Both the position numbers and the translations under genes were made by a program. Shown piece after piece: positions 1 through 64,000 of a stretch of DNA of 64,000 nt. This stretch comes from an uncultured Clostridium sp. (GTDB lineage: Bacteria > Bacillota_I > Bacilli_A > RF39 > UBA660). Positions within the stretch are counted from its first letter, which is position 1. The number at the start of each line of letters is the position of its first letter. The stretch lies in contig CAMKPE010000007.1 in the NCBI GenBank assembly GCA_946414595.1, forward strand, positions 1-64,000, read 5' to 3'. A model generated the notes under the pieces. It ran no database searches and was not told where the DNA came from. It saw only the letters and a program-made list of their open reading frames with translations.

Positions 1-51
1 CCTTAGCCTTCCAAGCTAACTACGTGGGTCCGATTCCCATCATCCGCTCCA
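1..51 (+). tRNA. tRNA-Gly (anticodon TCC), 5' part outside the window
   Basis: The sequence opens inside the anticodon arm. A 5-bp stem (3-7 with 15-19) encloses a 7-nt loop with anticodon TCC at 10-12. A T-arm follows at about 24-40, then the 3' acceptor strand at 41-47, discriminator T48 and an encoded CCA at 49-51. The D-arm and 5' acceptor strand lie upstream of the window. Confidence 0.93.
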
Positions 52-65
52 TTTGTATGAAAATC

Positions 66-89
66 GAACTAGCAATAGTTCTTTTTTTT
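66..89 (+). terminator. Intrinsic terminator of tRNA-Gly
   Basis: A perfect 6-bp stem (66-71 with 76-81) with a GCAA tetraloop is followed by eight Ts. It lies 14 nt after the tRNA CCA end. Confidence 0.85.
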
Positions 90-99
90 GCAAAAGACA

Positions 100-126
100 G
101 ACCCAACGTAGTTAGCAAGGGAAGGC
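100..126 (-). repeat. Inverted imperfect copy of part of tRNA-Gly
   Basis: Read on the minus strand, this stretch matches tRNA-Gly from the anticodon loop to the T-arm (about positions 6-31) with only a few differences. It includes an exact CTAACTACGT core. It lies just beyond the tRNA terminator in opposite orientation. It may be a relic of duplication or insertion at the tRNA, or an antisense tRNA-like segment. No gene overlaps it. Confidence 0.55.
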
Positions 127-253
127 ATATCGGGAATTCATTATCTAGAGTGTGAAATTGTGTTAACTTAATATAATGAAAAGCCAAAATAATTGTACAC
201 AATTATTATTTAATGTATACTTATGTTAGTGAATAACACTATCGGAGGTTACT

Positions 254-922
254 ATGAGTAGAGATGGATGGACATATTGGACAGGTTTTGAAACATCTGT
301 AGGAGAAAGCATTGAGAGTGTGTTTACACGATCAAGAGAAATTATTGATAAAATTGCGGGGCATACAAATTATTTAACATATTGGTTAAGATATCATTGG
401 TCTTCTCCAAATGCAGTAGAGTTTTCAAAAAAATATAATCCAATGATGGCTCAAACACTAAATAATGCAATTGATTCAGTAAAAGCTTTGTGTGAAAAAT
501 CAAGGAATGCATATAATGCAATGGCAAGTGCAAATGGTGCACCAACATTAGGACCTATTGATTATTATACAGGAACTACTGTATGGTTTGACTTTTATAC
601 AAATTATCCAGATCAAGGTGGTTTAGTTGGTATTCATCCTAATACTTATAGTTGGGCAGAATCATTTGAGAAGGATGTAGAAAAACGTTTAAAACAATTT
701 TCTGACATAGCAGTTGAAATTGCTTTGTATGATCCGGATAACGCTTTAGCATATAGCTATCGTGTATCATGGAATGAAATAGTAGAGAACATTCGTACAA
801 GTGTAAAAGAAGTATGTAGCGCTGTTAAGCAAGCTATTGAAACAGAAGTTAAATCTATGGATCTTACTGTTGAACGTGCAGTACAAACACTAGGTATTCA
901 TAATCCTTATAGTCCTTGGTAA
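254..922 (+). CDS. Hypothetical protein, possibly WXG100-like
   Basis: This 222-aa protein has a strong RBS (GGAGG at 243-247). It has no signal peptide and no transmembrane segment. The N-terminal half is mostly helical and contains a W-S-S-P-N-A-V-x-F stretch near residues 49-57. That stretch recalls the W-x-G region of WXG100/ESAT-6-like substrates, but the usual length (about 100 aa) is exceeded and no ESX ATPase is in the window. It is monocistronic, ending at a hairpin terminator. The function is unknown; the WXG100 link is only a resemblance. Confidence 0.7.
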   Translation: MSRDGWTYWTGFETSVGESIESVFTRSREIIDKIAGHTNYLTYWLRYHWSSPNAVEFSKKYNPMMAQTLNNAIDSVKALCEKSRNAYNAMASANGAPTLGPIDYYTGTTVWFDFYTNYPDQGGLVGIHPNTYSWAESFEKDVEKRLKQFSDIAVEIALYDPDNALAYSYRVSWNEIVENIRTSVKEVCSAVKQAIETEVKSMDLTVERAVQTLGIHNPYSPW

Positions 923-939
923 TTAATATATAAAAAATA

Positions 940-962
940 GAACTAGTAATAGTTCTTTTTTT
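940..962 (+). terminator. Intrinsic terminator
   Basis: A 6-bp stem GAACTA/TAGTTC with a GTAA tetraloop and seven Ts follows the gene ending at 922. It is almost the same hairpin as the one after tRNA-Gly at 66-89. Confidence 0.85.
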
Positions 963-1003
963 AATAATTTGATAGTGCTATAATGTTTTTGGAGGAAAAT
1001 AAA

Positions 1004-1519
1004 ATGAAAAAGAAATTGTTTTTTAGTTTACTTATTGTACTTTTGTGTTTCGTTTTAGTTGGATGTGGTTCAAGTAGTGAAGAAGATAATGATGATGTAA
1101 AAGATGATTCTCTTGTTGTGATTAATGGTCTTGATTTTAAATTAGATCAAGAAAAAGAATATAAGGGATTAAAGTATATTATTACTGGAGACTTTAAAGA
1201 AAATATAACCGATCACTATGTAGAGTATAGGTATTATCAAGAAGATGGATCAAATTTATTGTTCTATAGAGTATTCTTCTATGAAGGAAAAGATAATGCC
1301 TATGCAAGACAAAATTTAGGTATAGAAGATAAATTCCAATTTGAAGATGGAAAAATAAATGATATTGAATATAAGTTAATTGATGAGAAACGTACAGATG
1401 GAACAATTCATTTCTATTTTATAAACAAAAACAATAACACTTATGTATTACATTTTGTATCTCAACATGACATAAAAGACTTTGAAAGTAAAGTATTAAA
1501 TTCAATTAAATTTGAATAA
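1004..1519 (+). CDS. Small lipoprotein of unknown function
   Basis: This 171-aa protein has a type II signal peptide: a lysine-rich start, a hydrophobic stretch and an L-V-G-C lipobox at about residues 18-21. An acidic Ser/Asp linker follows. The rest is a compact beta-rich domain without a recognised family. The start at 1004 is preferred over an upstream ATG at 983 because that ATG overlaps a TATAAT -10 box (979-984) and a GGAGG sits at 991-995. It is predicted to be anchored to the outer face of the membrane. Confidence 0.8.
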   Translation: MKKKLFFSLLIVLLCFVLVGCGSSSEEDNDDVKDDSLVVINGLDFKLDQEKEYKGLKYIITGDFKENITDHYVEYRYYQEDGSNLLFYRVFFYEGKDNAYARQNLGIEDKFQFEDGKINDIEYKLIDEKRTDGTIHFYFINKNNNTYVLHFVSQHDIKDFESKVLNSIKFE

Positions 1520-1521
1520 TA

Positions 1522-1549
1522 AAAAAGTAGATTAGTAAATCTACTTTTT
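1522..1549. terminator. Bidirectional intrinsic terminator
   Basis: A GTAGATT/AATCTAC stem with A and T runs on both sides serves the lipoprotein gene on the left strand and the convergent kinase-like gene, whose 3' end overlaps it. Confidence 0.85.
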
Positions 1550-2500
1550 CTTTGGTTCAAATATTTTCCTTTCCTTTGATAATCTTTTTATATCTTCATT
1601 AGCATTTAATAATTCTTGACTGATATTTTCAATACTACGATATTCATCAATTTTGTCTTTTAAGATAAAGTCGTATATTTCAACTCCTTTTTCTTTAAAT
1701 CTATTTATTATTCTTAATAAATTGAAATTCAGCCTTTTAACTTCATTTAAAACAACTACAACTTCCAAATTTTGTTCTAAACATAATCTTCTAACATATT
1801 CAGGATCAGCATTTTCATCAATATAAAGAATACCTTTTTCTTTTTCTTTACTTTCAATGTATTTATCTATCCTTTGATAATTAAATGCTGTGAAATAATT
1901 ATCTCTTTTTAAAGCTCTTTCAACTCTTCTAGAAACAGGGTATCTTATATCCTCTTTGAAAAACATTTGTACTGCTGCACCAAGCTCACTAATACCGTAA
2001 ACACGATAGAAGGGATTACGAAAGAAGCAGGCATGGTTAAATAAATCATCTAGATCAATTAACCTAACTTCGCCATCAACAAGCATTACATTATTTAGTT
2101 TGTGATCTGTTTTATAAACCAATAATTCATCTAATTCTTTGGCGTCTCTTACATAATCTTTTGCCAACCTTATTTTATCTTTAACCGGTTCATGAATCTT
2201 TTCCTTAAGAATAACACCATCGTAGTAAGGAGTAACAACTCCTCTAAATTCACCATCAACATATATTAAATCAGTTATTCCACCAGAATATTTTAAGTTT
2301 TTGTATCTTTTCAATAGAGTTCTAAAGTGTAACCAAGTCAAAGTAAGTACTGGATTGGTAATTACTCGTCCTCCACAACTTATTTCTTCATGATAGATTT
2401 TGTATGCGGTAGTATCATCTTTTTTATAAATAGTACAATATTTTCCACCACGTGTAATCTGTTCTAATTTTTTAAGATCTGCAGAAGTAATTCTAACCAT
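1541..2500 (-). CDS. Protein kinase-like fold protein
   Basis: This 319-aa soluble protein starts at an ATG with AGAGGTGG upstream. Around residues 130-155 it carries T-D-H-K-L-N-N-V-M-L followed by R-L-I-D-L-D-D. This matches the catalytic loop (D-x4-N) and the metal-binding Asp of protein kinase and aminoglycoside-phosphotransferase folds. An N-terminal G-G-K-Y-C-T-I-Y could be a shortened Gly-rich loop, and the K in A-Y-K-I-Y fits the ATP-binding Lys. The substrate is unknown. A charged helix closes the protein. It is convergent with the upstream lipoprotein. Confidence 0.65.
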   Translation of the reverse strand: MVRITSADLKKLEQITRGGKYCTIYKKDDTTAYKIYHEEISCGGRVITNPVLTLTWLHFRTLLKRYKNLKYSGGITDLIYVDGEFRGVVTPYYDGVILKEKIHEPVKDKIRLAKDYVRDAKELDELLVYKTDHKLNNVMLVDGEVRLIDLDDLFNHACFFRNPFYRVYGISELGAAVQMFFKEDIRYPVSRRVERALKRDNYFTAFNYQRIDKYIESKEKEKGILYIDENADPEYVRRLCLEQNLEVVVVLNEVKRLNFNLLRIINRFKEKGVEIYDFILKDKIDEYRSIENISQELLNANEDIKRLSKERKIFEPKKK

Positions 2501-2564
2501 ACAACCACCTCTTTTGATAGTGGTTATAATAACATATTTGCTTGAAAAAATAAAGATACATTTG

Positions 2565-2593
2565 TTGACACGTATATTACTTTATGCTAGTAT
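2565..2593 (+). promoter_or_regulatory. Promoter of the LysM protein gene
   Basis: TTGACA at 2565-2570, a 17-nt spacer and TAGTAT at 2588-2593 lie about 30 nt before the start codon. Confidence 0.75.
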
Positions 2594-2623
2594 AAAAATC
2601 GTGAAAAAAAGGAGGTTTTGAAA

Positions 2624-3325
2624 ATGGAAAGAAGCCTAAAAAGCAGATTATCAAGTTTATTAACTGCAGCAGTTATGGCAGCTGAGTTAGGTGCTTATAC
2701 TAATGAAGCGCTTGCTGAAAAGGATACAAGTTTTGATGTTCCATCTACAAAAATAAGTTTAAGCCAACAAGGACAATTCCTTGATACTTTTGTTACAGAT
2801 GAAGGAAAAGTATTTGGAACTTATGCCGTAAAAGAAGGAGATCATACTTCAAAGATTAGTGAAAGAATTTGTGTTCACTATGGTGAAGAACCACAAACTA
2901 AATATTGGCCAGTAATAGCCTTTTATAATGGATTCCCAAGAGTATTACAACCAGGAGATTTGATTATATTTCCAGCATCTATGGAAGAGATGGAAAATGC
3001 TAGAGTTGTATTAGAAGAAACAGGATGGACTAATAGATACAAATATAAAAATGATGTATACGGAAGAAGAAAAGGTATGCAAGGGAAGACTACTTTGTAT
3101 CAATTATTAGTAGAAATTTATGGCGAAAAAGTATGCGTTGATCCTGACTTTGTTGATGAATATTTAAAAACAAAAGGGTTATATGGAAAATATACAATGG
3201 AAACAATTATCGATGCTGATATTGCTACATTCGTTAGGGTTACTGAATGGATTCCATCACTTGAACAAATAAAACATAGACCAAAAAATGTTAAAAAGAA
3301 AACAAAAAAGAAGAACCAGAAATAG
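2624..3325 (+). CDS. Secreted LysM-like protein
   Basis: This 233-aa protein has an N-terminal signal-like segment (Ala-rich hydrophobic stretch about residues 10-30, A-L-A-E after it). A LysM-like domain follows near residues 70-115: a Y-x-V-K-x-G-D-H start, a W-x-x-I-x-x-x-N-G middle and an L-x-P-G-D-L-I-x-x-P end. LysM domains bind peptidoglycan. The second half is unassigned and the tail is Lys-rich. ATG 2624 is chosen over TTG 2618 because GGAGG at 2611-2615 is then 8 nt away. It is likely a cell-wall-associated protein. Confidence 0.75.
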   Translation: MERSLKSRLSSLLTAAVMAAELGAYTNEALAEKDTSFDVPSTKISLSQQGQFLDTFVTDEGKVFGTYAVKEGDHTSKISERICVHYGEEPQTKYWPVIAFYNGFPRVLQPGDLIIFPASMEEMENARVVLEETGWTNRYKYKNDVYGRRKGMQGKTTLYQLLVEIYGEKVCVDPDFVDEYLKTKGLYGKYTMETIIDADIATFVRVTEWIPSLEQIKHRPKNVKKKTKKKNQK

Positions 3326-3335
3326 TTCTTTTTTT
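3311..3335 (+). terminator. Intrinsic terminator overlapping a stop codon
   Basis: A 6-bp stem AAGAAC/GTTCTT with a T run. The stop codon of the LysM gene lies inside the hairpin. Confidence 0.75.
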
Positions 3336-4047
3336 ATTTATAAAAAGCTTTATACATAAGTATATCATCGAATAGTGAATACCATTTAATTTGCACAAAA
3401 TCTTTTTTATCCATATATTTTTCATTTCTATTAAGGCATCTATTTTGAGGTTGAATAAATAAACATCCAATATGGACACTTTTAGATTCTCTATCTTTAG
3501 TGTTCATTATTATTTTATAAACATCAAATCTATTAATCCAAAAGAAGTCATTTGGAGTTCCATAGATTATTCCATCAACTGGATACATAGATAATCTTCC
3601 TTTTAAAATAAATCTATCAATAAAAAATGACAAATCTATTTTGCTAAGATCTTTATTAATAACTTTTATTTCATCTTGATGTAATTCACAATACTCTTTA
3701 GAGGTCATGTTTTCGGCATAATGAAAACCTAAATATTTTTTTGCTGTACTTTCACTAATACCATGAAGACGAAGAGTGTTAATAAAAGTATTAATGCCTT
3801 CTGCGTGTACTGAATTTCTAGAACCCATTTTTACACTTATTGATCTTACAACATTATTTATCTTTATAAAAATATCTCCCTTTTGATTGTTAATATGATT
3901 TCTCCAAGACTTAACGATATCGTTTTCACTAATATCGTCAAATAAGTCATCAATTACGTCTCTTAATAGAGGATTTAATTCTTTGACTTTTTTGTTGTTG
4001 AATTCTAAGACAAACATGAACTCGTTTTGGTATCCTTTTTCTATCAT
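3334..4047 (-). CDS. Hypothetical protein divergent from an HNH-type gene
   Basis: This 237-aa soluble protein starts with AGGAGGTG before ATG. There is no signal or membrane segment. A central stretch G-D-I-F-I-K-I then S-V-K-M-G-S-R-N resembles the D...x-K pair of nuclease-like folds, but it is too weak to assign. A second region has F-W-I-N-R-F-D-V-Y. It is transcribed away from the HNH-type gene at 4163, sharing a 115-nt intergenic region with it. The two may act together, but that is only an inference from position. Confidence 0.6.
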   Translation of the reverse strand: MIEKGYQNEFMFVLEFNNKKVKELNPLLRDVIDDLFDDISENDIVKSWRNHINNQKGDIFIKINNVVRSISVKMGSRNSVHAEGINTFINTLRLHGISESTAKKYLGFHYAENMTSKEYCELHQDEIKVINKDLSKIDLSFFIDRFILKGRLSMYPVDGIIYGTPNDFFWINRFDVYKIIMNTKDRESKSVHIGCLFIQPQNRCLNRNEKYMDKKDFVQIKWYSLFDDILMYKAFYK

Positions 4048-4162
4048 GTTGCACCTCCTTAAGGATATTATTATCTATTCATTAAAAAATTCCTCAAAAA
4101 ATTAAATAATTATTTAAAAAAACTTAATTAACTTATATAATTATAAGTAGGGGGAATTAGAT

Positions 4163-4582
4163 ATGAAGCCTATAGTTAATTTGATGATTAATGAATTTCA
4201 TGCTTTAGATGTAGGAATGGACTTCATGGGGTATAGAATTACTGACCCAAGAAGACTTAGTTTTCATCATCTAATAGTTCCTAAAAGAAAAGGTGGTAAA
4301 GAAACTATCGAGAATGGTGCATTGTTAATGAGAAGTGCTCATGATTATTTGCACATAATAGAAGGTGCTGATAAAGAAGTATATGAAGCAATACAACGCG
4401 AGATGGTTTTAGAAAACAAAAGTAGAGAAATAATGATGGCTAGTATTGAAAGAATAGATGCAATACTAAATGAGTTTGAAGAAAAGCATTGTGAAGATTC
4501 AAATGAACAAGGTTATTATTTAATTAAAGATTTTTTTAGAAGAAGAGTATTAAGAGAAAATGATGATAGATTTTATCATTAA
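4163..4582 (+). CDS. HNH-endonuclease-like protein
   Basis: This 139-aa protein contains F-H-H-L-I-V-P-K-R-x-G-G near residues 34-46, then E-N-G-A-L-L and S-A-H-D-Y-L-H near residues 50-65. The spacing of His-His, Asn and His matches the beta-beta-alpha-metal HNH fold. HNH domains cleave DNA or RNA, and many small ones are uncharacterised. The C-terminal half is a charged helix. It starts after a GGGGG RBS. It runs in the same direction as popT, 13 nt downstream, so the two may be co-transcribed. Confidence 0.65.
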   Translation: MKPIVNLMINEFHALDVGMDFMGYRITDPRRLSFHHLIVPKRKGGKETIENGALLMRSAHDYLHIIEGADKEVYEAIQREMVLENKSREIMMASIERIDAILNEFEEKHCEDSNEQGYYLIKDFFRRRVLRENDDRFYH

Positions 4583-4595
4583 AAAGAGGTGAACA

Positions 4596-5456
4596 ATGAA
4601 AAATATTATTTTAGTATTAAAAGGATTCTTTATGGGAATTGCAAATGTTATCCCAGGTGTTAGTGGAGGTACCATCGCAATTATCTTAGGAATATATGAA
4701 GAGTTTATTGGAGCTATTAGTAATTTATTAAAAGATTTAAAAAAGAATTTTTTATTCTTATTACCAATAGCAATAGGTATGGGACTTGCAATTGTTACAA
4801 CAAGTAAAGTAATAAGTTACTCATATGATCATTTCCCATTACCAACAATATTATTCTTTGTTGGATTAGTATTTGGTGGTATACCAATGTTACTAAAAAA
4901 TGTAAAAGGCAAAAAAGAATCAAAGAAAGTTAGTAGTTATGTTATTGCAGCAATTACATTTGCATTAGTAATATTCTTAGCTAGTTACAAATTCATATTT
5001 AGTATGAGTGGAGGAGCTAGTTTTGAATCAATGAATCTATTAGATTATGTATTATTATTTATTGTTGGAATTGTAGCAGCAGCAACTATGGTAGTACCAG
5101 GTGTAAGTGGATCATTAGTTCTTATGATACTTGGATATTATTATCCAATTATTAATACAATTAATGGTGTATTAAAGAATGATATATTACATAATTTAAT
5201 TGTATTAGGAATATTTGGATTAGGTGTCGTAGTAGGAATTTTATCTATTGCAAAATTACTTGAATACTTATTTAAAAAATATAAAGTAAAGACATACTTT
5301 GGAGTGTTAGGATTTGTATTTGCATCAATTATTGCAATACCATTATCTGCTTGTATAGAACTTGATAGCATAGCAATAGATGCAGTTCAAATAATCGCAG
5401 GATTTGCCTTATTAATTGCAGGTACAATAGTAAGTTATAAATTAGGAGAGAAATAA
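4596..5456 (+). CDS. popT: DUF368 undecaprenyl-phosphate transporter (PopT family)
   Basis: This 286-aa polytopic membrane protein carries the two hallmark repeats of DUF368: I-P-G-V-S-G-G-T near residues 20-27 and V-P-G-V-S-G-S near residues 166-172. The rest is a run of hydrophobic helices. DUF368 proteins (PopT) flip undecaprenyl phosphate back across the membrane for reuse in wall polymer synthesis. The length is normal for the family. The RBS AGAGGTG precedes the ATG. A hairpin terminator follows directly. Confidence 0.88.
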   Translation: MKNIILVLKGFFMGIANVIPGVSGGTIAIILGIYEEFIGAISNLLKDLKKNFLFLLPIAIGMGLAIVTTSKVISYSYDHFPLPTILFFVGLVFGGIPMLLKNVKGKKESKKVSSYVIAAITFALVIFLASYKFIFSMSGGASFESMNLLDYVLLFIVGIVAAATMVVPGVSGSLVLMILGYYYPIINTINGVLKNDILHNLIVLGIFGLGVVVGILSIAKLLEYLFKKYKVKTYFGVLGFVFASIIAIPLSACIELDSIAIDAVQIIAGFALLIAGTIVSYKLGEK

Positions 5457-5468
5457 TCTCTCTTTTTT
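5446..5468 (+). terminator. Intrinsic terminator after popT
   Basis: A short GAGAG/CTCTC stem around the popT stop codon followed by a T run. Confidence 0.65.
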
Positions 5469-5554
5469 TACACTTAATTTTTTCTTTTTTCATTTTTATT
5501 AAATAATTAATTGTTATATATGTTATACTATTTTTAGAATAGAGGTGAAGTGTG

Positions 5555-6898
5555 ATGCAGAATACTTTAATTAATCCGGATGAGATATTAGCAAACTTGA
5601 AAAAATTACCTAAAACAGCAATGATTTGCTTAGTTTTTGGTGGAATAATGCTCGCTTTAGCATTAGGTGGTTTAGTAGTTGCAATAAATGGCGAAGATTT
5701 AGGATGGATACTCGTAATTGTTGGTGGAATCTTTGCACTTATGTTTTTTGTAATCATACTTGCTAAAAAAATTAAAAGTAGCAGAAAATTAAAAAGTGTT
5801 GATTTAAAAGATGTAAGAAGTGAATTGTTAATCGGATGTAATTCATATAACAAAGCAAAAACATATTTTACTGATAGTTATATGTTATCTAATTACTACT
5901 ATTCATTTGTAGTAAAGTATTCAGATATCGCATGGATATATAAATTTGAAAAAAAAGCACAAAACGGAATGAGAGTTGGTAATGACTTAGTTATCCGTTT
6001 AAAAAATGGAAAGAAAGAATATACTACATATGATGATAATTTTTGTGAAGAAATTGAAAAACGTAACAAAGATGTATTTGAGGGTTATTCAATAGAAAAC
6101 AATAAAAGATATAAAGAATTAGTAAAAGAATATAAAAAGAATAGTGCAAATTTACAAAATAATATGATCACTAATCAAAACAGTTCAACAAATATGGTTA
6201 ATCCAAATGAGTTACAAGCTGGGCAACCTTCTAATGATGTTCACGAAGTACCAAGTATTCCAGAACCAGCACCAGTAATAGCTAAAAATATGAGTGAGAT
6301 TGATCCAATATATAGCATGCCTGGAATGGTAAATAATGTAGAGAATTCAACACCAACTGTAGAAGAAAAGAGTAACATTAATTTCTTTTCACCTAGTGAA
6401 ATAAATATGAATCCTGAAATAATAGAACCACAAGCAGCTCAAATTAACAATACAGTTTTAAACCCAAATGAACAATTAAATTTGAGTCAACAAGAAAAGG
6501 CAGCTTCAGATAATAATCCATTAAATAATATTTTTAATCCAAATGAACAAAATAATGCAGTTCAAGAAATTCCACAAAATGAAGTTAATAATGTTGTAGG
6601 AAATAATGTGCAAATGGTTGAGCAACAAAATGTTATGCCACAGGCACCACAGGATATAAATGTTATGCCACAAGCTATTCCAGTGCAACAAAGTATTGCT
6701 CCAGTTCAACAGGATATAAACCAAACACCACAAAATATACCAGTAACACCACAAGATATACCGGTAGCACCACAAACTGTACCTGCAACTCCGCAAATTA
6801 TGGAGACAGCACCAGAAGCAGTTAATAACAATGTTGAACCAGCAGCAAATCCACAAGAAATGCCTGGAGCAATTAGAAATCCATTTTTAGATTTATAA
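5555..6898 (+). CDS. Membrane protein with long Asn/Gln/Pro repeat tail
   Basis: This 447-aa protein has two transmembrane helices at about residues 25-45 and 50-72. A conserved-looking domain follows to about residue 190, then a low-complexity tail of some 250 residues rich in N, Q, P and V. The tail contains loose repeats of P-Q-x-I-P-V-x-P-Q type near its end. ATG 5555 is preferred to GTG 5552 because AGAGGTGA at 5541-5548 is then 6 nt away. A TATACT -10 is at 5524-5529. The topology suggests a cytoplasmic tail. The family is not recognised. Confidence 0.75.
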   Translation: MQNTLINPDEILANLKKLPKTAMICLVFGGIMLALALGGLVVAINGEDLGWILVIVGGIFALMFFVIILAKKIKSSRKLKSVDLKDVRSELLIGCNSYNKAKTYFTDSYMLSNYYYSFVVKYSDIAWIYKFEKKAQNGMRVGNDLVIRLKNGKKEYTTYDDNFCEEIEKRNKDVFEGYSIENNKRYKELVKEYKKNSANLQNNMITNQNSSTNMVNPNELQAGQPSNDVHEVPSIPEPAPVIAKNMSEIDPIYSMPGMVNNVENSTPTVEEKSNINFFSPSEINMNPEIIEPQAAQINNTVLNPNEQLNLSQQEKAASDNNPLNNIFNPNEQNNAVQEIPQNEVNNVVGNNVQMVEQQNVMPQAPQDINVMPQAIPVQQSIAPVQQDINQTPQNIPVTPQDIPVAPQTVPATPQIMETAPEAVNNNVEPAANPQEMPGAIRNPFLDL

Positions 6899-6918
6899 AG
6901 TACTTCGGTACTTTTTTT
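6897..6918 (+). terminator. Intrinsic terminator with UUCG tetraloop
   Basis: A 7-bp stem AAAGTAC/GTACTTT, TTCG loop and T run. Confidence 0.9.
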
Positions 6919-6941
6919 ATTTTGAAAAAATATAATTTAAT

Positions 6942-7532
6942 ATGAATAATTTTGTATTAGATTTGATAAGTAATTTCGGTTATTTTGGAATGTTTATTGG
7001 AATGGTTTTAGAAGCAGTAATTATTGTAATTCCAAGTGAATTGATACTAGCAACGGGAGGAATTCTTTCAGCAACTGGTGTTTTCAATTTTTGGATTTCA
7101 TTTCTAGTTGGATTGTTAGGAAGTGTTTTTTGTGCAATAGTAATTTATTTTATGGGTTATTTTGGGGGTAGACCATTTGTCAAAAAGTATGGGAAATACT
7201 TCTTTATGAAAGAAGAAGATATTATGAAATCTGATAGTTGGTATTCAAAATATGGATTAATTGCAGCAGCAGTAGGAAGAAATATACCAATTGTTAGAAC
7301 ACTTATTTCACTTCCAATAGGAATAGCAAGATTATCATTTATCAAATTTTTAATATACACAACTCTGGGAAGTATTCCATGGACTTTTGTATTTGTATAT
7401 TTTGGTTATTCTTTGGGAAACAACTGGGTAGTTTTAAAAGATGTTATTAATAGATTAAAACTACCAATAATTCTTTTATTGATCCTACTAATTGTAAGTA
7501 GGGTAATTAGGCAAAAAAAAAGAGATAAATAA
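6942..7532 (+). CDS. DedA-family membrane protein
   Basis: This 196-aa protein has the DedA signature. It has an acidic N-terminal region (M-V-L-E-A-V then P-S-E near residues 23-34), the F-x-G-R-P-F-V-x-K-Y-G segment, and the G-R-x-I-P-I-V-R-T motif near residues 114-122, followed by C-terminal helices. DedA proteins include undecaprenyl-phosphate and phosphatidylethanolamine flippases and affect envelope stress. Together with popT nearby this gives two candidate lipid-carrier transporters. No RBS is visible. TATAAT at 6931-6936 puts the transcript start at about the ATG, so the mRNA may be leaderless. Confidence 0.87.
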   Translation: MNNFVLDLISNFGYFGMFIGMVLEAVIIVIPSELILATGGILSATGVFNFWISFLVGLLGSVFCAIVIYFMGYFGGRPFVKKYGKYFFMKEEDIMKSDSWYSKYGLIAAAVGRNIPIVRTLISLPIGIARLSFIKFLIYTTLGSIPWTFVFVYFGYSLGNNWVVLKDVINRLKLPIILLLILLIVSRVIRQKKRDK

Positions 7533-7979
7533 TTATCCCATATAAAACTTGTGATTTAGATAACACTCTAATGTTTTTTTGCTTGGTGAAAAGATTTTTG
7601 GTGGTATCTTATCAATATCAAACCATCTCCATTCAACAATAACATCTGGTTCCATAACTTTAGGAGTACCTTCAAAAGAGTGAGCAATCATTCCTACAGA
7701 TACGAAATGTGCATGTTCATTTTTATCCGTTTGTACACAAAATACTTCTAAATCTTTAACATCTATTCCAGTTTCTTCTTTAGCTTCTCTTGCTCCAGCT
7801 TCTTCAAAAGTTTCACCATATTCTATAGCACCACCAGGCATTGCCCAAGTTCCTTCTTCATGAAGCTCGCAATCTGCTACTTCTTTATCTTCATTTCTTA
7901 ATCCTAAAAGTAACTGATTATGTTCATTTAGCACAATAACACCACAACCAGCACCTATTGTGTTTGGTAATATAGTCAT
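7533..7979 (-). CDS. NUDIX hydrolase
   Basis: This 148-aa protein carries a complete NUDIX box (G-x5-E-x7-R-E-A-x-E-E-x-G-I) near residues 50-72. The fold hydrolyses nucleoside-diphosphate-linked substrates, using the box Glu residues to bind Mg2+. The preceding P-G-G-A-I and the later E-W-R-W-F are typical of MutT/ADP-ribose-type subfamilies. The substrate cannot be read from sequence. AGGAGG stands before the start. The gene ends directly at the convergent dedA stop. Confidence 0.88.
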   Translation of the reverse strand: MTILPNTIGAGCGVIVLNEHNQLLLGLRNEDKEVADCELHEEGTWAMPGGAIEYGETFEEAGAREAKEETGIDVKDLEVFCVQTDKNEHAHFVSVGMIAHSFEGTPKVMEPDVIVEWRWFDIDKIPPKIFSPSKKTLECYLNHKFYMG

Positions 7980-8066
7980 AATATCCTCCTAAAATAATTA
8001 TAGAAAAAAATCAAGTAATAGGCAACTAAATTATGATATAATAAAAAATATAAGGTAGGTGATAAT

Positions 8067-10016
8067 ATGGATAACAATAATAATCAAAACAATTATGCTT
8101 ATATTCCTCATTTTAATGTTTCATATAATTATAATCCATATGTTAATAAACCACCTAAAAAGAATAGACATATTTTTTCTATAGTACTTATGTCTTTATT
8201 AGTAGTTGCATTTGTAACTATATCAACATTATTCTTTATGCAAAAAATGGATGTTGATGATTCAAATAAGAAAACAAGAACATTTATGATTTATATGGTA
8301 GGATCTGACCTAGAATCTGCATCTTCTCAAGGTACTTATAGCATTGATGAAATAGATCCTTCAAAAATAGATTTAGATAATAATAACATTATCTTGATGG
8401 TTGGAGGAGCAAAGAAATGGCATAATTTTGTTAATCCAGATGAAGTGGCAATTTATGAATTAACTACTGCAGGATTTGTTAAAAAAGAAAATGATTTTGA
8501 ATTAAATATGGGAGAAGAAAGTTCTTTAACAACATTCTTAAATTATTCTTATAATAATTATCCAGCAAAAAAATACGATATGATTTTATGGAATCATGGT
8601 TTAGGTGCTTTTGGACTTGAACTTGATGAAATAGCAGATGATTTTATAAATATTTATGAACTAGATAATGCTTTTAAAAATAGTAAGTTTAAAAATGAAA
8701 AACTAGAATTAACAATATTCTATAATTGTCTAACAGAAAATATTCATATGGCAAATATTATGAGCAAATATTCTGATTATATGTTAGGATCCGAAGAAAT
8801 AATATATTTGTCTAAATTATTTAATAGATTAAAATTCTTTGAAAAAGTAAAAGTAGATGATACAGCAGTTGATATTGCAAAATACTTTATAGATCAATCT
8901 GATGTTGCAATTGATAACTACAATAATACTCATATTAAAAAAATTAATTCAACATTATCATTACTTGATTTAAGTAAGTTTGAACAATTTAATGATGATT
9001 TAGAAAAATTTATTGCAACAATTGATGTTTCAAAAAATTATTACAGCATAGCAAGAATCAGAAGAAATATGTATACATATGGAAGAAATCAAAATAATGA
9101 CTATGATACAGTTGATTTATATTCATTAATAGAAGAGTTAGAACCATACACAAATAATACGAGATTATTAAATAATCTTAAATCTAGTATCAACGATTTA
9201 ATAGTTATTAATAGTGCTTCAGATAATTATTCACATGGTATTTCAGCATATTTCCCATACTTTAGTGGAAATGATATAATAAATGCTCATTTAGTAATGT
9301 TTGAAAAATTATGGAGTAAGTCATCTTATGTAAGCTTTATAAGAAACTTCAATAGCATTAGATATGTTAATGGAAGAGAAACAAAACAAATAACTGGAAA
9401 AGAGACAAATGAATTAACAAATGAAGTTTCATTTAAAGATAACAAAATAGAAATAACATTAGATGAAAATGAAAATGCTAAATATCAAAGTGCATATGTC
9501 TATATATTCAAGAAAGATAAGGATAATAATTATGAGTTATTATTAAAATCAGATAAAGTAAACCATGATAATAACAAACTTGTTTATAACTATAATGGAC
9601 TACTAAAGATTAATGATACGTTGATATCTTTCTTTGACTTAAAAGAAAAGAATGTTTACGGAAAACTAACTAATAAATATGATCAATTAAATATATTGTT
9701 TAGTTTATATATTGATAAAGAATCTTCATATATAATTGAAGCAATTTTAGATAGTGGATCAAATCCTTTATCAAGTATCATAGATATGTCTGATTATAAT
9801 AGAATATCTTTTGCAAAATTAAAATATAACTACTTTGATCGCGATACTATGACAGATTCATGGAAAGATAATTATAATAGAGAAGATATCGAATATGATA
9901 AAGATAGTGTAGATATAATTATAGATAAAGTATCATTAAAAGATTGTTATATAATGATTGAAATAGTAGATTTAGATAATGATAGTTATTATTCTAAAAT
10001 GTTGCATGTAGAATAA
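8067..10016 (+). CDS. Membrane-anchored clostripain-family (C11) cysteine peptidase
   Basis: This 649-aa protein has an Asn-rich N-terminus, one transmembrane helix at about residues 37-58, and then an extracellular C11 caspase-like domain. Typical markers are M-I-Y-M-V-G-S-D-L near residue 75, the catalytic His in W-N-H-G-L-G-A near residue 177, and the catalytic Cys in F-Y-N-C-L near residue 222. C11 peptidases cleave after basic residues. The C-terminal 220 residues look like a beta domain. It is monocistronic and ends in a GAAA-loop terminator. It may act on surface or secreted proteins; the substrate is unknown. Confidence 0.82.
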   Translation: MDNNNNQNNYAYIPHFNVSYNYNPYVNKPPKKNRHIFSIVLMSLLVVAFVTISTLFFMQKMDVDDSNKKTRTFMIYMVGSDLESASSQGTYSIDEIDPSKIDLDNNNIILMVGGAKKWHNFVNPDEVAIYELTTAGFVKKENDFELNMGEESSLTTFLNYSYNNYPAKKYDMILWNHGLGAFGLELDEIADDFINIYELDNAFKNSKFKNEKLELTIFYNCLTENIHMANIMSKYSDYMLGSEEIIYLSKLFNRLKFFEKVKVDDTAVDIAKYFIDQSDVAIDNYNNTHIKKINSTLSLLDLSKFEQFNDDLEKFIATIDVSKNYYSIARIRRNMYTYGRNQNNDYDTVDLYSLIEELEPYTNNTRLLNNLKSSINDLIVINSASDNYSHGISAYFPYFSGNDIINAHLVMFEKLWSKSSYVSFIRNFNSIRYVNGRETKQITGKETNELTNEVSFKDNKIEITLDENENAKYQSAYVYIFKKDKDNNYELLLKSDKVNHDNNKLVYNYNGLLKINDTLISFFDLKEKNVYGKLTNKYDQLNILFSLYIDKESSYIIEAILDSGSNPLSSIIDMSDYNRISFAKLKYNYFDRDTMTDSWKDNYNREDIEYDKDSVDIIIDKVSLKDCYIMIEIVDLDNDSYYSKMLHVE

Positions 10017-10040
10017 AGTAATCGAAAGATTACTTTTTTT
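10015..10040 (+). terminator. Intrinsic terminator with GAAA tetraloop
   Basis: A 9-bp stem AAAGTAATC/GATTACTTT, GAAA loop and T run. Confidence 0.9.
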
Positions 10041-10041
10041 C

Positions 10042-10069
10042 TTGATTTTTTAAGGTTTTGTGCTATAAT
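10042..10069 (+). promoter_or_regulatory. Promoter of typA
   Basis: TTGATT at 10042-10047, a 16-nt spacer and TATAAT at 10064-10069 preceded by TGC (extended -10). Confidence 0.7.
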
Positions 10070-10099
10070 TTAGAAAGTTTATAGAAGTGAGTGATTTTT

Positions 10100-11908
10100 A
10101 TGAAAAAAAGAAATATAGCTATTATTGCCCATGTTGACCATGGTAAAACAACATTAGTAGATGAAATATTAAAATCTAGTGGAACATTTAGAGAAAATGA
10201 AGATACTAGTAATATATCAATGGATACTAATCCTCTTGAACATGAAAGAGGAATTACAATATTAGCTAAGACTACAGCAATTAATTATAAAGACTATAGA
10301 ATCAATATTCTTGATACTCCAGGACATGCAGATTTTGGTGGAGAAGTTGAGCGTATTATGAACATGGTTGATGGAGTTTTATTAGTTGTAGATGCTTATG
10401 AAGGAACAATGCCTCAAACTAGATTCGTTCTTAAAAAAGCATTAGCAGCAGGAGTAAAACCAATCGTAGTTATTAACAAAGTGGATAAACCATCAGCAAG
10501 ATGTAAAGAAGTTGTAGATGAAGTATTAGAGTTATTTATGGACCTTGATGCAAATGAAGATCAATTAGATTTCAAAGTAGTTTATGCATCAGCTATAAAT
10601 GGAACTAGTAGTTTAGATCCAGATATTTCTACTCAAACAAAAGGATTTACAGGACTTTTAGATTACATTATTTCTGAAATACCTGAACCAAAGGGAGATC
10701 CTAATGCACCACTTCAATTCCAACCAGCACTTCTAGATTATAATGACTTCGTAGGAAGAATAGGTATAGGTAGAGTTCATAATGGTGTTATAAAAGTTGG
10801 AGAAAATGTTGCATGCATGAGACTTGATGGAACAGTAAAACAATTTAGAATTCAAAAACTATTTGGATATCTAGGACTTAAGAAAATAGAAATTGAAAGT
10901 GCTGAAGCAGGAGATATCGTTGCAGTAGCAGGACTTTCTGATATATCAGTTGGAGAAACATTATGTGAACCAGGTAAACTTGATGCTTTACCAATACTTC
11001 ATATAGATGAACCAACACTTCAAATGACAATAGGAACGAACTCATCTCCATTCTGTGGAAGAGATGGTAAATTATTAACAGCAAGAAAAATCGAAGAAAG
11101 ATTAATAAAAGAAACACAAAGAGATGTTAGTTTAAGAGTAGCACCTAATGATGCAGAAAGTTGGATTGTATCAGGGCGTGGAGAACTTCACTTAGGAATT
11201 CTTATCGAAAATATGAGAAGAGAAGGATTCGAAATTGAAGTTAGTAAACCAAAAGTAATTTTAAAAGAAATAGATGGTAAGAAGTTAGAACCATACGAGG
11301 AATTACAAATTGAATGTCCAGAAGATACAGTAGGAAATGTAATTGAAGAATTAGGACATCGTGGTGCAATTATGGATAGTATGAACAATATCAATGGGCA
11401 AGTAAGACTTGTTTATACAATACCATCAAGAGGACTAATTGGATTTACAACTAACTTCCTAACACTTACAAAAGGATATGGAATAATAAATCACTCATTT
11501 AAAGAATATAAAGAAATGTCTTCAGTTGATGTTGGAGAAAGAAGTTTAGGTGTTTTAGTATCAATAGATGAAGGTAAAACAACAGCTTACTCTCTAGGTG
11601 GACTTGAAGATCGTGGTATCATGTTTGTTGAACCAGGTGTTGATGTATACGAAGGAATGATAGTAGGGGAACATACAAGAGAAAACGACTTAGCAGTAAA
11701 CGTTACAAAAGGAAAGAACTTAACAAATATACGTGCTGCTGGAAGTGATCATACAGTTGTATTAAAAAGACCAAGACCTATATCACTTGAATATGCACTT
11801 GACTACATTAACTCAGATGAGTTAGTAGAAGTAACACCACATTTTATAAGACTTAGAAAGAGAATATTAAATACACAAGATAGAAAGAAATTTGATAGTA
11901 GAAATTAA
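10100..11908 (+). CDS. typA: Ribosome-associated GTPase TypA/BipA
   Basis: This 602-aa protein has translational-GTPase motifs: A-H-V-D-H-G-K-T-T (G1), R-G-I-T-I (G2), D-T-P-G-H-A-D-F (G3) and N-K-V-D (G4). The EF-G-like domains II, III and V follow, with the TypA-specific C-terminal domain (G-L-I-G-F region). TypA binds the 70S ribosome and helps 50S assembly and stress or cold adaptation. The length is normal for the family. ATG 10100 is preferred over GTG 10091, which sits within the RBS region. Confidence 0.96.
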
Positions 11909-11956
11909 TTTTCTTTTTATCTTTTTTATTGTATAATTTTATTAGGATGTGATTTT

Positions 11957-12475
11957 ATGAAAAAGAATAATAGGAAAATACCAAAAAAGAACTATACTAC
12001 ATTTTCGTTAATAATAATCGTTACATTATTAACTGCAATTGTTTGTTTTGTAGCATACAACAATAAAAAAGAATATGAAAGATCAATTCCTGTATTAAGA
12101 GGGCATTCTAAAGAAATAGAAATAAATAATTTAGATTCATATTTAGCAGAGAATGAAGATGTTCTTTTATACATAGGAATGCCTGATAATGACGAATCAA
12201 GAGCATTAGAAGATGAACTAATTGATGTAATAGATGATAATAACTTAGATGTTATTTATTTGAATATAAAAGATGTAGAAAACTTAGAAAAATTCTATGC
12301 TGATTTTAATAAGAAATATTCTAAAGGAATAGATGTATCTAATTATCCTGCATTCTTAATAATTAAAAATGGTAAGATTGCTGATTTGGTACAAAGAAAA
12401 GAAAGAAAACTAAATGGTGGAGATATAATTCAATTACTTGAAATTAATGAACTAATTGGAGAAGAAGATGCTTAA
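11957..12475 (+). CDS. Membrane-anchored thioredoxin-fold protein lacking CXXC
   Basis: This 172-aa protein has a basic N-terminus and one transmembrane helix at about residues 17-35. An extracellular domain with a thioredoxin-like pattern follows: L-L-Y-I-G near residue 73, a cis-Pro-type N-Y-P-A-F-L-I near residue 133, and a K-N-G-K-I turn. The place of the active-site CXXC holds M-P-D-N-D-E-S, so redox chemistry is unlikely. It overlaps the trmL start by 8 nt, so the two are translationally coupled. The function is unknown. Confidence 0.7.
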   Translation: MKKNNRKIPKKNYTTFSLIIIVTLLTAIVCFVAYNNKKEYERSIPVLRGHSKEIEINNLDSYLAENEDVLLYIGMPDNDESRALEDELIDVIDDNNLDVIYLNIKDVENLEKFYADFNKKYSKGIDVSNYPAFLIIKNGKIADLVQRKERKLNGGDIIQLLEINELIGEEDA

Positions 12476-12995
12476 TATAGTATTATATGAACCAGAAATT
12501 CCACAGAATACTGGTAATATTATGAGAACTTGTGTAGCGACAGGTACGAGATTGCATTTGATCAAACCATTAGGATTCAAAATAGATGATGCTCACTTGA
12601 AAAGAAGTGGAGTAAACTATATCGACAAATTAGAGTATTACGTATATGAAAATTATGATGACTTCTTAAGTAAGAATAGCGGAGAGTTCTATTATTTCAC
12701 TAGATATGGACATAAACCGCATACAAGTTTTGATTATAGTGATACTGAAAAAGAGATTTATTTAATATTTGGAAAAGAGTCAACAGGTATCCCAAGAGAA
12801 CTTTTACAACCACATTTAGATAGATGTATGAGAATACCTATGACAGCCAATGTAAGAGCACTTAATTTAAGCAATTGTGTGGCAATTGTTTTATATGAAG
12901 TACTAAGACAACAAAACTATAGAGATTTATTATTTGATGAGCCACATAAAGATAAAGATTTTATCATAAATGGTATAGATAATAATGAAGGATAA
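12468..12995 (+). CDS. trmL: tRNA (cytidine/uridine-34 2'-O)-methyltransferase TrmL
   Basis: This 175-aa SPOUT-family methyltransferase has P-E-I-P-Q-N-T-G-N-I-M-R-T near its start. The knot motifs are F-G-K-E-S-T-G-I-P near residue 105 and R-A-L-N-L-S-N-C-V-A near residue 132. TrmL methylates the wobble ribose of tRNA-Leu isoacceptors using S-adenosylmethionine. ATG 12468 is chosen because GGAG at 12459-12462 precedes it; a TTG start at 12456 would lack an RBS. It overlaps the upstream gene by 8 nt. Confidence 0.93.
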   Translation: MLNIVLYEPEIPQNTGNIMRTCVATGTRLHLIKPLGFKIDDAHLKRSGVNYIDKLEYYVYENYDDFLSKNSGEFYYFTRYGHKPHTSFDYSDTEKEIYLIFGKESTGIPRELLQPHLDRCMRIPMTANVRALNLSNCVAIVLYEVLRQQNYRDLLFDEPHKDKDFIINGIDNNEG

Positions 12996-13010
12996 TATAT
13001 AAAAAAACAA

Positions 13011-13040
13011 TTGACAAATAACATATAAATATGCTACTAT
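13011..13040 (+). promoter_or_regulatory. Promoter of tRNA-Ala
   Basis: TTGACA at 13011-13016, an 18-nt spacer and TACTAT at 13035-13040. Confidence 0.8.
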
Positions 13041-13058
13041 TTATATGTTGCTTGATTT

Positions 13059-13134
13059 GGGGCATTAGCTCAGCTGGGAGAGCGCCACGTTTGCACCGTG
13101 GAGGTCAGCGGTTCGATCCCGCTATGCTCCACCA
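13059..13134 (+). tRNA. tRNA-Ala (anticodon TGC)
   Basis: A complete 76-nt cloverleaf: acceptor GGGGCAT pairs with ATGCTCC, the D-arm is GCTC/GAGC, the anticodon loop contains TGC and the T-loop is TTCGATC. CCA is encoded. Confidence 0.96.
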
Positions 13135-13147
13135 TATTTAGTAATAG

Positions 13148-13176
13148 AATTGAATACGATGTATTCAATTTTTTTT
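13148..13176 (+). terminator. Intrinsic terminator of tRNA-Ala
   Basis: A perfect 10-bp stem (13148-13157 with 13161-13170), 3-nt loop and eight Ts. Confidence 0.9.
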
Positions 13177-13182
13177 GTGCAT

Positions 13183-13210
13183 AAAAAAAGACAATAGATT
13201 TTATTGTCTT
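13183..13210 (-). terminator. Minus-strand intrinsic terminator
   Basis: An 8-bp stem AAGACAAT/ATTGTCTT with the A run at 13183-13189, which is a T run on the minus strand. It terminates the gene ending at 13201. Confidence 0.8.
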
Positions 13211-14103
13211 GATAATATTTTTTCTTTTATCATATCATTATATGCTTTTAATCTTTCTTCGGTTGGTATACCAGATTCTTTAATTGTTATTTTACGACTT
13301 GGAACAGCAAAATCATTAGCAACATTTATAACATCATAATCACTTGCTCCTAAAGTTAATTCATGACCAATGTATATAACATTGTTAGGATTACCTTCAA
13401 GTATATTTCTAAGTAAATCATAATATGCTTTTTTTCCATTAGCAGTTCTACTAAATTCACTATCGTTAAGATGAGCGAAAGTAACATGTTTTATTTTATG
13501 ATCACTAACAATAAAGTTAATTGGACTTCCTGTATATTGTTTCATAAAATTAACAATTGTTTTAATATTTTTATCAGCATTTTCACTCAATAGAATTTCT
13601 GTTGGAATAGATGCTGCTATAGAAGCATCAGGATTTATCTCTAATCCATCATTTATTGATCTAAACATAAGTCTATAAGTAATAGGGTAGTTATCTCTTA
13701 TGAAGTATGATTTGGAAATCATTGGAGAAGTACTACTAAACATAGGTTCTTCACCAAAGTTTTCAATATATACATCTTTTTGAAATACATCATAATGCAT
13801 TAATCTAAATCGATCTAAAGCATTTTTATTTGGATAATCATGATATCTAATATCTCCAGCATAAGGAGCAGCCATTTTTTGTTTTTTAGGTGCTCTTGGG
13901 TCAAATGGATAATCTTTTTCTTTTTCATCTTTTTGTCTTTGCCTTAAATTATATAATTTTGAATATAAGTGATTTATTTCACTTTTTTTATTTGCGTATT
14001 TAAATCTGTTATCTGGATCATTTGGATCCATTTTATCTAACTCTTTATTAGCACTATCAATTTCTCTTTCTAACATCCTAATTTCATCTACTATAGTTAA
14101 CAT
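13201..14103 (-). CDS. Hypothetical protein with N-terminal coiled coil
   Basis: This 300-aa cytoplasmic protein begins with a charged coiled-coil region (about residues 3-65, rich in E, K, D and N with Leu/Ile heptads). A Lys/Pro linker follows, then a 220-residue globular domain that I do not recognise. The ATG at 14103 is used because GGGGGA lies 4 nt before it; the TTG-started extension is less likely. It is convergent with tRNA-Ala and divergent from the phosphatase/EEP fusion gene. Confidence 0.7.
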   Translation of the reverse strand: MLTIVDEIRMLEREIDSANKELDKMDPNDPDNRFKYANKKSEINHLYSKLYNLRQRQKDEKEKDYPFDPRAPKKQKMAAPYAGDIRYHDYPNKNALDRFRLMHYDVFQKDVYIENFGEEPMFSSTSPMISKSYFIRDNYPITYRLMFRSINDGLEINPDASIAASIPTEILLSENADKNIKTIVNFMKQYTGSPINFIVSDHKIKHVTFAHLNDSEFSRTANGKKAYYDLLRNILEGNPNNVIYIGHELTLGASDYDVINVANDFAVPSRKITIKESGIPTEERLKAYNDMIKEKILSRQ

Positions 14104-14204
14104 AAAGTCCCCCAAATATATAAATTGTCAATATCATATCATAAAATGTTAAAAATATAAATAATTATTATATTTAATTATGCTATAATTGAATTGGTGA
14201 TAAT

Positions 14205-15554
14205 ATGGCTATTATTGTTTACTTAATAAGACATTCAGAATCAAAGGAAATGAAAATAAAAAAGAATGTTCCTTTGCTTGAATGTAATAAAAATACAAGA
14301 CTTTCAAGGAAAGGAAAACACATTGCTTTTGAGTTCAGTAAAAATAAAGAATTTAAAAACATTGATGTTTTAATTTCAAGTGATTACAAAAGAGCAATAG
14401 AAACTGCATTATTCTTCTCAGAAAACAAAACATCATTTGAAATAAACCCAAAGTTTGGTGAAAGAGTTCATGGTGTTGAATCATTTGATCAGTTACCTGA
14501 AAATTTTGAGAAAAAACAATTCACAGATGAAGATTTCAAAATGGAAAATGGTGAAAGCCAAAAAGAAGTACGCGATAGAATGTACAAAGCATTAATGGAA
14601 TTACTAAAAGAAAATAAAAACGAAGATAAAATTGCCATAGTATCTCATAGCACTGCTATAACATTCTTATTAAAGAAATGGTGCAAAATTAAATATGCTG
14701 GAGAGTACAAATTTAAGAATAAAACATTCTTTAATGGTGTATGGAAACCATGTACAGCATTTAAACTTGTATTTGATGGTAAAAACCACTTACTAGAAAT
14801 AAGTGAAGTAAAACCAGAAATTAAAGTTATGTCTTTTAATTTAAGACACATAATAAAAGAAGAATTATTTGGTATATGGAAAACAAGATATAGACGAATA
14901 ATTGATTTTATAGATGAAGAGTCTCCAGACATAATTGGAGTTCAAGAATTAACAAGAAAAGGTAAAAGATATTTAAAGAAAAATTTAAGAGATTATAAAA
15001 TAGTTGGTAAAAGAAGATATAGTATTATCTTCACTAATGAATACAATTGTGTTCTAGTAAAAAGGGATTTCAAAATAAAAGGGCATAAGACATATTCGTT
15101 ATCAGATAAAATAAATATCTTAGGAAGAAAATCTAAAAGTGATAACTTCCCAAGAATATGTACACTTGTGCATTTAGAAAAAGAAAATTATAAGTTTTTA
15201 GTAGCAAATACACATATTGATAATAGTAGTACTGAAAATAAAAAGAGACAATTAAATATCTTTAATAACATAATTAATACCCATAAAAAAGAAGAGGAAT
15301 TATTAATAATAACTGGTGACTTTAATATGACTATGGATAATAGAAATTTAAGTAATTATTCAAAGAATTTTGTAGCACCTTTTAAAGATTATGCAATCGG
15401 AACATTCCCATCAGTTCCAGATATGAGAGCATTAGATCATATTTTCCTAGATCAAAGATTAGATTTTTTTGACGAGAAAATATATAGTGATTCTAATGAA
15501 AAAGGATTTATGAGTGATCATAATCCAATCAGTTGTATTGTAACTATTAAATAG
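14205..15554 (+). CDS. Histidine phosphatase fused to an endonuclease/exonuclease/phosphatase domain
   Basis: This 449-aa protein has two enzymatic parts. Residues 1-200 are a histidine phosphatase (phosphoglycerate-mutase-like): L-I-R-H-S-E at 7-12, S-D-Y-K-R-A near 62, E-R-V-H-G and the second His in I-V-S-H-S near 147. Residues 205-449 are an EEP domain (DNase I/sphingomyelinase fold): M-S-F-N-L-R, G-V-Q-E, N-T-H-I-D, G-D-F-N-M and S-D-H-N-P. Catalytic residues of both parts are present. The fusion could act on a phospho-ester twice in sequence. It lies 13 nt before the DgkB-like gene, which hints at lipid or inositol-phosphate metabolism. Confidence 0.85.
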   Translation: MAIIVYLIRHSESKEMKIKKNVPLLECNKNTRLSRKGKHIAFEFSKNKEFKNIDVLISSDYKRAIETALFFSENKTSFEINPKFGERVHGVESFDQLPENFEKKQFTDEDFKMENGESQKEVRDRMYKALMELLKENKNEDKIAIVSHSTAITFLLKKWCKIKYAGEYKFKNKTFFNGVWKPCTAFKLVFDGKNHLLEISEVKPEIKVMSFNLRHIIKEELFGIWKTRYRRIIDFIDEESPDIIGVQELTRKGKRYLKKNLRDYKIVGKRRYSIIFTNEYNCVLVKRDFKIKGHKTYSLSDKINILGRKSKSDNFPRICTLVHLEKENYKFLVANTHIDNSSTENKKRQLNIFNNIINTHKKEEELLIITGDFNMTMDNRNLSNYSKNFVAPFKDYAIGTFPSVPDMRALDHIFLDQRLDFFDEKIYSDSNEKGFMSDHNPISCIVTIK

Positions 15555-15567
15555 TTATGGAGGAGTA

Positions 15568-16494
15568 ATGAAAAAGTGTGTAGTAATTTATAACAAACAT
15601 AGTGGTAAAAAGAAAAAATATGACTTTTTAGAAGAATATGAAAAAATACTAAACAAAAATGATTATGAAGTAGAGTTCATTACTTCTAACTATAAAGGTC
15701 ATGTAATAGATATAGTAAGAGATTTACCTAATAATATTGATTTAGTTCTTTCAATTGGAGGAGATGGTACTTTCAATGAATCAATGAGAGGAAACTTCAA
15801 AAGAGAGAAAAGATTAGTATTAGCACATATTCCTATGGGAACGACTAATGATGTTGGGAAAATGTTTGGGTATGAAAAAGATTGTATAAAAAACTTGAAG
15901 ATGCTTATGGAAGGTACAACTAGAAAAATGGATATATGTACAATTAACGGAGAGCCTTTCATTTATGTAGCTGGATTTGGTAAATTTATGAATATTCCAT
16001 ATGAAACAAAAAGAAAAAGTAAAAAAAGATTTGGTTACTTGGCGTATGTATTTAATGGAGTTAAAAACTTTTTTGGGCCAACAAATTTACATGATCTTAC
16101 TTTTGAAGTTAATAATGAAGAATACAATGGTTTATACTCATTTCTAGCAGTAACTAATGCAACTAGAATTGCAGGAATGAAAATATATGATGATATAAAA
16201 TTAGATGATAATAAATTTGAAATATTATTTTGTAATATCAAAAAAAGAAAAGATATTTTAAAATCATTAAAATATCTTAGAAAAACAGATATAACTCATG
16301 TCCCAGGATTTTATTTCTATAAAAGTGATTGTATAAAAATAAAATTTAATGAAGAAAATGAAATTAAGTGGTGTATGGATGGAGAAGAATTTGATGTTCA
16401 TACAAGTGAAGTTGAAATAAAAATAGATAGTAACACTCAAATAATGATGCCAAAGAAAAACTTAGAAGAATTATTTACAAACAAGAAAAAATAG
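15568..16494 (+). CDS. Diacylglycerol/lipid kinase, DgkB/YegS family
   Basis: This 308-aa protein has the nucleotide-binding motif S-I-G-G-D-G-T-F-N-E near residue 63, the P-M-G-T-T-N-D motif near residue 90, and a C-terminal W-C-M-D-G-E-E. These are the hallmarks of the DAGK-catalytic/NAD-kinase-like fold. Family members phosphorylate diacylglycerol or related lipids at the membrane face. It is downstream of the phosphatase/EEP fusion in an apparent two-gene operon with RBS GGAGGAG, and ends at a bidirectional terminator. Confidence 0.9.
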   Translation: MKKCVVIYNKHSGKKKKYDFLEEYEKILNKNDYEVEFITSNYKGHVIDIVRDLPNNIDLVLSIGGDGTFNESMRGNFKREKRLVLAHIPMGTTNDVGKMFGYEKDCIKNLKMLMEGTTRKMDICTINGEPFIYVAGFGKFMNIPYETKRKSKKRFGYLAYVFNGVKNFFGPTNLHDLTFEVNNEEYNGLYSFLAVTNATRIAGMKIYDDIKLDDNKFEILFCNIKKRKDILKSLKYLRKTDITHVPGFYFYKSDCIKIKFNEENEIKWCMDGEEFDVHTSEVEIKIDSNTQIMMPKKNLEELFTNKKK

Positions 16495-16514
16495 AATGAT
16501 TTAATCATTCTATT
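16490..16514. terminator. Bidirectional intrinsic terminator
   Basis: An 11-bp stem (16490-16500 with 16504-16514) with a 3-nt loop, flanked by A and T runs, between two convergent genes. Confidence 0.85.
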
Positions 16515-16924
16515 TATTTTATATAATTATTTGATTTTAACTTAGCAATTATTTTATCTTTTGATACATTTCCATCAATTCTTTGAAGTACTGATGATTC
16601 TTCACCATTTGTTATAAATACTGTAGTAGGTGTACTACTAATTCCAAACTTACTATAGAATGCATCATAATCTTCACTAGATAAATTAGTAATGTTTAAT
16701 TGATATCCAATCACATCATATTCATTTAATACTTCTTTTAACTTTGGAGTAAAGTTTGCACAGTGGCTGCAGCCATCTTGAACTACTTCAAAAAAGAAAG
16801 TATCACCATTTTCCATTTTCTTATTTAATTCTTTATAACTTAATGACTTTAAATTATTGTTTCCACATCCAGATAATAATAATACTGAAACAATAATTAG
16901 TAACAAATTCCTAACAGTTTTCAT
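16514..16924 (-). CDS. Thioredoxin-like lipoprotein with CSHC active site
   Basis: This 136-aa protein has a lipoprotein signal peptide (hydrophobic core, L-S-G-C lipobox near residue 18). A thioredoxin fold follows with D-G-C-S-H-C near residue 55 and a cis-Pro T-P-T-T-V near residue 96. The CXXC is intact, so it is predicted to exchange disulfides outside the membrane. ATG 16924 is chosen because GAGGTG lies 6 nt upstream. It lies just before the large Cys-rich secretion locus, so it may serve those proteins; that is an inference. Confidence 0.85.
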   Translation of the reverse strand: MKTVRNLLLIIVSVLLLSGCGNNNLKSLSYKELNKKMENGDTFFFEVVQDGCSHCANFTPKLKEVLNEYDVIGYQLNITNLSSEDYDAFYSKFGISSTPTTVFITNGEESSVLQRIDGNVSKDKIIAKLKSNNYIK

Positions 16925-17064
16925 AAAACACCTCATAAAGAATAATAACACAATTATGTATAAATCTCTATAAAAAAATATTTTTTTATAAACATAATGA
17001 AAAATACTAGTAAAAAAAAATGAAATGTAGTAAACTTAATTTATAAGAAAAATAGGAGAAGGGT

Positions 17065-17559
17065 ATGAAAGAGTCAATTTGGATGTATTTCTTCATGATA
17101 ATGGGAATACTAGGTATCGTATTAATTAATATATTCGGAAATATTTTGATAAGTAATGAACAAAACTACTATCTTTTAAAAGAAGTTACACAAGCTGCTA
17201 TGTATGATGCGGTTGATTTAAAAGCATATAGAGAAGGTGTAGGATGGGATGGAGTTACTTATGAAACTGACCCAGAATCAATGCACTGTGAATCAGGAAT
17301 TCCTGGTACAATAAGAATTCAAAAAGAAAAGTTTGTAGAGAGTTTCGTAAGAAGATTTGCAGCAAGTGCAAAACTTAATAGAAAGTATCGTATTGTCATT
17401 CATGATATAGATGAATGTCCTCCAAAAGTATCTATTTCATTAATAGCTACTGAAAGATTCTCTTTCTTAAAATTCTTTGATGTTTCTTATGATAGTGGTG
17501 AAGAAATAACAAATTCATTAACTGGTATTTTGGAAACTGTAACACCAGATAAGTATTAA
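17065..17559 (+). CDS. TadE-like pseudopilin protein
   Basis: This 164-aa protein starts M-K-E-S-I and goes straight into one hydrophobic helix (about residues 7-30). An amphipathic extension (E-V-T-Q-A-A-M-Y-D-A-V) and a soluble domain with two Cys follow. This layout is that of TadE/TadF minor pilins. The M-(K/R)-E start is shared with the pilin at 22460 and the TadE-like protein at 22664. It has its own terminator and precedes the Tad operon. An AGGAGAAGGG RBS is present. Confidence 0.65.
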   Translation: MKESIWMYFFMIMGILGIVLINIFGNILISNEQNYYLLKEVTQAAMYDAVDLKAYREGVGWDGVTYETDPESMHCESGIPGTIRIQKEKFVESFVRRFAASAKLNRKYRIVIHDIDECPPKVSISLIATERFSFLKFFDVSYDSGEEITNSLTGILETVTPDKY

Positions 17560-17561
17560 TA

Positions 17562-17590
17562 AAGAACGAATGTAAATCGTTCTTTTTTTT
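17562..17590 (+). terminator. Intrinsic terminator
   Basis: An 8-bp stem AAGAACGA/TCGTTCTT, 7-nt loop and a run of Ts. Confidence 0.9.
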
Positions 17591-17622
17591 GAAAAAAAAT
17601 AATAAAAAATCATATCAACTTG

Positions 17623-17672
17623 TTGCCTTTTCTTTATACATAGAGTATACTTATTCTATAGTAGAATAGTAT
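17623..17672 (+). promoter_or_regulatory. Tad operon promoter with overlapping palindrome
   Basis: TTGCCT at 17623-17628, a 17-nt spacer and TATACT at 17646-17651. A palindrome TATTCTA-TAG-TAGAATA (17652-17668) follows at once, extended by ATAC/GTAT arms (17647-17672). It therefore overlaps the -10 box and the predicted start site. This is where a repressor dimer would sit. No regulator gene lies next to it. Confidence 0.6.
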
Positions 17673-17714
17673 AGTGTGCTGTTCTAAAGTTGAATATGAA
17701 AGGGTGACACAAAA

Positions 17715-18602
17715 ATGGATGGAAACAATTTAAATGCATCAAAATTAACAAGAATGGTAAGAAGTAAAGGATTTGTAACTGCACTATGCGGTATTTTAGC
17801 TGTAGCAGTATTGCTAATTGGTTATAACATACGTATAAATAATGCAACAAAACCAGTATCATTACCAGTTGCGAAATATACAATAGATCCTAAGACAAAG
17901 ATTACTGACGATATGATTGTATATAAAGATATTCCAAGAGGAGCTTTAAGTAGTGATTATTATGCAAATAAAAATCAAATTATAGATAAATATACAAAGA
18001 TTAATGCTACAATCCCTGCAGGTAGTATGTTTTATACTGAGTTATTAACAAGTAAAGAAGAATTACCTGACTCAGCATTATATGATATTCCAGAAGGATA
18101 TACTTTGTATTATTTAACAGTTAACATGTTAACAAGTTACACTAACTCAATACTTCCAAATAACTACATAGATATTTATATGTCTACAAAAGATAATGGA
18201 AAAGCATTAGTTGGTAAACTTTTACAAAACGTTAAAATACTAGCAGTTAAAACTAGTGATGGTAAAAACGTATTTGAAGGTGGAGATGAAACAAGAATCC
18301 CTTATGTTATAATCTTCGCTTTACCAGAAGAACAGCACTTATTATTAAGAAAAGTTAATGCAATCAATAACTATTCAATAGCAAATGAAACTGGAGGATT
18401 CTCAAGAATCGATATAATCCCAGTTCCAACAAATGTAAATATTAATAATAAAGACGATGAAATAATGTCTGAAGTATCAAGTCAATACTTAAGTGATTAT
18501 GTTTTAAAACTTGCTGCTGAATATGAAATTACAGATGATAATTTCAACAGTACAAACACAAATACAAATACAAATACAAATACAAATAAACCAAATGAAT
18601 AA
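17715..18602 (+). CDS. cpaB: CpaB/RcpC-like SAF-domain pilus assembly protein
   Basis: This 295-aa protein has one N-terminal transmembrane helix (about residues 17-37). An extracellular SAF-like region follows (V-A-K-Y-T-I-D-P-K-T-K-I-T near residue 54, I-P-A-G-S-M near residue 99) and then a beta-rich RcpC domain. CpaB proteins are periplasmic or outer-face parts of Tad pilus machines. The C-terminus is a Thr-Asn repeat encoded by a tandem 6-nt repeat (about 18552-18590). It is the first gene of the Tad operon, 14 nt before the ATPase gene. Confidence 0.82.
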   Translation: MDGNNLNASKLTRMVRSKGFVTALCGILAVAVLLIGYNIRINNATKPVSLPVAKYTIDPKTKITDDMIVYKDIPRGALSSDYYANKNQIIDKYTKINATIPAGSMFYTELLTSKEELPDSALYDIPEGYTLYYLTVNMLTSYTNSILPNNYIDIYMSTKDNGKALVGKLLQNVKILAVKTSDGKNVFEGGDETRIPYVIIFALPEEQHLLLRKVNAINNYSIANETGGFSRIDIIPVPTNVNINNKDDEIMSEVSSQYLSDYVLKLAAEYEITDDNFNSTNTNTNTNTNTNKPNE

Positions 18603-18616
18603 TTAGAGGTGGAAAT

Positions 18617-20671
18617 ATGAGCGAGTCAATGAATTTCGGTAATATTGGCTTCGGTAATGTTTCTAGTGGTGATAATAGCAATTCACAACAACTTAGCAGT
18701 GCTCCTGTACAAGAAACACTAGTACAAGAACAACCTGTTGAACAAAAGAAGGAAGAAATGCCAGATTTGTTAGCAGGTGTTAAAGAAGCACAAGCTAAGA
18801 TGGAAGAAGAAAGAAAGAAAAAAGAAGAGGAAGAACAAGCATTTAGAGACTTTCAAGAAGCGAGTGCAAAGAAAAGTAACTATGAAAAAGATGCTGACAA
18901 TTTCTCACAAATAGACTTCGGTCCTTTAAAGAAATATCTTGATGACGATGATATCACAGATATTTCTTATAGTAATGGAGGACAATTGTGGCTTAAATCA
19001 CTATCTCAAGGTGTTTACAGAGCAGATCAACAAGAAGTTGATAATGCACTAATTGAAAAAATCGCATTCCAATGTTCTAACGTAATGGGTAAGACATTTA
19101 ATATGGCTCATCCGTTCCTAGACTCAGAAAGTGCAGAACTTCGTATGAACTTCGTACACGAGTCTATAGCAAGAAATGGTATTGCGGTAGTTTTCCGTAA
19201 AACACCAGCAAAGATAAGACTAGAAAAACAGAAGCTATTAAATGAAAAATATGTTAGATTAAGTATCCATGATTTCTTAATAAACTGTGTTAAGGGTCAC
19301 TGTAACATAATCGTTTGCGGAGAAACTGGTTCAGGTAAAACTGAGTTAGTAAAATATCTAGCAAGTCATACAAGAGAAAACGAAAAACTAATAACAATAG
19401 AGGATACTCTTGAGTTGCACTTGGATAGAATTTTCCCACATCGTGATATAGTTGCTATGAAAACAAATAACATAGCATCATATTCAGACGTTCTAGTTAC
19501 ATGTATGAGACAAAACCCAATATGGATATTACTTTCCGAGGTTCGTAGTGCTGAAGCTGTTACGGCTGTACGTAACTCTATATCTTCAGGACACTACATC
19601 TTATCAACAATCCACGCTGATAAAGCAGAAAGTATCCCACACAGAATGTACTCACTACTTGAGTCAAACATTGACGTTGAACAGTTCTTAAAAACAATTT
19701 ACCGTTATGTTCAAATAGGAGTATTTGTTCGTGGACGCTATAAACCAGAAGAAAAAAGATTCGTTCGTGAGATTGCAGGAGTTTGTGAATTCTATGTTGA
19801 CGAAGAAACAAATGCCCCTGTATTCAATAATATATATTTAAAAACAGTTGGTGGAGAAGAAACATATAATGAACCAACTAAACATATTAAAGGTTACCTT
19901 GAAGGTCAAGGTGTTGATATAACTAACTTATTTGGAGAAAATCATTCTTCATTAAAAGAAGCTAATGAGGCTAATGGTGATCATATGGATACACCAGAAG
20001 AAGCTGCAAGAAAGTTAGAACAAGAGATAGAAGGTAAATCTAACTCCAATAATGAACCTGCTACACAACCAAAAGAAGTAGTAGAACCTAAAAAAGAAGA
20101 GGAAAAAATAGTTGAGGTTAAGACAGAACCAGTAACACAACCTGCAACACAGCCAGTAACTCAACCAGTTACTCAACCTGTTACAGAACCAGTTACTGAA
20201 GTAGTTACAGAGCCAAAAACAGAGGCTCCAACACAACCAGTAACTCAACCGGTTACTGAAGCAGTAACACAGCCTGTTACACAACCTGTAACAGAGCCAG
20301 TAACTCAGCCAGCAACAAAACCAGTTGTTGAAGTTTTACCAGAAGATGAGCCTGCTAAACCAGCAACTCAAGTAGCAGTACAACCTGTTATTGAACCACC
20401 TGTTCAAGCACCAGCTGCTCCAGCTACAGAAGCTCCAACACAAGTTACTGTACAACCTGTCATTGATCCTCCAGCTGTAGAACAATCAACACAACCAGTT
20501 CAACAACCAGCAACAGAAGCTCCAACGCAAGTTGCAGTACAACCGGTTATTCCACAAGCAACAGAATCAACTCCTCCGCCTCAAGTAACGCCAGTAATAC
20601 CGGCAGCTGAGGAATCACATACAAAATTTTTCTCAGGTCCTGTTGATTTTGATCCAGAACCTAAAGATTAA
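18617..20671 (+). CDS. cpaF: CpaF/TadA-type secretion ATPase with long Thr/Pro/Gln/Val tail
   Basis: This 684-aa protein has a Gln/Glu-rich N-terminus (1-95), then the VirB11/CpaF ATPase. Walker A is G-E-T-G-S-G-K-T near residues 235-242, the Asp-box region is I-T-I-E-D-T-L-E-L, the Walker B-like segment is I-L-L-S-E-V-R, and a His-box follows with S-T-I-H-A-D. It powers pilus extension and retraction with TadB and TadC. Residues from about 470 to 684 are low complexity with many (Q/E)-P-V-T units. Such a tail is unusual on a cytoplasmic ATPase. Confidence 0.9.
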   Translation: MSESMNFGNIGFGNVSSGDNSNSQQLSSAPVQETLVQEQPVEQKKEEMPDLLAGVKEAQAKMEEERKKKEEEEQAFRDFQEASAKKSNYEKDADNFSQIDFGPLKKYLDDDDITDISYSNGGQLWLKSLSQGVYRADQQEVDNALIEKIAFQCSNVMGKTFNMAHPFLDSESAELRMNFVHESIARNGIAVVFRKTPAKIRLEKQKLLNEKYVRLSIHDFLINCVKGHCNIIVCGETGSGKTELVKYLASHTRENEKLITIEDTLELHLDRIFPHRDIVAMKTNNIASYSDVLVTCMRQNPIWILLSEVRSAEAVTAVRNSISSGHYILSTIHADKAESIPHRMYSLLESNIDVEQFLKTIYRYVQIGVFVRGRYKPEEKRFVREIAGVCEFYVDEETNAPVFNNIYLKTVGGEETYNEPTKHIKGYLEGQGVDITNLFGENHSSLKEANEANGDHMDTPEEAARKLEQEIEGKSNSNNEPATQPKEVVEPKKEEEKIVEVKTEPVTQPATQPVTQPVTQPVTEPVTEVVTEPKTEAPTQPVTQPVTEAVTQPVTQPVTEPVTQPATKPVVEVLPEDEPAKPATQVAVQPVIEPPVQAPAAPATEAPTQVTVQPVIDPPAVEQSTQPVQQPATEAPTQVAVQPVIPQATESTPPPQVTPVIPAAEESHTKFFSGPVDFDPEPKD
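20125..20330 (+). repeat. Tandem (Q/E)PVT coding repeat in the ATPase tail
   Basis: In-frame degenerate units of about 12 nt encode P-V-T-Q/E. Codons vary between units (CCAGTAACT, CCTGTTACA and so on). The amino-acid pattern is therefore conserved while the DNA has drifted, which suggests selection on the protein. Confidence 0.8.
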
Positions 20672-20700
20672 CAAATATAAAAAGAAAAGAAGGTGCTTTT

Positions 20701-21600
20701 ATGATAGAGTCAATTATAGCATTAGGTATTATTGCCTTTGGAATACTGTTCCTACGTAAAAAAGGCGATTCATCAATGTATAAATTTGCAATTGACCAAG
20801 CAGCTACAGTTTATGATAAATATGCTCCTTATTCCTTTAAAAGTATTAGACAAAAAGTAAAGGATATGGGACAAGAGTATTCTACTAAGGAATACTTTGT
20901 TCAAATAGCAGTATTTGCTGGTGTAGCATTTGGAATATCTTATCTATATTTCTATAATATTATTGTTTCAGTAGTATATGTAGGAGTAGTAGTAAGTATA
21001 GTTCCTTATCTAACATATTTAAGATGTAAAAGAATTTATTCAGAATTCTTATTTGAGCAAATCCAAGTATATACTACAAATACTATAATGGAGTTCCAAA
21101 CAACACAAAACTTCGTAAAAGCAATTGAAGGTGTATATAATTCAGGAGTTTTGGAGTCACCAGTATCAGATGATGTAAAAACCATGATAGATATGGCTTA
21201 TAAAAATGGTGATATAAATGAATCAATAGAATTCATGAACTCTAAATATGATTACCATATGACAAGAAATATGCATCAATTATTCTTGCAGATCACAAGA
21301 GAAGGTGCAAGAGATTCTAATGAAGTTTTGGAAAACATGCTTTTAGATATCGACGTTCTTGTTGAAGGAGTTTATCGTGATAGAATTGATAGACAAAACT
21401 TCCATAGACAATTTGTACAATATGGATTATTACTATATGCAATGGTTGCATTAGTACAATACTTATTAGGAATTGATAACTATTTGGACTTATTAAAAAG
21501 ACCAATAGTATTAATGGCACTTCATGGAATAGTAATATTTAACAGTTATTTTCTTCTTAATGGAGAAAAATATTATAACGAGAATGTAGGTGCTGAATAA
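20701..21600 (+). CDS. tadB: TadB-like inner-membrane platform protein
   Basis: This 299-aa protein has an N-terminal hydrophobic segment, a membrane pair near residues 75-105 and a T2SF-type (GspF) helical domain with F-L-Q-I-T-R-E-G-A-R near residue 197. Two C-terminal helices (about 240-285) follow. Platform proteins of this family convert ATPase motion into pilin assembly. The RBS AGAAGGTG is 6 nt away. It overlaps the next gene by 1 nt, so synthesis of the pair is coupled. Confidence 0.85.
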   Translation: MIESIIALGIIAFGILFLRKKGDSSMYKFAIDQAATVYDKYAPYSFKSIRQKVKDMGQEYSTKEYFVQIAVFAGVAFGISYLYFYNIIVSVVYVGVVVSIVPYLTYLRCKRIYSEFLFEQIQVYTTNTIMEFQTTQNFVKAIEGVYNSGVLESPVSDDVKTMIDMAYKNGDINESIEFMNSKYDYHMTRNMHQLFLQITREGARDSNEVLENMLLDIDVLVEGVYRDRIDRQNFHRQFVQYGLLLYAMVALVQYLLGIDNYLDLLKRPIVLMALHGIVIFNSYFLLNGEKYYNENVGAE

Positions 21601-22391
21601 TGTTAGAGACTTTCGTAATTATTGGATTAATAACAGTTGCATTATTTTACACAGATACAGTAAATGTTAATAAATTTATTAATACAGAAGATGGATATTT
21701 CTTATTCTTAAAAGAAAAAGATTATGATTTCTACATTGCTACAAAATATGGTGAAGGTGTAGATGTAAATAAACTATTTATAGCAAGAGTTAAGAATGCA
21801 TTTTATACATTCTTGATATTCTTTGCATTTATGACAATAACTGGTAATATGTCATTCTTAAACTTTATTATGTTATTAGTATTAGCATACGTAATGTTTA
21901 AAATGCCATATTCATCATTAAAAGCATATTATAAAAAGTATATGACTCAAATAGACCAATTATTGCCATATTACTTAAAGAACTTGGAAATATTGTGTCA
22001 GAACTACACAGTTCCAGTTGCAATAGCTAGATCAATAGATCAAGCACCAGATGTATTTAAACCAGGATTAAGACAAATGGTTGCAAAGATTGACGCTGGT
22101 GATTCATCTATTCAACCATACATGGATTTTGCAATACAATATCCAGTTCGTGATTCAATGAGAATGATGAGATTGCTTTATAGATTAGGTCTTGGTGCTC
22201 AAGAAAACAAATATAAACAATTATTGATATTTTCTAAGTCAGTATCATCACTACAAAATAAAGCAAGAGAAGTAAAATACAAAAACAGACTTGATACAAT
22301 GGAGAAGAAAACTATGGTCATGCTAGTAGTTACTGGTGGTGGAACAATGGCCATTCTACTATTGTCAATGTTGATGCTTTTTGGTATGTAA
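21600..22391 (+). CDS. tadC: TadC-like platform protein
   Basis: This 263-aa paralogue of the preceding product has an N-terminal helix, a membrane pair near residues 65-100, the T2SF four-helix region (L-P-Y-Y-L-K-N-L-E near residue 122) and a C-terminal hydrophobic helix (about 240-262). Its ATG overlaps the tadB stop codon. The pair is the normal TadB/TadC heteromer of Tad machines. No terminator follows, but a separate promoter for the pilin gene starts 5 nt after its stop. Confidence 0.85.
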   Translation: MLETFVIIGLITVALFYTDTVNVNKFINTEDGYFLFLKEKDYDFYIATKYGEGVDVNKLFIARVKNAFYTFLIFFAFMTITGNMSFLNFIMLLVLAYVMFKMPYSSLKAYYKKYMTQIDQLLPYYLKNLEILCQNYTVPVAIARSIDQAPDVFKPGLRQMVAKIDAGDSSIQPYMDFAIQYPVRDSMRMMRLLYRLGLGAQENKYKQLLIFSKSVSSLQNKAREVKYKNRLDTMEKKTMVMLVVTGGGTMAILLLSMLMLFGM

Positions 22392-22395
22392 AATA

Positions 22396-22424
22396 TTGAT
22401 ATTAAGAGTAAAAGAGGTTATAAT
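22396..22424 (+). promoter_or_regulatory. Promoter of the 56-aa pilin gene
   Basis: TTGATA at 22396-22401, exactly 17 nt of spacer and a perfect TATAAT at 22419-22424. A dedicated promoter fits the high output needed for a major pilin. Confidence 0.75.
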
Positions 22425-22459
22425 AATAATTGTATAAAGTAGAAAGGAGAAATTAATTT

Positions 22460-22630
22460 ATGAAAGAGGCAACAGGAGAATTAAACATGACACTTGTTAC
22501 AATTATTGCAATTGCAGCAGTACTTGCATTCGTAACAATGTTTTTACCTAACATGTTAGGTGGAGTTAGTGATAAGTGGGACGACGCTTCAAATACTAAC
22601 ATTGATGTTAATGGTGCAGCACACCAATAA
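22460..22630 (+). CDS. Flp/Tad-type major pilin (56 aa)
   Basis: This is a small gene between tadC and the TadE-like gene. The product is M-K-E-A-T-G-E-L-N-M followed by a hydrophobic helix to about residue 35 and a short polar tail ending in A-A-H-Q. Length, layout and position are those of Flp pilins. There is a good RBS (AAAGGAG) and a strong promoter. The N-terminus before the helix is only about 9 residues. A Gly-Glu pair sits at 6-7, which could be a short prepilin cleavage site; it does not match the classic Flp site with Glu at +5. Confidence 0.8.
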   Translation: MKEATGELNMTLVTIIAIAAVLAFVTMFLPNMLGGVSDKWDDASNTNIDVNGAAHQ

Positions 22631-22663
22631 TATTTAAGAATATAAAAAGGAGTGTGATAATGG

Positions 22664-23083
22664 ATGCGTGAGTCAATTGGTGGTACAATGCTATTCTGGA
22701 TTGTATTGTTTTTCATGTCAATCTTTATAGTTTTCATGGCATCTGTTATCCGATATGCCCGTGTATATAAGATAAAGAACTCTATGATCAATTACATAGA
22801 AAAACAAGAGGGAATTAAAACAAAAGAAGAATTTGAAGAGACTTTGTTAAATCTTGGATATCCAACTACAGGAGAATATAAATTCTGTAGAACAATTACA
22901 GGAGAAACAGGAGGATATTATACATTAAGTCTTTACGCTGATTTTGAACTTCCTTTTGTAGGAAATGTAATTAAAGTAGAAATAAAGGGTGAAACAAGGC
23001 AAATTGAAACTGGAACTTTAATCAAAGATTCCGGTGCCAATGGAACCAACTGGGTTGGAACATGTGCGGAAGCATATGAATAA
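22664..23083 (+). CDS. TadE-like pseudopilin protein
   Basis: This 139-aa protein starts M-R-E-S-I-G-G, followed by one helix (about residues 8-32) and a soluble domain. Its N-terminus matches the protein at 17065 and the pilin at 22460. It is the probable minor pilin of the Tad fibre. AAGGAG (22646-22651) is 12 nt from this ATG but 8 nt from another ATG at 22660 that opens a 3-codon ORF ending at 22671. Initiation may therefore be coupled. Confidence 0.72.
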   Translation: MRESIGGTMLFWIVLFFMSIFIVFMASVIRYARVYKIKNSMINYIEKQEGIKTKEEFEETLLNLGYPTTGEYKFCRTITGETGGYYTLSLYADFELPFVGNVIKVEIKGETRQIETGTLIKDSGANGTNWVGTCAEAYE

Positions 23084-23110
23084 AAAGAATAATGAGAGTG
23101 GGTTAGTGAT

Positions 23111-24136
23111 ATGAATGTATTAGTAGTCAATCAACAAGAAAACGTATTATCCCCATTAAATATTGAAATAATAAAAACTTTGAGAGGTACATTTAGTGCT
23201 GATGAATTAATTAGTACATTTACTAATTTCTTCTTTGCACGAATGATTATTGATATTACAGCTTTACAAATGCCAGAGGACATTGTAACATATCAAAAAT
23301 TATCTATAGGTCTTCCAATAGACAAGATAATATTACTAATACCTGCAAATTCAAGAGTGGCTAACAACTTCTTCTTGTCAAAGTTGATTTCGATGGGATA
23401 TTACAACTTTACAACTAATGGTGATGGAGTAATGTATTTGTTAAATACACCAAATACATACAAAGAAGTTGCTCACTTACACCAACCTGAAGTAGCACCA
23501 CAGCAGATGATGCCACAGCAACAAGTACAACAACCGATGATGCCACAACAGGGAATGCAACCAATGCAACAGCCTATGGGTCAAATGGGACCAATGAACC
23601 AAATGGGTCAAATGGCTCCTATGATGGCAGGACCAAGATCATTGGGAGTTAAAGATATAACTGATGGTGCAGGTGCAAGTTCACTTATATACATGATGAA
23701 AAAAGAATTAGAAGCTCAAAATTTATCTGTTCTAGCTATAGAAGTAGAAAAAAGAGAATTCGCATTCTTTAAAGAAAAGAATATGATTTCTACAGATAAA
23801 CATTCTGTAGCACAAGAAATAATGAAAGCAGGTAATTTTAACTATGTTCTTGTTGATTTAAATAATTATGACGAACCTTTATGTGATGATGTTATTTATC
23901 TTATAGAGCCTTCGGTTATTAAACTAAATAAATTAATGTTAAGAGATAGAACTATTTTTTCAAAATTAAGAGGTAAAAAAGTAATTGTAAATAAATCAAT
24001 TCTTTCACAAGCAGATGTAAGAGAGTTCTCACAAGAAGCAGGAATAAGACTATTCTATGTGTTACCACCTCTTAATGATCGTGAAAGATCTAGAGATATT
24101 TATGATTTACTTGCACACTTAGGAATGCTTAAATAG
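23111..24136 (+). CDS. TadZ/CpaE-like degenerate ParA-fold protein
   Basis: This 341-aa protein has an N-terminal receiver-like region (1-125) and a Met/Gln/Pro-rich linker (about 130-175). A ParA-like domain follows in which the P-loop is degenerate (G-A-G-A-S-S-L near residue 189) with no Lys of the Walker motif. The later Y-V-L-V-D-L and a V-N-K-S segment keep the fold. CpaE/TadZ proteins place Tad machines in the cell. It follows the TadE-like gene by 28 nt in the same operon. Confidence 0.75.
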   Translation: MNVLVVNQQENVLSPLNIEIIKTLRGTFSADELISTFTNFFFARMIIDITALQMPEDIVTYQKLSIGLPIDKIILLIPANSRVANNFFLSKLISMGYYNFTTNGDGVMYLLNTPNTYKEVAHLHQPEVAPQQMMPQQQVQQPMMPQQGMQPMQQPMGQMGPMNQMGQMAPMMAGPRSLGVKDITDGAGASSLIYMMKKELEAQNLSVLAIEVEKREFAFFKEKNMISTDKHSVAQEIMKAGNFNYVLVDLNNYDEPLCDDVIYLIEPSVIKLNKLMLRDRTIFSKLRGKKVIVNKSILSQADVREFSQEAGIRLFYVLPPLNDRERSRDIYDLLAHLGMLK

Positions 24137-24142
24137 TAATTA

Positions 24143-24172
24143 TTGACAATAAATGTCATTAAATAGTATAAT
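24143..24172 (+). promoter_or_regulatory. Consensus promoter of the VirB2-like gene
   Basis: TTGACA at 24143-24148, an 18-nt spacer and TATAAT at 24167-24172, both perfect. An inverted repeat TGACA-N7-TGTCA (24144-24160) covers the -35 end and could be an operator. The gene is then closed by a terminator, so it is a separate, probably highly expressed transcript. Confidence 0.8.
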
Positions 24173-24198
24173 TAATTAGAAAGTTGAGGAGTTAGAAG

Positions 24199-24540
24199 AT
24201 GGAATTATTTCAAATTTTAGATAGTTGTGGTGGTTTAGGACCAGTAGTAAAAGTAGTAAGTGGATTATTTGACATTATTAAAATAGTTGTTCCAATTATC
24301 TTATTAATTATGGGAGCAATTGACCTTGCAAAAGCAGTTTTAGCAAGTGATGATAAGGAAATCAAAGCAGCTACTTCTAAATTAACAAAGCGTGCAATCG
24401 CAGCAGCAGCAGTATTCTTCTCTGTTACTATAGTTGATGTAATTATGGGAATGGTTGGAGACGACAAATGGAAAGCTTGTTGGAAAGGATCTGGAGGATC
24501 AGATTCACCATCAGGTGGTAGCGTAGCATCAGATGACTAA
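24199..24540 (+). CDS. VirB2/TrbC-like pilin of a type IV secretion system
   Basis: This 113-aa protein has two hydrophobic helices (about residues 14-45 and 66-88) separated by a short cytoplasmic loop rich in Asp, Lys and Ser. A soluble C-terminus rich in Gly and Ser follows. VirB2 pilins have this two-helix hairpin. The position directly before VirB6-, VirB3- and VirB4-like genes supports it. There is no clear cleavable signal peptide. A terminator follows, which makes it monocistronic. Confidence 0.75.
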   Translation: MELFQILDSCGGLGPVVKVVSGLFDIIKIVVPIILLIMGAIDLAKAVLASDDKEIKAATSKLTKRAIAAAAVFFSVTIVDVIMGMVGDDKWKACWKGSGGSDSPSGGSVASDD

Positions 24541-24541
24541 T

Positions 24542-24568
24542 AAAGTACTTTATAAAGTACTTTTTTTT
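24542..24568 (+). terminator. Intrinsic terminator after the VirB2-like gene
   Basis: A 7-bp stem AAAGTAC/GTACTTT and a T run of eight. Confidence 0.88.
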
Positions 24569-24627
24569 GTGTAAAAAAGTTGTTTTTTTTCTTCAATTTG
24601 ATAAAATATATTTAGAGGTGAAAGGGT

Positions 24628-25806
24628 ATGGATAAACAATTAATTAAGTATTTGGCAATATTAGGTGTGTTAATACTAGTTATTATACTTTTCTTTTTAG
24701 TAACAAATGCTGGTGGAGAAACACTTGAATATAGAGATATGGAGGAATTGCTTGTAAAATCAACAAGAAAATATGCACAAGACAATCCTAAAATCTTACC
24801 AACTAGTACAAATAGTAGTGCTCCAAAAATAAGTGATAAAACATTAACAAGTTTAGGTTATATGGATGAATTATCATCTTATGCAAAAGATGAAACTACT
24901 TGTACAGGAGAAGTTGAAATTTATCAAACAATAGCTGGAGTATATAACTATGTTCCAACATTGAATTGTGGTAAATATTTTGCATCACAAAGATTAAGTG
25001 AAAAAATAATTGAAGATAACTTAACTACACAAGGTCCTGGATTATATGCTCGTTATGATGGAAATTTCTTAACAGATGATAATGACCTTGATAGATATAT
25101 GGCAGATGAATATGTATTTAGAGGAGATGGAGTTCATAACTATATCCAAGTACAAGATAGTGTATGGAGAGTTGTAGCAATCGACGAAGAAGGAAATATG
25201 CTTGCAATATTAGTTGATGAACTTGCAACTAATACAAGCTGGGATAATAGATATAATGTTGAAACATCTAGATATTATGGAATTAACGATTACGAAATAA
25301 ATGGTAATAAGAGTAGAGCTATGTTAGCAGCAGAAAAAGTATTTAATGAACAAGTTCCACTTATTGATAAAGACTATAGTGGAAGAATTAAATATATGGT
25401 ATCTCCAATGGATTTATGCGTTGGAAAAAGATCTAAGGATGATACAGGAAATGATGGTTCTATAGAATGTAAGAAAGTTCTTGAAGGACAATATATGGGG
25501 CTTCTTCCAGTATATTATTACATGAGCGCAAGCTTAGATGAAAACTGTGTTAAAGCTACATCAAAGAGTTGTGGAAACTATAACTATTTAGCAAGTATAG
25601 GTAGTACATGGTGGACTGCAACAGGTAATAGTGATAATACTTATGAAGCATATGCAGTATCACAAAAAAGCTTAAAATCAGAGGTTTGTAGCTACACAGA
25701 TGAGATTAAACCAATATTAAAATTTGGTGCAAGAAGTGTATATAGTAGAGGATCAGGAACTAAAGAAGATCCATATATTATAAGATACTTCAAAAAGAAT
25801 GCGTAA
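24628..25806 (+). CDS. Membrane-anchored pilin-like surface protein
   Basis: This 392-aa protein has a short N-terminus, one transmembrane helix (about residues 7-27) and a long external domain with about 9 Cys. The segment N-Y-I-Q-V-Q-D-S-V-W-R-V-V-A-I-D near residue 171, and the later S-T-W-W-T-A-T and G-T-K-E-D-P-Y, recall C-terminal adhesin-like domains seen on pilin-like proteins of gut Firmicutes. It lies between VirB2-like and VirB6-like genes, so it is probably a tip or surface subunit. The family assignment is only by resemblance. Confidence 0.6.
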   Translation: MDKQLIKYLAILGVLILVIILFFLVTNAGGETLEYRDMEELLVKSTRKYAQDNPKILPTSTNSSAPKISDKTLTSLGYMDELSSYAKDETTCTGEVEIYQTIAGVYNYVPTLNCGKYFASQRLSEKIIEDNLTTQGPGLYARYDGNFLTDDNDLDRYMADEYVFRGDGVHNYIQVQDSVWRVVAIDEEGNMLAILVDELATNTSWDNRYNVETSRYYGINDYEINGNKSRAMLAAEKVFNEQVPLIDKDYSGRIKYMVSPMDLCVGKRSKDDTGNDGSIECKKVLEGQYMGLLPVYYYMSASLDENCVKATSKSCGNYNYLASIGSTWWTATGNSDNTYEAYAVSQKSLKSEVCSYTDEIKPILKFGARSVYSRGSGTKEDPYIIRYFKKNA

Positions 25807-25817
25807 AATTGTGACTA

Positions 25818-25850
25818 AAAAGCAATAATTATTTATTATTGTTTTTTTTT
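25818..25850 (+). terminator. Intrinsic terminator
   Basis: A CAATAAT/ATTATTG stem followed by a run of ten Ts. Confidence 0.75.
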
Positions 25851-25894
25851 ATGTTATAATGATAATATACGTATACTAGCATAGAGGTGATATT

Positions 25895-27976
25895 ATGGGA
25901 GTTCAATCACAGAACTGGTTCATGGATATTTTAAGACAAATTTTTGGTTTCTTTGATGAATTAGTTTATGGACTATTTGGAGCAGTAATACAAGGAATAT
26001 TCGATATATCAGATTTAGCAACAAATTCGAGTGTTTTTTCTGGTTTATATACAAGATTATATGTAATTTTAGGTGTATTTATGGCATTTAAACTTGCATT
26101 CTCGTTCTTCCAGTACCTGGTAAATCCGGATCAGATGGTCGATAAAAGTAAAGGTGTAGGTAAATTATTCTCAAGAGTATTTATAATGTTATTTGCGCTT
26201 ATGTTCTTACCACCATTATTATTTTCTGGATTTGGAACAGGTGGAGGTGCTTTGATACCAAGAGCGCAAAAAGCCTTCCTTCCAGTTTTACCAAAGGTAA
26301 TATTAGGTACTGATAAAGTTGGAGATAGTGTAGAAGAAACGGTTGATTATACAACAAAAAGTATAATTAAATCGACCCTAAGAACGTTCTTCCATCCGGC
26401 TGAAGGATTGGATGACGCCTGTGACACAGGAACTTTTGCTAAGCTAACGGAAATTGAAAATACAGATGATTTTAGAGCAAAAATAATTGATTCTTGTACA
26501 GTAACAAAAGGTGAAGGACAAAGAAAGTTCTTATGGATATTTAATGTAGCAAAAGTTTATACATATACATATATACCAATTATTTCAACGGTAGTTGGAG
26601 TATTGCTATTATTGTTATTAGTAGCAATATCAATCGATTTGGCAAAGAGGTGCTTTAAATTAGTAATCCTCGAAGTTATAGCGCCGATACCGATTATGTC
26701 GCTGATTGACCCAGCAGCAAGTAAAGGAGAAAGTGCCTTCTCGAAATGGTCAAAGAATTTATTATCAACATTCATAGATATATTTATTAAAGTAGGAATT
26801 GTATATTTAGTATTAGTATTCTTAGATTTAATTACAACAACAATAAATAATGGAACAGAATTATTTAGTGGTATGCCTGAAGATTCAACAAGAAAAGGAT
26901 ACTTAATAGTACTATTAATTATTGGATTAATATATTTTGCTAAAGAAGCTCCTAAATTCATAAAAGAATCATTGGGAATGAAAGCTGATAAAGGTGGATT
27001 ATTCGATGATGTTAAATCTATTGCAAAGACAGCAGGTATCGTTGGAGGTATAGGTCTTGGTGCTACAGCTGGTGCAGCAAGAGCTCTAGGTGGAAACATT
27101 GGAGCAGCAGGAACTGCATTTAGAAATGGTCATGGTCTTGCTGGTGTGGCAGCATTGTTAAATCCTGCTAGTGCTTTAAAAGGAGCAATTGAAGGTGGAC
27201 AAGCTGGTAAAAAAGGAGCAGGAAAACATGGAAATATCTTCGGAGCTTTAGCTGGAGGATGGTCTTCTCAAGCAGCAGGTAATGCACAAAGAAGAGCATA
27301 TGCAGAAGAAGGATCTACTGCATTTGGTAGAGCAAGAGCTCAAGCAAGAAATGCCTTTACTGGTACAACAGCAGGAGGTTGGGATCAAGCAAGAATTGAA
27401 GCTAATGATGCAATTGGAAAAGAATTTAGTTCATTTGATGAATTCTTAGGAAAGAAAGCAGCAAAAGAGCAATTACAGCAAATTGATTCAACGGGTGGTG
27501 TGCATCATTTCTCTTATGGAGAATTACAAGCAGCAATTGCAGCAGGTGATAATGCATGGGCACAAAGCCATGGTTTTGAAAGTATAACTGCAGCAGCGCA
27601 AGCAGAAAAAACATCTTTAGGAAAACAAGCAAAGAGAGAAAGATACAAAAAATACAAAAATCTTACTCAAGAGCAAGTTCAACAAGCCATTGCTTCGAGC
27701 GATTTTTCTTCACTTACAGCATATGGTATTACAGATGCAGCTTCAGCTCAAGACTTGTTAGAGGATCTTCAAAGCAATCAAGAATCTTTCGCTGTTCGAG
27801 AAGAATCTTACAATCAAGCACTTGAAAGAGGAAAATTGGATCGTGTCGACAATTATGGAGATGCAAAATCTCGTAGCGATCAAGCTGCTAATAATTCAAT
27901 TGAAATTAGAAATAGACGTGGTTATAGAACAAGAAAAGCTAATGCTGATTCTGTAAAGAATAAAAAGAAGAAATAA
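25895..27976 (+). CDS. VirB6/TrbL-like polytopic membrane channel protein
   Basis: This 693-aa protein has several transmembrane helices in residues 1-360: about 50-75, 87-112, 225-250, 290-315 and 335-352. These surround an external loop with Cys-bearing D-A-C-D-T-G. The cytoplasmic C-terminal half is Ala/Gly/Gln/Lys-rich and helical. This is the layout of VirB6/TrbL channels. It is the first gene of a four-gene operon ending with VirB4. The C-terminal extension probably contacts the ATPases. Confidence 0.78.
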   Translation: MGVQSQNWFMDILRQIFGFFDELVYGLFGAVIQGIFDISDLATNSSVFSGLYTRLYVILGVFMAFKLAFSFFQYLVNPDQMVDKSKGVGKLFSRVFIMLFALMFLPPLLFSGFGTGGGALIPRAQKAFLPVLPKVILGTDKVGDSVEETVDYTTKSIIKSTLRTFFHPAEGLDDACDTGTFAKLTEIENTDDFRAKIIDSCTVTKGEGQRKFLWIFNVAKVYTYTYIPIISTVVGVLLLLLLVAISIDLAKRCFKLVILEVIAPIPIMSLIDPAASKGESAFSKWSKNLLSTFIDIFIKVGIVYLVLVFLDLITTTINNGTELFSGMPEDSTRKGYLIVLLIIGLIYFAKEAPKFIKESLGMKADKGGLFDDVKSIAKTAGIVGGIGLGATAGAARALGGNIGAAGTAFRNGHGLAGVAALLNPASALKGAIEGGQAGKKGAGKHGNIFGALAGGWSSQAAGNAQRRAYAEEGSTAFGRARAQARNAFTGTTAGGWDQARIEANDAIGKEFSSFDEFLGKKAAKEQLQQIDSTGGVHHFSYGELQAAIAAGDNAWAQSHGFESITAAAQAEKTSLGKQAKRERYKKYKNLTQEQVQQAIASSDFSSLTAYGITDAASAQDLLEDLQSNQESFAVREESYNQALERGKLDRVDNYGDAKSRSDQAANNSIEIRNRRGYRTRKANADSVKNKKKK

Positions 27977-27993
27977 AGGGAGAGTGAAAAGAA

Positions 27994-28320
27994 ATGGACA
28001 ACGAATATTTAATTCCCGCTAATGCCAATAGAGGAAAGTTAATCTTTGGATATTTTAGAGGAATAGATTTAATGATATTTGCAATTGGATTAGTTACTTC
28101 ATTCTTTTTACTTGTAATATTCCAAGATGCAGCATCAGATACAATGGTAACAATATTACTTATGTTACCAGCAATAATATGCATATTGTTAGTTTTACCA
28201 ATACCTTATCAACATAATGTATTGGTACTACTACAGGCAATATATAGTTTCTATTTTGTTAATAGACAACAGTACATATGGAAAGGTTGGTGTGGTAGTT
28301 ATGGCGACAGCAAAAAGTAA
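27994..28320 (+). CDS. PrgI/VirB3-like small membrane protein
   Basis: This 108-aa protein has two close transmembrane helices (about residues 28-45 and 53-72). It begins with an N-terminal I-P-A-N-A-N-R-G-K-L-I-F-G pattern typical of the PrgI family, and an aromatic tail follows. PrgI proteins in Gram-positive conjugation systems correspond to VirB3 and always precede VirB4. Its 3' end overlaps the next start by 20 nt. Confidence 0.82.
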   Translation: MDNEYLIPANANRGKLIFGYFRGIDLMIFAIGLVTSFFLLVIFQDAASDTMVTILLMLPAIICILLVLPIPYQHNVLVLLQAIYSFYFVNRQQYIWKGWCGSYGDSKK

Positions 28321-28852
28321 ATATACTGAAGACTGGATACCAGTTAAGGGTATAAACGGAGGAGCAATTATATTAAATAATCAAGAAAAAGTAACAGGAG
28401 TTAAAATAGCTCCAAGAAATATCTTTATTCTTGATGAGGATTCTCAACAAAGCGTATTATTTAATTTAAGAAACTTCTATAATTCAATTGATTATGAATT
28501 CTGGTTAGTAGTAGCAGATAGACCTGTTGATATATCAATTTATATGTCACAACTTCATTTGCTATATAATCAAGAACAATCTCCAGCAATAAGAAAACTA
28601 GTTGCTGAAGACATTAACAAAGGTAATGCTTTTATTAACAACAATGTTGTTGATACAGAATATTACATTTTATTTAAAGAAAAAGATCCAGAAAAGATTC
28701 AAAAGAAGATTCGTAATTTAATAAATTCACTTGCCACTGCAGGATTATCTGCTCAACAAACTACAAATGAAGATTTAAGAGTTGTACTAGATAACTTCCT
28801 AAATGGCGGAAAGACAATGTCATATGAAACGGTGGTGGTTCAAAGTGAGTAA
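28301..28852 (+). CDS. VirB4-associated N-domain protein (TrsD-like)
   Basis: This 183-aa soluble protein resembles the N-terminal, non-ATPase part of VirB4 proteins: I-P-V-K-G-I-N-G-G-A-I near residue 12, then W-L-V-V-A-D and D-T-E-Y-Y-I-L-F. In Gram-positive conjugation plasmids a similar small gene (trsD type) stands between the PrgI-like and VirB4 genes. ATG 28301 is used because the upstream extension lies fully inside the PrgI gene. It overlaps both neighbours, which implies tight coupling. Confidence 0.7.
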   Translation: MATAKSKYTEDWIPVKGINGGAIILNNQEKVTGVKIAPRNIFILDEDSQQSVLFNLRNFYNSIDYEFWLVVADRPVDISIYMSQLHLLYNQEQSPAIRKLVAEDINKGNAFINNNVVDTEYYILFKEKDPEKIQKKIRNLINSLATAGLSAQQTTNEDLRVVLDNFLNGGKTMSYETVVVQSE

Positions 28853-30638
28853 TATTAATATAAAAGCACAATTAGCTCCAAAAGGATTACAATTCTATCC
28901 AAGTGATTTCTTTATAAGTGATAAGTATGCAACTATATTAACAGTAGTTTCTTATCCTAAGTTTATTACTCCAGGTTACTTATCAAACTTAACTAGTATG
29001 CCAGGAATTAAAATAGTAGTTAAGCATATACCTGTACCATTCTCAATTGTTTCAAAAATGTTAAATAAACAAATTGCAGAATTAAAACAAAAGTATCAAG
29101 AAGAACGTGATAGAACAATGCAAGAAAAGATTCGTATGGACTATGAATCACTTGAATCATTCGTTACTATGATTGCATCAAGCCAATCAAAAATCTTTGA
29201 TTTCCAAATGCATATCATGATCACAGCAGATACAAAAGAAGAACTAGAACTTAGAAAAACAAATGTTAAGAGTTACTTAGAAGCTATGGAAATGAGAGGA
29301 GTAGCATTAAGATTTGAGCAAGAAAAAGCTTTAAAATCAATTATTCCAATCTTCCCTAAACAAGATATTGAAGATAGAGTTGGAACACCAATCCCATCAA
29401 CTACAATAGCAGCTATGTATCCATTTATATTTGATAGTGTTAAAGACCCAGGATTATCAACACTTTTAGGTGTAGATTTCTCTGGAGGAGTTATCCTATT
29501 TAACCAATTCTTATATAAAATTAAAAAAGAAAATAATAGAAATAATGCAAACCTAATCTTATTAGGTACTTCAGGATCAGGTAAATCAACAACTGCTAAA
29601 TTATTATTAAGAAATCATATAAGAAATGGTTGTCAGATTGTTGCAATTGACCCAGAAAACGAACTTGAAGAAATGACTAAGAACTTTGGTGGAGATACTA
29701 TTGACTTAGGTAAAGGTGGAGAATTCGGAATGATCAACCCTTTACAAATCGTAGTAGATGCTGATGAAGAAGAAATTAAGTCAGGTTTAGGATATACAAT
29801 CTTAACAAGAACATTACAATTCTTAAAAGCATTTATGAAGTATTATGATCCATCAATAGAAGAAGATGTATTAACATTATTTAGTGAAGTAGTACAAGAT
29901 ACATATAGACGTTTTGGAATAGATTTCGATCAAGATTTCTATGATTTCCAACCAGAGGATTATCCAACATTCTCAGATGTTTATGAAACAATTACTGCAA
30001 TACTTCTTTCAATGACTGATCATACACATGAAAGAGATATTATGGAAAGACTTGAGTTAAAGATTAGACCTTTAACAAAAGACTTAAAATACTATTTCGA
30101 TGGTCATACAACTATTCAACATAATAGTGACTTTATAGTATTCAATATTAAAGAGTTAATGAATGCTGAAGAAAATATTAAGAATGCTTTATTCTTCAAT
30201 ATTCTTAAGTATGCATGGGGATTATGTCTTGATAAAGAAGTAGATACTGTATTAATGGTTGATGAGGCTCACGTATTATTAGGAGACAATAATACATTAG
30301 GAGCTGACTTCTTAGCACAAGTTCAACGTCGTGCAAGAAAATATAACACAGGAACTATTATTATTACACAACAACCAAGTGACTTCGCTGCACCTGGAGT
30401 GTTGATGCAAGGTAAGGCAATCTTCGATAATGCTTCTTACTACATAATAATGGGACTTAAGAAACAAGCTACTGAAGATTTAGGTCTATTAATTGACTTA
30501 AATGATAATGAAAAAGAAAGTATTAAACAGTACTCTCAAGGTGAAGCATTATTCGTCTGTGGAAACAGAAGAATGAGAATAAATGTAATAGTAACACCTG
30601 AAGAATTATCTTCATTCGGTAGTGGTGGAGGACTATAA
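28824..30638 (+). CDS. virB4: VirB4 type IV secretion ATPase
   Basis: This protein of about 604 aa has Walker A G-T-S-G-S-G-K-S-T near residue 252, Walker B V-L-M-V-D-E-A-H near residue 477, and the VirB4 region R-A-R-K-Y-N-T-G-T-I-I-I-T-Q-Q-P. VirB4 energises assembly and substrate transfer and docks VirB3-like proteins. The start is uncertain: ATG 28824 overlaps the upstream gene by 29 nt, while GTG 28845 would overlap by 8 nt. A hairpin terminator follows. Confidence 0.93.
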   Translation: MKRWWFKVSNINIKAQLAPKGLQFYPSDFFISDKYATILTVVSYPKFITPGYLSNLTSMPGIKIVVKHIPVPFSIVSKMLNKQIAELKQKYQEERDRTMQEKIRMDYESLESFVTMIASSQSKIFDFQMHIMITADTKEELELRKTNVKSYLEAMEMRGVALRFEQEKALKSIIPIFPKQDIEDRVGTPIPSTTIAAMYPFIFDSVKDPGLSTLLGVDFSGGVILFNQFLYKIKKENNRNNANLILLGTSGSGKSTTAKLLLRNHIRNGCQIVAIDPENELEEMTKNFGGDTIDLGKGGEFGMINPLQIVVDADEEEIKSGLGYTILTRTLQFLKAFMKYYDPSIEEDVLTLFSEVVQDTYRRFGIDFDQDFYDFQPEDYPTFSDVYETITAILLSMTDHTHERDIMERLELKIRPLTKDLKYYFDGHTTIQHNSDFIVFNIKELMNAEENIKNALFFNILKYAWGLCLDKEVDTVLMVDEAHVLLGDNNTLGADFLAQVQRRARKYNTGTIIITQQPSDFAAPGVLMQGKAIFDNASYYIIMGLKKQATEDLGLLIDLNDNEKESIKQYSQGEALFVCGNRRMRINVIVTPEELSSFGSGGGL

Positions 30639-30643
30639 AATAA

Positions 30644-30671
30644 AAAAGATGAAATTATTCATCTTTTTTTA
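30644..30671 (+). terminator. Intrinsic terminator after virB4
   Basis: A GATGAA/TTCATC stem with flanking A and T runs. Confidence 0.85.
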
Positions 30672-30749
30672 ATTTATTCCTAGAAATAATATATGCATTG
30701 TGGTAAAATGTTATATAAAATAGGATGACAATAAAGTAGGGTGATTGTT

Positions 30750-33700
30750 ATGAAGAAATTCGTAGTTAAAACTTTATTTATATTATTGATAATAAGCTTT
30801 ATGTTACCAGTTATTGTAAGTGCATGGAGCGATAACATGAATGGAGCATGGAAATATGCTTATGCATACCAATTATCAGTAGTAAAATATGATGGTACTG
30901 GAGACCCTGAATTAGTAGGTAAGCCAATTCTTATATATCACCCTAATTTAATGCAAGATGTTTATTATACTACAAGAAATCCTATGCCATCTTCATATGA
31001 AGAATTAATTCAAGGTGGATTTGGATTTAATCAAATGGTAAATAAAAATATAGACTCAGACACTAGTACTTTGTCTCAATGGACATCTGGTGAAGACGTT
31101 GAAGGTATTGAAGAATTACGTGAATTAGTTCAAAAAGCAGAAGAAACAGATGACCCTTTGACAACTTTTAAAACTATGGAAGCTTATCAATTAGCTAAAG
31201 ATATGGTTGATGACAAAAACACTAGTAATTTCGTAAATGTTTGTGACGAAACTGGTTGTGTGGCTAAACCAGATAGCCAAAGATACGTTACTCAAAATGA
31301 TGCTAATATTTTTGGTAAAGCATGGTATGTGTCTGAGATTGACACTTATGTTTTTCAAGCAGATGATTATTCTGTTAGCCAATATAACAGTTTTCCATAT
31401 AAAAGTGGGCATATGGGATATGAAACATTTACATATAAATACACTACACCACAAAAAAGAATAACTTATCATGGAAGTGATGTTGATACAAGCAAGTATT
31501 ATAAAACAATTTCAGATTCTAATTTAACAGAGAATAATGTTAATAATGGATACTTGGAAAACCTTGTAAAAAAATATGGTGGAAGTGTTAAAAAGATAAG
31601 AGATAATTTTGGAATAGATTTGGATTATAAAGATATTGATAAATACTATATATCTGTTGAACCAGTACAAAGAATTTTGGGAGACGTAAAGCAATTGCGT
31701 GGTGCATATTATATTGATAAATTGGAAAAAGTTCTTAGATATGAAACAACATGGTCTACAAGTAGTTGGATAAAAACTACATATACAAATGGATGTGATG
31801 ATGATAGCCACCTTTTCGTTGGATATCAATATAGTCCACGTGACCTTGTTGATAGAGATTATTGTGGAGATAAAGCAGTTACAAGAGTTGATGGTAAAAC
31901 GTATTATTTGCATAATAGTAAATGTTATAAGGCTAGATCAAGTAAATGTACCAGTTATGACCTTCCTTTGCAAAAAAGTGGATTAAAGATTGTTAAAGAG
32001 TTATATGGAAGATATGCAGATGGATATAGTTATATTGAAACATCAAGAAAACTAGGTTCAGGAGCAGTTTATTTAAATAGAGCAGTAGATTATTGTAATG
32101 AAGATAAAAATAGACACTGCGTATTAGAAGAAGATAATAAAACGTGTAAAAGAGATTCTAGTGGAAAGATAATATATGAATATTATATTGGACCAGATAG
32201 AGATAAAGGAATTACAGGAACACAATCAAGTAGTTATTATAAATTAAATGGAGCTTGTTACAATGGTACAGGAACAACAGGAGTTAAGAATTATTTCTTA
32301 CCAACTTTACTAGATTGTCCAGAAGTATGTTCACCATCTGGTGCTAAAACAAGTGATGGATTCTTAGCATGCGCAGAAAACTACTGTGAAGCAGAAGTAG
32401 ACTATAATAGAAAAGGAAGCCCACAAAAAGCAAAAGAAGCTTGTATCTTGACGTGCGGTTATAAGGGAAACGCCACGAATTGTGATACATCAAGCCCATA
32501 TAAAGACATTAATGAAGTAACAGCTACTGGGACAACAACATGTAATGTTAATGATGATGGATCTGGAAAAGTATTACAAGGATTAATTAAAACATGTCAT
32601 GGAGATAAAATTGATTCTTTTGATGGAGATGATACAAACGATACTCCATTTGATATCAGGAAGTATATAACTGTTGCTTGTGTAGAGACAAGTGGATTTG
32701 AATATAAGGATACAACGCAGTTAGACTTAGCAAGAGGAACAGGACTTAACTATAGTGTAAATCTAAATGGAGAAAAGAAATGTCAAGCATACTTTAATGA
32801 AGACCAATGGAAGTTTGACTATGCAACAATATCAGGAAAAGATCCAGATAGAAGAAAAAGATTACTTTATATAAAAGAAGTTTTTAATAATTTGTTTAAT
32901 GATAATTATGACAAAACAAAAAGCTCTTATTATGATACTGACTTCGATGAACAAGGTGATGGAGAAGTAGAATGGAATAATTATCTATATGATACAAGTA
33001 AAGTATCAATAAAGTCACAAGTAAGAGAAGAAGTATATAATGAAATGAAAGTTAGTGATCTTGAATCACTGGTTAGTACCGATGAAACTGGCAAAGCAAC
33101 TAAAGCAACAATTGCTAATAATATTGTTAAAAAAATATCAAAGAATAATATAATAAACGAACCAATAAATAGATATGAACAAGTAAGTACAGTAAAAGCG
33201 ACATATCAATTTAATAAAAGATGTGTAAGTAATGATGGTCTTGGAACAGTAACAAAAGCACCTGCATCAGGGCTTTGTTATCAAACAAAAGATGAACATG
33301 GAGTAGTAACACCAGTATATGGACAAAATGTATTCTATACAAATTTAAGTGCAGATTGGCTTGGTAATTCTGTTTTAACTTATGCAACTGTAGGAAAAGA
33401 AGTAAAAGATGATAATCCCTACTATGATGTTCAAGAATTTTGTGATTATACTTTAGATGAAAATCCTACAGGAAATTCTGGAGATCCTGAAGGAAACATA
33501 TTATCATGTGATATAAGAATAGATCCAGTAGGTAGTACAGAAGCATGGGGAAATAGTATTTATCATGGAGGAGACGTAACAGCAACGATACTTCCACGTG
33601 ATACCTTAGGATCAAATGATTATATTTCAAATTATACTTTACAAGTAAGAAATACAACATATGATGGTAAAACAAAACAGATAGGAATATCTGATAAGAA

Positions 33701-34724
33701 ACTTGCTATGGAAGAAATAAAAATTTTAGGTACAGTAACAAGTTCATTGGGTAAAAAAGGAACTTGTGAAAAAACAATATATATAATAAATCCAGATGAA
33801 AACTGTGGGGTAAGATGTAATTTAAGAAAGATAAATGATACTTTATATGAATTACAATCAATTGGTCCACAAACACCTACTGCATACTATAGAGCACTTT
33901 CTATAGATATGACACAAAGAAAAGTATATAAATCAGTAGTTGATCAGAAATACTATATTGGATTAGATAAAGACATAACTGTTCCGATAGAGGGTAACTT
34001 GATACTATTTGGAATAGTGGAAGGTACAATGACTACTAATGGAGCAAAGTGTAAGTACACATGTAATACACCACCTCCAACATTAAATAGTTGTTATGCC
34101 TTATATAAACCAGCAGAAACACTTGCAATAAGAGATTATTGTAATGAAAGCTGGGAAAAAGACGTAAATGATTATGATGATGCAGCACAATGTATTAGAA
34201 TGTGTTCTAATAGATGTGATGAAGAGATTAAACGTGACTTAGAAAAAGTTACTGCATATTGTAGAACAAATTCTACAGCACTTGGATTCAGTAATGAAAA
34301 TATATGTATTAATGCATGTTACAATGATGATCCAAGTCGTGGAAAAGATTATGTTTATAGACCAATAAATAATAGTAATCCATTCCCTAATTCATATGAC
34401 AGTGAAGAACCAAATGAAAAAGGAAAACGTCTTGTTGGAAGAAACTGGGCAGGATTTACTGATTACATCAAACATGATGATAACGACGAAACAAGTGTAA
34501 CTGGAGTATATGCAAATCAACATGTTGAATATATAATTGATTTATCAGCAAGTGACATAGAAAGAATACAAGAAGATACAAAGAAAAATCAAAGAGATGG
34601 AGCAAACCCATACATAGAATATGAATACAAAAAATCTAGTGATAACATGAAATATGTTAAGAAGTATGAAAGTAAATTCATACATGAAGATTTTGCTGAT
34701 TTATTTAGAAAAGATTTAACATAA
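30750..34724 (+). CDS. Giant secreted cysteine-rich protein, copy A1
   Basis: This 1,324-aa protein has a signal peptide (residues 1-27, ending V-S-A-W). Its N-terminal block S-D-N-M-N-G-A-W-K-Y-A-Y-A-Y-Q-L is shared with A2. By hand count it has about 38 Cys, many in C-x(3-8)-C pairs, and no C-terminal membrane anchor or LPXTG. It is homologous along most of its length to the protein at 36188, with a divergent section near residues 80-230 and 330-430. No known domain is recognised. The disulfide-rich make-up and T4SS/Tad context suggest a surface structural or adhesive component. Confidence 0.75.
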   Translation: MKKFVVKTLFILLIISFMLPVIVSAWSDNMNGAWKYAYAYQLSVVKYDGTGDPELVGKPILIYHPNLMQDVYYTTRNPMPSSYEELIQGGFGFNQMVNKNIDSDTSTLSQWTSGEDVEGIEELRELVQKAEETDDPLTTFKTMEAYQLAKDMVDDKNTSNFVNVCDETGCVAKPDSQRYVTQNDANIFGKAWYVSEIDTYVFQADDYSVSQYNSFPYKSGHMGYETFTYKYTTPQKRITYHGSDVDTSKYYKTISDSNLTENNVNNGYLENLVKKYGGSVKKIRDNFGIDLDYKDIDKYYISVEPVQRILGDVKQLRGAYYIDKLEKVLRYETTWSTSSWIKTTYTNGCDDDSHLFVGYQYSPRDLVDRDYCGDKAVTRVDGKTYYLHNSKCYKARSSKCTSYDLPLQKSGLKIVKELYGRYADGYSYIETSRKLGSGAVYLNRAVDYCNEDKNRHCVLEEDNKTCKRDSSGKIIYEYYIGPDRDKGITGTQSSSYYKLNGACYNGTGTTGVKNYFLPTLLDCPEVCSPSGAKTSDGFLACAENYCEAEVDYNRKGSPQKAKEACILTCGYKGNATNCDTSSPYKDINEVTATGTTTCNVNDDGSGKVLQGLIKTCHGDKIDSFDGDDTNDTPFDIRKYITVACVETSGFEYKDTTQLDLARGTGLNYSVNLNGEKKCQAYFNEDQWKFDYATISGKDPDRRKRLLYIKEVFNNLFNDNYDKTKSSYYDTDFDEQGDGEVEWNNYLYDTSKVSIKSQVREEVYNEMKVSDLESLVSTDETGKATKATIANNIVKKISKNNIINEPINRYEQVSTVKATYQFNKRCVSNDGLGTVTKAPASGLCYQTKDEHGVVTPVYGQNVFYTNLSADWLGNSVLTYATVGKEVKDDNPYYDVQEFCDYTLDENPTGNSGDPEGNILSCDIRIDPVGSTEAWGNSIYHGGDVTATILPRDTLGSNDYISNYTLQVRNTTYDGKTKQIGISDKKLAMEEIKILGTVTSSLGKKGTCEKTIYIINPDENCGVRCNLRKINDTLYELQSIGPQTPTAYYRALSIDMTQRKVYKSVVDQKYYIGLDKDITVPIEGNLILFGIVEGTMTTNGAKCKYTCNTPPPTLNSCYALYKPAETLAIRDYCNESWEKDVNDYDDAAQCIRMCSNRCDEEIKRDLEKVTAYCRTNSTALGFSNENICINACYNDDPSRGKDYVYRPINNSNPFPNSYDSEEPNEKGKRLVGRNWAGFTDYIKHDDNDETSVTGVYANQHVEYIIDLSASDIERIQEDTKKNQRDGANPYIEYEYKKSSDNMKYVKKYESKFIHEDFADLFRKDLT

Positions 34725-34752
34725 AAAAAGAATGTTTATAACATTCTTTTTT
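34724..34752 (+). terminator. Intrinsic terminator
   Basis: A GAATGTT/AACATTC stem, 3-nt loop, with A and T runs. Confidence 0.88.
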
Positions 34753-34828
34753 ATTATCTACTAGTAAAAGAAATTAAAATGTAGTAAAATTATAATATAA
34801 TGGAATAATAAGATAAGTAGGTGTAATT

Positions 34829-35485
34829 ATGAAGAAAAGACTATTATTAGTGGCAATATTGATGATGTTATTTATTCCAACAGTAAATGCATCAAATATT
34901 TGTACACAAAAGAAATTTAATGAATTAAAACAAAAGGCATCTAAAGTTAAGGTGGAGTGGAAACTTAAATTTGAAGATGAAGATACTGATGACTACTATT
35001 TTGAAATAAGTATCTCAAATGTAGATAAAGATTTAGTAGTTAAAGCTAATGGAATCTATTATGAACCAGATGAAGGAAACATAGTATTAGATTCTAAATT
35101 AACTGGAGGTAATACATACGATATTCAATTCTATGGTGGATTTGATCATGTATGTGTTGAACAGTATATATTTACAAAGAAAATAAAAGTTCCACTATAT
35201 AACAAGTATTACAAAATGAAGGAATGTGAAACATATAAAGAATTCCCATTATGTGATCAATGGTATAACGGAGTAATAATAAATGAAGAAGATTTCTATG
35301 CACAACTAGAAGAATACAAAAGTAAAATTGAAAATGGAGAAATTGTTATAGAAAAAGAAAAAGATGATAATACACTTATAATTGTTGCTGTGCTAGCTGT
35401 GGTTGTTGTTGCTATCGCAGCAGGATACTTTTTTGCTACAAATAAGAAAACTAAAAATAATGAAAAGAAGGAAATAAAGAAATGA
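34829..35485 (+). CDS. Small membrane-anchored 4-Cys protein, copy B1
   Basis: This 218-aa protein has a signal peptide (1-21), an external beta-rich domain and a C-terminal transmembrane helix (about residues 183-205) with a Lys-rich stop-transfer tail. Four Cys occur in N-I-C-T, V-C-V-E-Q, E-C-E-T and P-L-C-D. The same four are kept in the next gene product, so both are copies of one ancestor. Its stop codon overlaps the next start (ATGA). The family is not recognised. It probably links the secreted A proteins to the membrane; that is an inference. Confidence 0.75.
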   Translation: MKKRLLLVAILMMLFIPTVNASNICTQKKFNELKQKASKVKVEWKLKFEDEDTDDYYFEISISNVDKDLVVKANGIYYEPDEGNIVLDSKLTGGNTYDIQFYGGFDHVCVEQYIFTKKIKVPLYNKYYKMKECETYKEFPLCDQWYNGVIINEEDFYAQLEEYKSKIENGEIVIEKEKDDNTLIIVAVLAVVVVAIAAGYFFATNKKTKNNEKKEIKK

Positions 35486-36177
35486 AATATTTAAGATACT
35501 TTGTATTTCTTTTATTGCTTTTAATACCTTTTAATGTAAAAGCAGCTAATATATGTACTGCTAATAAATATAATGCATTAAAAGCAAAAGCATTTAAGAT
35601 TGAATTATCATATGAATTAAAATTTGATGAAAAACACAATCCTTATTTTGAAATCACAGTTATGAATATGACTGAAGATTTAATTTTAAAATTTAACAGT
35701 ACTATTTATGAAGCAAAAGAAAATGGTACATTTGTTATTAATACTAAATTACAAGGTGGAAACACATACAAATTTAATTTCTATGGTGGATACAATAACG
35801 CATGTGTAGAACAATTTATATATTCAAAATCATTAACTTTACCTAGATATAATATATTTAGTGAAAGAGAAGAATGTATTGAATATGAAGACTTCCCATT
35901 ATGTAGAAAATGGTATTCTAAAGAAATTGGAAGTGAAACAGAGTTCTTAGATGCTTTAGAAGAATATAAGAAAACTTTAGAGAAAAAAGAACCTATTGAT
36001 CTTGATACAGACGAAAAAGGTTTGTTTGATAAATTAATTGAATTTTATCAAAATAATTTAATAATTACTTTACCAATAACACTTGCAATTGTTGGTGGAG
36101 CATTATATTACGTTGCAAGAAAAGTAATTAAGAAGAAAAAGAGAGTTAAAATTAGAGACGACGAATTTAAACTTTAA
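35482..36177 (+). CDS. Small membrane-anchored 4-Cys protein, copy B2
   Basis: This 231-aa paralogue of B1 shares the G-G-N-T-Y-x-x-x-F-Y-G-G-x-x-x-x-C-V-E-Q core and E-x-F-P-L-C ending. It has a signal peptide (1-20), a C-terminal helix (about residues 193-212) and a basic tail. It overlaps B1 by 4 nt and lies 10 nt before A2, so B1, B2 and A2 form one operon. Divergence from B1 is moderate, which points to an old duplication with separated roles. Confidence 0.75.
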   Translation: MKYLRYFVFLLLLLIPFNVKAANICTANKYNALKAKAFKIELSYELKFDEKHNPYFEITVMNMTEDLILKFNSTIYEAKENGTFVINTKLQGGNTYKFNFYGGYNNACVEQFIYSKSLTLPRYNIFSEREECIEYEDFPLCRKWYSKEIGSETEFLDALEEYKKTLEKKEPIDLDTDEKGLFDKLIEFYQNNLIITLPITLAIVGGALYYVARKVIKKKKRVKIRDDEFKL

Positions 36178-36187
36178 TGAGGAAAAT

Positions 36188-39100
36188 ATGAAAAGGGTAT
36201 TTGCTAGGTTTACAATCATATTGCTAATTATGTGTATGTTAATTCCATACGCAGTTTCAGCGTGGTCTGATAATGTTAATGGATCATGGAAAACAGCATA
36301 TGCTTATCAATTAACAGTAATAAAATATGATGGTAATGGTAATCCTGAAGCTTTAGGAAAACCAATCCTTGTATATCACCCTGACTTATTTCAAGATGTA
36401 TATATGACAACTAATACACTACTACCAGATTCATATGATTCTTTGGTAGGAAAAAACTGGGGATTCCAGCAAATGTATGACGTTGTTAATGATACTAACC
36501 AATGGGAAAAATATCGTGCTTTAGACCAAGATGCTTTAAGACAACGTATTGAAGCAGATTCAAATTGTACAGAAGATAATTGTAGATATTTTGCAACAGC
36601 TGAAGATAGAGAAGTTGCAAGAGACTTACTAGAAGACCCAAATCTTACAAATACACCACTTGAAATAGATCCTCGTACAGGAGAAGTTGTAAACTTAGGT
36701 TATACAAATAGATACGTTAATATCAATACTAAAGATGCACACCCATATACAGTAGTAGCATTAGATAGAATTAAAAAAATTGAGGATGCACCAACGCCTA
36801 CATATAATTGTACAGGTTATGAAAAATACTCTTATGATTATTTAACAAAACAGAAAAAAATAACATATCATCGTAGTGATATCGATACAAGCCAGTATTA
36901 TAAGACTTTTGCTGATTCTAATTTAACAGAAAATAATGTTAATAATGGATATTTAGATACAGTAATTAAGACTTATGCTGGAAGTTTAAAAAAAGTAAAA
37001 GATAATTTTGGAATAGATCTAGATTATAAAGATATCGATAAATATTATATTTCTGTTGAACCGGTACAAAGAGTACTTGATGGTATCAAACAAGAAAATG
37101 GAAGATATTTTATTGATAGTTTTTATACTACAATTAGAAATCAAGAATGTTTCCCATATTCTACTGGATGGAGAACAGGAAATATTCCATCTTCTAAAAG
37201 AACAGAAGCAGATTATAATTATTCGCATAAAGACCATGATGGTGAATGTACAGAAGAAGAAAGAAATGCAAACGGAACAGCAAAACGTTATACTTATAGG
37301 GGAAATTGTTACAAGAATAGGGAAGTAGTAAACTATTACACGATAAAAGTAAGAGCAGGATTAAGAATATATAAAAATATGTATGGTAAATATGCTGATG
37401 GATATAGTCATTTAGCAACATCAAGAAGCTTAAACTCAGGATCAGTATATTTGAATAGAGCAGTAGATTACTGTAATGAAGATAAAAATAGACATTGTTT
37501 ATTGGAAGATGATAACAAAACATGTAAAAGAGATTCTAATGGTAATGTTATTTATGAATATTATATAGGACCAGATAGAGATAAAGGTATAACAGGTATT
37601 CAAAATAGTAATTTATATAAATTAAGTGGAGCTTGTTATAACGGAACTGGAACTACAGGATTAAAACATTATTATTTACAAACACTATTAGATTGTCCAG
37701 AAGTATGTACACCTTCTGGAGATAAAACAAGCGATAGTTTCCTAGCATGTGCAGAAAACTATTGTGATGCAGAAGTAGACTTCAATAGAAAAGGAAGCCC
37801 ACAAAAAGCAAAAGAAGCATGTATTTTAACATGTGGATATAAAGGGAATGCAACAAGTTGTGAATCATCAAGCCCTTATAAAAATTCAAATGAAACAAAT
37901 GTTAATGGTTCAACAACATGTAATGTAAACAATAATAGTGCTAATCCTTTACAAGGCACTATAAAAACTTGTACAGGAGATAGTATTAATTCTTTTGATG
38001 GAGATGATACAAATGATACTCCATTTGATCTTAGAAAATATATAACTATATCATGTATAGAAACAAGTACTTTTAAATTTAAAGATACAAGTAAAATGAA
38101 AATATCAAAAGGTTCAGCATTAGATTATTATGTTAATTTAAATGGACAAAAAACATGTCAAGCATACTTCAACTTAGATCAGTGGAAGTTTGACTATGCA
38201 ACTATTTCTTCAAAAGATCCAGATAGAAGAAAAAGATTAAATTATATTAAAGAAGTATTTAATAATATATTTAGTAATACTTATGATAAAACAAAGAGTG
38301 CATATTATGATGCTGACTTTGATGAACAAGGAGATGGAGAAATAGATTGGAATCTTTACTTGTATAACTATGAAAAAGTATCAGTTAAGACACAAGTAAC
38401 AGAGAAAATATATGGAGAACTAAAGGAAAGTGAATTAGAACCTTTAGTAGCATCTTATGTTAATAAAGCAACACAAACAACTACAGATAATGAATATGTT
38501 AAAAAAATATCAAAGAATAAAATAACAAATGAACCTGTTAATAAATATGAACAAGTAAGTACAGTTAAAACAACTTATAACTTTGCAAAAAGATGTGTAA
38601 GTACAGATGGACTAGCTAAAGTTACAAAAGCTGATGGTTCTGGAATTTGTTATCAAACAAAAGATGAATATGGAAGAGTAACTCCTGTCTATGCACAAAA
38701 TGTATATTATACAAACTTAAGTATAGATGAAGGAAATCATTCAATCGATACTTACGTAACTATAGGAAGAGAAGTAAAAGAAGAAAATAATTATTATGAA
38801 GCAAAAGAAAGTTGTAACTTTAATGTAGGAAAGGCTAATCCATATTTAAGTTGTGATATAAAACTAGTACCTGATACTGGAACTGAAATGTTAGGTGATA
38901 GTATCTTTGAAGGAGGAAATGTTACTGCAACAATTCTTCCACAAGATAACCTTGATTCTGATGATTATATTTCAGGATATAAAATCAAAATAGGTAATAC
39001 TACTTATGATGGAAAGAGTCATAACTTTGGTATTTCAGATAAGAAACTAGGATTGCAAGAAATTAAAATAGTTGGTACAGTTACAAGTGCTAAAGGAAAC

Positions 39101-40066
39101 GAAACAACATGTAGTAAAACAATATATGTAATTGATCCAGATGATGCCTGTGGAGTAAAATGTGAATTAAAAGAAGTAAAAGAAACATTATATGAAATTG
39201 TATCAACAGGATCTCAGACTTCAACAGCATACTATAGAGCACTTTCTATAGATATGACTCAAAGAAAAGTATATAAGTCTGTTGTTGATCAAAAATACTA
39301 TGTTGGACTTGATTCTCCACTTTCAAGTATAAAAGATAAAAACTTAACATTCTTTGGAATTGTTGAAGGAACATTGACTACAAATGGACAAAAATGTAAA
39401 AATGTTTGTCATAAATCAATGGAAAGTGATGAAGAGAAAAGCAATTGTTATAAAGACTTTAAACCAGCAGAAATATTAAGTATCAAAGAGTATTGTAATA
39501 GTAATTATGACAAAGATATTAATGATTTTGATAGTTCTGAACAGTGTATAAGAATGTGTACTAATAGATGTGATGAAGATATTAAACGTAACTTGGAAAA
39601 AGTAAAAACATATTGTAGAGAAAATGCAGCTTCTTTAGGATTTGCAAATGAAAACATATGTATAAATGCTTGTTACAAAGATGATCCAAGTGGTGGAAAT
39701 GAGTACATCTATAGACCAATAAATAATGCTAATCCATTCCCAAATTCATATGATAGTGAAGACCCATATGAAAAAGGAAAGAGAATAGTGGGAGCTAACT
39801 GGGTAGGATTTACTGATTACATAAAACATGATGATGACGACACAACAAGTGTAACTGGAGTATATGGAAATCAACATGTTGAATATATAATTGATTTATC
39901 ATCAGGAGACCTTCAAGCAATACAAAAAGATTCAGAAAGTCTTGATAATCCATACCAAAAATATGAGTATACAACAACGAGTGATAATCAAAAATATGTA
40001 AAGAAATATGAGAGTAGATTTATCCATGAAGATTTTGAAAATCTATTCAGAAAAGACTTAACTTAA
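36188..40066 (+). CDS. Giant secreted cysteine-rich protein, copy A2
   Basis: This 1,292-aa paralogue of A1 has a signal peptide ending V-S-A-W and the shared N-terminal block. Its hand count is also about 38 Cys, and from the D-Y-C-N-E-D segment onward nearly all positions match A1. Strongly kept parts include D-S-N-L-T-E-N-N-V-N-N-G-Y and the C-terminal C-I-R-M-C-x-N-R-C-D-E. No anchor is visible. Both copies end in R-K-D-L-T, which may be a functional C-terminal signal, for example for export or assembly; that is speculation. Confidence 0.75.
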   Translation: MKRVFARFTIILLIMCMLIPYAVSAWSDNVNGSWKTAYAYQLTVIKYDGNGNPEALGKPILVYHPDLFQDVYMTTNTLLPDSYDSLVGKNWGFQQMYDVVNDTNQWEKYRALDQDALRQRIEADSNCTEDNCRYFATAEDREVARDLLEDPNLTNTPLEIDPRTGEVVNLGYTNRYVNINTKDAHPYTVVALDRIKKIEDAPTPTYNCTGYEKYSYDYLTKQKKITYHRSDIDTSQYYKTFADSNLTENNVNNGYLDTVIKTYAGSLKKVKDNFGIDLDYKDIDKYYISVEPVQRVLDGIKQENGRYFIDSFYTTIRNQECFPYSTGWRTGNIPSSKRTEADYNYSHKDHDGECTEEERNANGTAKRYTYRGNCYKNREVVNYYTIKVRAGLRIYKNMYGKYADGYSHLATSRSLNSGSVYLNRAVDYCNEDKNRHCLLEDDNKTCKRDSNGNVIYEYYIGPDRDKGITGIQNSNLYKLSGACYNGTGTTGLKHYYLQTLLDCPEVCTPSGDKTSDSFLACAENYCDAEVDFNRKGSPQKAKEACILTCGYKGNATSCESSSPYKNSNETNVNGSTTCNVNNNSANPLQGTIKTCTGDSINSFDGDDTNDTPFDLRKYITISCIETSTFKFKDTSKMKISKGSALDYYVNLNGQKTCQAYFNLDQWKFDYATISSKDPDRRKRLNYIKEVFNNIFSNTYDKTKSAYYDADFDEQGDGEIDWNLYLYNYEKVSVKTQVTEKIYGELKESELEPLVASYVNKATQTTTDNEYVKKISKNKITNEPVNKYEQVSTVKTTYNFAKRCVSTDGLAKVTKADGSGICYQTKDEYGRVTPVYAQNVYYTNLSIDEGNHSIDTYVTIGREVKEENNYYEAKESCNFNVGKANPYLSCDIKLVPDTGTEMLGDSIFEGGNVTATILPQDNLDSDDYISGYKIKIGNTTYDGKSHNFGISDKKLGLQEIKIVGTVTSAKGNETTCSKTIYVIDPDDACGVKCELKEVKETLYEIVSTGSQTSTAYYRALSIDMTQRKVYKSVVDQKYYVGLDSPLSSIKDKNLTFFGIVEGTLTTNGQKCKNVCHKSMESDEEKSNCYKDFKPAEILSIKEYCNSNYDKDINDFDSSEQCIRMCTNRCDEDIKRNLEKVKTYCRENAASLGFANENICINACYKDDPSGGNEYIYRPINNANPFPNSYDSEDPYEKGKRIVGANWVGFTDYIKHDDDDTTSVTGVYGNQHVEYIIDLSSGDLQAIQKDSESLDNPYQKYEYTTTSDNQKYVKKYESRFIHEDFENLFRKDLT

Positions 40067-40092
40067 ACAGATATGAAAATATCTGTTTTTTT
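40065..40092 (+). terminator. Intrinsic terminator with GAAA tetraloop
   Basis: A 10-bp stem AAACAGATAT/ATATCTGTTT, GAAA loop and T run. Confidence 0.9.
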
Positions 40093-40175
40093 GTGTAAAA
40101 TCATTAGGAATTGAATATCATAAGTGATATAATAAAATTAGATAATTATACATAAAAAATATAGGTGGTGAGAAC

Positions 40176-43100
40176 ATGGCACAATCTCAAGATATAGAAA
40201 ATTATGCGAAGGATATGGGAATAGAAATAGACCCAAGTCTCGACCAAGAGGGAAGATTTAGACAAATTGCTGATGCTTTAGGTATGGAAGATTATAATGG
40301 TTCATATGATGAACTTGAAAAAAAACTAGCAGAAGCGCAAAGTGGTGATTTGCCAGATAAACTATTTGATCAAAAAAATAGAAAACCAAAGAACACTAGA
40401 GATGCAACAATGGACACAAATAATCCTGAAAAAGGTTTATTTCCAGGAAGAAGAAACCGTAAACCTCCAAAGAATGCAACGATGGATTCAAATAATCCTG
40501 GAAGAGGTTTCTTTGCATCAAGATCAAAAAATGGAAGAAATGCAAATGGTTACCAAGGACAAAATAATTCACGAGGGCAAGCCAGTTCAAATAGTACTAA
40601 AAATGCTCAAAGTTTAAGTGATAAAATAAAAAACGTTAGAAGAGAACAGCAAAGAAAACAAGCAAGACAAAATATAAGAAAAGGCTTAAACTCTTATATG
40701 CCTGGTCTTGGTGAAGTTGCTAATAAAAAGTTAAAAACTGAACAAGGGGAAAAACTGCTTGATAAATACTTAGATGCACCAACAAAAGCAGAAGGAATTA
40801 GACAAGTAGCCAAAGAATTAACTAAAGAAAAAAGAAGAAGAAAAATGATTTTTTGGTTTCTTACTCACCTTATACCAATATTCCTATTATTGCTTTTATT
40901 AGTATTAATATTTAAGAATGCTGATACTCAGATATTTAGTAATCAAAACGGTGGTACAGTAGAATCAGAATATTATGAATTTGATAATGTAAATACAAAC
41001 ATATTTGCAAACTATCCTGGATTATATGAAAAGATAGTTTCTGCAGTTAAAAAAGTAAGCGATACATATAAAATAGAAGTAGACCAATATATAATTCTTG
41101 CTACACTTTTAGCACCAATTGATAATGGTTATGTAACACCTGTTAGAAAAGAAGATATAACAACAGGAAATGCATGTGATGAAGACTTATGTTACAAATA
41201 TGATGGTGATTATATAACATGGCAAGAATTTGTTGATACAATGGGTGAAGAAGCAGAACTTCTTGCTAAAATGCAAATACTTACATTCACAATAAAAGGA
41301 GAATGTGGTAGTGAAAAAACAATGGAACAATATGCTAAAAACGACGATGAAGTTGAAGAACTAGCATGGTGGGAATGGCTAAACCCTGTTCGTTGGTTCA
41401 CTGGTTATACAGATGAGAAAAAAGCAGAAAAGAACTATGTCTGCGTAGATGCACCACAAAAAGATAATAGACTTCCAGAAAACGTTTATACTTTATCTTT
41501 GGATAAAGGTGAATATAAGTATGTTGTTCATAATGATGGAACAACAGAATATGAAAAAGATCCAAATAGTGGAGGAGTTTACTATTGGAACTTAGTTAAT
41601 GAAGGTGGATTCTTATTTAAATATTTAAAAGATTATTTATATGATGATAATCATTCAATAACAGATGAATCAGAATTATATAAATTAAACTTACCAACAA
41701 TATTAAGTAATGCTGAATATATTTATTCATATTACTTGTCAATAAGAAAGAGTTGTGATTATCCAGATGATGTTCACAAGATTTTAAAGAGTGAGATTAA
41801 AACAATTAAAGTTTATAACCCACCAGAAAAACAATCTAGATTTGGTTTAGAAGAACATATTGAAATTGATTTTGAAGATCAATATATTGGTGGAGTTATG
41901 TTAGCAGAGTACAATAGTGGAAATGATGAAGCTCTAAAAGCTTTTGCAATACTTGCAAGAACTGAAGCAGTTGCAAATGTTGGATTAGATGGATCTGGAG
42001 AAATAGAGAATAGTTCTAATAAACAAAACTATAATCCAAATTATTCTAAAGAAAAATATCCAAGAATAGCTGCAGCAGTAGAAGCAACAAGAGGGCTTGT
42101 AGTATCTGATTATAAAAAACAAGAAGTATGGCATACAGAGTATGATGCTTTCTGTCCTACAAGTAATACTCCTGAAGGAGGAAGATGGTATTATCTTCCA
42201 GAAGGACAACAAAATCTTCCAATAGATATAGTTGCATACGAAGAAAAAACTGGAAAGCAATTTATTGATCCGGATAGTAAGTATTTAGATTGTCCATGCT
42301 TTAAAAATGCTAATAGTAGACCTCATGATGAAGTAATTGATAGAAAATATATAAAATATTCAACATATGATCAAGCACCAACAGAAGCAGATGGAACTCC
42401 TAGTCAAACAACAAAAGAATCTTGTTGGACAAGAACAAGTTATATGAAAGATGATTTAGTTGGATGGAGTTATAAAGCTAGTGGTGGACATGGAAGAGGA
42501 GCAAGCCAATACGGATTAACATATTTTGGAGCATTTGGATATGACCAAGACGCTCTAATAAGATTGTTCTTTAAAACAGCACAATTAAGAGTTCTTCAAA
42601 GTTCACTTCCTGAAGGAAAATGCCATACAGTTGATACAATGGACTTAGATAAAGATGGTGGTAATACACCTAGTGGAAATAGTGATTTTGATGGAAACGG
42701 TTATACTGAAATACTTGAAGGATCTCCACTTAAAACAACACTAGTAAACGCGTTGGCAGCAAAAGGACATACAATTGAAGATTTAAATAGTTGTATTGGT
42801 GAAAAAGTAAATTCAGCTGGTTATGGTACAAGGGCAGGAGTAGTTGCAGCAGGTGTTGGATTACTTCAATGTACAATGGATTTAACTGGAGGATATACTT
42901 ATCCATATGACCATACTGGAGGAAAAGTATGGCAAGCTGACTTAAATGGTAAGTTAGGTGTTAATAGTAAATGGGGAGAATATGGAGGAGTTGGATGTAA
43001 AGATGAGCCATGTCGTTTAGGATTAAACTGTGCGAACTTCGTTCGTTGGGCATTATGTAATGGAGGAATGAACTTGTGTAGTCAAGGATCAGCCTTCGCT

Positions 43101-43448
43101 CATGAAATGATTTATGACCAGTATTATCCTGGATTAATTAAGATTAAAACGGCACCATTCTTCAAAGTGATTTCTGGTGAAACAGATATATCTACTTCAT
43201 CGGATGCCTTTGATCAAATAAAGCCTGGAGATGTTTTATATTCAAACTCAGTTTCAGGTGGAAGTAATCACGTAATGTTAATTGTAGGAAAAGAAGATGA
43301 TAGAATTATCATTGCTGAAAATGGAAGAAAAACAAGAGCCATTTCTAAAAGTGCAATAACATCATCAGGTGGTAGTATGGAATATATTGTATTGCTACTT
43401 GATGGATATTATAACGATCCACAAAACCAAAACGGATTATCTTGGTAG
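40176..43448 (+). CDS. Cell-wall hydrolase: SpoIID-like plus NlpC/P60-like domains
   Basis: This 1,090-aa protein has a charged cytoplasmic region (1-220) and one transmembrane helix (about 225-248). A SpoIID-like domain follows (about 570-790): Y-N-S-G-N-D-E-A-L-K-A near 577, A-V-E-A-T-R-G-L-V, and G-H-G-R-G-A-S-Q-Y-G near 770. A C-terminal NlpC/P60/CHAP-like domain has Cys952 in L-N-C-A-N-F and His1032 in N-H-V-M-L. SpoIID proteins are lytic transglycosylases and NlpC/P60 enzymes cut stem peptides. This is the VirB1-like wall-opening enzyme expected for a T4SS. The double enzyme set is unusual. Confidence 0.8.
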   Translation: MAQSQDIENYAKDMGIEIDPSLDQEGRFRQIADALGMEDYNGSYDELEKKLAEAQSGDLPDKLFDQKNRKPKNTRDATMDTNNPEKGLFPGRRNRKPPKNATMDSNNPGRGFFASRSKNGRNANGYQGQNNSRGQASSNSTKNAQSLSDKIKNVRREQQRKQARQNIRKGLNSYMPGLGEVANKKLKTEQGEKLLDKYLDAPTKAEGIRQVAKELTKEKRRRKMIFWFLTHLIPIFLLLLLLVLIFKNADTQIFSNQNGGTVESEYYEFDNVNTNIFANYPGLYEKIVSAVKKVSDTYKIEVDQYIILATLLAPIDNGYVTPVRKEDITTGNACDEDLCYKYDGDYITWQEFVDTMGEEAELLAKMQILTFTIKGECGSEKTMEQYAKNDDEVEELAWWEWLNPVRWFTGYTDEKKAEKNYVCVDAPQKDNRLPENVYTLSLDKGEYKYVVHNDGTTEYEKDPNSGGVYYWNLVNEGGFLFKYLKDYLYDDNHSITDESELYKLNLPTILSNAEYIYSYYLSIRKSCDYPDDVHKILKSEIKTIKVYNPPEKQSRFGLEEHIEIDFEDQYIGGVMLAEYNSGNDEALKAFAILARTEAVANVGLDGSGEIENSSNKQNYNPNYSKEKYPRIAAAVEATRGLVVSDYKKQEVWHTEYDAFCPTSNTPEGGRWYYLPEGQQNLPIDIVAYEEKTGKQFIDPDSKYLDCPCFKNANSRPHDEVIDRKYIKYSTYDQAPTEADGTPSQTTKESCWTRTSYMKDDLVGWSYKASGGHGRGASQYGLTYFGAFGYDQDALIRLFFKTAQLRVLQSSLPEGKCHTVDTMDLDKDGGNTPSGNSDFDGNGYTEILEGSPLKTTLVNALAAKGHTIEDLNSCIGEKVNSAGYGTRAGVVAAGVGLLQCTMDLTGGYTYPYDHTGGKVWQADLNGKLGVNSKWGEYGGVGCKDEPCRLGLNCANFVRWALCNGGMNLCSQGSAFAHEMIYDQYYPGLIKIKTAPFFKVISGETDISTSSDAFDQIKPGDVLYSNSVSGGSNHVMLIVGKEDDRIIIAENGRKTRAISKSAITSSGGSMEYIVLLLDGYYNDPQNQNGLSW

Positions 43449-43458
43449 GTGATAATAG

Positions 43459-44190
43459 ATGAAAAAAATAATAATAGCATTATTAGCATTGTTTATGACA
43501 GGATGTACAGTTAATTACACTCTTGAAATAAAAGATGACAAGATAATTGAAGACTTTGAAGCAATCGAAACAGATGTAGAAAAAGCAACAACTAAAGAAG
43601 AAGGCGGAAAAAGCTTTGAAGACTACATAAATAAGTATAAAGATGTTGATAATTTGTATTCAAATTACTATATGCTATATTCAGATCAAGAATGTGAAGT
43701 TGATTGTAAATACTATTTAATTGAAGGAAATGTTGACAATAATGAATATGTGCTTATACTAACAGATAGCCATACATTTGATGAGTATGCAAATTCAACA
43801 TTAGCCAATGAGTATTTCAATAGTTTTTCAGTAACATTCGAAGATGATAAATTAACAATTAAAGGTAATGTACCATCTACTATTTTCAATGATTATCCAA
43901 TATTAGATGATATTAATTTAACTGTTAAAACTGAATATGAAGTAGTAGAAACAAATGCTTCAAAAACAGGAAAAAATGAATACACATGGAATGTAAAAAG
44001 AAAAGATAATAATAAAACAGATAAGCTTTATATTACTCTTAATACAAAGAAAAAATCTGAAGAGACTAAACAAGAGGAAAAAGAAAAAATAAGAATAACT
44101 GTTTTACTAATAATTTTGTTAATAATTCTATTCATATTGTTTATTAGTTATTCTTTATTTACTAAGAAGAAAAATATTAACAGACTATAG
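43459..44190 (+). CDS. Lipoprotein with an additional C-terminal transmembrane helix
   Basis: This 243-aa protein has a short signal peptide with an M-T-G-C lipobox (Cys16), an external acidic domain with a D-C-K pair, and a C-terminal transmembrane helix (about 213-236) followed by K-K-K. It would therefore be fixed at both ends. It lies 10 nt after the hydrolase gene and before the coupling protein gene, in the position of an accessory T4SS subunit. The family is not recognised. Confidence 0.75.
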   Translation: MKKIIIALLALFMTGCTVNYTLEIKDDKIIEDFEAIETDVEKATTKEEGGKSFEDYINKYKDVDNLYSNYYMLYSDQECEVDCKYYLIEGNVDNNEYVLILTDSHTFDEYANSTLANEYFNSFSVTFEDDKLTIKGNVPSTIFNDYPILDDINLTVKTEYEVVETNASKTGKNEYTWNVKRKDNNKTDKLYITLNTKKKSEETKQEEKEKIRITVLLIILLIILFILFISYSLFTKKKNINRL

Positions 44191-44198
44191 TGGTTTTA

Positions 44199-44227
44199 TT
44201 GAAAAATAAAGACTTATATGGTATGAT
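44199..44227 (+). promoter_or_regulatory. Promoter of the VirD4-like gene
   Basis: TTGAAA at 44199-44204, a 17-nt spacer and TATGAT at 44222-44227. Confidence 0.65.
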
Positions 44228-44254
44228 TAAAAGAGTTTAAGGAGAAGTGTTTAT

Positions 44255-47167
44255 ATGAAATTTAAATTTGTTGCAACAGCAAGAGATATTAAAATATTCG
44301 TTATATTTGCTATATTTCTATTATATATAGTTGCACTTGGAGTAGTTAATATTCCTGTGCTATCTTCAACAGGTAAATTCTATGGATTAAATCCTATAGA
44401 AGCTTTTTTGCCTGATAAACTTCCTGCAACTTTAATATTATATTTTATTGCACTTCTTGGTTTATTCTTAAGTGTTAAATCATACTTCTTTGAATTTGAA
44501 AGCGGAGTAGGATTCAAGATTGGTGATGGAAACACTGGAGGATATAGTGATTGGTCAAAACCAAAAGATATTAAAAACGATACAAATATTAAAAAGGTTG
44601 TAGCATCTGATCCTAAATCAGAATACGCTGGAGTACCATTGATAAGTAATGGTAAAGAATTATGGGTAGATAATGGTGAGTATCATACATTGGTTATGGG
44701 TGCTACTGGATCAGGTAAAACTCAAGATACAATCTTACCAACAATTAAAGTTTTGGCTAAAAAGGGTGAGTCTGTAGTTGTTACTGACCCTAAAGGTGAA
44801 ATTTTTGAAAAAGCTGGAGGATTATTAAAAGAAAAAGGATACAATATCTTATTATTAAACTTCCGTAATCCTCAAAATGGTAATACATGGAACCCACTTG
44901 AATTACCATATAGACTTTATAAAGAAGGAAATCAAGATAAAGCAATAGAGTTACTTGATGACCTTGCATTAAATATTTTGTATGATGAAACAAATGCAAA
45001 TAGTGACCCATTCTGGGAGAAAACAGCAGCTGACTATTTCTCAGGTATCGCTCTTGCAATGTTTGAAGATACAACAGAAGATAAAATCAATATCAACAGT
45101 ATTAACATGACTGCTACTGTTGGTGAAGATAAATTTGGTGGTTCAACTTATATTAAAGAATACTTTAATACAAAAGATCCATCTAGTGCAGCATACGTTA
45201 ATGCCAGTGGTACAGTAATGGCACCAAGTGAAACTAAAGGTGGTATTATCTCTGTATTTAAACAAAAAGTTAAATTATTCGCATCACGTGAAAACTTATC
45301 AGAAATGTTAAGTTATAGTGACTTTAAACTTGATTCAATTGGTACACAACCAACTGCAGTATTTATAATCATTCAAGATGAAAAGAAAACATACCATTCA
45401 CTTGCAACAATTTTCATTAAACAAGTATATGAAACATTAATCGATGTTGCTCAAGCACATGGTGGAAAACTTCCTTGTAGAACAAACTTCCTACTAGACG
45501 AGTTTGCAAACATGCCACCATTAAAAGACGTTACAACAATGATTACAGCAGCACGTTCAAGACAAATAAGATTTACAATGATCATCCAAAACTTTGCACA
45601 GTTAAATAAAGTTTATGGTAAGGATGACGCTGAAACAATAAAAGGTAACTGTGGTAACATTATTTACTTAATTTCAACAGAGTTAGCAGCTCTAGAAGAA
45701 ATCAGTAAACTTTGTGGTGAAAAGAAATCTAAGAAAGATGATAAAACTGCATCAACACCACTTGTTACTGTAAGTGACCTACAAAGAATGAAACAATTCG
45801 ACCATATCTTGTTAAGAATGAGAAAAAGCCCATTCAAGACATCATTTGTACCTGACTTTAAAATCGATTGGGGTAAAGAAAAATCTCCTAAGATTGACTA
45901 CCCTGTAAGAGAAAAAAGACCAGTTGCAATATTCGATATAAGAGAATTTGTTAAAGAAAAGAAGAATCAAAAAATAAATGAAATGATGGCAAGCATTGGT
46001 GGAGGAAGTAGTAGCCCATCAAGCGAAACAAGTGGTGGAGCAAAACCAACAATCCTTGGATCATCATTTAATGGTGAAAAACCAGTACAAACTAGCTCTT
46101 CATTTGGAGATGCTCCTAAAAAACAACCAGAAATTTCTGTTAATGACTTAGTTAAGAAGATAGATGAAAAACTTGCTGAAATTGAAAGAGAAGAACAAGA
46201 AGCAAAGAATAAGAAACAAGCAGCAAAAGCTAAACAAGAAGCAGCAGTAATTGAAGAAGTTAAGACAACTGAGCCAAAAATAGAAAAAGAAACAAAACCT
46301 CCAGTTCAAAATGTTGTTAATAACGTTACTATAAATAATTATGGTAAAGATGATGAACTAGAAAAAGAAAAGAGCGTTGGTAAGGGATATAGTTATACTG
46401 ATCAAATCGATTTAAGTGATTATAAACCTAAAAAATATGAAGAGGAAGAATTCTATGTTCCTGAACCAGGTAGAGATGAATTAGATGAATTCGATGATGA
46501 TCTAATTAGTAAAGATCCATCTAAGGATTTATATCAAGCTTATGATGCTAACAAAAATACTTCATATGATGATGTATATGAAAGTAAAAAAGTACCTGCA
46601 TATAGTGATGTTTATGAAAGTAAAAGAACACCTACATATGGTGGTGAAATATATGAAAGTAAGAAGACTCCATCATATGAAGAAGAAGTATATAATAGAC
46701 TTGCAAATCATCAAAGACCAAAGACAATCAGTGAATATAACAAAAGAGATAATGTTGAATTATTAGATGAAGACTTAATTTTATCTAACGAAGAAATCGA
46801 AAGAAAAGTTAATGAAAAGTTATCTAGTGATTTAATTGAAAAAGAAACTAATATAGTTGAAAACAAAGCAGATGAAATAAATAAAAGATTAGAAATCGAA
46901 GCAAATAATCAAATTAATCAAATAGAAAATCAAGTACCTGTAGTAAAACAAGAGTTACCTACAGAGTTATCTGAACAAGAACAAGTAATAAGAACTATGC
47001 AAGAAGGATTTAATGAATTAAACAATAACAATAATTCTTATGCACAACAAAATACATCTTACGAACAACAAAAGATGGCTCAAAGTGGATTCAAACCTAC
47101 AAGTACAATAAAACTTGAAGATAAAGATGTAGAAGAAAAATTCTTTGATGATTTCTTTGATGACTAA
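44255..47167 (+). CDS. virD4: VirD4/TraG-family coupling ATPase with long repeat tail
   Basis: This 970-aa protein has two N-terminal transmembrane helices (about residues 11-30 and 62-82). Walker A is G-A-T-G-S-G-K-T near residue 149, followed by V-V-V-T-D-P-K-G-E. Walker B is N-F-L-L-D-E-F-A-N-M near residue 410, then M-I-I-Q-N-F-A-Q-L. This is the core of T4SS coupling proteins that select and feed substrates. Residues from about 580 to 970 are a disordered or coiled tail with Y-E-S-K-(K/R) repeats. Such tails often bind substrates or adaptors. It is in an operon with the nuclease-like gene. Confidence 0.93.
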   Translation: MKFKFVATARDIKIFVIFAIFLLYIVALGVVNIPVLSSTGKFYGLNPIEAFLPDKLPATLILYFIALLGLFLSVKSYFFEFESGVGFKIGDGNTGGYSDWSKPKDIKNDTNIKKVVASDPKSEYAGVPLISNGKELWVDNGEYHTLVMGATGSGKTQDTILPTIKVLAKKGESVVVTDPKGEIFEKAGGLLKEKGYNILLLNFRNPQNGNTWNPLELPYRLYKEGNQDKAIELLDDLALNILYDETNANSDPFWEKTAADYFSGIALAMFEDTTEDKININSINMTATVGEDKFGGSTYIKEYFNTKDPSSAAYVNASGTVMAPSETKGGIISVFKQKVKLFASRENLSEMLSYSDFKLDSIGTQPTAVFIIIQDEKKTYHSLATIFIKQVYETLIDVAQAHGGKLPCRTNFLLDEFANMPPLKDVTTMITAARSRQIRFTMIIQNFAQLNKVYGKDDAETIKGNCGNIIYLISTELAALEEISKLCGEKKSKKDDKTASTPLVTVSDLQRMKQFDHILLRMRKSPFKTSFVPDFKIDWGKEKSPKIDYPVREKRPVAIFDIREFVKEKKNQKINEMMASIGGGSSSPSSETSGGAKPTILGSSFNGEKPVQTSSSFGDAPKKQPEISVNDLVKKIDEKLAEIEREEQEAKNKKQAAKAKQEAAVIEEVKTTEPKIEKETKPPVQNVVNNVTINNYGKDDELEKEKSVGKGYSYTDQIDLSDYKPKKYEEEEFYVPEPGRDELDEFDDDLISKDPSKDLYQAYDANKNTSYDDVYESKKVPAYSDVYESKRTPTYGGEIYESKKTPSYEEEVYNRLANHQRPKTISEYNKRDNVELLDEDLILSNEEIERKVNEKLSSDLIEKETNIVENKADEINKRLEIEANNQINQIENQVPVVKQELPTELSEQEQVIRTMQEGFNELNNNNNSYAQQNTSYEQQKMAQSGFKPTSTIKLEDKDVEEKFFDDFFDD

Positions 47168-47190
47168 TTACAACGAATAGAGGTGAGATT

Positions 47191-47808
47191 ATGAAAAAGT
47201 TAACCATCCTATTAATGGTAATGTTATTGTTAGTACCATTTAATGTAGGGGCTAGCGAATCTACTTCTGATGAAGTAACACTAAGTAATTGCGTTGATGG
47301 AAACTCAGCTCGTTTCATGTTAGGACTAAAAGAAGTTAAAGTTAAATTTCTTGGTATTGAAGCAGCAGAAAAAGTAATTGACGATGAAACAGATGAAATA
47401 AATGATAGTCTTGTAAAAGACTACGTGTGTAATACATTTAAAAGTGCTAAGAAGATTAAAATAGAATATGAGCCTACAATTGAAAAAGAAGACAAATACG
47501 GAAGAATTCAAGCGTGGGTGTATGTTGATGATGTTCTACTTCAAGAAGACTTAGTAAGACAAGGATATGCTAAAGTAGTTTATATAAATGATGATTACTT
47601 ACATACTAAAGAACTTAAGTCTGCACTTGCATACGCAAAAGAGAAAAAACTTGGTATATGGAAGAATGAAGAAGAAGTAATTGAACCAAAAGAAGAAGAG
47701 AAAGAAGAAAAATCTAAAAACTTTTTCGAAATAATAATTGATTTTATAGTTGGTTTATTTAATGGATTAATAAAACTAATAGATGATATTATTAGTAATA
47801 TATTATAA
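47191..47808 (+). CDS. Secreted staphylococcal-nuclease-like protein
   Basis: This 205-aa protein has a signal peptide (1-21) and then a TNase-like OB-fold domain: V-K-V-K-F-L-G-I-E-A-A-E near residue 50, D-K-Y-G-R-I-Q-A-W near residue 107, and L-G-I-W-K at the end. The usual first catalytic Arg (V-R-L-I-G-I) is Lys here, so activity may be changed. A C-terminal hydrophobic, amphipathic segment (about 175-205) could hold it at the membrane. It lies 23 nt after the VirD4-like gene, so it may process DNA at the machine or bind it. Confidence 0.78.
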   Translation: MKKLTILLMVMLLLVPFNVGASESTSDEVTLSNCVDGNSARFMLGLKEVKVKFLGIEAAEKVIDDETDEINDSLVKDYVCNTFKSAKKIKIEYEPTIEKEDKYGRIQAWVYVDDVLLQEDLVRQGYAKVVYINDDYLHTKELKSALAYAKEKKLGIWKNEEEVIEPKEEEKEEKSKNFFEIIIDFIVGLFNGLIKLIDDIISNIL

Positions 47809-47822
47809 GAGAAGGTGACTAT

Positions 47823-48263
47823 ATGAGCATTTATACTGAAGCAAAAAAGTTTAAGAAAAAATATCCTTTAACAGTTGCATGGAGACTAAAGGCAAATAGT
47901 GAAATAGTGGAAAAACACTTAAATCCGGGAGAAGTTGTTAAGTATGTTTTTGCTGGACAAAAGAATGCCAAATTCTACGATTTCTTTTCAACAGGAGTTG
48001 TAGCTATTACAAATCAAAGAATCTTAATAGGAAGAAAAAGAATATGTTTTGGGTATGCACTTGATTCAGTAATGCCATATATGTACAACGACATAAATAT
48101 AAGAACAAGAATAATTTGGGGAAAAGTAATTGTAGATACTGTAAAAGAAGTAATTGTATTCTCAAATATTGATAAAGCAGCTATGGAAGAAGTCGAAACA
48201 AACATAAGTAAAAACATGATGGAATTAAAGAGAAAATATCCAAGGGATAAAGATGAAAAATAA
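47823..48263 (+). CDS. PH-like domain protein
   Basis: This 146-aa soluble protein has the pattern of bacterial PH domains: E-x-V-K-Y-V-F-A-G-Q, then G-V-V-A-I-T-N-Q-R-I-L-I-G near residue 58, and V-I-V-F-S after it. It is in line with the T4SS operon (14 nt after the nuclease-like gene) and overlaps holA by 11 nt, so it bridges the locus to housekeeping genes. The function is unknown. Confidence 0.65.
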   Translation: MSIYTEAKKFKKKYPLTVAWRLKANSEIVEKHLNPGEVVKYVFAGQKNAKFYDFFSTGVVAITNQRILIGRKRICFGYALDSVMPYMYNDINIRTRIIWGKVIVDTVKEVIVFSNIDKAAMEEVETNISKNMMELKRKYPRDKDEK

Positions 48264-49170
48264 TTATGTAATTGTTTCGAATGATAAAGTTACCATTGAT
48301 AATTATATTGAGAGTATTATTAAAGACAATAAATTAAAAGATTATGAAATAATTAAATATGATTATCCAGACGTATCTATAAATACAGTATTAGAAGAAT
48401 TAAATACATATAATTTTTTATCTAATTTAAAAGTTATTGTATATAACAATTGCGCTTTTCTTTCAAAAGAGAAAGATAAAGAAACTAATGAATTAAAGAA
48501 ATATTTAGAAAATCCAAGTGATAATTATTTCATAATGGTTAGTGAAGCAATTGATGATAAAAAAGATTTATTTAAAGATAATATTACATTATTAGATAAT
48601 AAAGTATCTTCAGAATTGTTGATAAAAAATAATCTAGAAGATTATACAATGGATAATAGAACTATTAAATATTTTGCAAATTATTGTTTAGATAATAATG
48701 AAAAAATATTGAATGAGTTAGATAAAATAAAATGTTATAAAATGAGTGAATCTGATAAAAATATTACTATAGAAGATATAGATAATATAGCAATAAGAGA
48801 TTACGATGAAGATATCTATGATCTTGTTAATGCAATTGCAGCAAGAAATAAAACTAAAGCATTTGATTTATATAGTAGAATATCTAAAAAAGAAAAAGAT
48901 TCAGTTAATATCATTGCAAGCATATCAAGTCAAATAAGAACACTTTATAGTGTTAAAGTATTAACAGAAAAAAGACTTAAACCAATAGAGATAGCAACTA
49001 TCTTAGGAGTTAAGCCTTATGCTGTTACAATGGCGCTTGAAAATTGTAATAATTATAGTACTAAGAAACTTTTATCTTTCTTAAATACTTTAGCAGACAT
49101 AGATTATAAAACAAAAAGTGGGTTAGGAAGAGGAAATTTATTATTTGAAATATTTTTATTAAATTTATAG
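48253..49170 (+). CDS. holA: DNA polymerase III delta subunit
   Basis: This 305-aa protein matches HolA layout: an N-terminal AAA+-like region without a working P-loop, Y-F-I-M-V-S near residue 95, and the C-terminal helical collar with I-S-S-Q-I-R-T-L-Y and L-G-V-K-P-Y-A-V. HolA opens the sliding clamp as part of the clamp loader. The length is normal. It starts inside the upstream gene's end. It marks core chromosome on the right side of the secretion locus. Confidence 0.9.
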   Translation: MKNNYVIVSNDKVTIDNYIESIIKDNKLKDYEIIKYDYPDVSINTVLEELNTYNFLSNLKVIVYNNCAFLSKEKDKETNELKKYLENPSDNYFIMVSEAIDDKKDLFKDNITLLDNKVSSELLIKNNLEDYTMDNRTIKYFANYCLDNNEKILNELDKIKCYKMSESDKNITIEDIDNIAIRDYDEDIYDLVNAIAARNKTKAFDLYSRISKKEKDSVNIIASISSQIRTLYSVKVLTEKRLKPIEIATILGVKPYAVTMALENCNNYSTKKLLSFLNTLADIDYKTKSGLGRGNLLFEIFLLNL

Positions 49171-49188
49171 TAAAGGTGTTGGTAGTGA

Positions 49189-50409
49189 ATGAGAAAGGCT
49201 ATTTCATTTTCAATAATAATATTTTTATTATTATTGGTATATCAAGTAGGAATTAATCATATTAAAAAAGAACATAATGTAAGTTACAACGTTGAAAATG
49301 AAGTTGGATCATTTAAGATAGAAGAAAGTTATTCTTATAACAACAGTGATTCTTATATGATTAGAATAACTGATGCTAATAAAAATTCATTTCTTTTTAA
49401 TGTAAATAATAATTTCAATAAACAAAGAGAAATAGTAAAAGATATAATTACTTATAATGAAGGTGGAGTATATTGTTTATCACTAGAAATGTTAAATAAT
49501 GAACATGATACTGAGCCTCTTTGTAAGATAGATAATCAAATATATACATATTCATATGTTATGAAAGAACATAATATTGATTCTTTCTTAGAAAAGTTAA
49601 CAAACTTTGATTATAAGAAATATAAAGGTGAAACTACTGTAAGAGAAGATAGTGGAATCAATGTTAATAGAGATTATCTTGAAGAACGTGAATTGATTGT
49701 TATCTATGATTACAAAAGAGTAGTACTTCATAAACAATACAATAGTGATTACTTTGTATTTGCAACTTCAGATAATATTAAAAATACAATTGGTATAAGA
49801 GTAGGTAAGTATTACTTAATACCTAAGCTAACCGAAAGTCCTACTATCAATACAATTATTAAATATGATCTTGAAACAGATTTAAAAAGAGAAATGACTG
49901 CACCTAAGATATCTAAGATGTCTTATATAATGGGTGTTCATGATGACAAATTATATGTATTTGATAAGAGTGAAATGAAACAATATGAAATTGATCCATA
50001 TGATGATGAAATTAATTTAGTTTCATCAGATACTGAATCAATTCTATATAAAGATGGAAAAGAAACAAAGATATCTAACTATGAACTTGCAAATGAAAAT
50101 ATATACTTCACTGAAGATACTTCAGCATATAGTTCAATTCAATATGATGAAATATATTTAGGACCAAATTATGCTGTTTATAGAAAAGGAGATAAGTTCT
50201 ATAAAGTATATGATGGTTACTTAAATGATTCTATCGTAATATTTGATGCTGACGATGTAAGAGAAGTAATTGTAAGAGAAGAAAACATCTATTACATAAA
50301 AGGTGATACAATTTATAGACATAATAAATATGGAGATACACCACTAGTATTTAAGAATGAATTTAAATACAATAGTGAGAATATCTACGATGTATACTTT
50401 ATTGACTAA
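49189..50409 (+). CDS. Membrane-anchored extracellular protein, unknown
   Basis: This 406-aa protein has an N-terminal helix (residues 5-22) acting as an uncleaved signal anchor, and an external part rich in Tyr, Asn and Asp. The region after residue 160 has repeated beta-strand-like blocks (K-L-Y-V-F-D-K-S, E-I-Y-L-G-P-N-Y-A-V-Y) that could form a propeller. It lies 18 nt after holA, probably in the same transcript, and ends in a strong terminator. No family is recognised. Confidence 0.7.
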   Translation: MRKAISFSIIIFLLLLVYQVGINHIKKEHNVSYNVENEVGSFKIEESYSYNNSDSYMIRITDANKNSFLFNVNNNFNKQREIVKDIITYNEGGVYCLSLEMLNNEHDTEPLCKIDNQIYTYSYVMKEHNIDSFLEKLTNFDYKKYKGETTVREDSGINVNRDYLEERELIVIYDYKRVVLHKQYNSDYFVFATSDNIKNTIGIRVGKYYLIPKLTESPTINTIIKYDLETDLKREMTAPKISKMSYIMGVHDDKLYVFDKSEMKQYEIDPYDDEINLVSSDTESILYKDGKETKISNYELANENIYFTEDTSAYSSIQYDEIYLGPNYAVYRKGDKFYKVYDGYLNDSIVIFDADDVREVIVREENIYYIKGDTIYRHNKYGDTPLVFKNEFKYNSENIYDVYFID

Positions 50410-50435
50410 AAAGAAGAAATAATTCTTCTTTTTTT
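50408..50435 (+). terminator. Intrinsic terminator
   Basis: A GAAGAA/TTCTTC stem with A and T runs. Confidence 0.88.
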
Positions 50436-50495
50436 AAGTTTTAATCTTTATAACTATTCAAAAATAATGTATACTATTATCATAGGGTGATTGTG

Positions 50496-52178
50496 ATGAT
50501 ACTAAAGAAGCCATATGCATTTTTGGTAAAATACTTTAAGTTAATTCATGGTATTATACTAGCAGGTGCAATATTTATTCTATTTAAATTTCATAATATC
50601 GTTGATTTCTTTAATACTTATATATCAAACAATCAAAGAATAACTGGTGCGGATGAAATATCATCTAAATATATTGATTGGACTATTTCATTCTCATTAG
50701 TCTTTGTATTGGTAATTACAGGCGTCATAATGGCCTTAATGATATATAAAAAGAAACCAAAATTCTTTTATATATATACAATAGTTGTATATACATTTGG
50801 ATTGTTTTCGATATTTTACTTATCAGGATTTTTGTATGATATTCAATTTGAAACGCCAAGCTTAAGACTTACAAAAATCATAAGAGATATAATATACACA
50901 TTTAATGTTTTACAAATACCAATTATTTTAACAACGTTTATACGTACAATTGGATTTGATGTTAAGAAGTTCGACTTCAAAAAAGATTTAATGGATCTTG
51001 GAATTGAAGAGGGCGACAATGAAGAGTTTGCTTTAGATATTAAACTTGATAGCGAAGATATTAAAGCAAGAATAAGAAAAAGAATAAGATACATTGGATA
51101 TGCTTTTAAAGAAAATAAAGTAATGTTTATGTGTGTTGGCGGTGCTGTTGGATTAGTACTAGCACTATTACTAATTATGAACATTACATCTAGAGAAAAG
51201 ATTTATAAAGAAGGACAAAAGTTTAAAACAAATAAACTTCAAATAGAAGTATTAGACAGTTATAAAACAAATGCTGATGCAGTTGGTGAAGCATTAAGTA
51301 GTAAGAACTTCTATCTAATAGTTAAATTACGATATAAAAATATATCAAATGAAGCATTAACTATTTATACTGATAATGCTTTAGTAAGCTATGACGGTCT
51401 TGCAAGTGTTACACCAACACTTAAGATGAGTAGGATTCTAAATGAATTTGGAGTAAACTATTATACGCAACAATTAGATCCAGGTGAAACAAGAGATTTC
51501 GTACTTATTTATGAGATTAAAAATGAATATTATAAATCTGATTTAAGACTTAAATATTTATATGATTCTAAAGTAACTAATGGAAAACTTGAATATAAAT
51601 ATAGAACAGTTAAATTATCACCAAAGACATTCAGTAACGATAAAAAGACAGTTGATACTAAAAATCTTGGAGAATACATTTCATTTGATGGAAGTCTTCT
51701 TGGTAAAACTAAATTAAGAATAAATGAAATCAAGATTGCAGATACATTCTTCTATAATACAGTTAGATGTCAAAAAGGTGGATGTACTAGTCTTGTTAAA
51801 TCAATTAAAGCAAGTACAACAACTAATTTTGAAATGACACTAATGAGAATTGATTATGATGTTATTTATGATTATGATACTTTAGGACAAGGATATGTTA
51901 ATAATGATATTATTTCTAAATATGGAAGTATAAGATTTGTTATTAATGATAAAGAATATAACAATAGAGTAGAATTAACTAATGTAACACCTTACATAAC
52001 AGGTAAATATGTATTTATTGAAGTAAGAGAAAAACTAAAAGGTGCAGATAAGATTTACCTAGATTTAACTATAAGAGGTAAGGTATATACAATAGTAATT
52101 AAAGATACACCTAAAGAAGAACCAGAAGAAAACGATACTGAAGATAACACTGAAGAAAATAAAGAAGCTAAGGAATAA
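50496..52178 (+). CDS. Multi-pass membrane protein with extracellular beta domain
   Basis: This 560-aa protein has four N-terminal transmembrane helices (about residues 10-32, 57-80, 92-115 and 130-150) and a cytoplasmic segment with G-I-E-E-G-D-N-E. A fifth helix (about 207-227) follows and then a large external part that ends in an acidic tail. The external part has a strand pattern (Y-L-I-V-K-L-R-Y-K-N-I-S-N-E-A) seen in immunoglobulin-like DUF4352-type domains. ATG 50496 is chosen because AGGGTGA is 5 nt upstream. TATACT stands at 50470-50475. The function is unknown. Confidence 0.72.
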   Translation: MILKKPYAFLVKYFKLIHGIILAGAIFILFKFHNIVDFFNTYISNNQRITGADEISSKYIDWTISFSLVFVLVITGVIMALMIYKKKPKFFYIYTIVVYTFGLFSIFYLSGFLYDIQFETPSLRLTKIIRDIIYTFNVLQIPIILTTFIRTIGFDVKKFDFKKDLMDLGIEEGDNEEFALDIKLDSEDIKARIRKRIRYIGYAFKENKVMFMCVGGAVGLVLALLLIMNITSREKIYKEGQKFKTNKLQIEVLDSYKTNADAVGEALSSKNFYLIVKLRYKNISNEALTIYTDNALVSYDGLASVTPTLKMSRILNEFGVNYYTQQLDPGETRDFVLIYEIKNEYYKSDLRLKYLYDSKVTNGKLEYKYRTVKLSPKTFSNDKKTVDTKNLGEYISFDGSLLGKTKLRINEIKIADTFFYNTVRCQKGGCTSLVKSIKASTTTNFEMTLMRIDYDVIYDYDTLGQGYVNNDIISKYGSIRFVINDKEYNNRVELTNVTPYITGKYVFIEVREKLKGADKIYLDLTIRGKVYTIVIKDTPKEEPEENDTEDNTEENKEAKE

Positions 52179-52189
52179 GCTTCTTTTTT
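52164..52189 (+). terminator. Intrinsic terminator overlapping a stop codon
   Basis: A GAAGCT/AGCTTC stem with the stop codon at the end of the loop, then six Ts. Confidence 0.85.
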
Positions 52190-52206
52190 GTTATGTTTTT
52201 ATGATA

Positions 52207-52235
52207 TTGACATAAGATAAAATATAGTATAAAAT
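52207..52235 (+). promoter_or_regulatory. Promoter of tRNA-Cys
   Basis: TTGACA at 52207-52212 and TAAAAT at 52230-52235 with a 17-nt spacer. The sequence from 52235 to 52249 is identical over 15 nt to 53549-53563, at the same 28-nt distance from the -35 box of the cysteine leader promoter. Confidence 0.75.
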
Positions 52236-52248
52236 TAGTTTAACAAAT

Positions 52249-52322
52249 GGGTCTATAGCCAAGTGGTAAGGCATGGGACTGCAACTCCCCGATCGTTGGT
52301 TCAAATCCGACTAGGCCCTCCA
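52249..52322 (+). tRNA. tRNA-Cys (anticodon GCA)
   Basis: A 74-nt cloverleaf: acceptor GGGTCTA pairs with TAGGCCC (one T-G wobble), the anticodon loop carries GCA, and the T-loop is TTCAAAT. The 3' CCA is encoded. It is the nearest gene upstream of the cysteine-related cluster apart from one minus-strand lipoprotein. Confidence 0.95.
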
Positions 52323-52331
52323 TAAAAAAAT

Positions 52332-52363
52332 AACTAATCTAGAAATAGATTAGTTTTTTTTTA
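52332..52363. terminator. Bidirectional terminator of tRNA-Cys and the lipoprotein gene
   Basis: A 10-bp stem (52332-52341 with 52346-52355), GAAA loop and a T run on the plus strand. An A run at 52324-52330 serves the convergent minus-strand gene. Confidence 0.9.
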
Positions 52364-53434
52364 ATATTGAATATTGTAGTTTCCAATATGCTCATTATCG
52401 ATAAAATGTACTTTTAAATTAAAGATTTTTTCAAGAGCAAACTGATTGAATCCTCGATTCCATGAATAATATTCTGAAAATTTCTTTTTATATCCATTTT
52501 CAATATAATAGTATTCTGGTTCATTATTATCATTATATTCAATAAAATCATCAGCAAACTCATATGTTATATCGTTATAATATAATTTATAGTTATGAAG
52601 ATCTCCAACAACATTGTAATTTTCAGCTTTAAATAATTTATATAAAGACGATACACTAATTTGATTTGTATACATATTTACATATATATCATCATATTTT
52701 TTTGTAAGATTCTTAGGTTTATCATCATCATATTTATAAACTCTTACTGCTTCATTACTATCAATAACTGATTTATATTCTTCTTTTGTCATATCACTTA
52801 TTATTGAGTCTATATTATTACTAATACCAAAATATAAGTATTTGTTTAATAAATGATCAAATTCAGATTCCAATCCATATAATACACCAAATTCATCAAT
52901 ACTATTGTCTTTAATATCTCCAGGTATAGCTCCTGTAGAAGTATACTTAATCATATATGATATATCTGATCTATTACCAAAATAATTACTAATTGTAGAA
53001 AGTGATTTATAACACTTCTCAAGTTCATATCTATCATTAAATTCGCATTTTAATGTGATATTGTCATATCCATCATATTCTGAATTATTTATATAAGTTA
53101 TTTTATAATCAGTTTTAATATTCTTTCTTTCTTTTAAATAAAATGCATCATAGTAGTTCGATTTTAATGAATTCGATACACTTTCGTATCCCCAGTGATA
53201 GTCATCTATAACATAAAAGTCAAAGTCATTTTTGTTATCATGGACTTTCCATAGTTTATCTTTGTATCCATCCTCATCAACGTGTTCAGTATAATTATTT
53301 GATATAGAATAATCAGTTATTCCAATATTAGTTGCTATAAAAAGTTTAACGTCATCGTTATCATGTTTTTCTACACATCCTGATATAAGAATTATTAATC
53401 CGATGATAAATAGTCTTTTTAAATATTTTTTCAT
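52361..53434 (-). CDS. Lipoprotein of unknown function
   Basis: This 357-aa protein has a signal peptide with I-S-G-C lipobox (Cys20), an RBS AAAGGAG, and a long external region rich in Asp, Asn and Tyr. Two paired Cys occur in T-L-K-C-E and E-K-C-Y-K. No known domain is recognised. It is transcribed toward tRNA-Cys and away from the cysteine leader, with which it shares an intergenic region. Confidence 0.75.
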   Translation of the reverse strand: MKKYLKRLFIIGLIILISGCVEKHDNDDVKLFIATNIGITDYSISNNYTEHVDEDGYKDKLWKVHDNKNDFDFYVIDDYHWGYESVSNSLKSNYYDAFYLKERKNIKTDYKITYINNSEYDGYDNITLKCEFNDRYELEKCYKSLSTISNYFGNRSDISYMIKYTSTGAIPGDIKDNSIDEFGVLYGLESEFDHLLNKYLYFGISNNIDSIISDMTKEEYKSVIDSNEAVRVYKYDDDKPKNLTKKYDDIYVNMYTNQISVSSLYKLFKAENYNVVGDLHNYKLYYNDITYEFADDFIEYNDNNEPEYYYIENGYKKKFSEYYSWNRGFNQFALEKIFNLKVHFIDNEHIGNYNIQY

Positions 53435-53520
53435 ATAAATCTCCTTTATATAATTGATAATTTGATTATAACATTTTTTTCAATATTAATATAAAAAAAA
53501 GCATTTATTTAAAAAATGTA

Positions 53521-53549
53521 TTGACATCTTATTTTTTTAGTATTAGTAT
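53521..53549 (+). promoter_or_regulatory. Promoter of the cysteine leader and desulfidase gene
   Basis: TTGACA at 53521-53526, a 17-nt spacer and TAGTAT at 53544-53549. The transcript start is expected near 53556, within the 15-nt block shared with the tRNA-Cys promoter. Confidence 0.8.
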
Positions 53550-53573
53550 TAGTTTAACAAATGAGGATGATTT

Positions 53574-53717
53574 ATGAGTAAATATGTTAATTATTACATT
53601 TACATATTTAAACAAAAATACATCTTTATTAAAGATGTATTGTGTTGCTGCGGCCTAATGATGTCTTCATGCTGTGAAATGTTAAATAATGGAAATAAGA
53701 ACGTTCAAACTGTGTAA
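53574..53717 (+). CDS. Cysteine-rich leader peptide 1 (47 aa)
   Basis: This is an untracked ORF with a GAGGA RBS 6 nt upstream. The product has three consecutive Cys (residues 24-26, codons TGT TGC TGC at 53643-53651) and two more (residues 33-34). It ends N-K-N-V-Q-T-V. Its stop codon (53715-53717) lies in the apical loop of an intrinsic terminator. Such runs are typical of attenuator leaders, in which ribosome progress reports the charging of one tRNA, here Cys-tRNA. The downstream gene encodes a cysteine-degrading enzyme family. It shares layout and ending with leader 2 at 56617. Confidence 0.85.
   Translation: MSKYVNYYIYIFKQKYIFIKDVLCCCGLMMSSCCEMLNNGNKNVQTV
53617..53641 (+). promoter_or_regulatory. 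11-bp hairpin just before the Cys codons of leader 1
   Basis: A perfect 11-bp stem (53617-53627 with 53631-53641) and a 3-nt ATT loop inside the leader ORF, ending 1 nt before the first Cys codon. It is a candidate RNA polymerase pause site, which would synchronise the ribosome with the polymerase. Confidence 0.7.
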
Positions 53718-53735
53718 GTTTGTGCGTTCTTTTTT
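53697..53735 (+). terminator. Leader 1 attenuator terminator
   Basis: The outer 7-bp stem AAGAACG/CGTTCTT and inner 5-bp stem CAAAC/GTTTG are separated by a 2x2 internal loop, with a 7-nt apical loop containing the leader stop and then six Ts. A ribosome at the stop codon would cover the 5' arm and prevent folding. Confidence 0.85.
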
Positions 53736-53752
53736 ATTAGTGAGGTGAGAAT

Positions 53753-55036
53753 ATGAAAAAAGAAAAAGATGCACTTAAAATTGACTCAATCAACAACTTA
53801 TTAAAAAGAGAACTTATATGTTCAATGGGATGTACTGAACCATCTGCTATAGCATTTGCTGTTAGCTATGCCAAAGAGCAAGTGCCGAGTAATGAGGAAG
53901 TAAGAAAGATTAATTTTAGAGCAAGCTCAAATATTTTGAAGAACGCTTTATGCGTTAACTTGCCAAATACTAATATCAGTGGTATTAAAACAATAATATT
54001 ATTAGGAATATTAAAATGCCAAAGCAAAGATAAACTAACAATACTAAATAATATTACTGAAGAAGATATTAAGAAAGTAGAGAAACTAGAAAAGAAGATA
54101 ACAATGAATATAGAACTTAAAGAACTTGTTGATCCTCTATATATTGAAGTAGAGTTATTAACAAAGAATCATAAAGTTCTAGTAATTGTTGAAAAACTAC
54201 ATGACCAAATTAAATCATGTTATGTAGATGATAAACTTGTATTTGATAGAAGTAAGGATACAGTTCATAAAGAAATATTAGATAACTTAAGTTTTGATGA
54301 CGTATATGATTTTGTAATTAATAAAAAGTATGATAAATCATTAATATCTAAAGTTAAGAAATATAATTATGATATCAGTGATTATGGAATGAAACATAAT
54401 GTTGGATTAAATATAGGTAGTTCAATAACAAGATTAAATATCTATAATGAACAATATCAAAGATTAATATCATTAACTGTATCAGGAATAGACTCAAGAA
54501 TGAGTGGAGTTGCTAAGAAAGTATATATAAATAGTGGTAGTGGTAACCAAGGAATAACTGCTACTGTACCGATTGTTGAGTTTGCAAAAGAAAACAATAT
54601 AGATGAAGAAAAAGAATTACAAGCTTTAACAATGAGTCACTTAATAACACTTTATATTAGATCTAAACAACACAAACTTTCATCAAGTTGTGGAATAATA
54701 TGTGCTTCAGCTGGAGTAGCTGCAGGTATAGCATTCCTTCTTGGCTGTAATAAGAAGCAAATAGAAGGTGCAATAAACAACTTGCTATGTTCAAACTTTG
54801 GAGTATTCTGTGATGGAGCTAAAATAACTTGTTCACTTAAATGTGCTTCAGCAGTATCAAGTGCAATAAACTCAGCACTTCTTGCTAAGAACAATACATT
54901 TATAAATCAAAGCTATGGAGTAATATCTCCATCAATAGAAAAAACACTAAATTCATTAAAAACTATTGAGAGTGAATTTACTGATAAACTTGATAAAATA
55001 ATTATGAATGAAGCAATAAAAAATAGAAGTGAATAA
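53753..55036 (+). CDS. cyuA: UPF0597/CyuA-type L-cysteine (or L-serine) desulfidase family enzyme
   Basis: This 427-aa protein has M-G-C-T-E-P-S-A-I-A-F-A near residue 25, the glycine-rich S-G-S-G-N-Q-G-I-T-A-T near residue 262, S-S-C-G-I-I-C-A-S-A near residue 305, and C-D-G-A-K-I-T-C near residue 352. These are hallmarks of UPF0597. The archaeal member is an Fe-S L-cysteine desulfidase giving pyruvate, ammonia and sulfide; bacterial members (CyuA) act in cysteine use. The RBS GAGGTGAG lies just after the attenuator. Control by the Cys leader supports cysteine as substrate. Confidence 0.85.
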   Translation: MKKEKDALKIDSINNLLKRELICSMGCTEPSAIAFAVSYAKEQVPSNEEVRKINFRASSNILKNALCVNLPNTNISGIKTIILLGILKCQSKDKLTILNNITEEDIKKVEKLEKKITMNIELKELVDPLYIEVELLTKNHKVLVIVEKLHDQIKSCYVDDKLVFDRSKDTVHKEILDNLSFDDVYDFVINKKYDKSLISKVKKYNYDISDYGMKHNVGLNIGSSITRLNIYNEQYQRLISLTVSGIDSRMSGVAKKVYINSGSGNQGITATVPIVEFAKENNIDEEKELQALTMSHLITLYIRSKQHKLSSSCGIICASAGVAAGIAFLLGCNKKQIEGAINNLLCSNFGVFCDGAKITCSLKCASAVSSAINSALLAKNNTFINQSYGVISPSIEKTLNSLKTIESEFTDKLDKIIMNEAIKNRSE

Positions 55037-55048
55037 AATATACTAGTA

Positions 55049-55077
55049 TTGAATTATTAAAAAAATAGTAGTATAAT
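55049..55077 (+). promoter_or_regulatory. Promoter of cysS
   Basis: TTGAAT at 55049-55054, a 17-nt spacer and TATAAT at 55072-55077. The 5' leader would be only about 18 nt, so there is no room for a T-box riboswitch. Confidence 0.75.
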
Positions 55078-55101
55078 CTAGACAAGTTAGGAGGGGATTA
55101 T

Positions 55102-56544
55102 ATGTCACTTAAAATATATAACGTTTTGGATGGAAAGAAAGAAGATTTCGTTCCTTTAGAAGAAGGAAAGGTAAAGATGTATGCTTGTGGTATCACAGTA
55201 TCAGGTGATGCTCATATTGGGCATGCATATCAAGCAGTAATCTTTGATACAATAAGAAAGTATCTAAGAGCAAGCGGTTATGATGTAACATATGTAAGAA
55301 ACTATACAGATGTTGATGATAAAATTATTATTAACTCTAGAAAAAAAGGAGTAGATCCTATTGAGTTTGCTGAACATTACATTGAAAAAACAAACAAAGA
55401 GATGGATGAATTAGGACTTGAACCTCCTACAATTCAATCAAGGGCTACTGAATGTATTCCTGATATGATTGATTTCATTTCTAAGTTAATAGATAAAGGT
55501 CATGCCTATGCTACACCTGAAGGAAATGTATACTTTAGGGTATCTTCATTCCCAGAATATGGTAAATTATCACATCAACAAATTGATGAAAATATGGTTG
55601 GTGTAAGAAAAGATATCGAACCTGGAAAAGAAGACGATAGAGACTTTGCTTTATGGAAAGCAGCAGGAAAAGATGAAATCTATTGGGAAAGCCCATGGGG
55701 AAAAGGAAGACCAGGATGGCATATTGAATGTTCTACAATGAGTATGAAATATCTTGGAGAAACATTAGATATCCATGGTGGTGGAAAAGATTTAAGATTC
55801 CCACACCATGAAAATGAAGTTGCTCAATCAGAATCATTAACAGGAAAATTATTCTCAAGATTCTGGATGCACAACGGTCTTGTTAAAATAAATGGACAAA
55901 AGATGAGTAAATCATTAGGAAATGGTATCTTACTTGAAGACTTATTAAAACAATACAATCCAGATGTAATTAAAATGACAATGTTATTAAATAACTATAA
56001 GTCAGATTTAAATGTAGTAGATGGATTATTTGAAAACTCTGAAGAGCAAATTTATATGTTCTATAAATTAATGCTTTTAGTAGATAAAATAAAAGGTGAT
56101 TTAACTCCTGATAAAGAATCAGAAGAGTATAAAGAAGTACATGATAACTTTGTAGAAGCAATGGATAATGACTTCAATACATCAGCTGCAATATCTCATT
56201 TATTTACTTATGCAACTCAAATTAATAAAGCTGTTAATAGTAAAAACTATCAAAGAGCAGTTAACTATGTTGGAGGTATTGTAGATAACTATGAAATTTT
56301 AGGATTATTCCAACAAGAACCTAAACAAGTAGTAGATCAAATCAAAAATAAATACTTAAGTGCAATAGATTTAAGTATAGAAGAGATCAATAAATTAATT
56401 GAAGAAAGAATTCAATACAAATATCAAAAGAATTATGAAGAAGCAGATAGAATTAGAAACATCTTAGTTGAAAAAGGAATTGTTATTAATGATAGAGGTC
56501 AAGAAGTTGACTGGGATATTAACTTAGGAGTTTTAAAAAAATAG
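55102..56544 (+). CDS. cysS: Cysteinyl-tRNA synthetase
   Basis: This 480-aa protein is a class I synthetase with A-C-G-I-T-V near residue 28, the HIGH motif in G-D-A-H-I-G-H near residue 37, and the zinc-binding set W-H-I-E-C-S and P-H-H-E-N-E-V-A. KMSKS is in G-Q-K-M-S-K-S-L-G near residue 270, and the DALR-type helical domain follows. It charges tRNA-Cys, so its activity feeds directly into what the two leaders would sense. Strong RBS GGAGGGG. The rel leader promoter begins 12 nt after its stop. Confidence 0.97.
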   Translation: MSLKIYNVLDGKKEDFVPLEEGKVKMYACGITVSGDAHIGHAYQAVIFDTIRKYLRASGYDVTYVRNYTDVDDKIIINSRKKGVDPIEFAEHYIEKTNKEMDELGLEPPTIQSRATECIPDMIDFISKLIDKGHAYATPEGNVYFRVSSFPEYGKLSHQQIDENMVGVRKDIEPGKEDDRDFALWKAAGKDEIYWESPWGKGRPGWHIECSTMSMKYLGETLDIHGGGKDLRFPHHENEVAQSESLTGKLFSRFWMHNGLVKINGQKMSKSLGNGILLEDLLKQYNPDVIKMTMLLNNYKSDLNVVDGLFENSEEQIYMFYKLMLLVDKIKGDLTPDKESEEYKEVHDNFVEAMDNDFNTSAAISHLFTYATQINKAVNSKNYQRAVNYVGGIVDNYEILGLFQQEPKQVVDQIKNKYLSAIDLSIEEINKLIEERIQYKYQKNYEEADRIRNILVEKGIVINDRGQEVDWDINLGVLKK

Positions 56545-56556
56545 TATATTAATGTG

Positions 56557-56585
56557 TTGACTTTAATATTTTAAAGTAGTACTAT
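56557..56585 (+). promoter_or_regulatory. Promoter of leader 2 and rel
   Basis: TTGACT at 56557-56562, a 17-nt spacer and TACTAT at 56580-56585. The sequence that follows is similar but not identical to the block shared by the tRNA-Cys and leader 1 promoters. Confidence 0.78.
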
Positions 56586-56616
56586 TGATATAACTTATTT
56601 ATGCGAGGTGAGTTTT

Positions 56617-56751
56617 ATGACTTACATTATTGAAAGAAAATGGCATAATTTCTATTATTTTACAAAGGATATTTTGTGCTGTAAAAAATTTTCACGCATA
56701 AAAAAAGTTTTATGTTGCTGTGTTATGAATAAGAACGCTCAAACCATGTAA
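56617..56751 (+). CDS. Cysteine-rich leader peptide 2 (44 aa)
   Basis: This is an untracked ORF with a GAGGTGAG RBS. Two consecutive Cys lie at residues 21-22 (56677-56682) and three at 33-35 (56713-56721). It ends N-K-N-A-Q-T-M. The stop codon (56749-56751) is again in the apical loop of the terminator. The order of the CC and CCC runs is the reverse of leader 1, yet I/V-L-C-C contexts and the ending are shared. It lies upstream of the Rel homologue gene, so expression of that gene is predicted to depend on Cys-tRNA supply. Confidence 0.85.
   Translation: MTYIIERKWHNFYYFTKDILCCKKFSRIKKVLCCCVMNKNAQTM
56697..56714 (+). promoter_or_regulatory. 7-bp hairpin at the CCC run of leader 2
   Basis: CATAAAA/TTTTATG stem (56697-56703 with 56708-56714) with an AAAG loop. 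Its 3' arm reaches the first codon of the Cys triplet. It has the same relative place as the 11-bp hairpin of leader 1. Confidence 0.55.
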
Positions 56752-56769
56752 AGGTTTGTGCGTTTTTTT
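56731..56769 (+). terminator. Leader 2 attenuator terminator
   Basis: The outer stem AAGAACG pairs with CGTTTTT (one G-T wobble). The inner 6-bp stem is CAAACC/GGTTTG, with a 2x2 internal loop and a 7-nt apical loop holding the stop codon. The T run continues to 56769. The architecture equals leader 1, including compensated changes in the inner stem. Confidence 0.83.
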
Positions 56770-56786
56770 GTTGGTGAGGTGATAAT

Positions 56787-58238
56787 ATGACAAGTGCAAC
56801 TTTAGAACAATTAATTTCGATGGTAAGTGAATACCTATCAAATGAGGAAGTTGAAAGGATTAAGAGGGCATATACGTTTGCTAAAGATATGCATGAGGGG
56901 CAATTAAGGCAAAATGGAGAGCCGTATATTGTTCATCCGACTACAGTTGCTTGTATATTAGCAGAAATGCACGCTGATACAAATACGATATGTGCAGGAC
57001 TTTTGCATGACACTTTAGAAGATACAAAAACAACGAAGGAAGATATTGCGCATTATTTTAATCAAGATGTAGCAAATCTAGTAGATGGAGTTACAAAGCT
57101 TGCTAAAATGAACTTTTCATCTAAACAGGATCAAAATGTCGCCAATACAAGAAAAATAATAACTGGAATAACACAGGATGTACGAATAATAATAATTAAA
57201 CTTGCAGATAGACTTCATAACATGAGAACATTACAATTTAAATCAGAATTTAAACAAAAAGAAAATGCTATCGAAACACTTGAAATATTTGCACCACTTG
57301 CATATTACATAGGAGCATATAGAATAAAATCAGAATTAGAAGACTTATCACTTAAATACTTAATGCCAACTAAGTATAAAATGATTGAAGAAAAAAAGCA
57401 TTACGTTGAAGCAGAAAGCGGTGCTATGCTTAAAGAAATGCTTTATAAAATACAAAGATTATTAAGTGATAAAGAAATACCTAATGAAATAAAAGTTAGA
57501 ACAAAGAATATTTATGGTATTTATAAAAGATTAAGTGAAGGACAAAAATTATCTGATATACATGACTTGTTAGCACTTAAAATAATGGTTGATGAAGTAG
57601 ATAATTGTTATAGAGCTTTAGGTGCTATTCATAAAGAATATCATCCATTAAATGATAAATTTAAGGATTATATTTGTAATCCTAAAACAAATATGTATAG
57701 AAGCTTACATACAACTGTTTTTGGACCTGATGATAAATTAGTTCAAACACAAATAAGAACATTTGATATGGACAAGATTGCATCATTTGGATTAACTGCT
57801 TATTGGGATTTATTAAAAGGTGATGCAAGACGTGTAATGCAAGAAGATTTAAGAGATAAATATCAATTTTTCCAATCTTTAATGGAGATAAATTCTATGT
57901 TTGGAGATAATCAAGAATTTGTTACTCAAGTAAAGAATGAATTATTTTCTGATAAAGTATATGTTTATACTTCTAAGGGAGACATAATAGAATTACCAAA
58001 AGGAGCGACAATAATAGACTTTGCCTATAAAATACATACTGATATAGGTAATACAATGACTGGAGCTTATGTTAATGATGAAATGGTTCCAGTAGATTAT
58101 GAGTTAAAAAACAAGGATAGGGTAAGAGTAATAACTGATAGCTTCTCCTTTGGACCAAGAGAAGATTGGATGGAAAAAGCCCATACTTCTGTAGCAAAAA
58201 GGAAAATTAAAGAATTTTTAAAAGAAACTAGGAACTAG
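56787..58238 (+). CDS. rel: Truncated Rel/SpoT homologue, synthetase site altered
   Basis: This 483-aa protein has an N-terminal HD hydrolase with intact motifs: G-E-P-Y-I-V-H-P-T, L-L-H-D-T-L-E-D-T and I-K-L-A-D-R-L-H-N-M. The synthetase domain keeps F-K-D-Y-I and S-L-H-T-T-V. It has N-M-Y-R (302-305) where N-G-Y-Q is usual, and Q320 in Q-T-Q-I-R-T where the catalytic Glu of E-V-Q-I-R-T is expected. A TGS domain follows (about 390-450), then the protein stops. The usual helical, zinc-finger and ACT domains (about 250 aa) are absent. Prediction: a (p)ppGpp hydrolase without synthetase and without ribosome sensing. Confidence 0.88.
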   Translation: MTSATLEQLISMVSEYLSNEEVERIKRAYTFAKDMHEGQLRQNGEPYIVHPTTVACILAEMHADTNTICAGLLHDTLEDTKTTKEDIAHYFNQDVANLVDGVTKLAKMNFSSKQDQNVANTRKIITGITQDVRIIIIKLADRLHNMRTLQFKSEFKQKENAIETLEIFAPLAYYIGAYRIKSELEDLSLKYLMPTKYKMIEEKKHYVEAESGAMLKEMLYKIQRLLSDKEIPNEIKVRTKNIYGIYKRLSEGQKLSDIHDLLALKIMVDEVDNCYRALGAIHKEYHPLNDKFKDYICNPKTNMYRSLHTTVFGPDDKLVQTQIRTFDMDKIASFGLTAYWDLLKGDARRVMQEDLRDKYQFFQSLMEINSMFGDNQEFVTQVKNELFSDKVYVYTSKGDIIELPKGATIIDFAYKIHTDIGNTMTGAYVNDEMVPVDYELKNKDRVRVITDSFSFGPREDWMEKAHTSVAKRKIKEFLKETRN

Positions 58239-58246
58239 TTTCTTTT
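58221..58246. terminator. Intrinsic terminator of rel
   Basis: An 8-bp stem GAAACTAG/CTAGTTTC with a 3-nt GAA loop and T run. The rel stop codon lies in the stem. Confidence 0.85.
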
Positions 58247-58251
58247 ATTTT

Positions 58252-61200
58252 TTAAATATGTGGTTTTTGTTCTTCTTCTTCGTTTCTAGATTTATCAAGT
58301 TTTAATAGGTATTCTTTTAATTTTGCGTACATTTTAGCAAATCCAGAAGCACTCATATTTCTTGATACAAATTCATCATGTGGATAAGTATCGTTTCCTG
58401 CAAGATGGTTTTCACCAAAGTCCCATAAACTATATCTTTGAACAAATAAATCAAAAGCAGCAGAATCAATTACTTCTTGTTTTGTGTCTTCTTGATATTT
58501 TCCTTTAGCTATTTCGTAACATTCATCAGCAACAGCTACAAAACTTCTTGCAGCATCTTCAAATGATCCACCATTTTGTAGAATCCAGTTTTCAACACCA
58601 ACACCACCTAAACCTCCTTGAGGAACATCACCTCTATTAGGTTTATATGCTTTAGCATCTTTTAAAACGCTTTTAGCAATTAAGATGTTTGCTACAACTA
58701 ATTTATATTTTTCTGGATCTTGTTTTTTTATTACTGCTAATCTTTCTTTTAATGCCATATCAGTAGAGTAACTAACTTTATCTGTCTTAGTTATAAATGT
58801 AACGTCTAGATCAATTACAATACCATTTCCAATATCAACACCTTTGAATCTCCAATCTCCAAATTTACCGATTGTCTCTTTTTCTTTTATTGATACTAGA
58901 TGTTTTATAATTGTTTCTTTTAATAATCTTAATTTTTCATCATTTGCCATGATTTCTCTATCGACTCTCATCATAAAGTCAAAGTCACCATCATGTGGTT
59001 TATTAGTTCCTCTTCCTGTTGATCCAGTATCTATTAATTCAACTGATCCAGGTGTTAACTCACCATCAATTTCAGTTTTAAGAGTAAGACCAAGTTCATC
59101 TAAAGCAGCTTTTACAGCTTTCATTAATTGATTACGTTTTTCTTGAACTTCTTTTTCATTGTTTTTTAATTGTCCTACCATTGCAAGTACGTCTTCGGAT
59201 TCAAGGTTAGGTGAGAATTTATATTCTTCTTGTTCATAGTAAGACATACCAGCCATCTTAGACCTTAACTCATCATAATCTTTTGGACTAAATAATAACT
59301 TACCTGATTTATCCACAACAGGAATATAGAATCCATTCATAGCAATTTCAATACCAATTCTTGGATCATAAGTTTCTACAACTATATAATCTATATCAGT
59401 GGATGCAAATCCAGTTCTAATACCATAGTGACCAGTTCCCCATACACCAGTATGGAATAATTCATATCTTGATAAGTCTCTTTTTTCATCAGTCATTCCT
59501 TCATGAGTTCTTGTAGTAGAAAATCTACCATTGTTTTTAAGTACTATATAAATAGGACCATAACTATGAGCAGCAGTACCTGAAATAGCATCTCTAAATG
59601 ATGTAGGATTTTCTTTTTCAACAACTGATAAATCTGTATCAAGTGGAGTAGCGTCACTTCCCATTTCAGCTCCTAAGAATTCTCTTGCACAAATACCCCT
59701 TTGTAACATACTACCTAAATATTTAATTTTTCCAATACCTTTAATAATATCTCCTTTTTTTGGTATATATTTGGATGTAGCGCTTTCTCTGTTTCTTTTA
59801 TCTGCTTCTTCAACTTTTGTTTTCATATAAGCCTTAGCTTGACTAACAGTTTCAATTCCAGAATATCCACAGAACATACTTACAACACGATCACCAAGAT
59901 TATAATCCATGCTTCCATCAGGAGATAATATTTGCTTCATCATAGTAATAGTTTCAATAACATTATCACTCTTACTTATTTTTTTACCTTCAAGTTTTCC
60001 TTTCATACTCTTTTGATATAGAGTAAATAGATGATTAGCAAAATTATATAATTCATTCTTATCTTCATCACTTAATTCTTCGTATTTAACTTCACCACGC
60101 ATAATAGCTTCATATAATCTATTACCTGTTTCAATATTATTTAGATATGCTTTCATAGTTCTATTATTTGATCCTAAATTAATCTTAATTAAATCAGAGA
60201 ATACAATAAACTTTTTAGCTCTAGTTGATGCATTTTTTAGAGTAGGAGATATAGTTGATTCATCACCAAAATCAAATCCAGTAAATTCAGGATGTAATAT
60301 TTCAAATGCTGCAAAAATTTTACCTATAGTAGGGATATTATTTTCAACAAATACTTTTTCAATTTCAACAACATCTCTTAATGGATCATCAGATTCCATA
60401 ATTTGATCTGCAAGAGTAACTCTAAATGCATGCATTTCGTGTGAATTAGATAAACTTAATCTACTATATACTTTTCCATATAACGCTAGTTTTTCATAAT
60501 CTAGATTATCTCTATGCTTCATTACATAATCTATAAATATTTTTTCTAAATCAACATCTTTAATTTCACAGAAACTTTTAATAATCTTTAAATAATTTAT
60601 ATTGTTTTCTAAAATATTATCGTTATCAAATACATCTAATAACCATAAATATTTTGTTGGAAATCCAAATACAATATTAGTATTTTTAAAATAATTTAAT
60701 AAATCCGGATTATCTCTAAAGTCTGAATAACTAAACTCACGATTATAATATTTTTGGCGTATTTCTTCTGGAGTATCTTCACCTAAGAACATAGATTGAT
60801 GACTATTTTTGAAGTGTGTTGGAATAGAATCATCATAACTCATTTTTCCTTCTTTTATAGCATTATATATCTGTTTATCTGTAAATTCCATAAAAGACTC
60901 TTTATCTTTAACTTCATATGCATTAAATGATGTTAAATCTATAATCTCTGCTAATTGTTCAATATATTTTCCATAAAGAAGCATAAAGTCAAACGCGTCA
61001 TCCCCAAAGTGTTCTTTAACTTTAGACATAAAGCTTTTTGGATAACCAACAGAATTTCTTATTCTCAAATATTTAAATGCCATTTCTACATTTACTTTTT
61101 TCAAATACTCAATATATTCAGGGTGTTCTAGTATTGTTTGTACATCAAGAGTTCTACTATAATATGCTTCTTTTAATTCATCAGGAGCATCAGGACTTAA

Positions 61201-62853
61201 GAATAAATCAGGATTGCTTTCTATAAAATGTTGTGGAATATTTTTAGGGAATGGTACACCACAATCTAATAAAACATCTCTAAATCTTAAATCAAGTTCT
61301 CTTCGTATTTCATCTCCATTAGGAGAACCTTTATACTCTGGATATACATCAGTTCCGTAATTATCTCTATCATAAATAACTTCTAAGATTTCAGCGTATT
61401 CCATTATTATGTTCATACATTCTTCATGACCAATATTATCACTAATAAAGTTATATATGTTTTTGTATGTACTTATTCCTAGTTCATCATAATATCTAAT
61501 ACTTCTTCTTTGAAAACAAGAAGAGTAGTCTTTACCTTTAATATATGGAACATATTCAGGATGTTCTGCAATATGTTTAGGAGTAAGCTCTTTTTTATAG
61601 AATAATGTTTTTAATTCATCAGGAGCATCTTCACTTAAAAATAATTCTTGATACATTTCTCTAAATTTTCCAGTGATACTGCCAATATCTGGAGCTTTAT
61701 CATTGTAATGTGAATCAGTAGGCCCGTGAATAATCATTCTTTTAACAGCCTCATAAAATTCTTCTTTAGTATATGGACGTGTATATATTCCATCACCAGT
61801 ATATTTAGTAGCAAACATTGAACCACCATAATGTAAATACATCATATTAGCATCTTTTAAGAATTGCCCATTATTTCTAGAAAATAAATGTCCACTTTCT
61901 TGGTCAAATTCCTCAACATTTTTTAATCCATATTCATTAACAAATTGTAATACACCACGATGTCTAATAACATCAAAAGGTATTTCCATTTCAAATAAAT
62001 ATCCTTCTGGTAATCCTTCTAATTGCTTCAAAAAATTTTTAGTTGCATATTCATCATTAGAGTATTCAAGTAAATACTTCTCTAAAGGATAGAAAGTAAA
62101 TAACATCTTATATTCTTCATTTGTTAAAGTCATATAGTCTTCATGCTTTGTTTTCTCAAGTATTTCAATTGCTAGATTTTTAATAAATTCATCTTTTTCT
62201 TCTTCAGTTGATAAACTAGCATATTTTTTAACAATTTCGTTAAAACTTGCATCATAATCTCTAAATATTAATCTAGCCATTACAATATTTTTATTAACAA
62301 ACTCTTTTAATTCTTCTTGAGTAATACTTATTCTTTTTTCTTTTAAAACATAGGAAAGATCCATGTCTTTAAACATTTCCCAATTTTCTAGTATTTCATC
62401 TAAATATAAATCACCCTCGTTATAGGATGTTTTTAACTTTTTAGTTTTTTCATCATCATCTTCTTTAATTTCCATATAAGAGTTAGGAAATCTTTCTTTC
62501 ATTTTTGATGAATAGTAAACAGGGCGTAATTCATCTTTGACAATTTTATATAATTCTTCGTTTAGGTCTTCAACTGATGGGTCTAATTTCAACAACTTTT
62601 GTTTAGCGCTTTCTGGATTAATCTCAATACTTGATAATAATTCCCAATCGAGTTGTTTAACTTTTTCAAGGCTAAATTTTTCTACAAGCATTCTATCAGT
62701 CATATAAAGGCAAGAAACAGGTATTTTATCTTCTAATCCATATTTAATAAAATCTTGAAAACTTAAATAATTAGCAAATATCCTGCTTTCTATATCTTTT
62801 GGAACAGGAAGTTTTTTACCAAATATTTGGCTCTTTTTATACTTGTATTTCAT
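58252..62853 (-). CDS. Giant repeat protein with C-terminal nucleotidyltransferase domain
   Basis: This 1,533-aa soluble protein has residues near 390-800 with at least three repeat units of about 140 aa. Each contains F-L-S/G-x-D-A-P-D-E-L/I-K, then Y-Y-x-R and an E-H-P-E-Y-like segment. After an unknown globular part (about 1050-1240), a nucleotidyltransferase domain begins near 1260. It has G-S-T-G-R-G-T and then D-F-D-F about 10 residues later, with a further D-L-D-V. This is the G-S...D-x-D pattern of CCA-adding/OAS/CD-NTase-like enzymes. ATG 62853 is chosen for its AGGGTGAT RBS. The function is unknown. Confidence 0.75.
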   Translation of the reverse strand: MKYKYKKSQIFGKKLPVPKDIESRIFANYLSFQDFIKYGLEDKIPVSCLYMTDRMLVEKFSLEKVKQLDWELLSSIEINPESAKQKLLKLDPSVEDLNEELYKIVKDELRPVYYSSKMKERFPNSYMEIKEDDDEKTKKLKTSYNEGDLYLDEILENWEMFKDMDLSYVLKEKRISITQEELKEFVNKNIVMARLIFRDYDASFNEIVKKYASLSTEEEKDEFIKNLAIEILEKTKHEDYMTLTNEEYKMLFTFYPLEKYLLEYSNDEYATKNFLKQLEGLPEGYLFEMEIPFDVIRHRGVLQFVNEYGLKNVEEFDQESGHLFSRNNGQFLKDANMMYLHYGGSMFATKYTGDGIYTRPYTKEEFYEAVKRMIIHGPTDSHYNDKAPDIGSITGKFREMYQELFLSEDAPDELKTLFYKKELTPKHIAEHPEYVPYIKGKDYSSCFQRRSIRYYDELGISTYKNIYNFISDNIGHEECMNIIMEYAEILEVIYDRDNYGTDVYPEYKGSPNGDEIRRELDLRFRDVLLDCGVPFPKNIPQHFIESNPDLFLSPDAPDELKEAYYSRTLDVQTILEHPEYIEYLKKVNVEMAFKYLRIRNSVGYPKSFMSKVKEHFGDDAFDFMLLYGKYIEQLAEIIDLTSFNAYEVKDKESFMEFTDKQIYNAIKEGKMSYDDSIPTHFKNSHQSMFLGEDTPEEIRQKYYNREFSYSDFRDNPDLLNYFKNTNIVFGFPTKYLWLLDVFDNDNILENNINYLKIIKSFCEIKDVDLEKIFIDYVMKHRDNLDYEKLALYGKVYSRLSLSNSHEMHAFRVTLADQIMESDDPLRDVVEIEKVFVENNIPTIGKIFAAFEILHPEFTGFDFGDESTISPTLKNASTRAKKFIVFSDLIKINLGSNNRTMKAYLNNIETGNRLYEAIMRGEVKYEELSDEDKNELYNFANHLFTLYQKSMKGKLEGKKISKSDNVIETITMMKQILSPDGSMDYNLGDRVVSMFCGYSGIETVSQAKAYMKTKVEEADKRNRESATSKYIPKKGDIIKGIGKIKYLGSMLQRGICAREFLGAEMGSDATPLDTDLSVVEKENPTSFRDAISGTAAHSYGPIYIVLKNNGRFSTTRTHEGMTDEKRDLSRYELFHTGVWGTGHYGIRTGFASTDIDYIVVETYDPRIGIEIAMNGFYIPVVDKSGKLLFSPKDYDELRSKMAGMSYYEQEEYKFSPNLESEDVLAMVGQLKNNEKEVQEKRNQLMKAVKAALDELGLTLKTEIDGELTPGSVELIDTGSTGRGTNKPHDGDFDFMMRVDREIMANDEKLRLLKETIIKHLVSIKEKETIGKFGDWRFKGVDIGNGIVIDLDVTFITKTDKVSYSTDMALKERLAVIKKQDPEKYKLVVANILIAKSVLKDAKAYKPNRGDVPQGGLGGVGVENWILQNGGSFEDAARSFVAVADECYEIAKGKYQEDTKQEVIDSAAFDLFVQRYSLWDFGENHLAGNDTYPHDEFVSRNMSASGFAKMYAKLKEYLLKLDKSRNEEEEQKPHI

Positions 62854-62907
62854 ACATATCACCCTATAGTAACATTTTATCATATTGGCATAATTAATGC
62901 TATAAAA

Positions 62908-62936
62908 TTGAATAAATGTGTAAACCATGATAGAAT
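62908..62936 (+). promoter_or_regulatory. Promoter of the small Cys/His protein gene
   Basis: TTGAAT at 62908-62913, a 17-nt spacer and TAGAAT at 62931-62936. Confidence 0.65.
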
Positions 62937-62960
62937 AATCTACAAGTGGGGGATTTGAAT

Positions 62961-63350
62961 ATGTTAAGTGAGTTAAAAGAAATCCTAAAAAGGATTGAAA
63001 AATATCCTAAATCTTTACAACAAAAGATGCTTCAAAGATTAAAAGATAACGTTGAAGACATGGACATTATTCTTGAAGAAAAAAAGAAAATATGTGATCA
63101 AGAAGGACATGTTTATGATGCTGAAAACGAAGGATGGATAGATGAATCATATAGATTAGGTGAAGATGGTAAGAAAATACATATAAGTGCTTTATCTATG
63201 AGAAGTAATCCGTACTTACTTAACAATAATCCAATTTCTAAAGAAGGGATTCAAATCTGTTTTACAAGAAAATGTACTAGATGTGGAGAAAAAGAGACAA
63301 AAAATAAAATACCACTTGCTTTATATAAGAGAAAAAATAAAGAAAGTTGA
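62961..63350 (+). CDS. Small protein with Cys/His cluster, unknown
   Basis: This 129-aa protein has a helical N-terminus (1-45) and then K-I-C-D-Q-E-G-H-V. The C-terminal C-F-T-R-K-C-T-R-C-G-E lies near residues 106-116. The Cys/His set could bind zinc. There is no signal or membrane segment. ATG 62961 is preferred because GGGGGA lies 7 nt upstream. It is divergent from the giant nucleotidyltransferase gene, with an intergenic region of about 107 nt. The role is unknown. Confidence 0.7.
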   Translation: MLSELKEILKRIEKYPKSLQQKMLQRLKDNVEDMDIILEEKKKICDQEGHVYDAENEGWIDESYRLGEDGKKIHISALSMRSNPYLLNNNPISKEGIQICFTRKCTRCGEKETKNKIPLALYKRKNKES

Positions 63351-63366
63351 AAAAACTTTCTTTTTT
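63340..63366 (+). terminator. Intrinsic terminator overlapping a TGA stop
   Basis: An AGAAAGTT/AACTTTCT stem and T run. The TGA stop (63348-63350) is in the hairpin, which confirms TGA as a stop codon in this genome. Confidence 0.8.
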
Positions 63367-63419
63367 AGTGAGGAAATTTTTCACCGATGAGTAATAATTC
63401 ATAGTAGAGGAGGTGAGAA

Positions 63420-64000
63420 ATGAGAAAATATGAATGCGTAATGCAAGATGGACCCAATGATTGTGGTATTTGTTCATTACTTACAATTATTAGAGTTCAT
63501 AAAGGAGATGTCTCCAAAGAATATTTAAGAAATATAACTTTTACATCAAATAATGGAGTAAATGCCTTATCTTTAATTGAAGCAGGGAAGAAATTAGGTT
63601 TTTCTTCATACGGAGTAAAAGGGGATGTTCTGAATATTGAAGAGAAATATCTTCCTTGCATTGCTCATGTTATTGTTGATAAGAAAAGCAAGCACTTTGT
63701 TGTAGTACATAAAATAGATAAGAAAACTAACAATGTAATAATTGCTGATCCAGCAAAAGGAATTATAAAAATGGACATTGATAAATTTAGATCAATATCT
63801 ACTAAAAACTTTTTATACTTCATTCCTAACAAACAAATCCCCATAATAAAAGAAGAAAATAAAATTAAAAATATAATAAAGGAATATCTGATATCCAATG
63901 TAAACATACTCGCTACAATTGTTATCTTTTCAATTCTATATGTTTTATTTAGTATAATAGTTTCTTTTGAATTTCAATATGTAATAGAAAGATCATTATC
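63420..64000 (+). CDS. C39-peptidase ABC transporter, 3' part outside the window
   Basis: The first 193 residues are visible. An N-terminal C39 peptidase has M-Q-D-G-P-N-D-C-G-I-C-S (catalytic Cys15), the His in K-H-F-V-V-V-H near residue 90 and the Asp in A-D-P-A-K-G near residue 110. The first transmembrane helix of the ABC exporter domain begins near residue 160. Such proteins cut double-Gly leader peptides and export bacteriocins or peptide signals. RBS AGGAGGTGAG. No double-Gly precursor is seen in the window. Confidence 0.88.
   Translation, partial: MRKYECVMQDGPNDCGICSLLTIIRVHKGDVSKEYLRNITFTSNNGVNALSLIEAGKKLGFSSYGVKGDVLNIEEKYLPCIAHVIVDKKSKHFVVVHKIDKKTNNVIIADPAKGIIKMDIDKFRSISTKNFLYFIPNKQIPIIKEENKIKNIIKEYLISNVNILATIVIFSILYVLFSIIVSFEFQYVIERSL

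Follow-up and report, generated by a model that had tools for sequence, protein, structure and literature searches.

The locus contains, in order, leader 1, a gene for a CyuA-like cysteine desulfidase, cysS, leader 2 and the gene for a short RSH. It was analysed within a window (the whole stretch of DNA under study) of 64,000 nt, taken from a genome of 1.44 Mb that is ~95% complete and whose named relatives are uncultured gut Bacilli. The features are as follows.

53521..53549, + strand: promoter-like TTGACA-17-TAGTAT of leader 1, a candidate matching consensus at 10/12
53574..53717, + strand: leader peptide 1 ORF, 47 aa, with CCC (53643-53651) then CC (53670-53675)
53697..53731, + strand: intrinsic terminator 1, z -6.08, with the stop codon (53715-53717) at the loop
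53753..55036, + strand: gene under leader 1 for a predicted CyuA-like L-cysteine desulfidase, SDH_alpha (Pfam)
55049..55077: promoter-like TTGAAT-17-TATAAT between the desulfidase gene and cysS, a candidate from its consensus match
55102..56544, + strand: cysS (cysteine--tRNA ligase), TIGR00435
56557..56585, + strand: promoter-like TTGACT-17-TACTAT of leader 2, a candidate and a weak match (9/12) in a scan for sigma-70-like consensus
56605..56611, + strand: ribosome-binding site GAGGTGA of leader peptide 2, from the sequence, RBS match of 7
56617..56751, + strand: leader peptide 2 ORF, 44 aa, ATG at 56617, MTYIIERKWHNFYYFTKDILCCKKFSRIKKVLCCCVMNKNAQTM then stop
56731..56767, + strand: intrinsic terminator 2, U-tract to 56769, fold -16.3 kcal/mol, z -4.97
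56787..58238, + strand: short RSH, 483 aa, with HD hydrolase, pseudo-synthetase and TGS domains, from Pfam, TIGR00691 and PDB alignment
58219..58247, strand not assigned: bidirectional terminator-like stem at the end of the RSH gene, from a sequence scan

Beyond the RSH gene lies an ORF of 1558 residues on the minus strand (58252-62928). It has no match in Pfam or NCBIfam, and carries GSTGRGTNKPHDGDFDF, which resembles a nucleotidyltransferase motif.

The two leaders and their terminators

An earlier note on this DNA had read a promoter, a GAGGTGA start and runs of two and three Cys codons in leader 2, and all of these are borne out by the sequence, as is the ATG, although the consensus match of the promoter-like site (56557-56585) is by itself no evidence of function. 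The Cys codons occur as CC (56677-56682) followed by CCC (56713-56721), the last of them lying 12 nt from the base of the terminator hairpin. Both leaders end in a strong terminator with the stop codon in or at its loop, as had been proposed; in leader 2 the TAA (56749-56751) lies within an apical loop of 7 nt. The internal loop, previously given as 2x2, folds as a 1x1 loop (U.U), and the innermost pair is C-G.

Leader 1 was taken to have the same parts in the same order as leader 2. The parts are indeed shared, but the Cys runs are swapped, CCC preceding CC in leader 1. The ribosome-binding site of leader 1 is GAGGATG rather than the GAGGTGA assigned to both, and its terminator loop is 5 nt rather than 7. 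The peptides share the ending N-K-N-x-Q-T-x, and the terminator regions are 84% identical over 66 nt, so that the likeness of the terminator arms stands. The inner base pair said to have been added is a compensatory change, the innermost pair being U-A in terminator 1 and C-G in terminator 2. A T-box covariance model found no match within the window; elsewhere the genome contains 12 T-boxes at E <= 0.001, of which 9 exceed the gathering score.

The product of the gene under leader 1 is 26% identical to E. coli CyuA over 426 aa (E 1e-43). Its match to the L-serine deaminase TdcG is poorer (E 2e-4 over 73 aa). The gene is CyuA-like by similarity along the whole enzyme, and is predicted to encode a desulfidase. 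It was absent from the rest of 141 genomes of the family except for one marginal partial match, so it was of no use for tracing relatives of leader 1. With the desulfidase gene all but confined to this genome among those 141, leader 1 has the look of an RSH element copied onto a cysteine-catabolic gene. The cysS gene that follows has its own promoter-like site, and may therefore be expressed apart from leader 1. A search of the genome found no cysE, which makes it probable that cysteine is taken up by the organism.

The short RSH is probably a (p)ppGpp hydrolase

The gene under leader 2 had been described as a Rel homologue under a cysteine attenuator. The Cys-codon leader and its terminator are present, but the product is a paralogue and not the cell's Rel. 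By its domains it is not a long RSH (Rel/SpoT), ending after the TGS domain without a C-terminal half, and a full-length Rel of 724 residues and a small synthetase are encoded elsewhere in the same genome. The gene for the full-length Rel has no such leader upstream.

In the short RSH the catalytic glutamate of the synthetase is replaced by glutamine at residue 320 (codon 57744-57746). We aligned 79 short RSHs of relatives with B. subtilis Rel (PDB 6yxa) and with the genome's own full-length Rel, which retains the glutamate. All 79 have glutamine at the position of RelSeq E323 and lysine in place of Arg269, while the catalytic Asp264 is kept. The hydrolase site is preserved throughout: H77, D78, E81, D82, D144 and N148 occur in 79/79, and H53 in 78, the remaining row being gapped. 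In RelSeq, synthesis is abolished by E323Q and by D264G (PMC13299517). Glutamine in place of the synthetase glutamate, together with an intact hydrolase site, indicates that the short RSH is probably a (p)ppGpp hydrolase in which the synthetase domain is inactive.

The short RSHs lie apart from the long Rels in a phylogenetic tree (SH-aLRT 99). Several of the distant short RSHs examined have the glutamine and no visible leader, so the glutamine may be older than the leader. Some genomes, including G027, G066 and G028, have two copies of the short RSH. Both copies in one genome (L078 and L088) have Cys-rich leaders, which differ from each other.

Leaders upstream of related short RSH genes

The DNA 5' of 75 related short RSH genes was read by one fixed procedure. 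A short ORF led by a ribosome-binding site and ending at or in a terminator is present in 66/75 loci, giving 60 non-redundant peptides, and the terminator has a dG of -8 or lower in 66/75. The possibility raised in the earlier note, that relatives might lack the leader, is thereby refuted. A leader with Cys codons and a terminator upstream of the short RSH gene is real and lineage-wide.

Short ORFs arise easily in AT-rich genomes, and 78 of 204 other terminators have one, so the leader might be a chance ORF over the ordinary terminator of the upstream gene. The proportion at RSH loci is much greater (p 3e-14), and a strong ribosome-binding site is found in 32/60 leaders compared with 7/78 matched pseudo-leaders taken before other terminators in the same loci. 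The enrichment of Cys codons is specific to the reading frame, with 122/1743 in frame (7.0%) against 47/1717 (2.7%) and 65/1702 (3.8%) in the other frames, and leader 2 has its own promoter-like site after cysS. The matched controls and the comparative data rule out a chance ORF, which we regard as highly improbable.

Cysteine is the most over-represented residue in the leaders (z 7.0 against dinucleotide shuffles); serine is also enriched (z 5.5). In the 78 pseudo-leaders Cys accounts for 24/1586 codons (1.5%), significantly fewer than in the leaders (Fisher p 8e-16). The Cys codons peak 24-41 nt before the terminator hairpin, where they comprise 62/355 (17.5%) compared with 4/313 in the controls (Fisher p 6e-14). 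Ten held-out leaders agree with the main set, with 8.5% Cys overall and 16.7% at 24-41 nt. Eleven of the 60 leaders have no Cys, a count that depends on an automatic and imperfect choice of ORF. The peptides of the relatives could not be aligned as a family, and have no obvious motif beyond the density and spacing of Cys. The neighbouring genes vary among species while the leaders stay Cys-rich, so that the Cys signal goes with the RSH gene rather than with whatever lies beside it.

These data bear on the suggestion that the leader is a general sensor of translation, or an instance of simple polarity, reporting that ribosomes follow the polymerase with the Cys codons incidental. The architecture alone predicts read-through that depends on translation, and the minority of leaders lacking Cys is in keeping with this. 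By contrast, no residue is more enriched than Cys, its distance from the terminator is fixed, and it is seldom used in the matched control ORFs, making such a sensor very unlikely.

We note that genes for aminoacyl-tRNA synthetases adjoin the short RSH gene as 8/49 upstream and ~10/51 downstream neighbours (loci L036-L113). This is commoner than the ~2% that the usual number of such genes would predict, and the type of synthetase differs from species to species. A genome scan for TGYTGYTGY gave 245 matches, too many to help; the pattern also fits repeats of other codons and was therefore uninformative.

Position of the stop codon and search for an antiterminator

Classical attenuators require an antiterminator, and a stop codon located well upstream of the terminator. 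Both features were calibrated on the E. coli leaders thrL, leuL, trpL, hisL, pheL, ilvL and pheM, together with pyrL. In the seven classical leaders the stop codon lies at -20 to -61 relative to the base of the hairpin, and in pyrL at +44. It lies between -16 and +27 of the hairpin 5' base in 54/60 RSH leaders, compared with 35/78 controls. Complementarity to the 5' arm of the terminator was sought in the ORF, its last 45 nt and the 5' UTR of the 60 leaders. The classical leaders gave a mean z of -2.8 (n=7) and pyrL +0.5. In the 60 RSH leaders no antiterminator was detected (mean z +0.28 +/- 0.11), using a statistical test that short or unusual pairings could escape. The RSH leader thus has the anatomy that defines the pyrBI type, with a leader ORF that runs into the terminator and no antiterminator.

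In E. coli, termination is repressed by way of the ribosome when a stop codon lies within about 27 nt of the terminator (PMC4824070). Conversely, E. coli expression falls about 26-fold on stalling upstream of the pyrL terminator (PMC5021804). At msrDL, a ribosome on the stop codon blocks a terminator (PMC10314930). With no antiterminator and the stop codon in or at the terminator, the anatomy of the RSH leaders is consistent with a ribosome that completes the leader and directly blocks the terminator. To judge from this anatomy, the sign of control is probably on with cysteine and off without it, opposite to trp and his attenuation. The copy on the desulfidase gene fits a cysteine-on sign. In six relatives (L060, L063, L080, L081, L101 and L110) an ORF extends across the entire terminator and stops close to the start of the RSH gene or past it, an arrangement that would also fit disruption of the terminator by translating ribosomes.

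The earlier note had read the leader as a cysteine attenuator. In a classical attenuator of the trp/his type, a stall at the Cys codons would let an antiterminator form, inducing the RSH during cysteine starvation. This sign has been proposed for the cysS motif of Rhodobacterales, with its Cys-codon leader (PMC8632094), and mycobacterial polycysteine leaders are reported to tie expression to cysteine, by translational attenuation. Inclusion of cysS within the leader 1 operon would also suit induction by starvation. Yet the 60 leaders lack the antiterminator signal that is clear in the classical controls, and a ribosome finishing at a stop codon that lies in the terminator would prevent termination rather than permit it. 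The small hairpin proposed at the CCC is not supported by folding in leader 2 (-0.6 kcal/mol, z +0.66) or in leader 1 (z -0.06). Moreover, induction of a desulfidase by cysteine is sensible and its induction by starvation is not, since the cell would make a cysteine-destroying enzyme when short of cysteine. We consider a classical attenuator unlikely.

A finishing ribosome need not be reporting cysteine. The nascent Cys-rich chain might sense another signal, such as an antibiotic, redox state or a metal, holding the ribosome at or near the stop codon so that it blocks the terminator as in msrDL. With the ribosome at the stop codon the Cys residues would sit in the exit tunnel, and the diversity of the leaders, some without Cys and with Ser enriched too, is consistent with such a role. 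However, arrest peptides usually need particular residues, and no obvious shared motif is seen. The Cys runs are ordered differently in the two copies of this genome, and one copy is on a cysteine-catabolic gene. On this evidence a signal other than cysteine is quite unlikely.

A model for control by cysteine

We return to the proposal that completion of the leader in the presence of cysteine blocks the terminator. RNA polymerase would start at the leader promoter, with a ribosome translating the leader behind it. When Cys-tRNA is plentiful the ribosome would pass the Cys codons and reach the stop codon in the terminator, covering its 5' arm so that the polymerase continues into the RSH gene. 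When Cys-tRNA is scarce the ribosome would wait 24-41 nt upstream, the terminator would fold, and transcription would stop. Given a dedicated (p)ppGpp hydrolase as the product, cysteine sufficiency would lower the alarmone, and a shortage would remove the hydrolase brake while the separate full-length Rel makes the alarmone. The leader 1 copy would switch on the breakdown of cysteine when it is plentiful. The system would be a variant of ribosome-mediated transcription attenuation, in which translation of the leader is predicted from the sequence.

Some observations stand against this model. One would expect cysS, which is downstream of leader 1, to rise at low Cys-tRNA. A ribosome stalled at the last Cys codon of leader 2, 12 nt from the hairpin, would touch the outermost and weakest pairs. 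The leaders without Cys, and the enrichment of Ser, also count against it. The polymerase of B. subtilis is reported to run ahead of the ribosome (PMC9226507), so coupling of the two in this lineage is an assumption.

Weighing these points we lean towards the whole model of a cysteine-on leader, a terminator blocked by the ribosome and a hydrolase as the product. For the broader proposal, of a single-amino-acid leader of reversed sign that is conserved in this lineage of gut bacteria while its peptide turns over rapidly, coupling cysteine supply to the destruction of (p)ppGpp through the short RSH hydrolase, the arguments seem to us evenly balanced. Should this hold, the amount of an enzyme that removes the alarmone would be governed transcriptionally by a single amino acid, beside the usual control of ribosome-bound Rel. 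This would be a clear case of amino-acid-specific attenuation with a sign opposite to trp and his and without an antiterminator, and would account for the way in which gut bacteria that depend on cysteine match their growth to its supply.

Comparison with known systems

The earlier note held that an alarmone enzyme under a single-amino-acid leader was undescribed, and we found no published example in the open-licence literature searched. The pyrBI leader (pyrL) of E. coli resembles the RSH leader in that its ORF overlaps the terminator with no antiterminator, and the advancing ribosome prevents formation of the terminator, as we propose here. Unlike the RSH leader, pyrL senses UTP through pausing of the polymerase rather than an amino acid, and its stop codon lies beyond the hairpin.

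Two systems share the Cys codons. The uORFC-8-2 motif of cysS in Rhodobacterales (PMC8632094) likewise pairs a terminator with a short upstream ORF containing tandem Cys codons. It differs in having a two-stem structure with the Cys codons in the first stem, in controlling cysS, in the starvation-induced sign proposed for it, and in its restriction to alphaproteobacteria. Mycobacterial polycysteine sORFs (Canestrari et al. 2020, cited in PMC9031893) are reported to be Cys-codon leaders too, with cysteine-dependent downstream expression; in contrast to the RSH leader they are leaderless, and act by translational attenuation on cysteine-biosynthesis operons.

The leader msrDL of a macrolide-resistance ABC-F gene (PMC10314930) is like our model in that a ribosome at the leader stop codon blocks an intrinsic terminator. 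There the stall is caused by an antibiotic, and it is stalling that induces rather than completed translation. For the enzyme the closest relative in kind is SpoT[Hs], the monofunctional hydrolase of Moraxellaceae (PMC9974481), which like the short RSH is derived from a long RSH and keeps an inactive synthetase domain. SpoT[Hs] retains the full C-terminal half, whereas the short RSH ends after the TGS domain and coexists with a full-length Rel.
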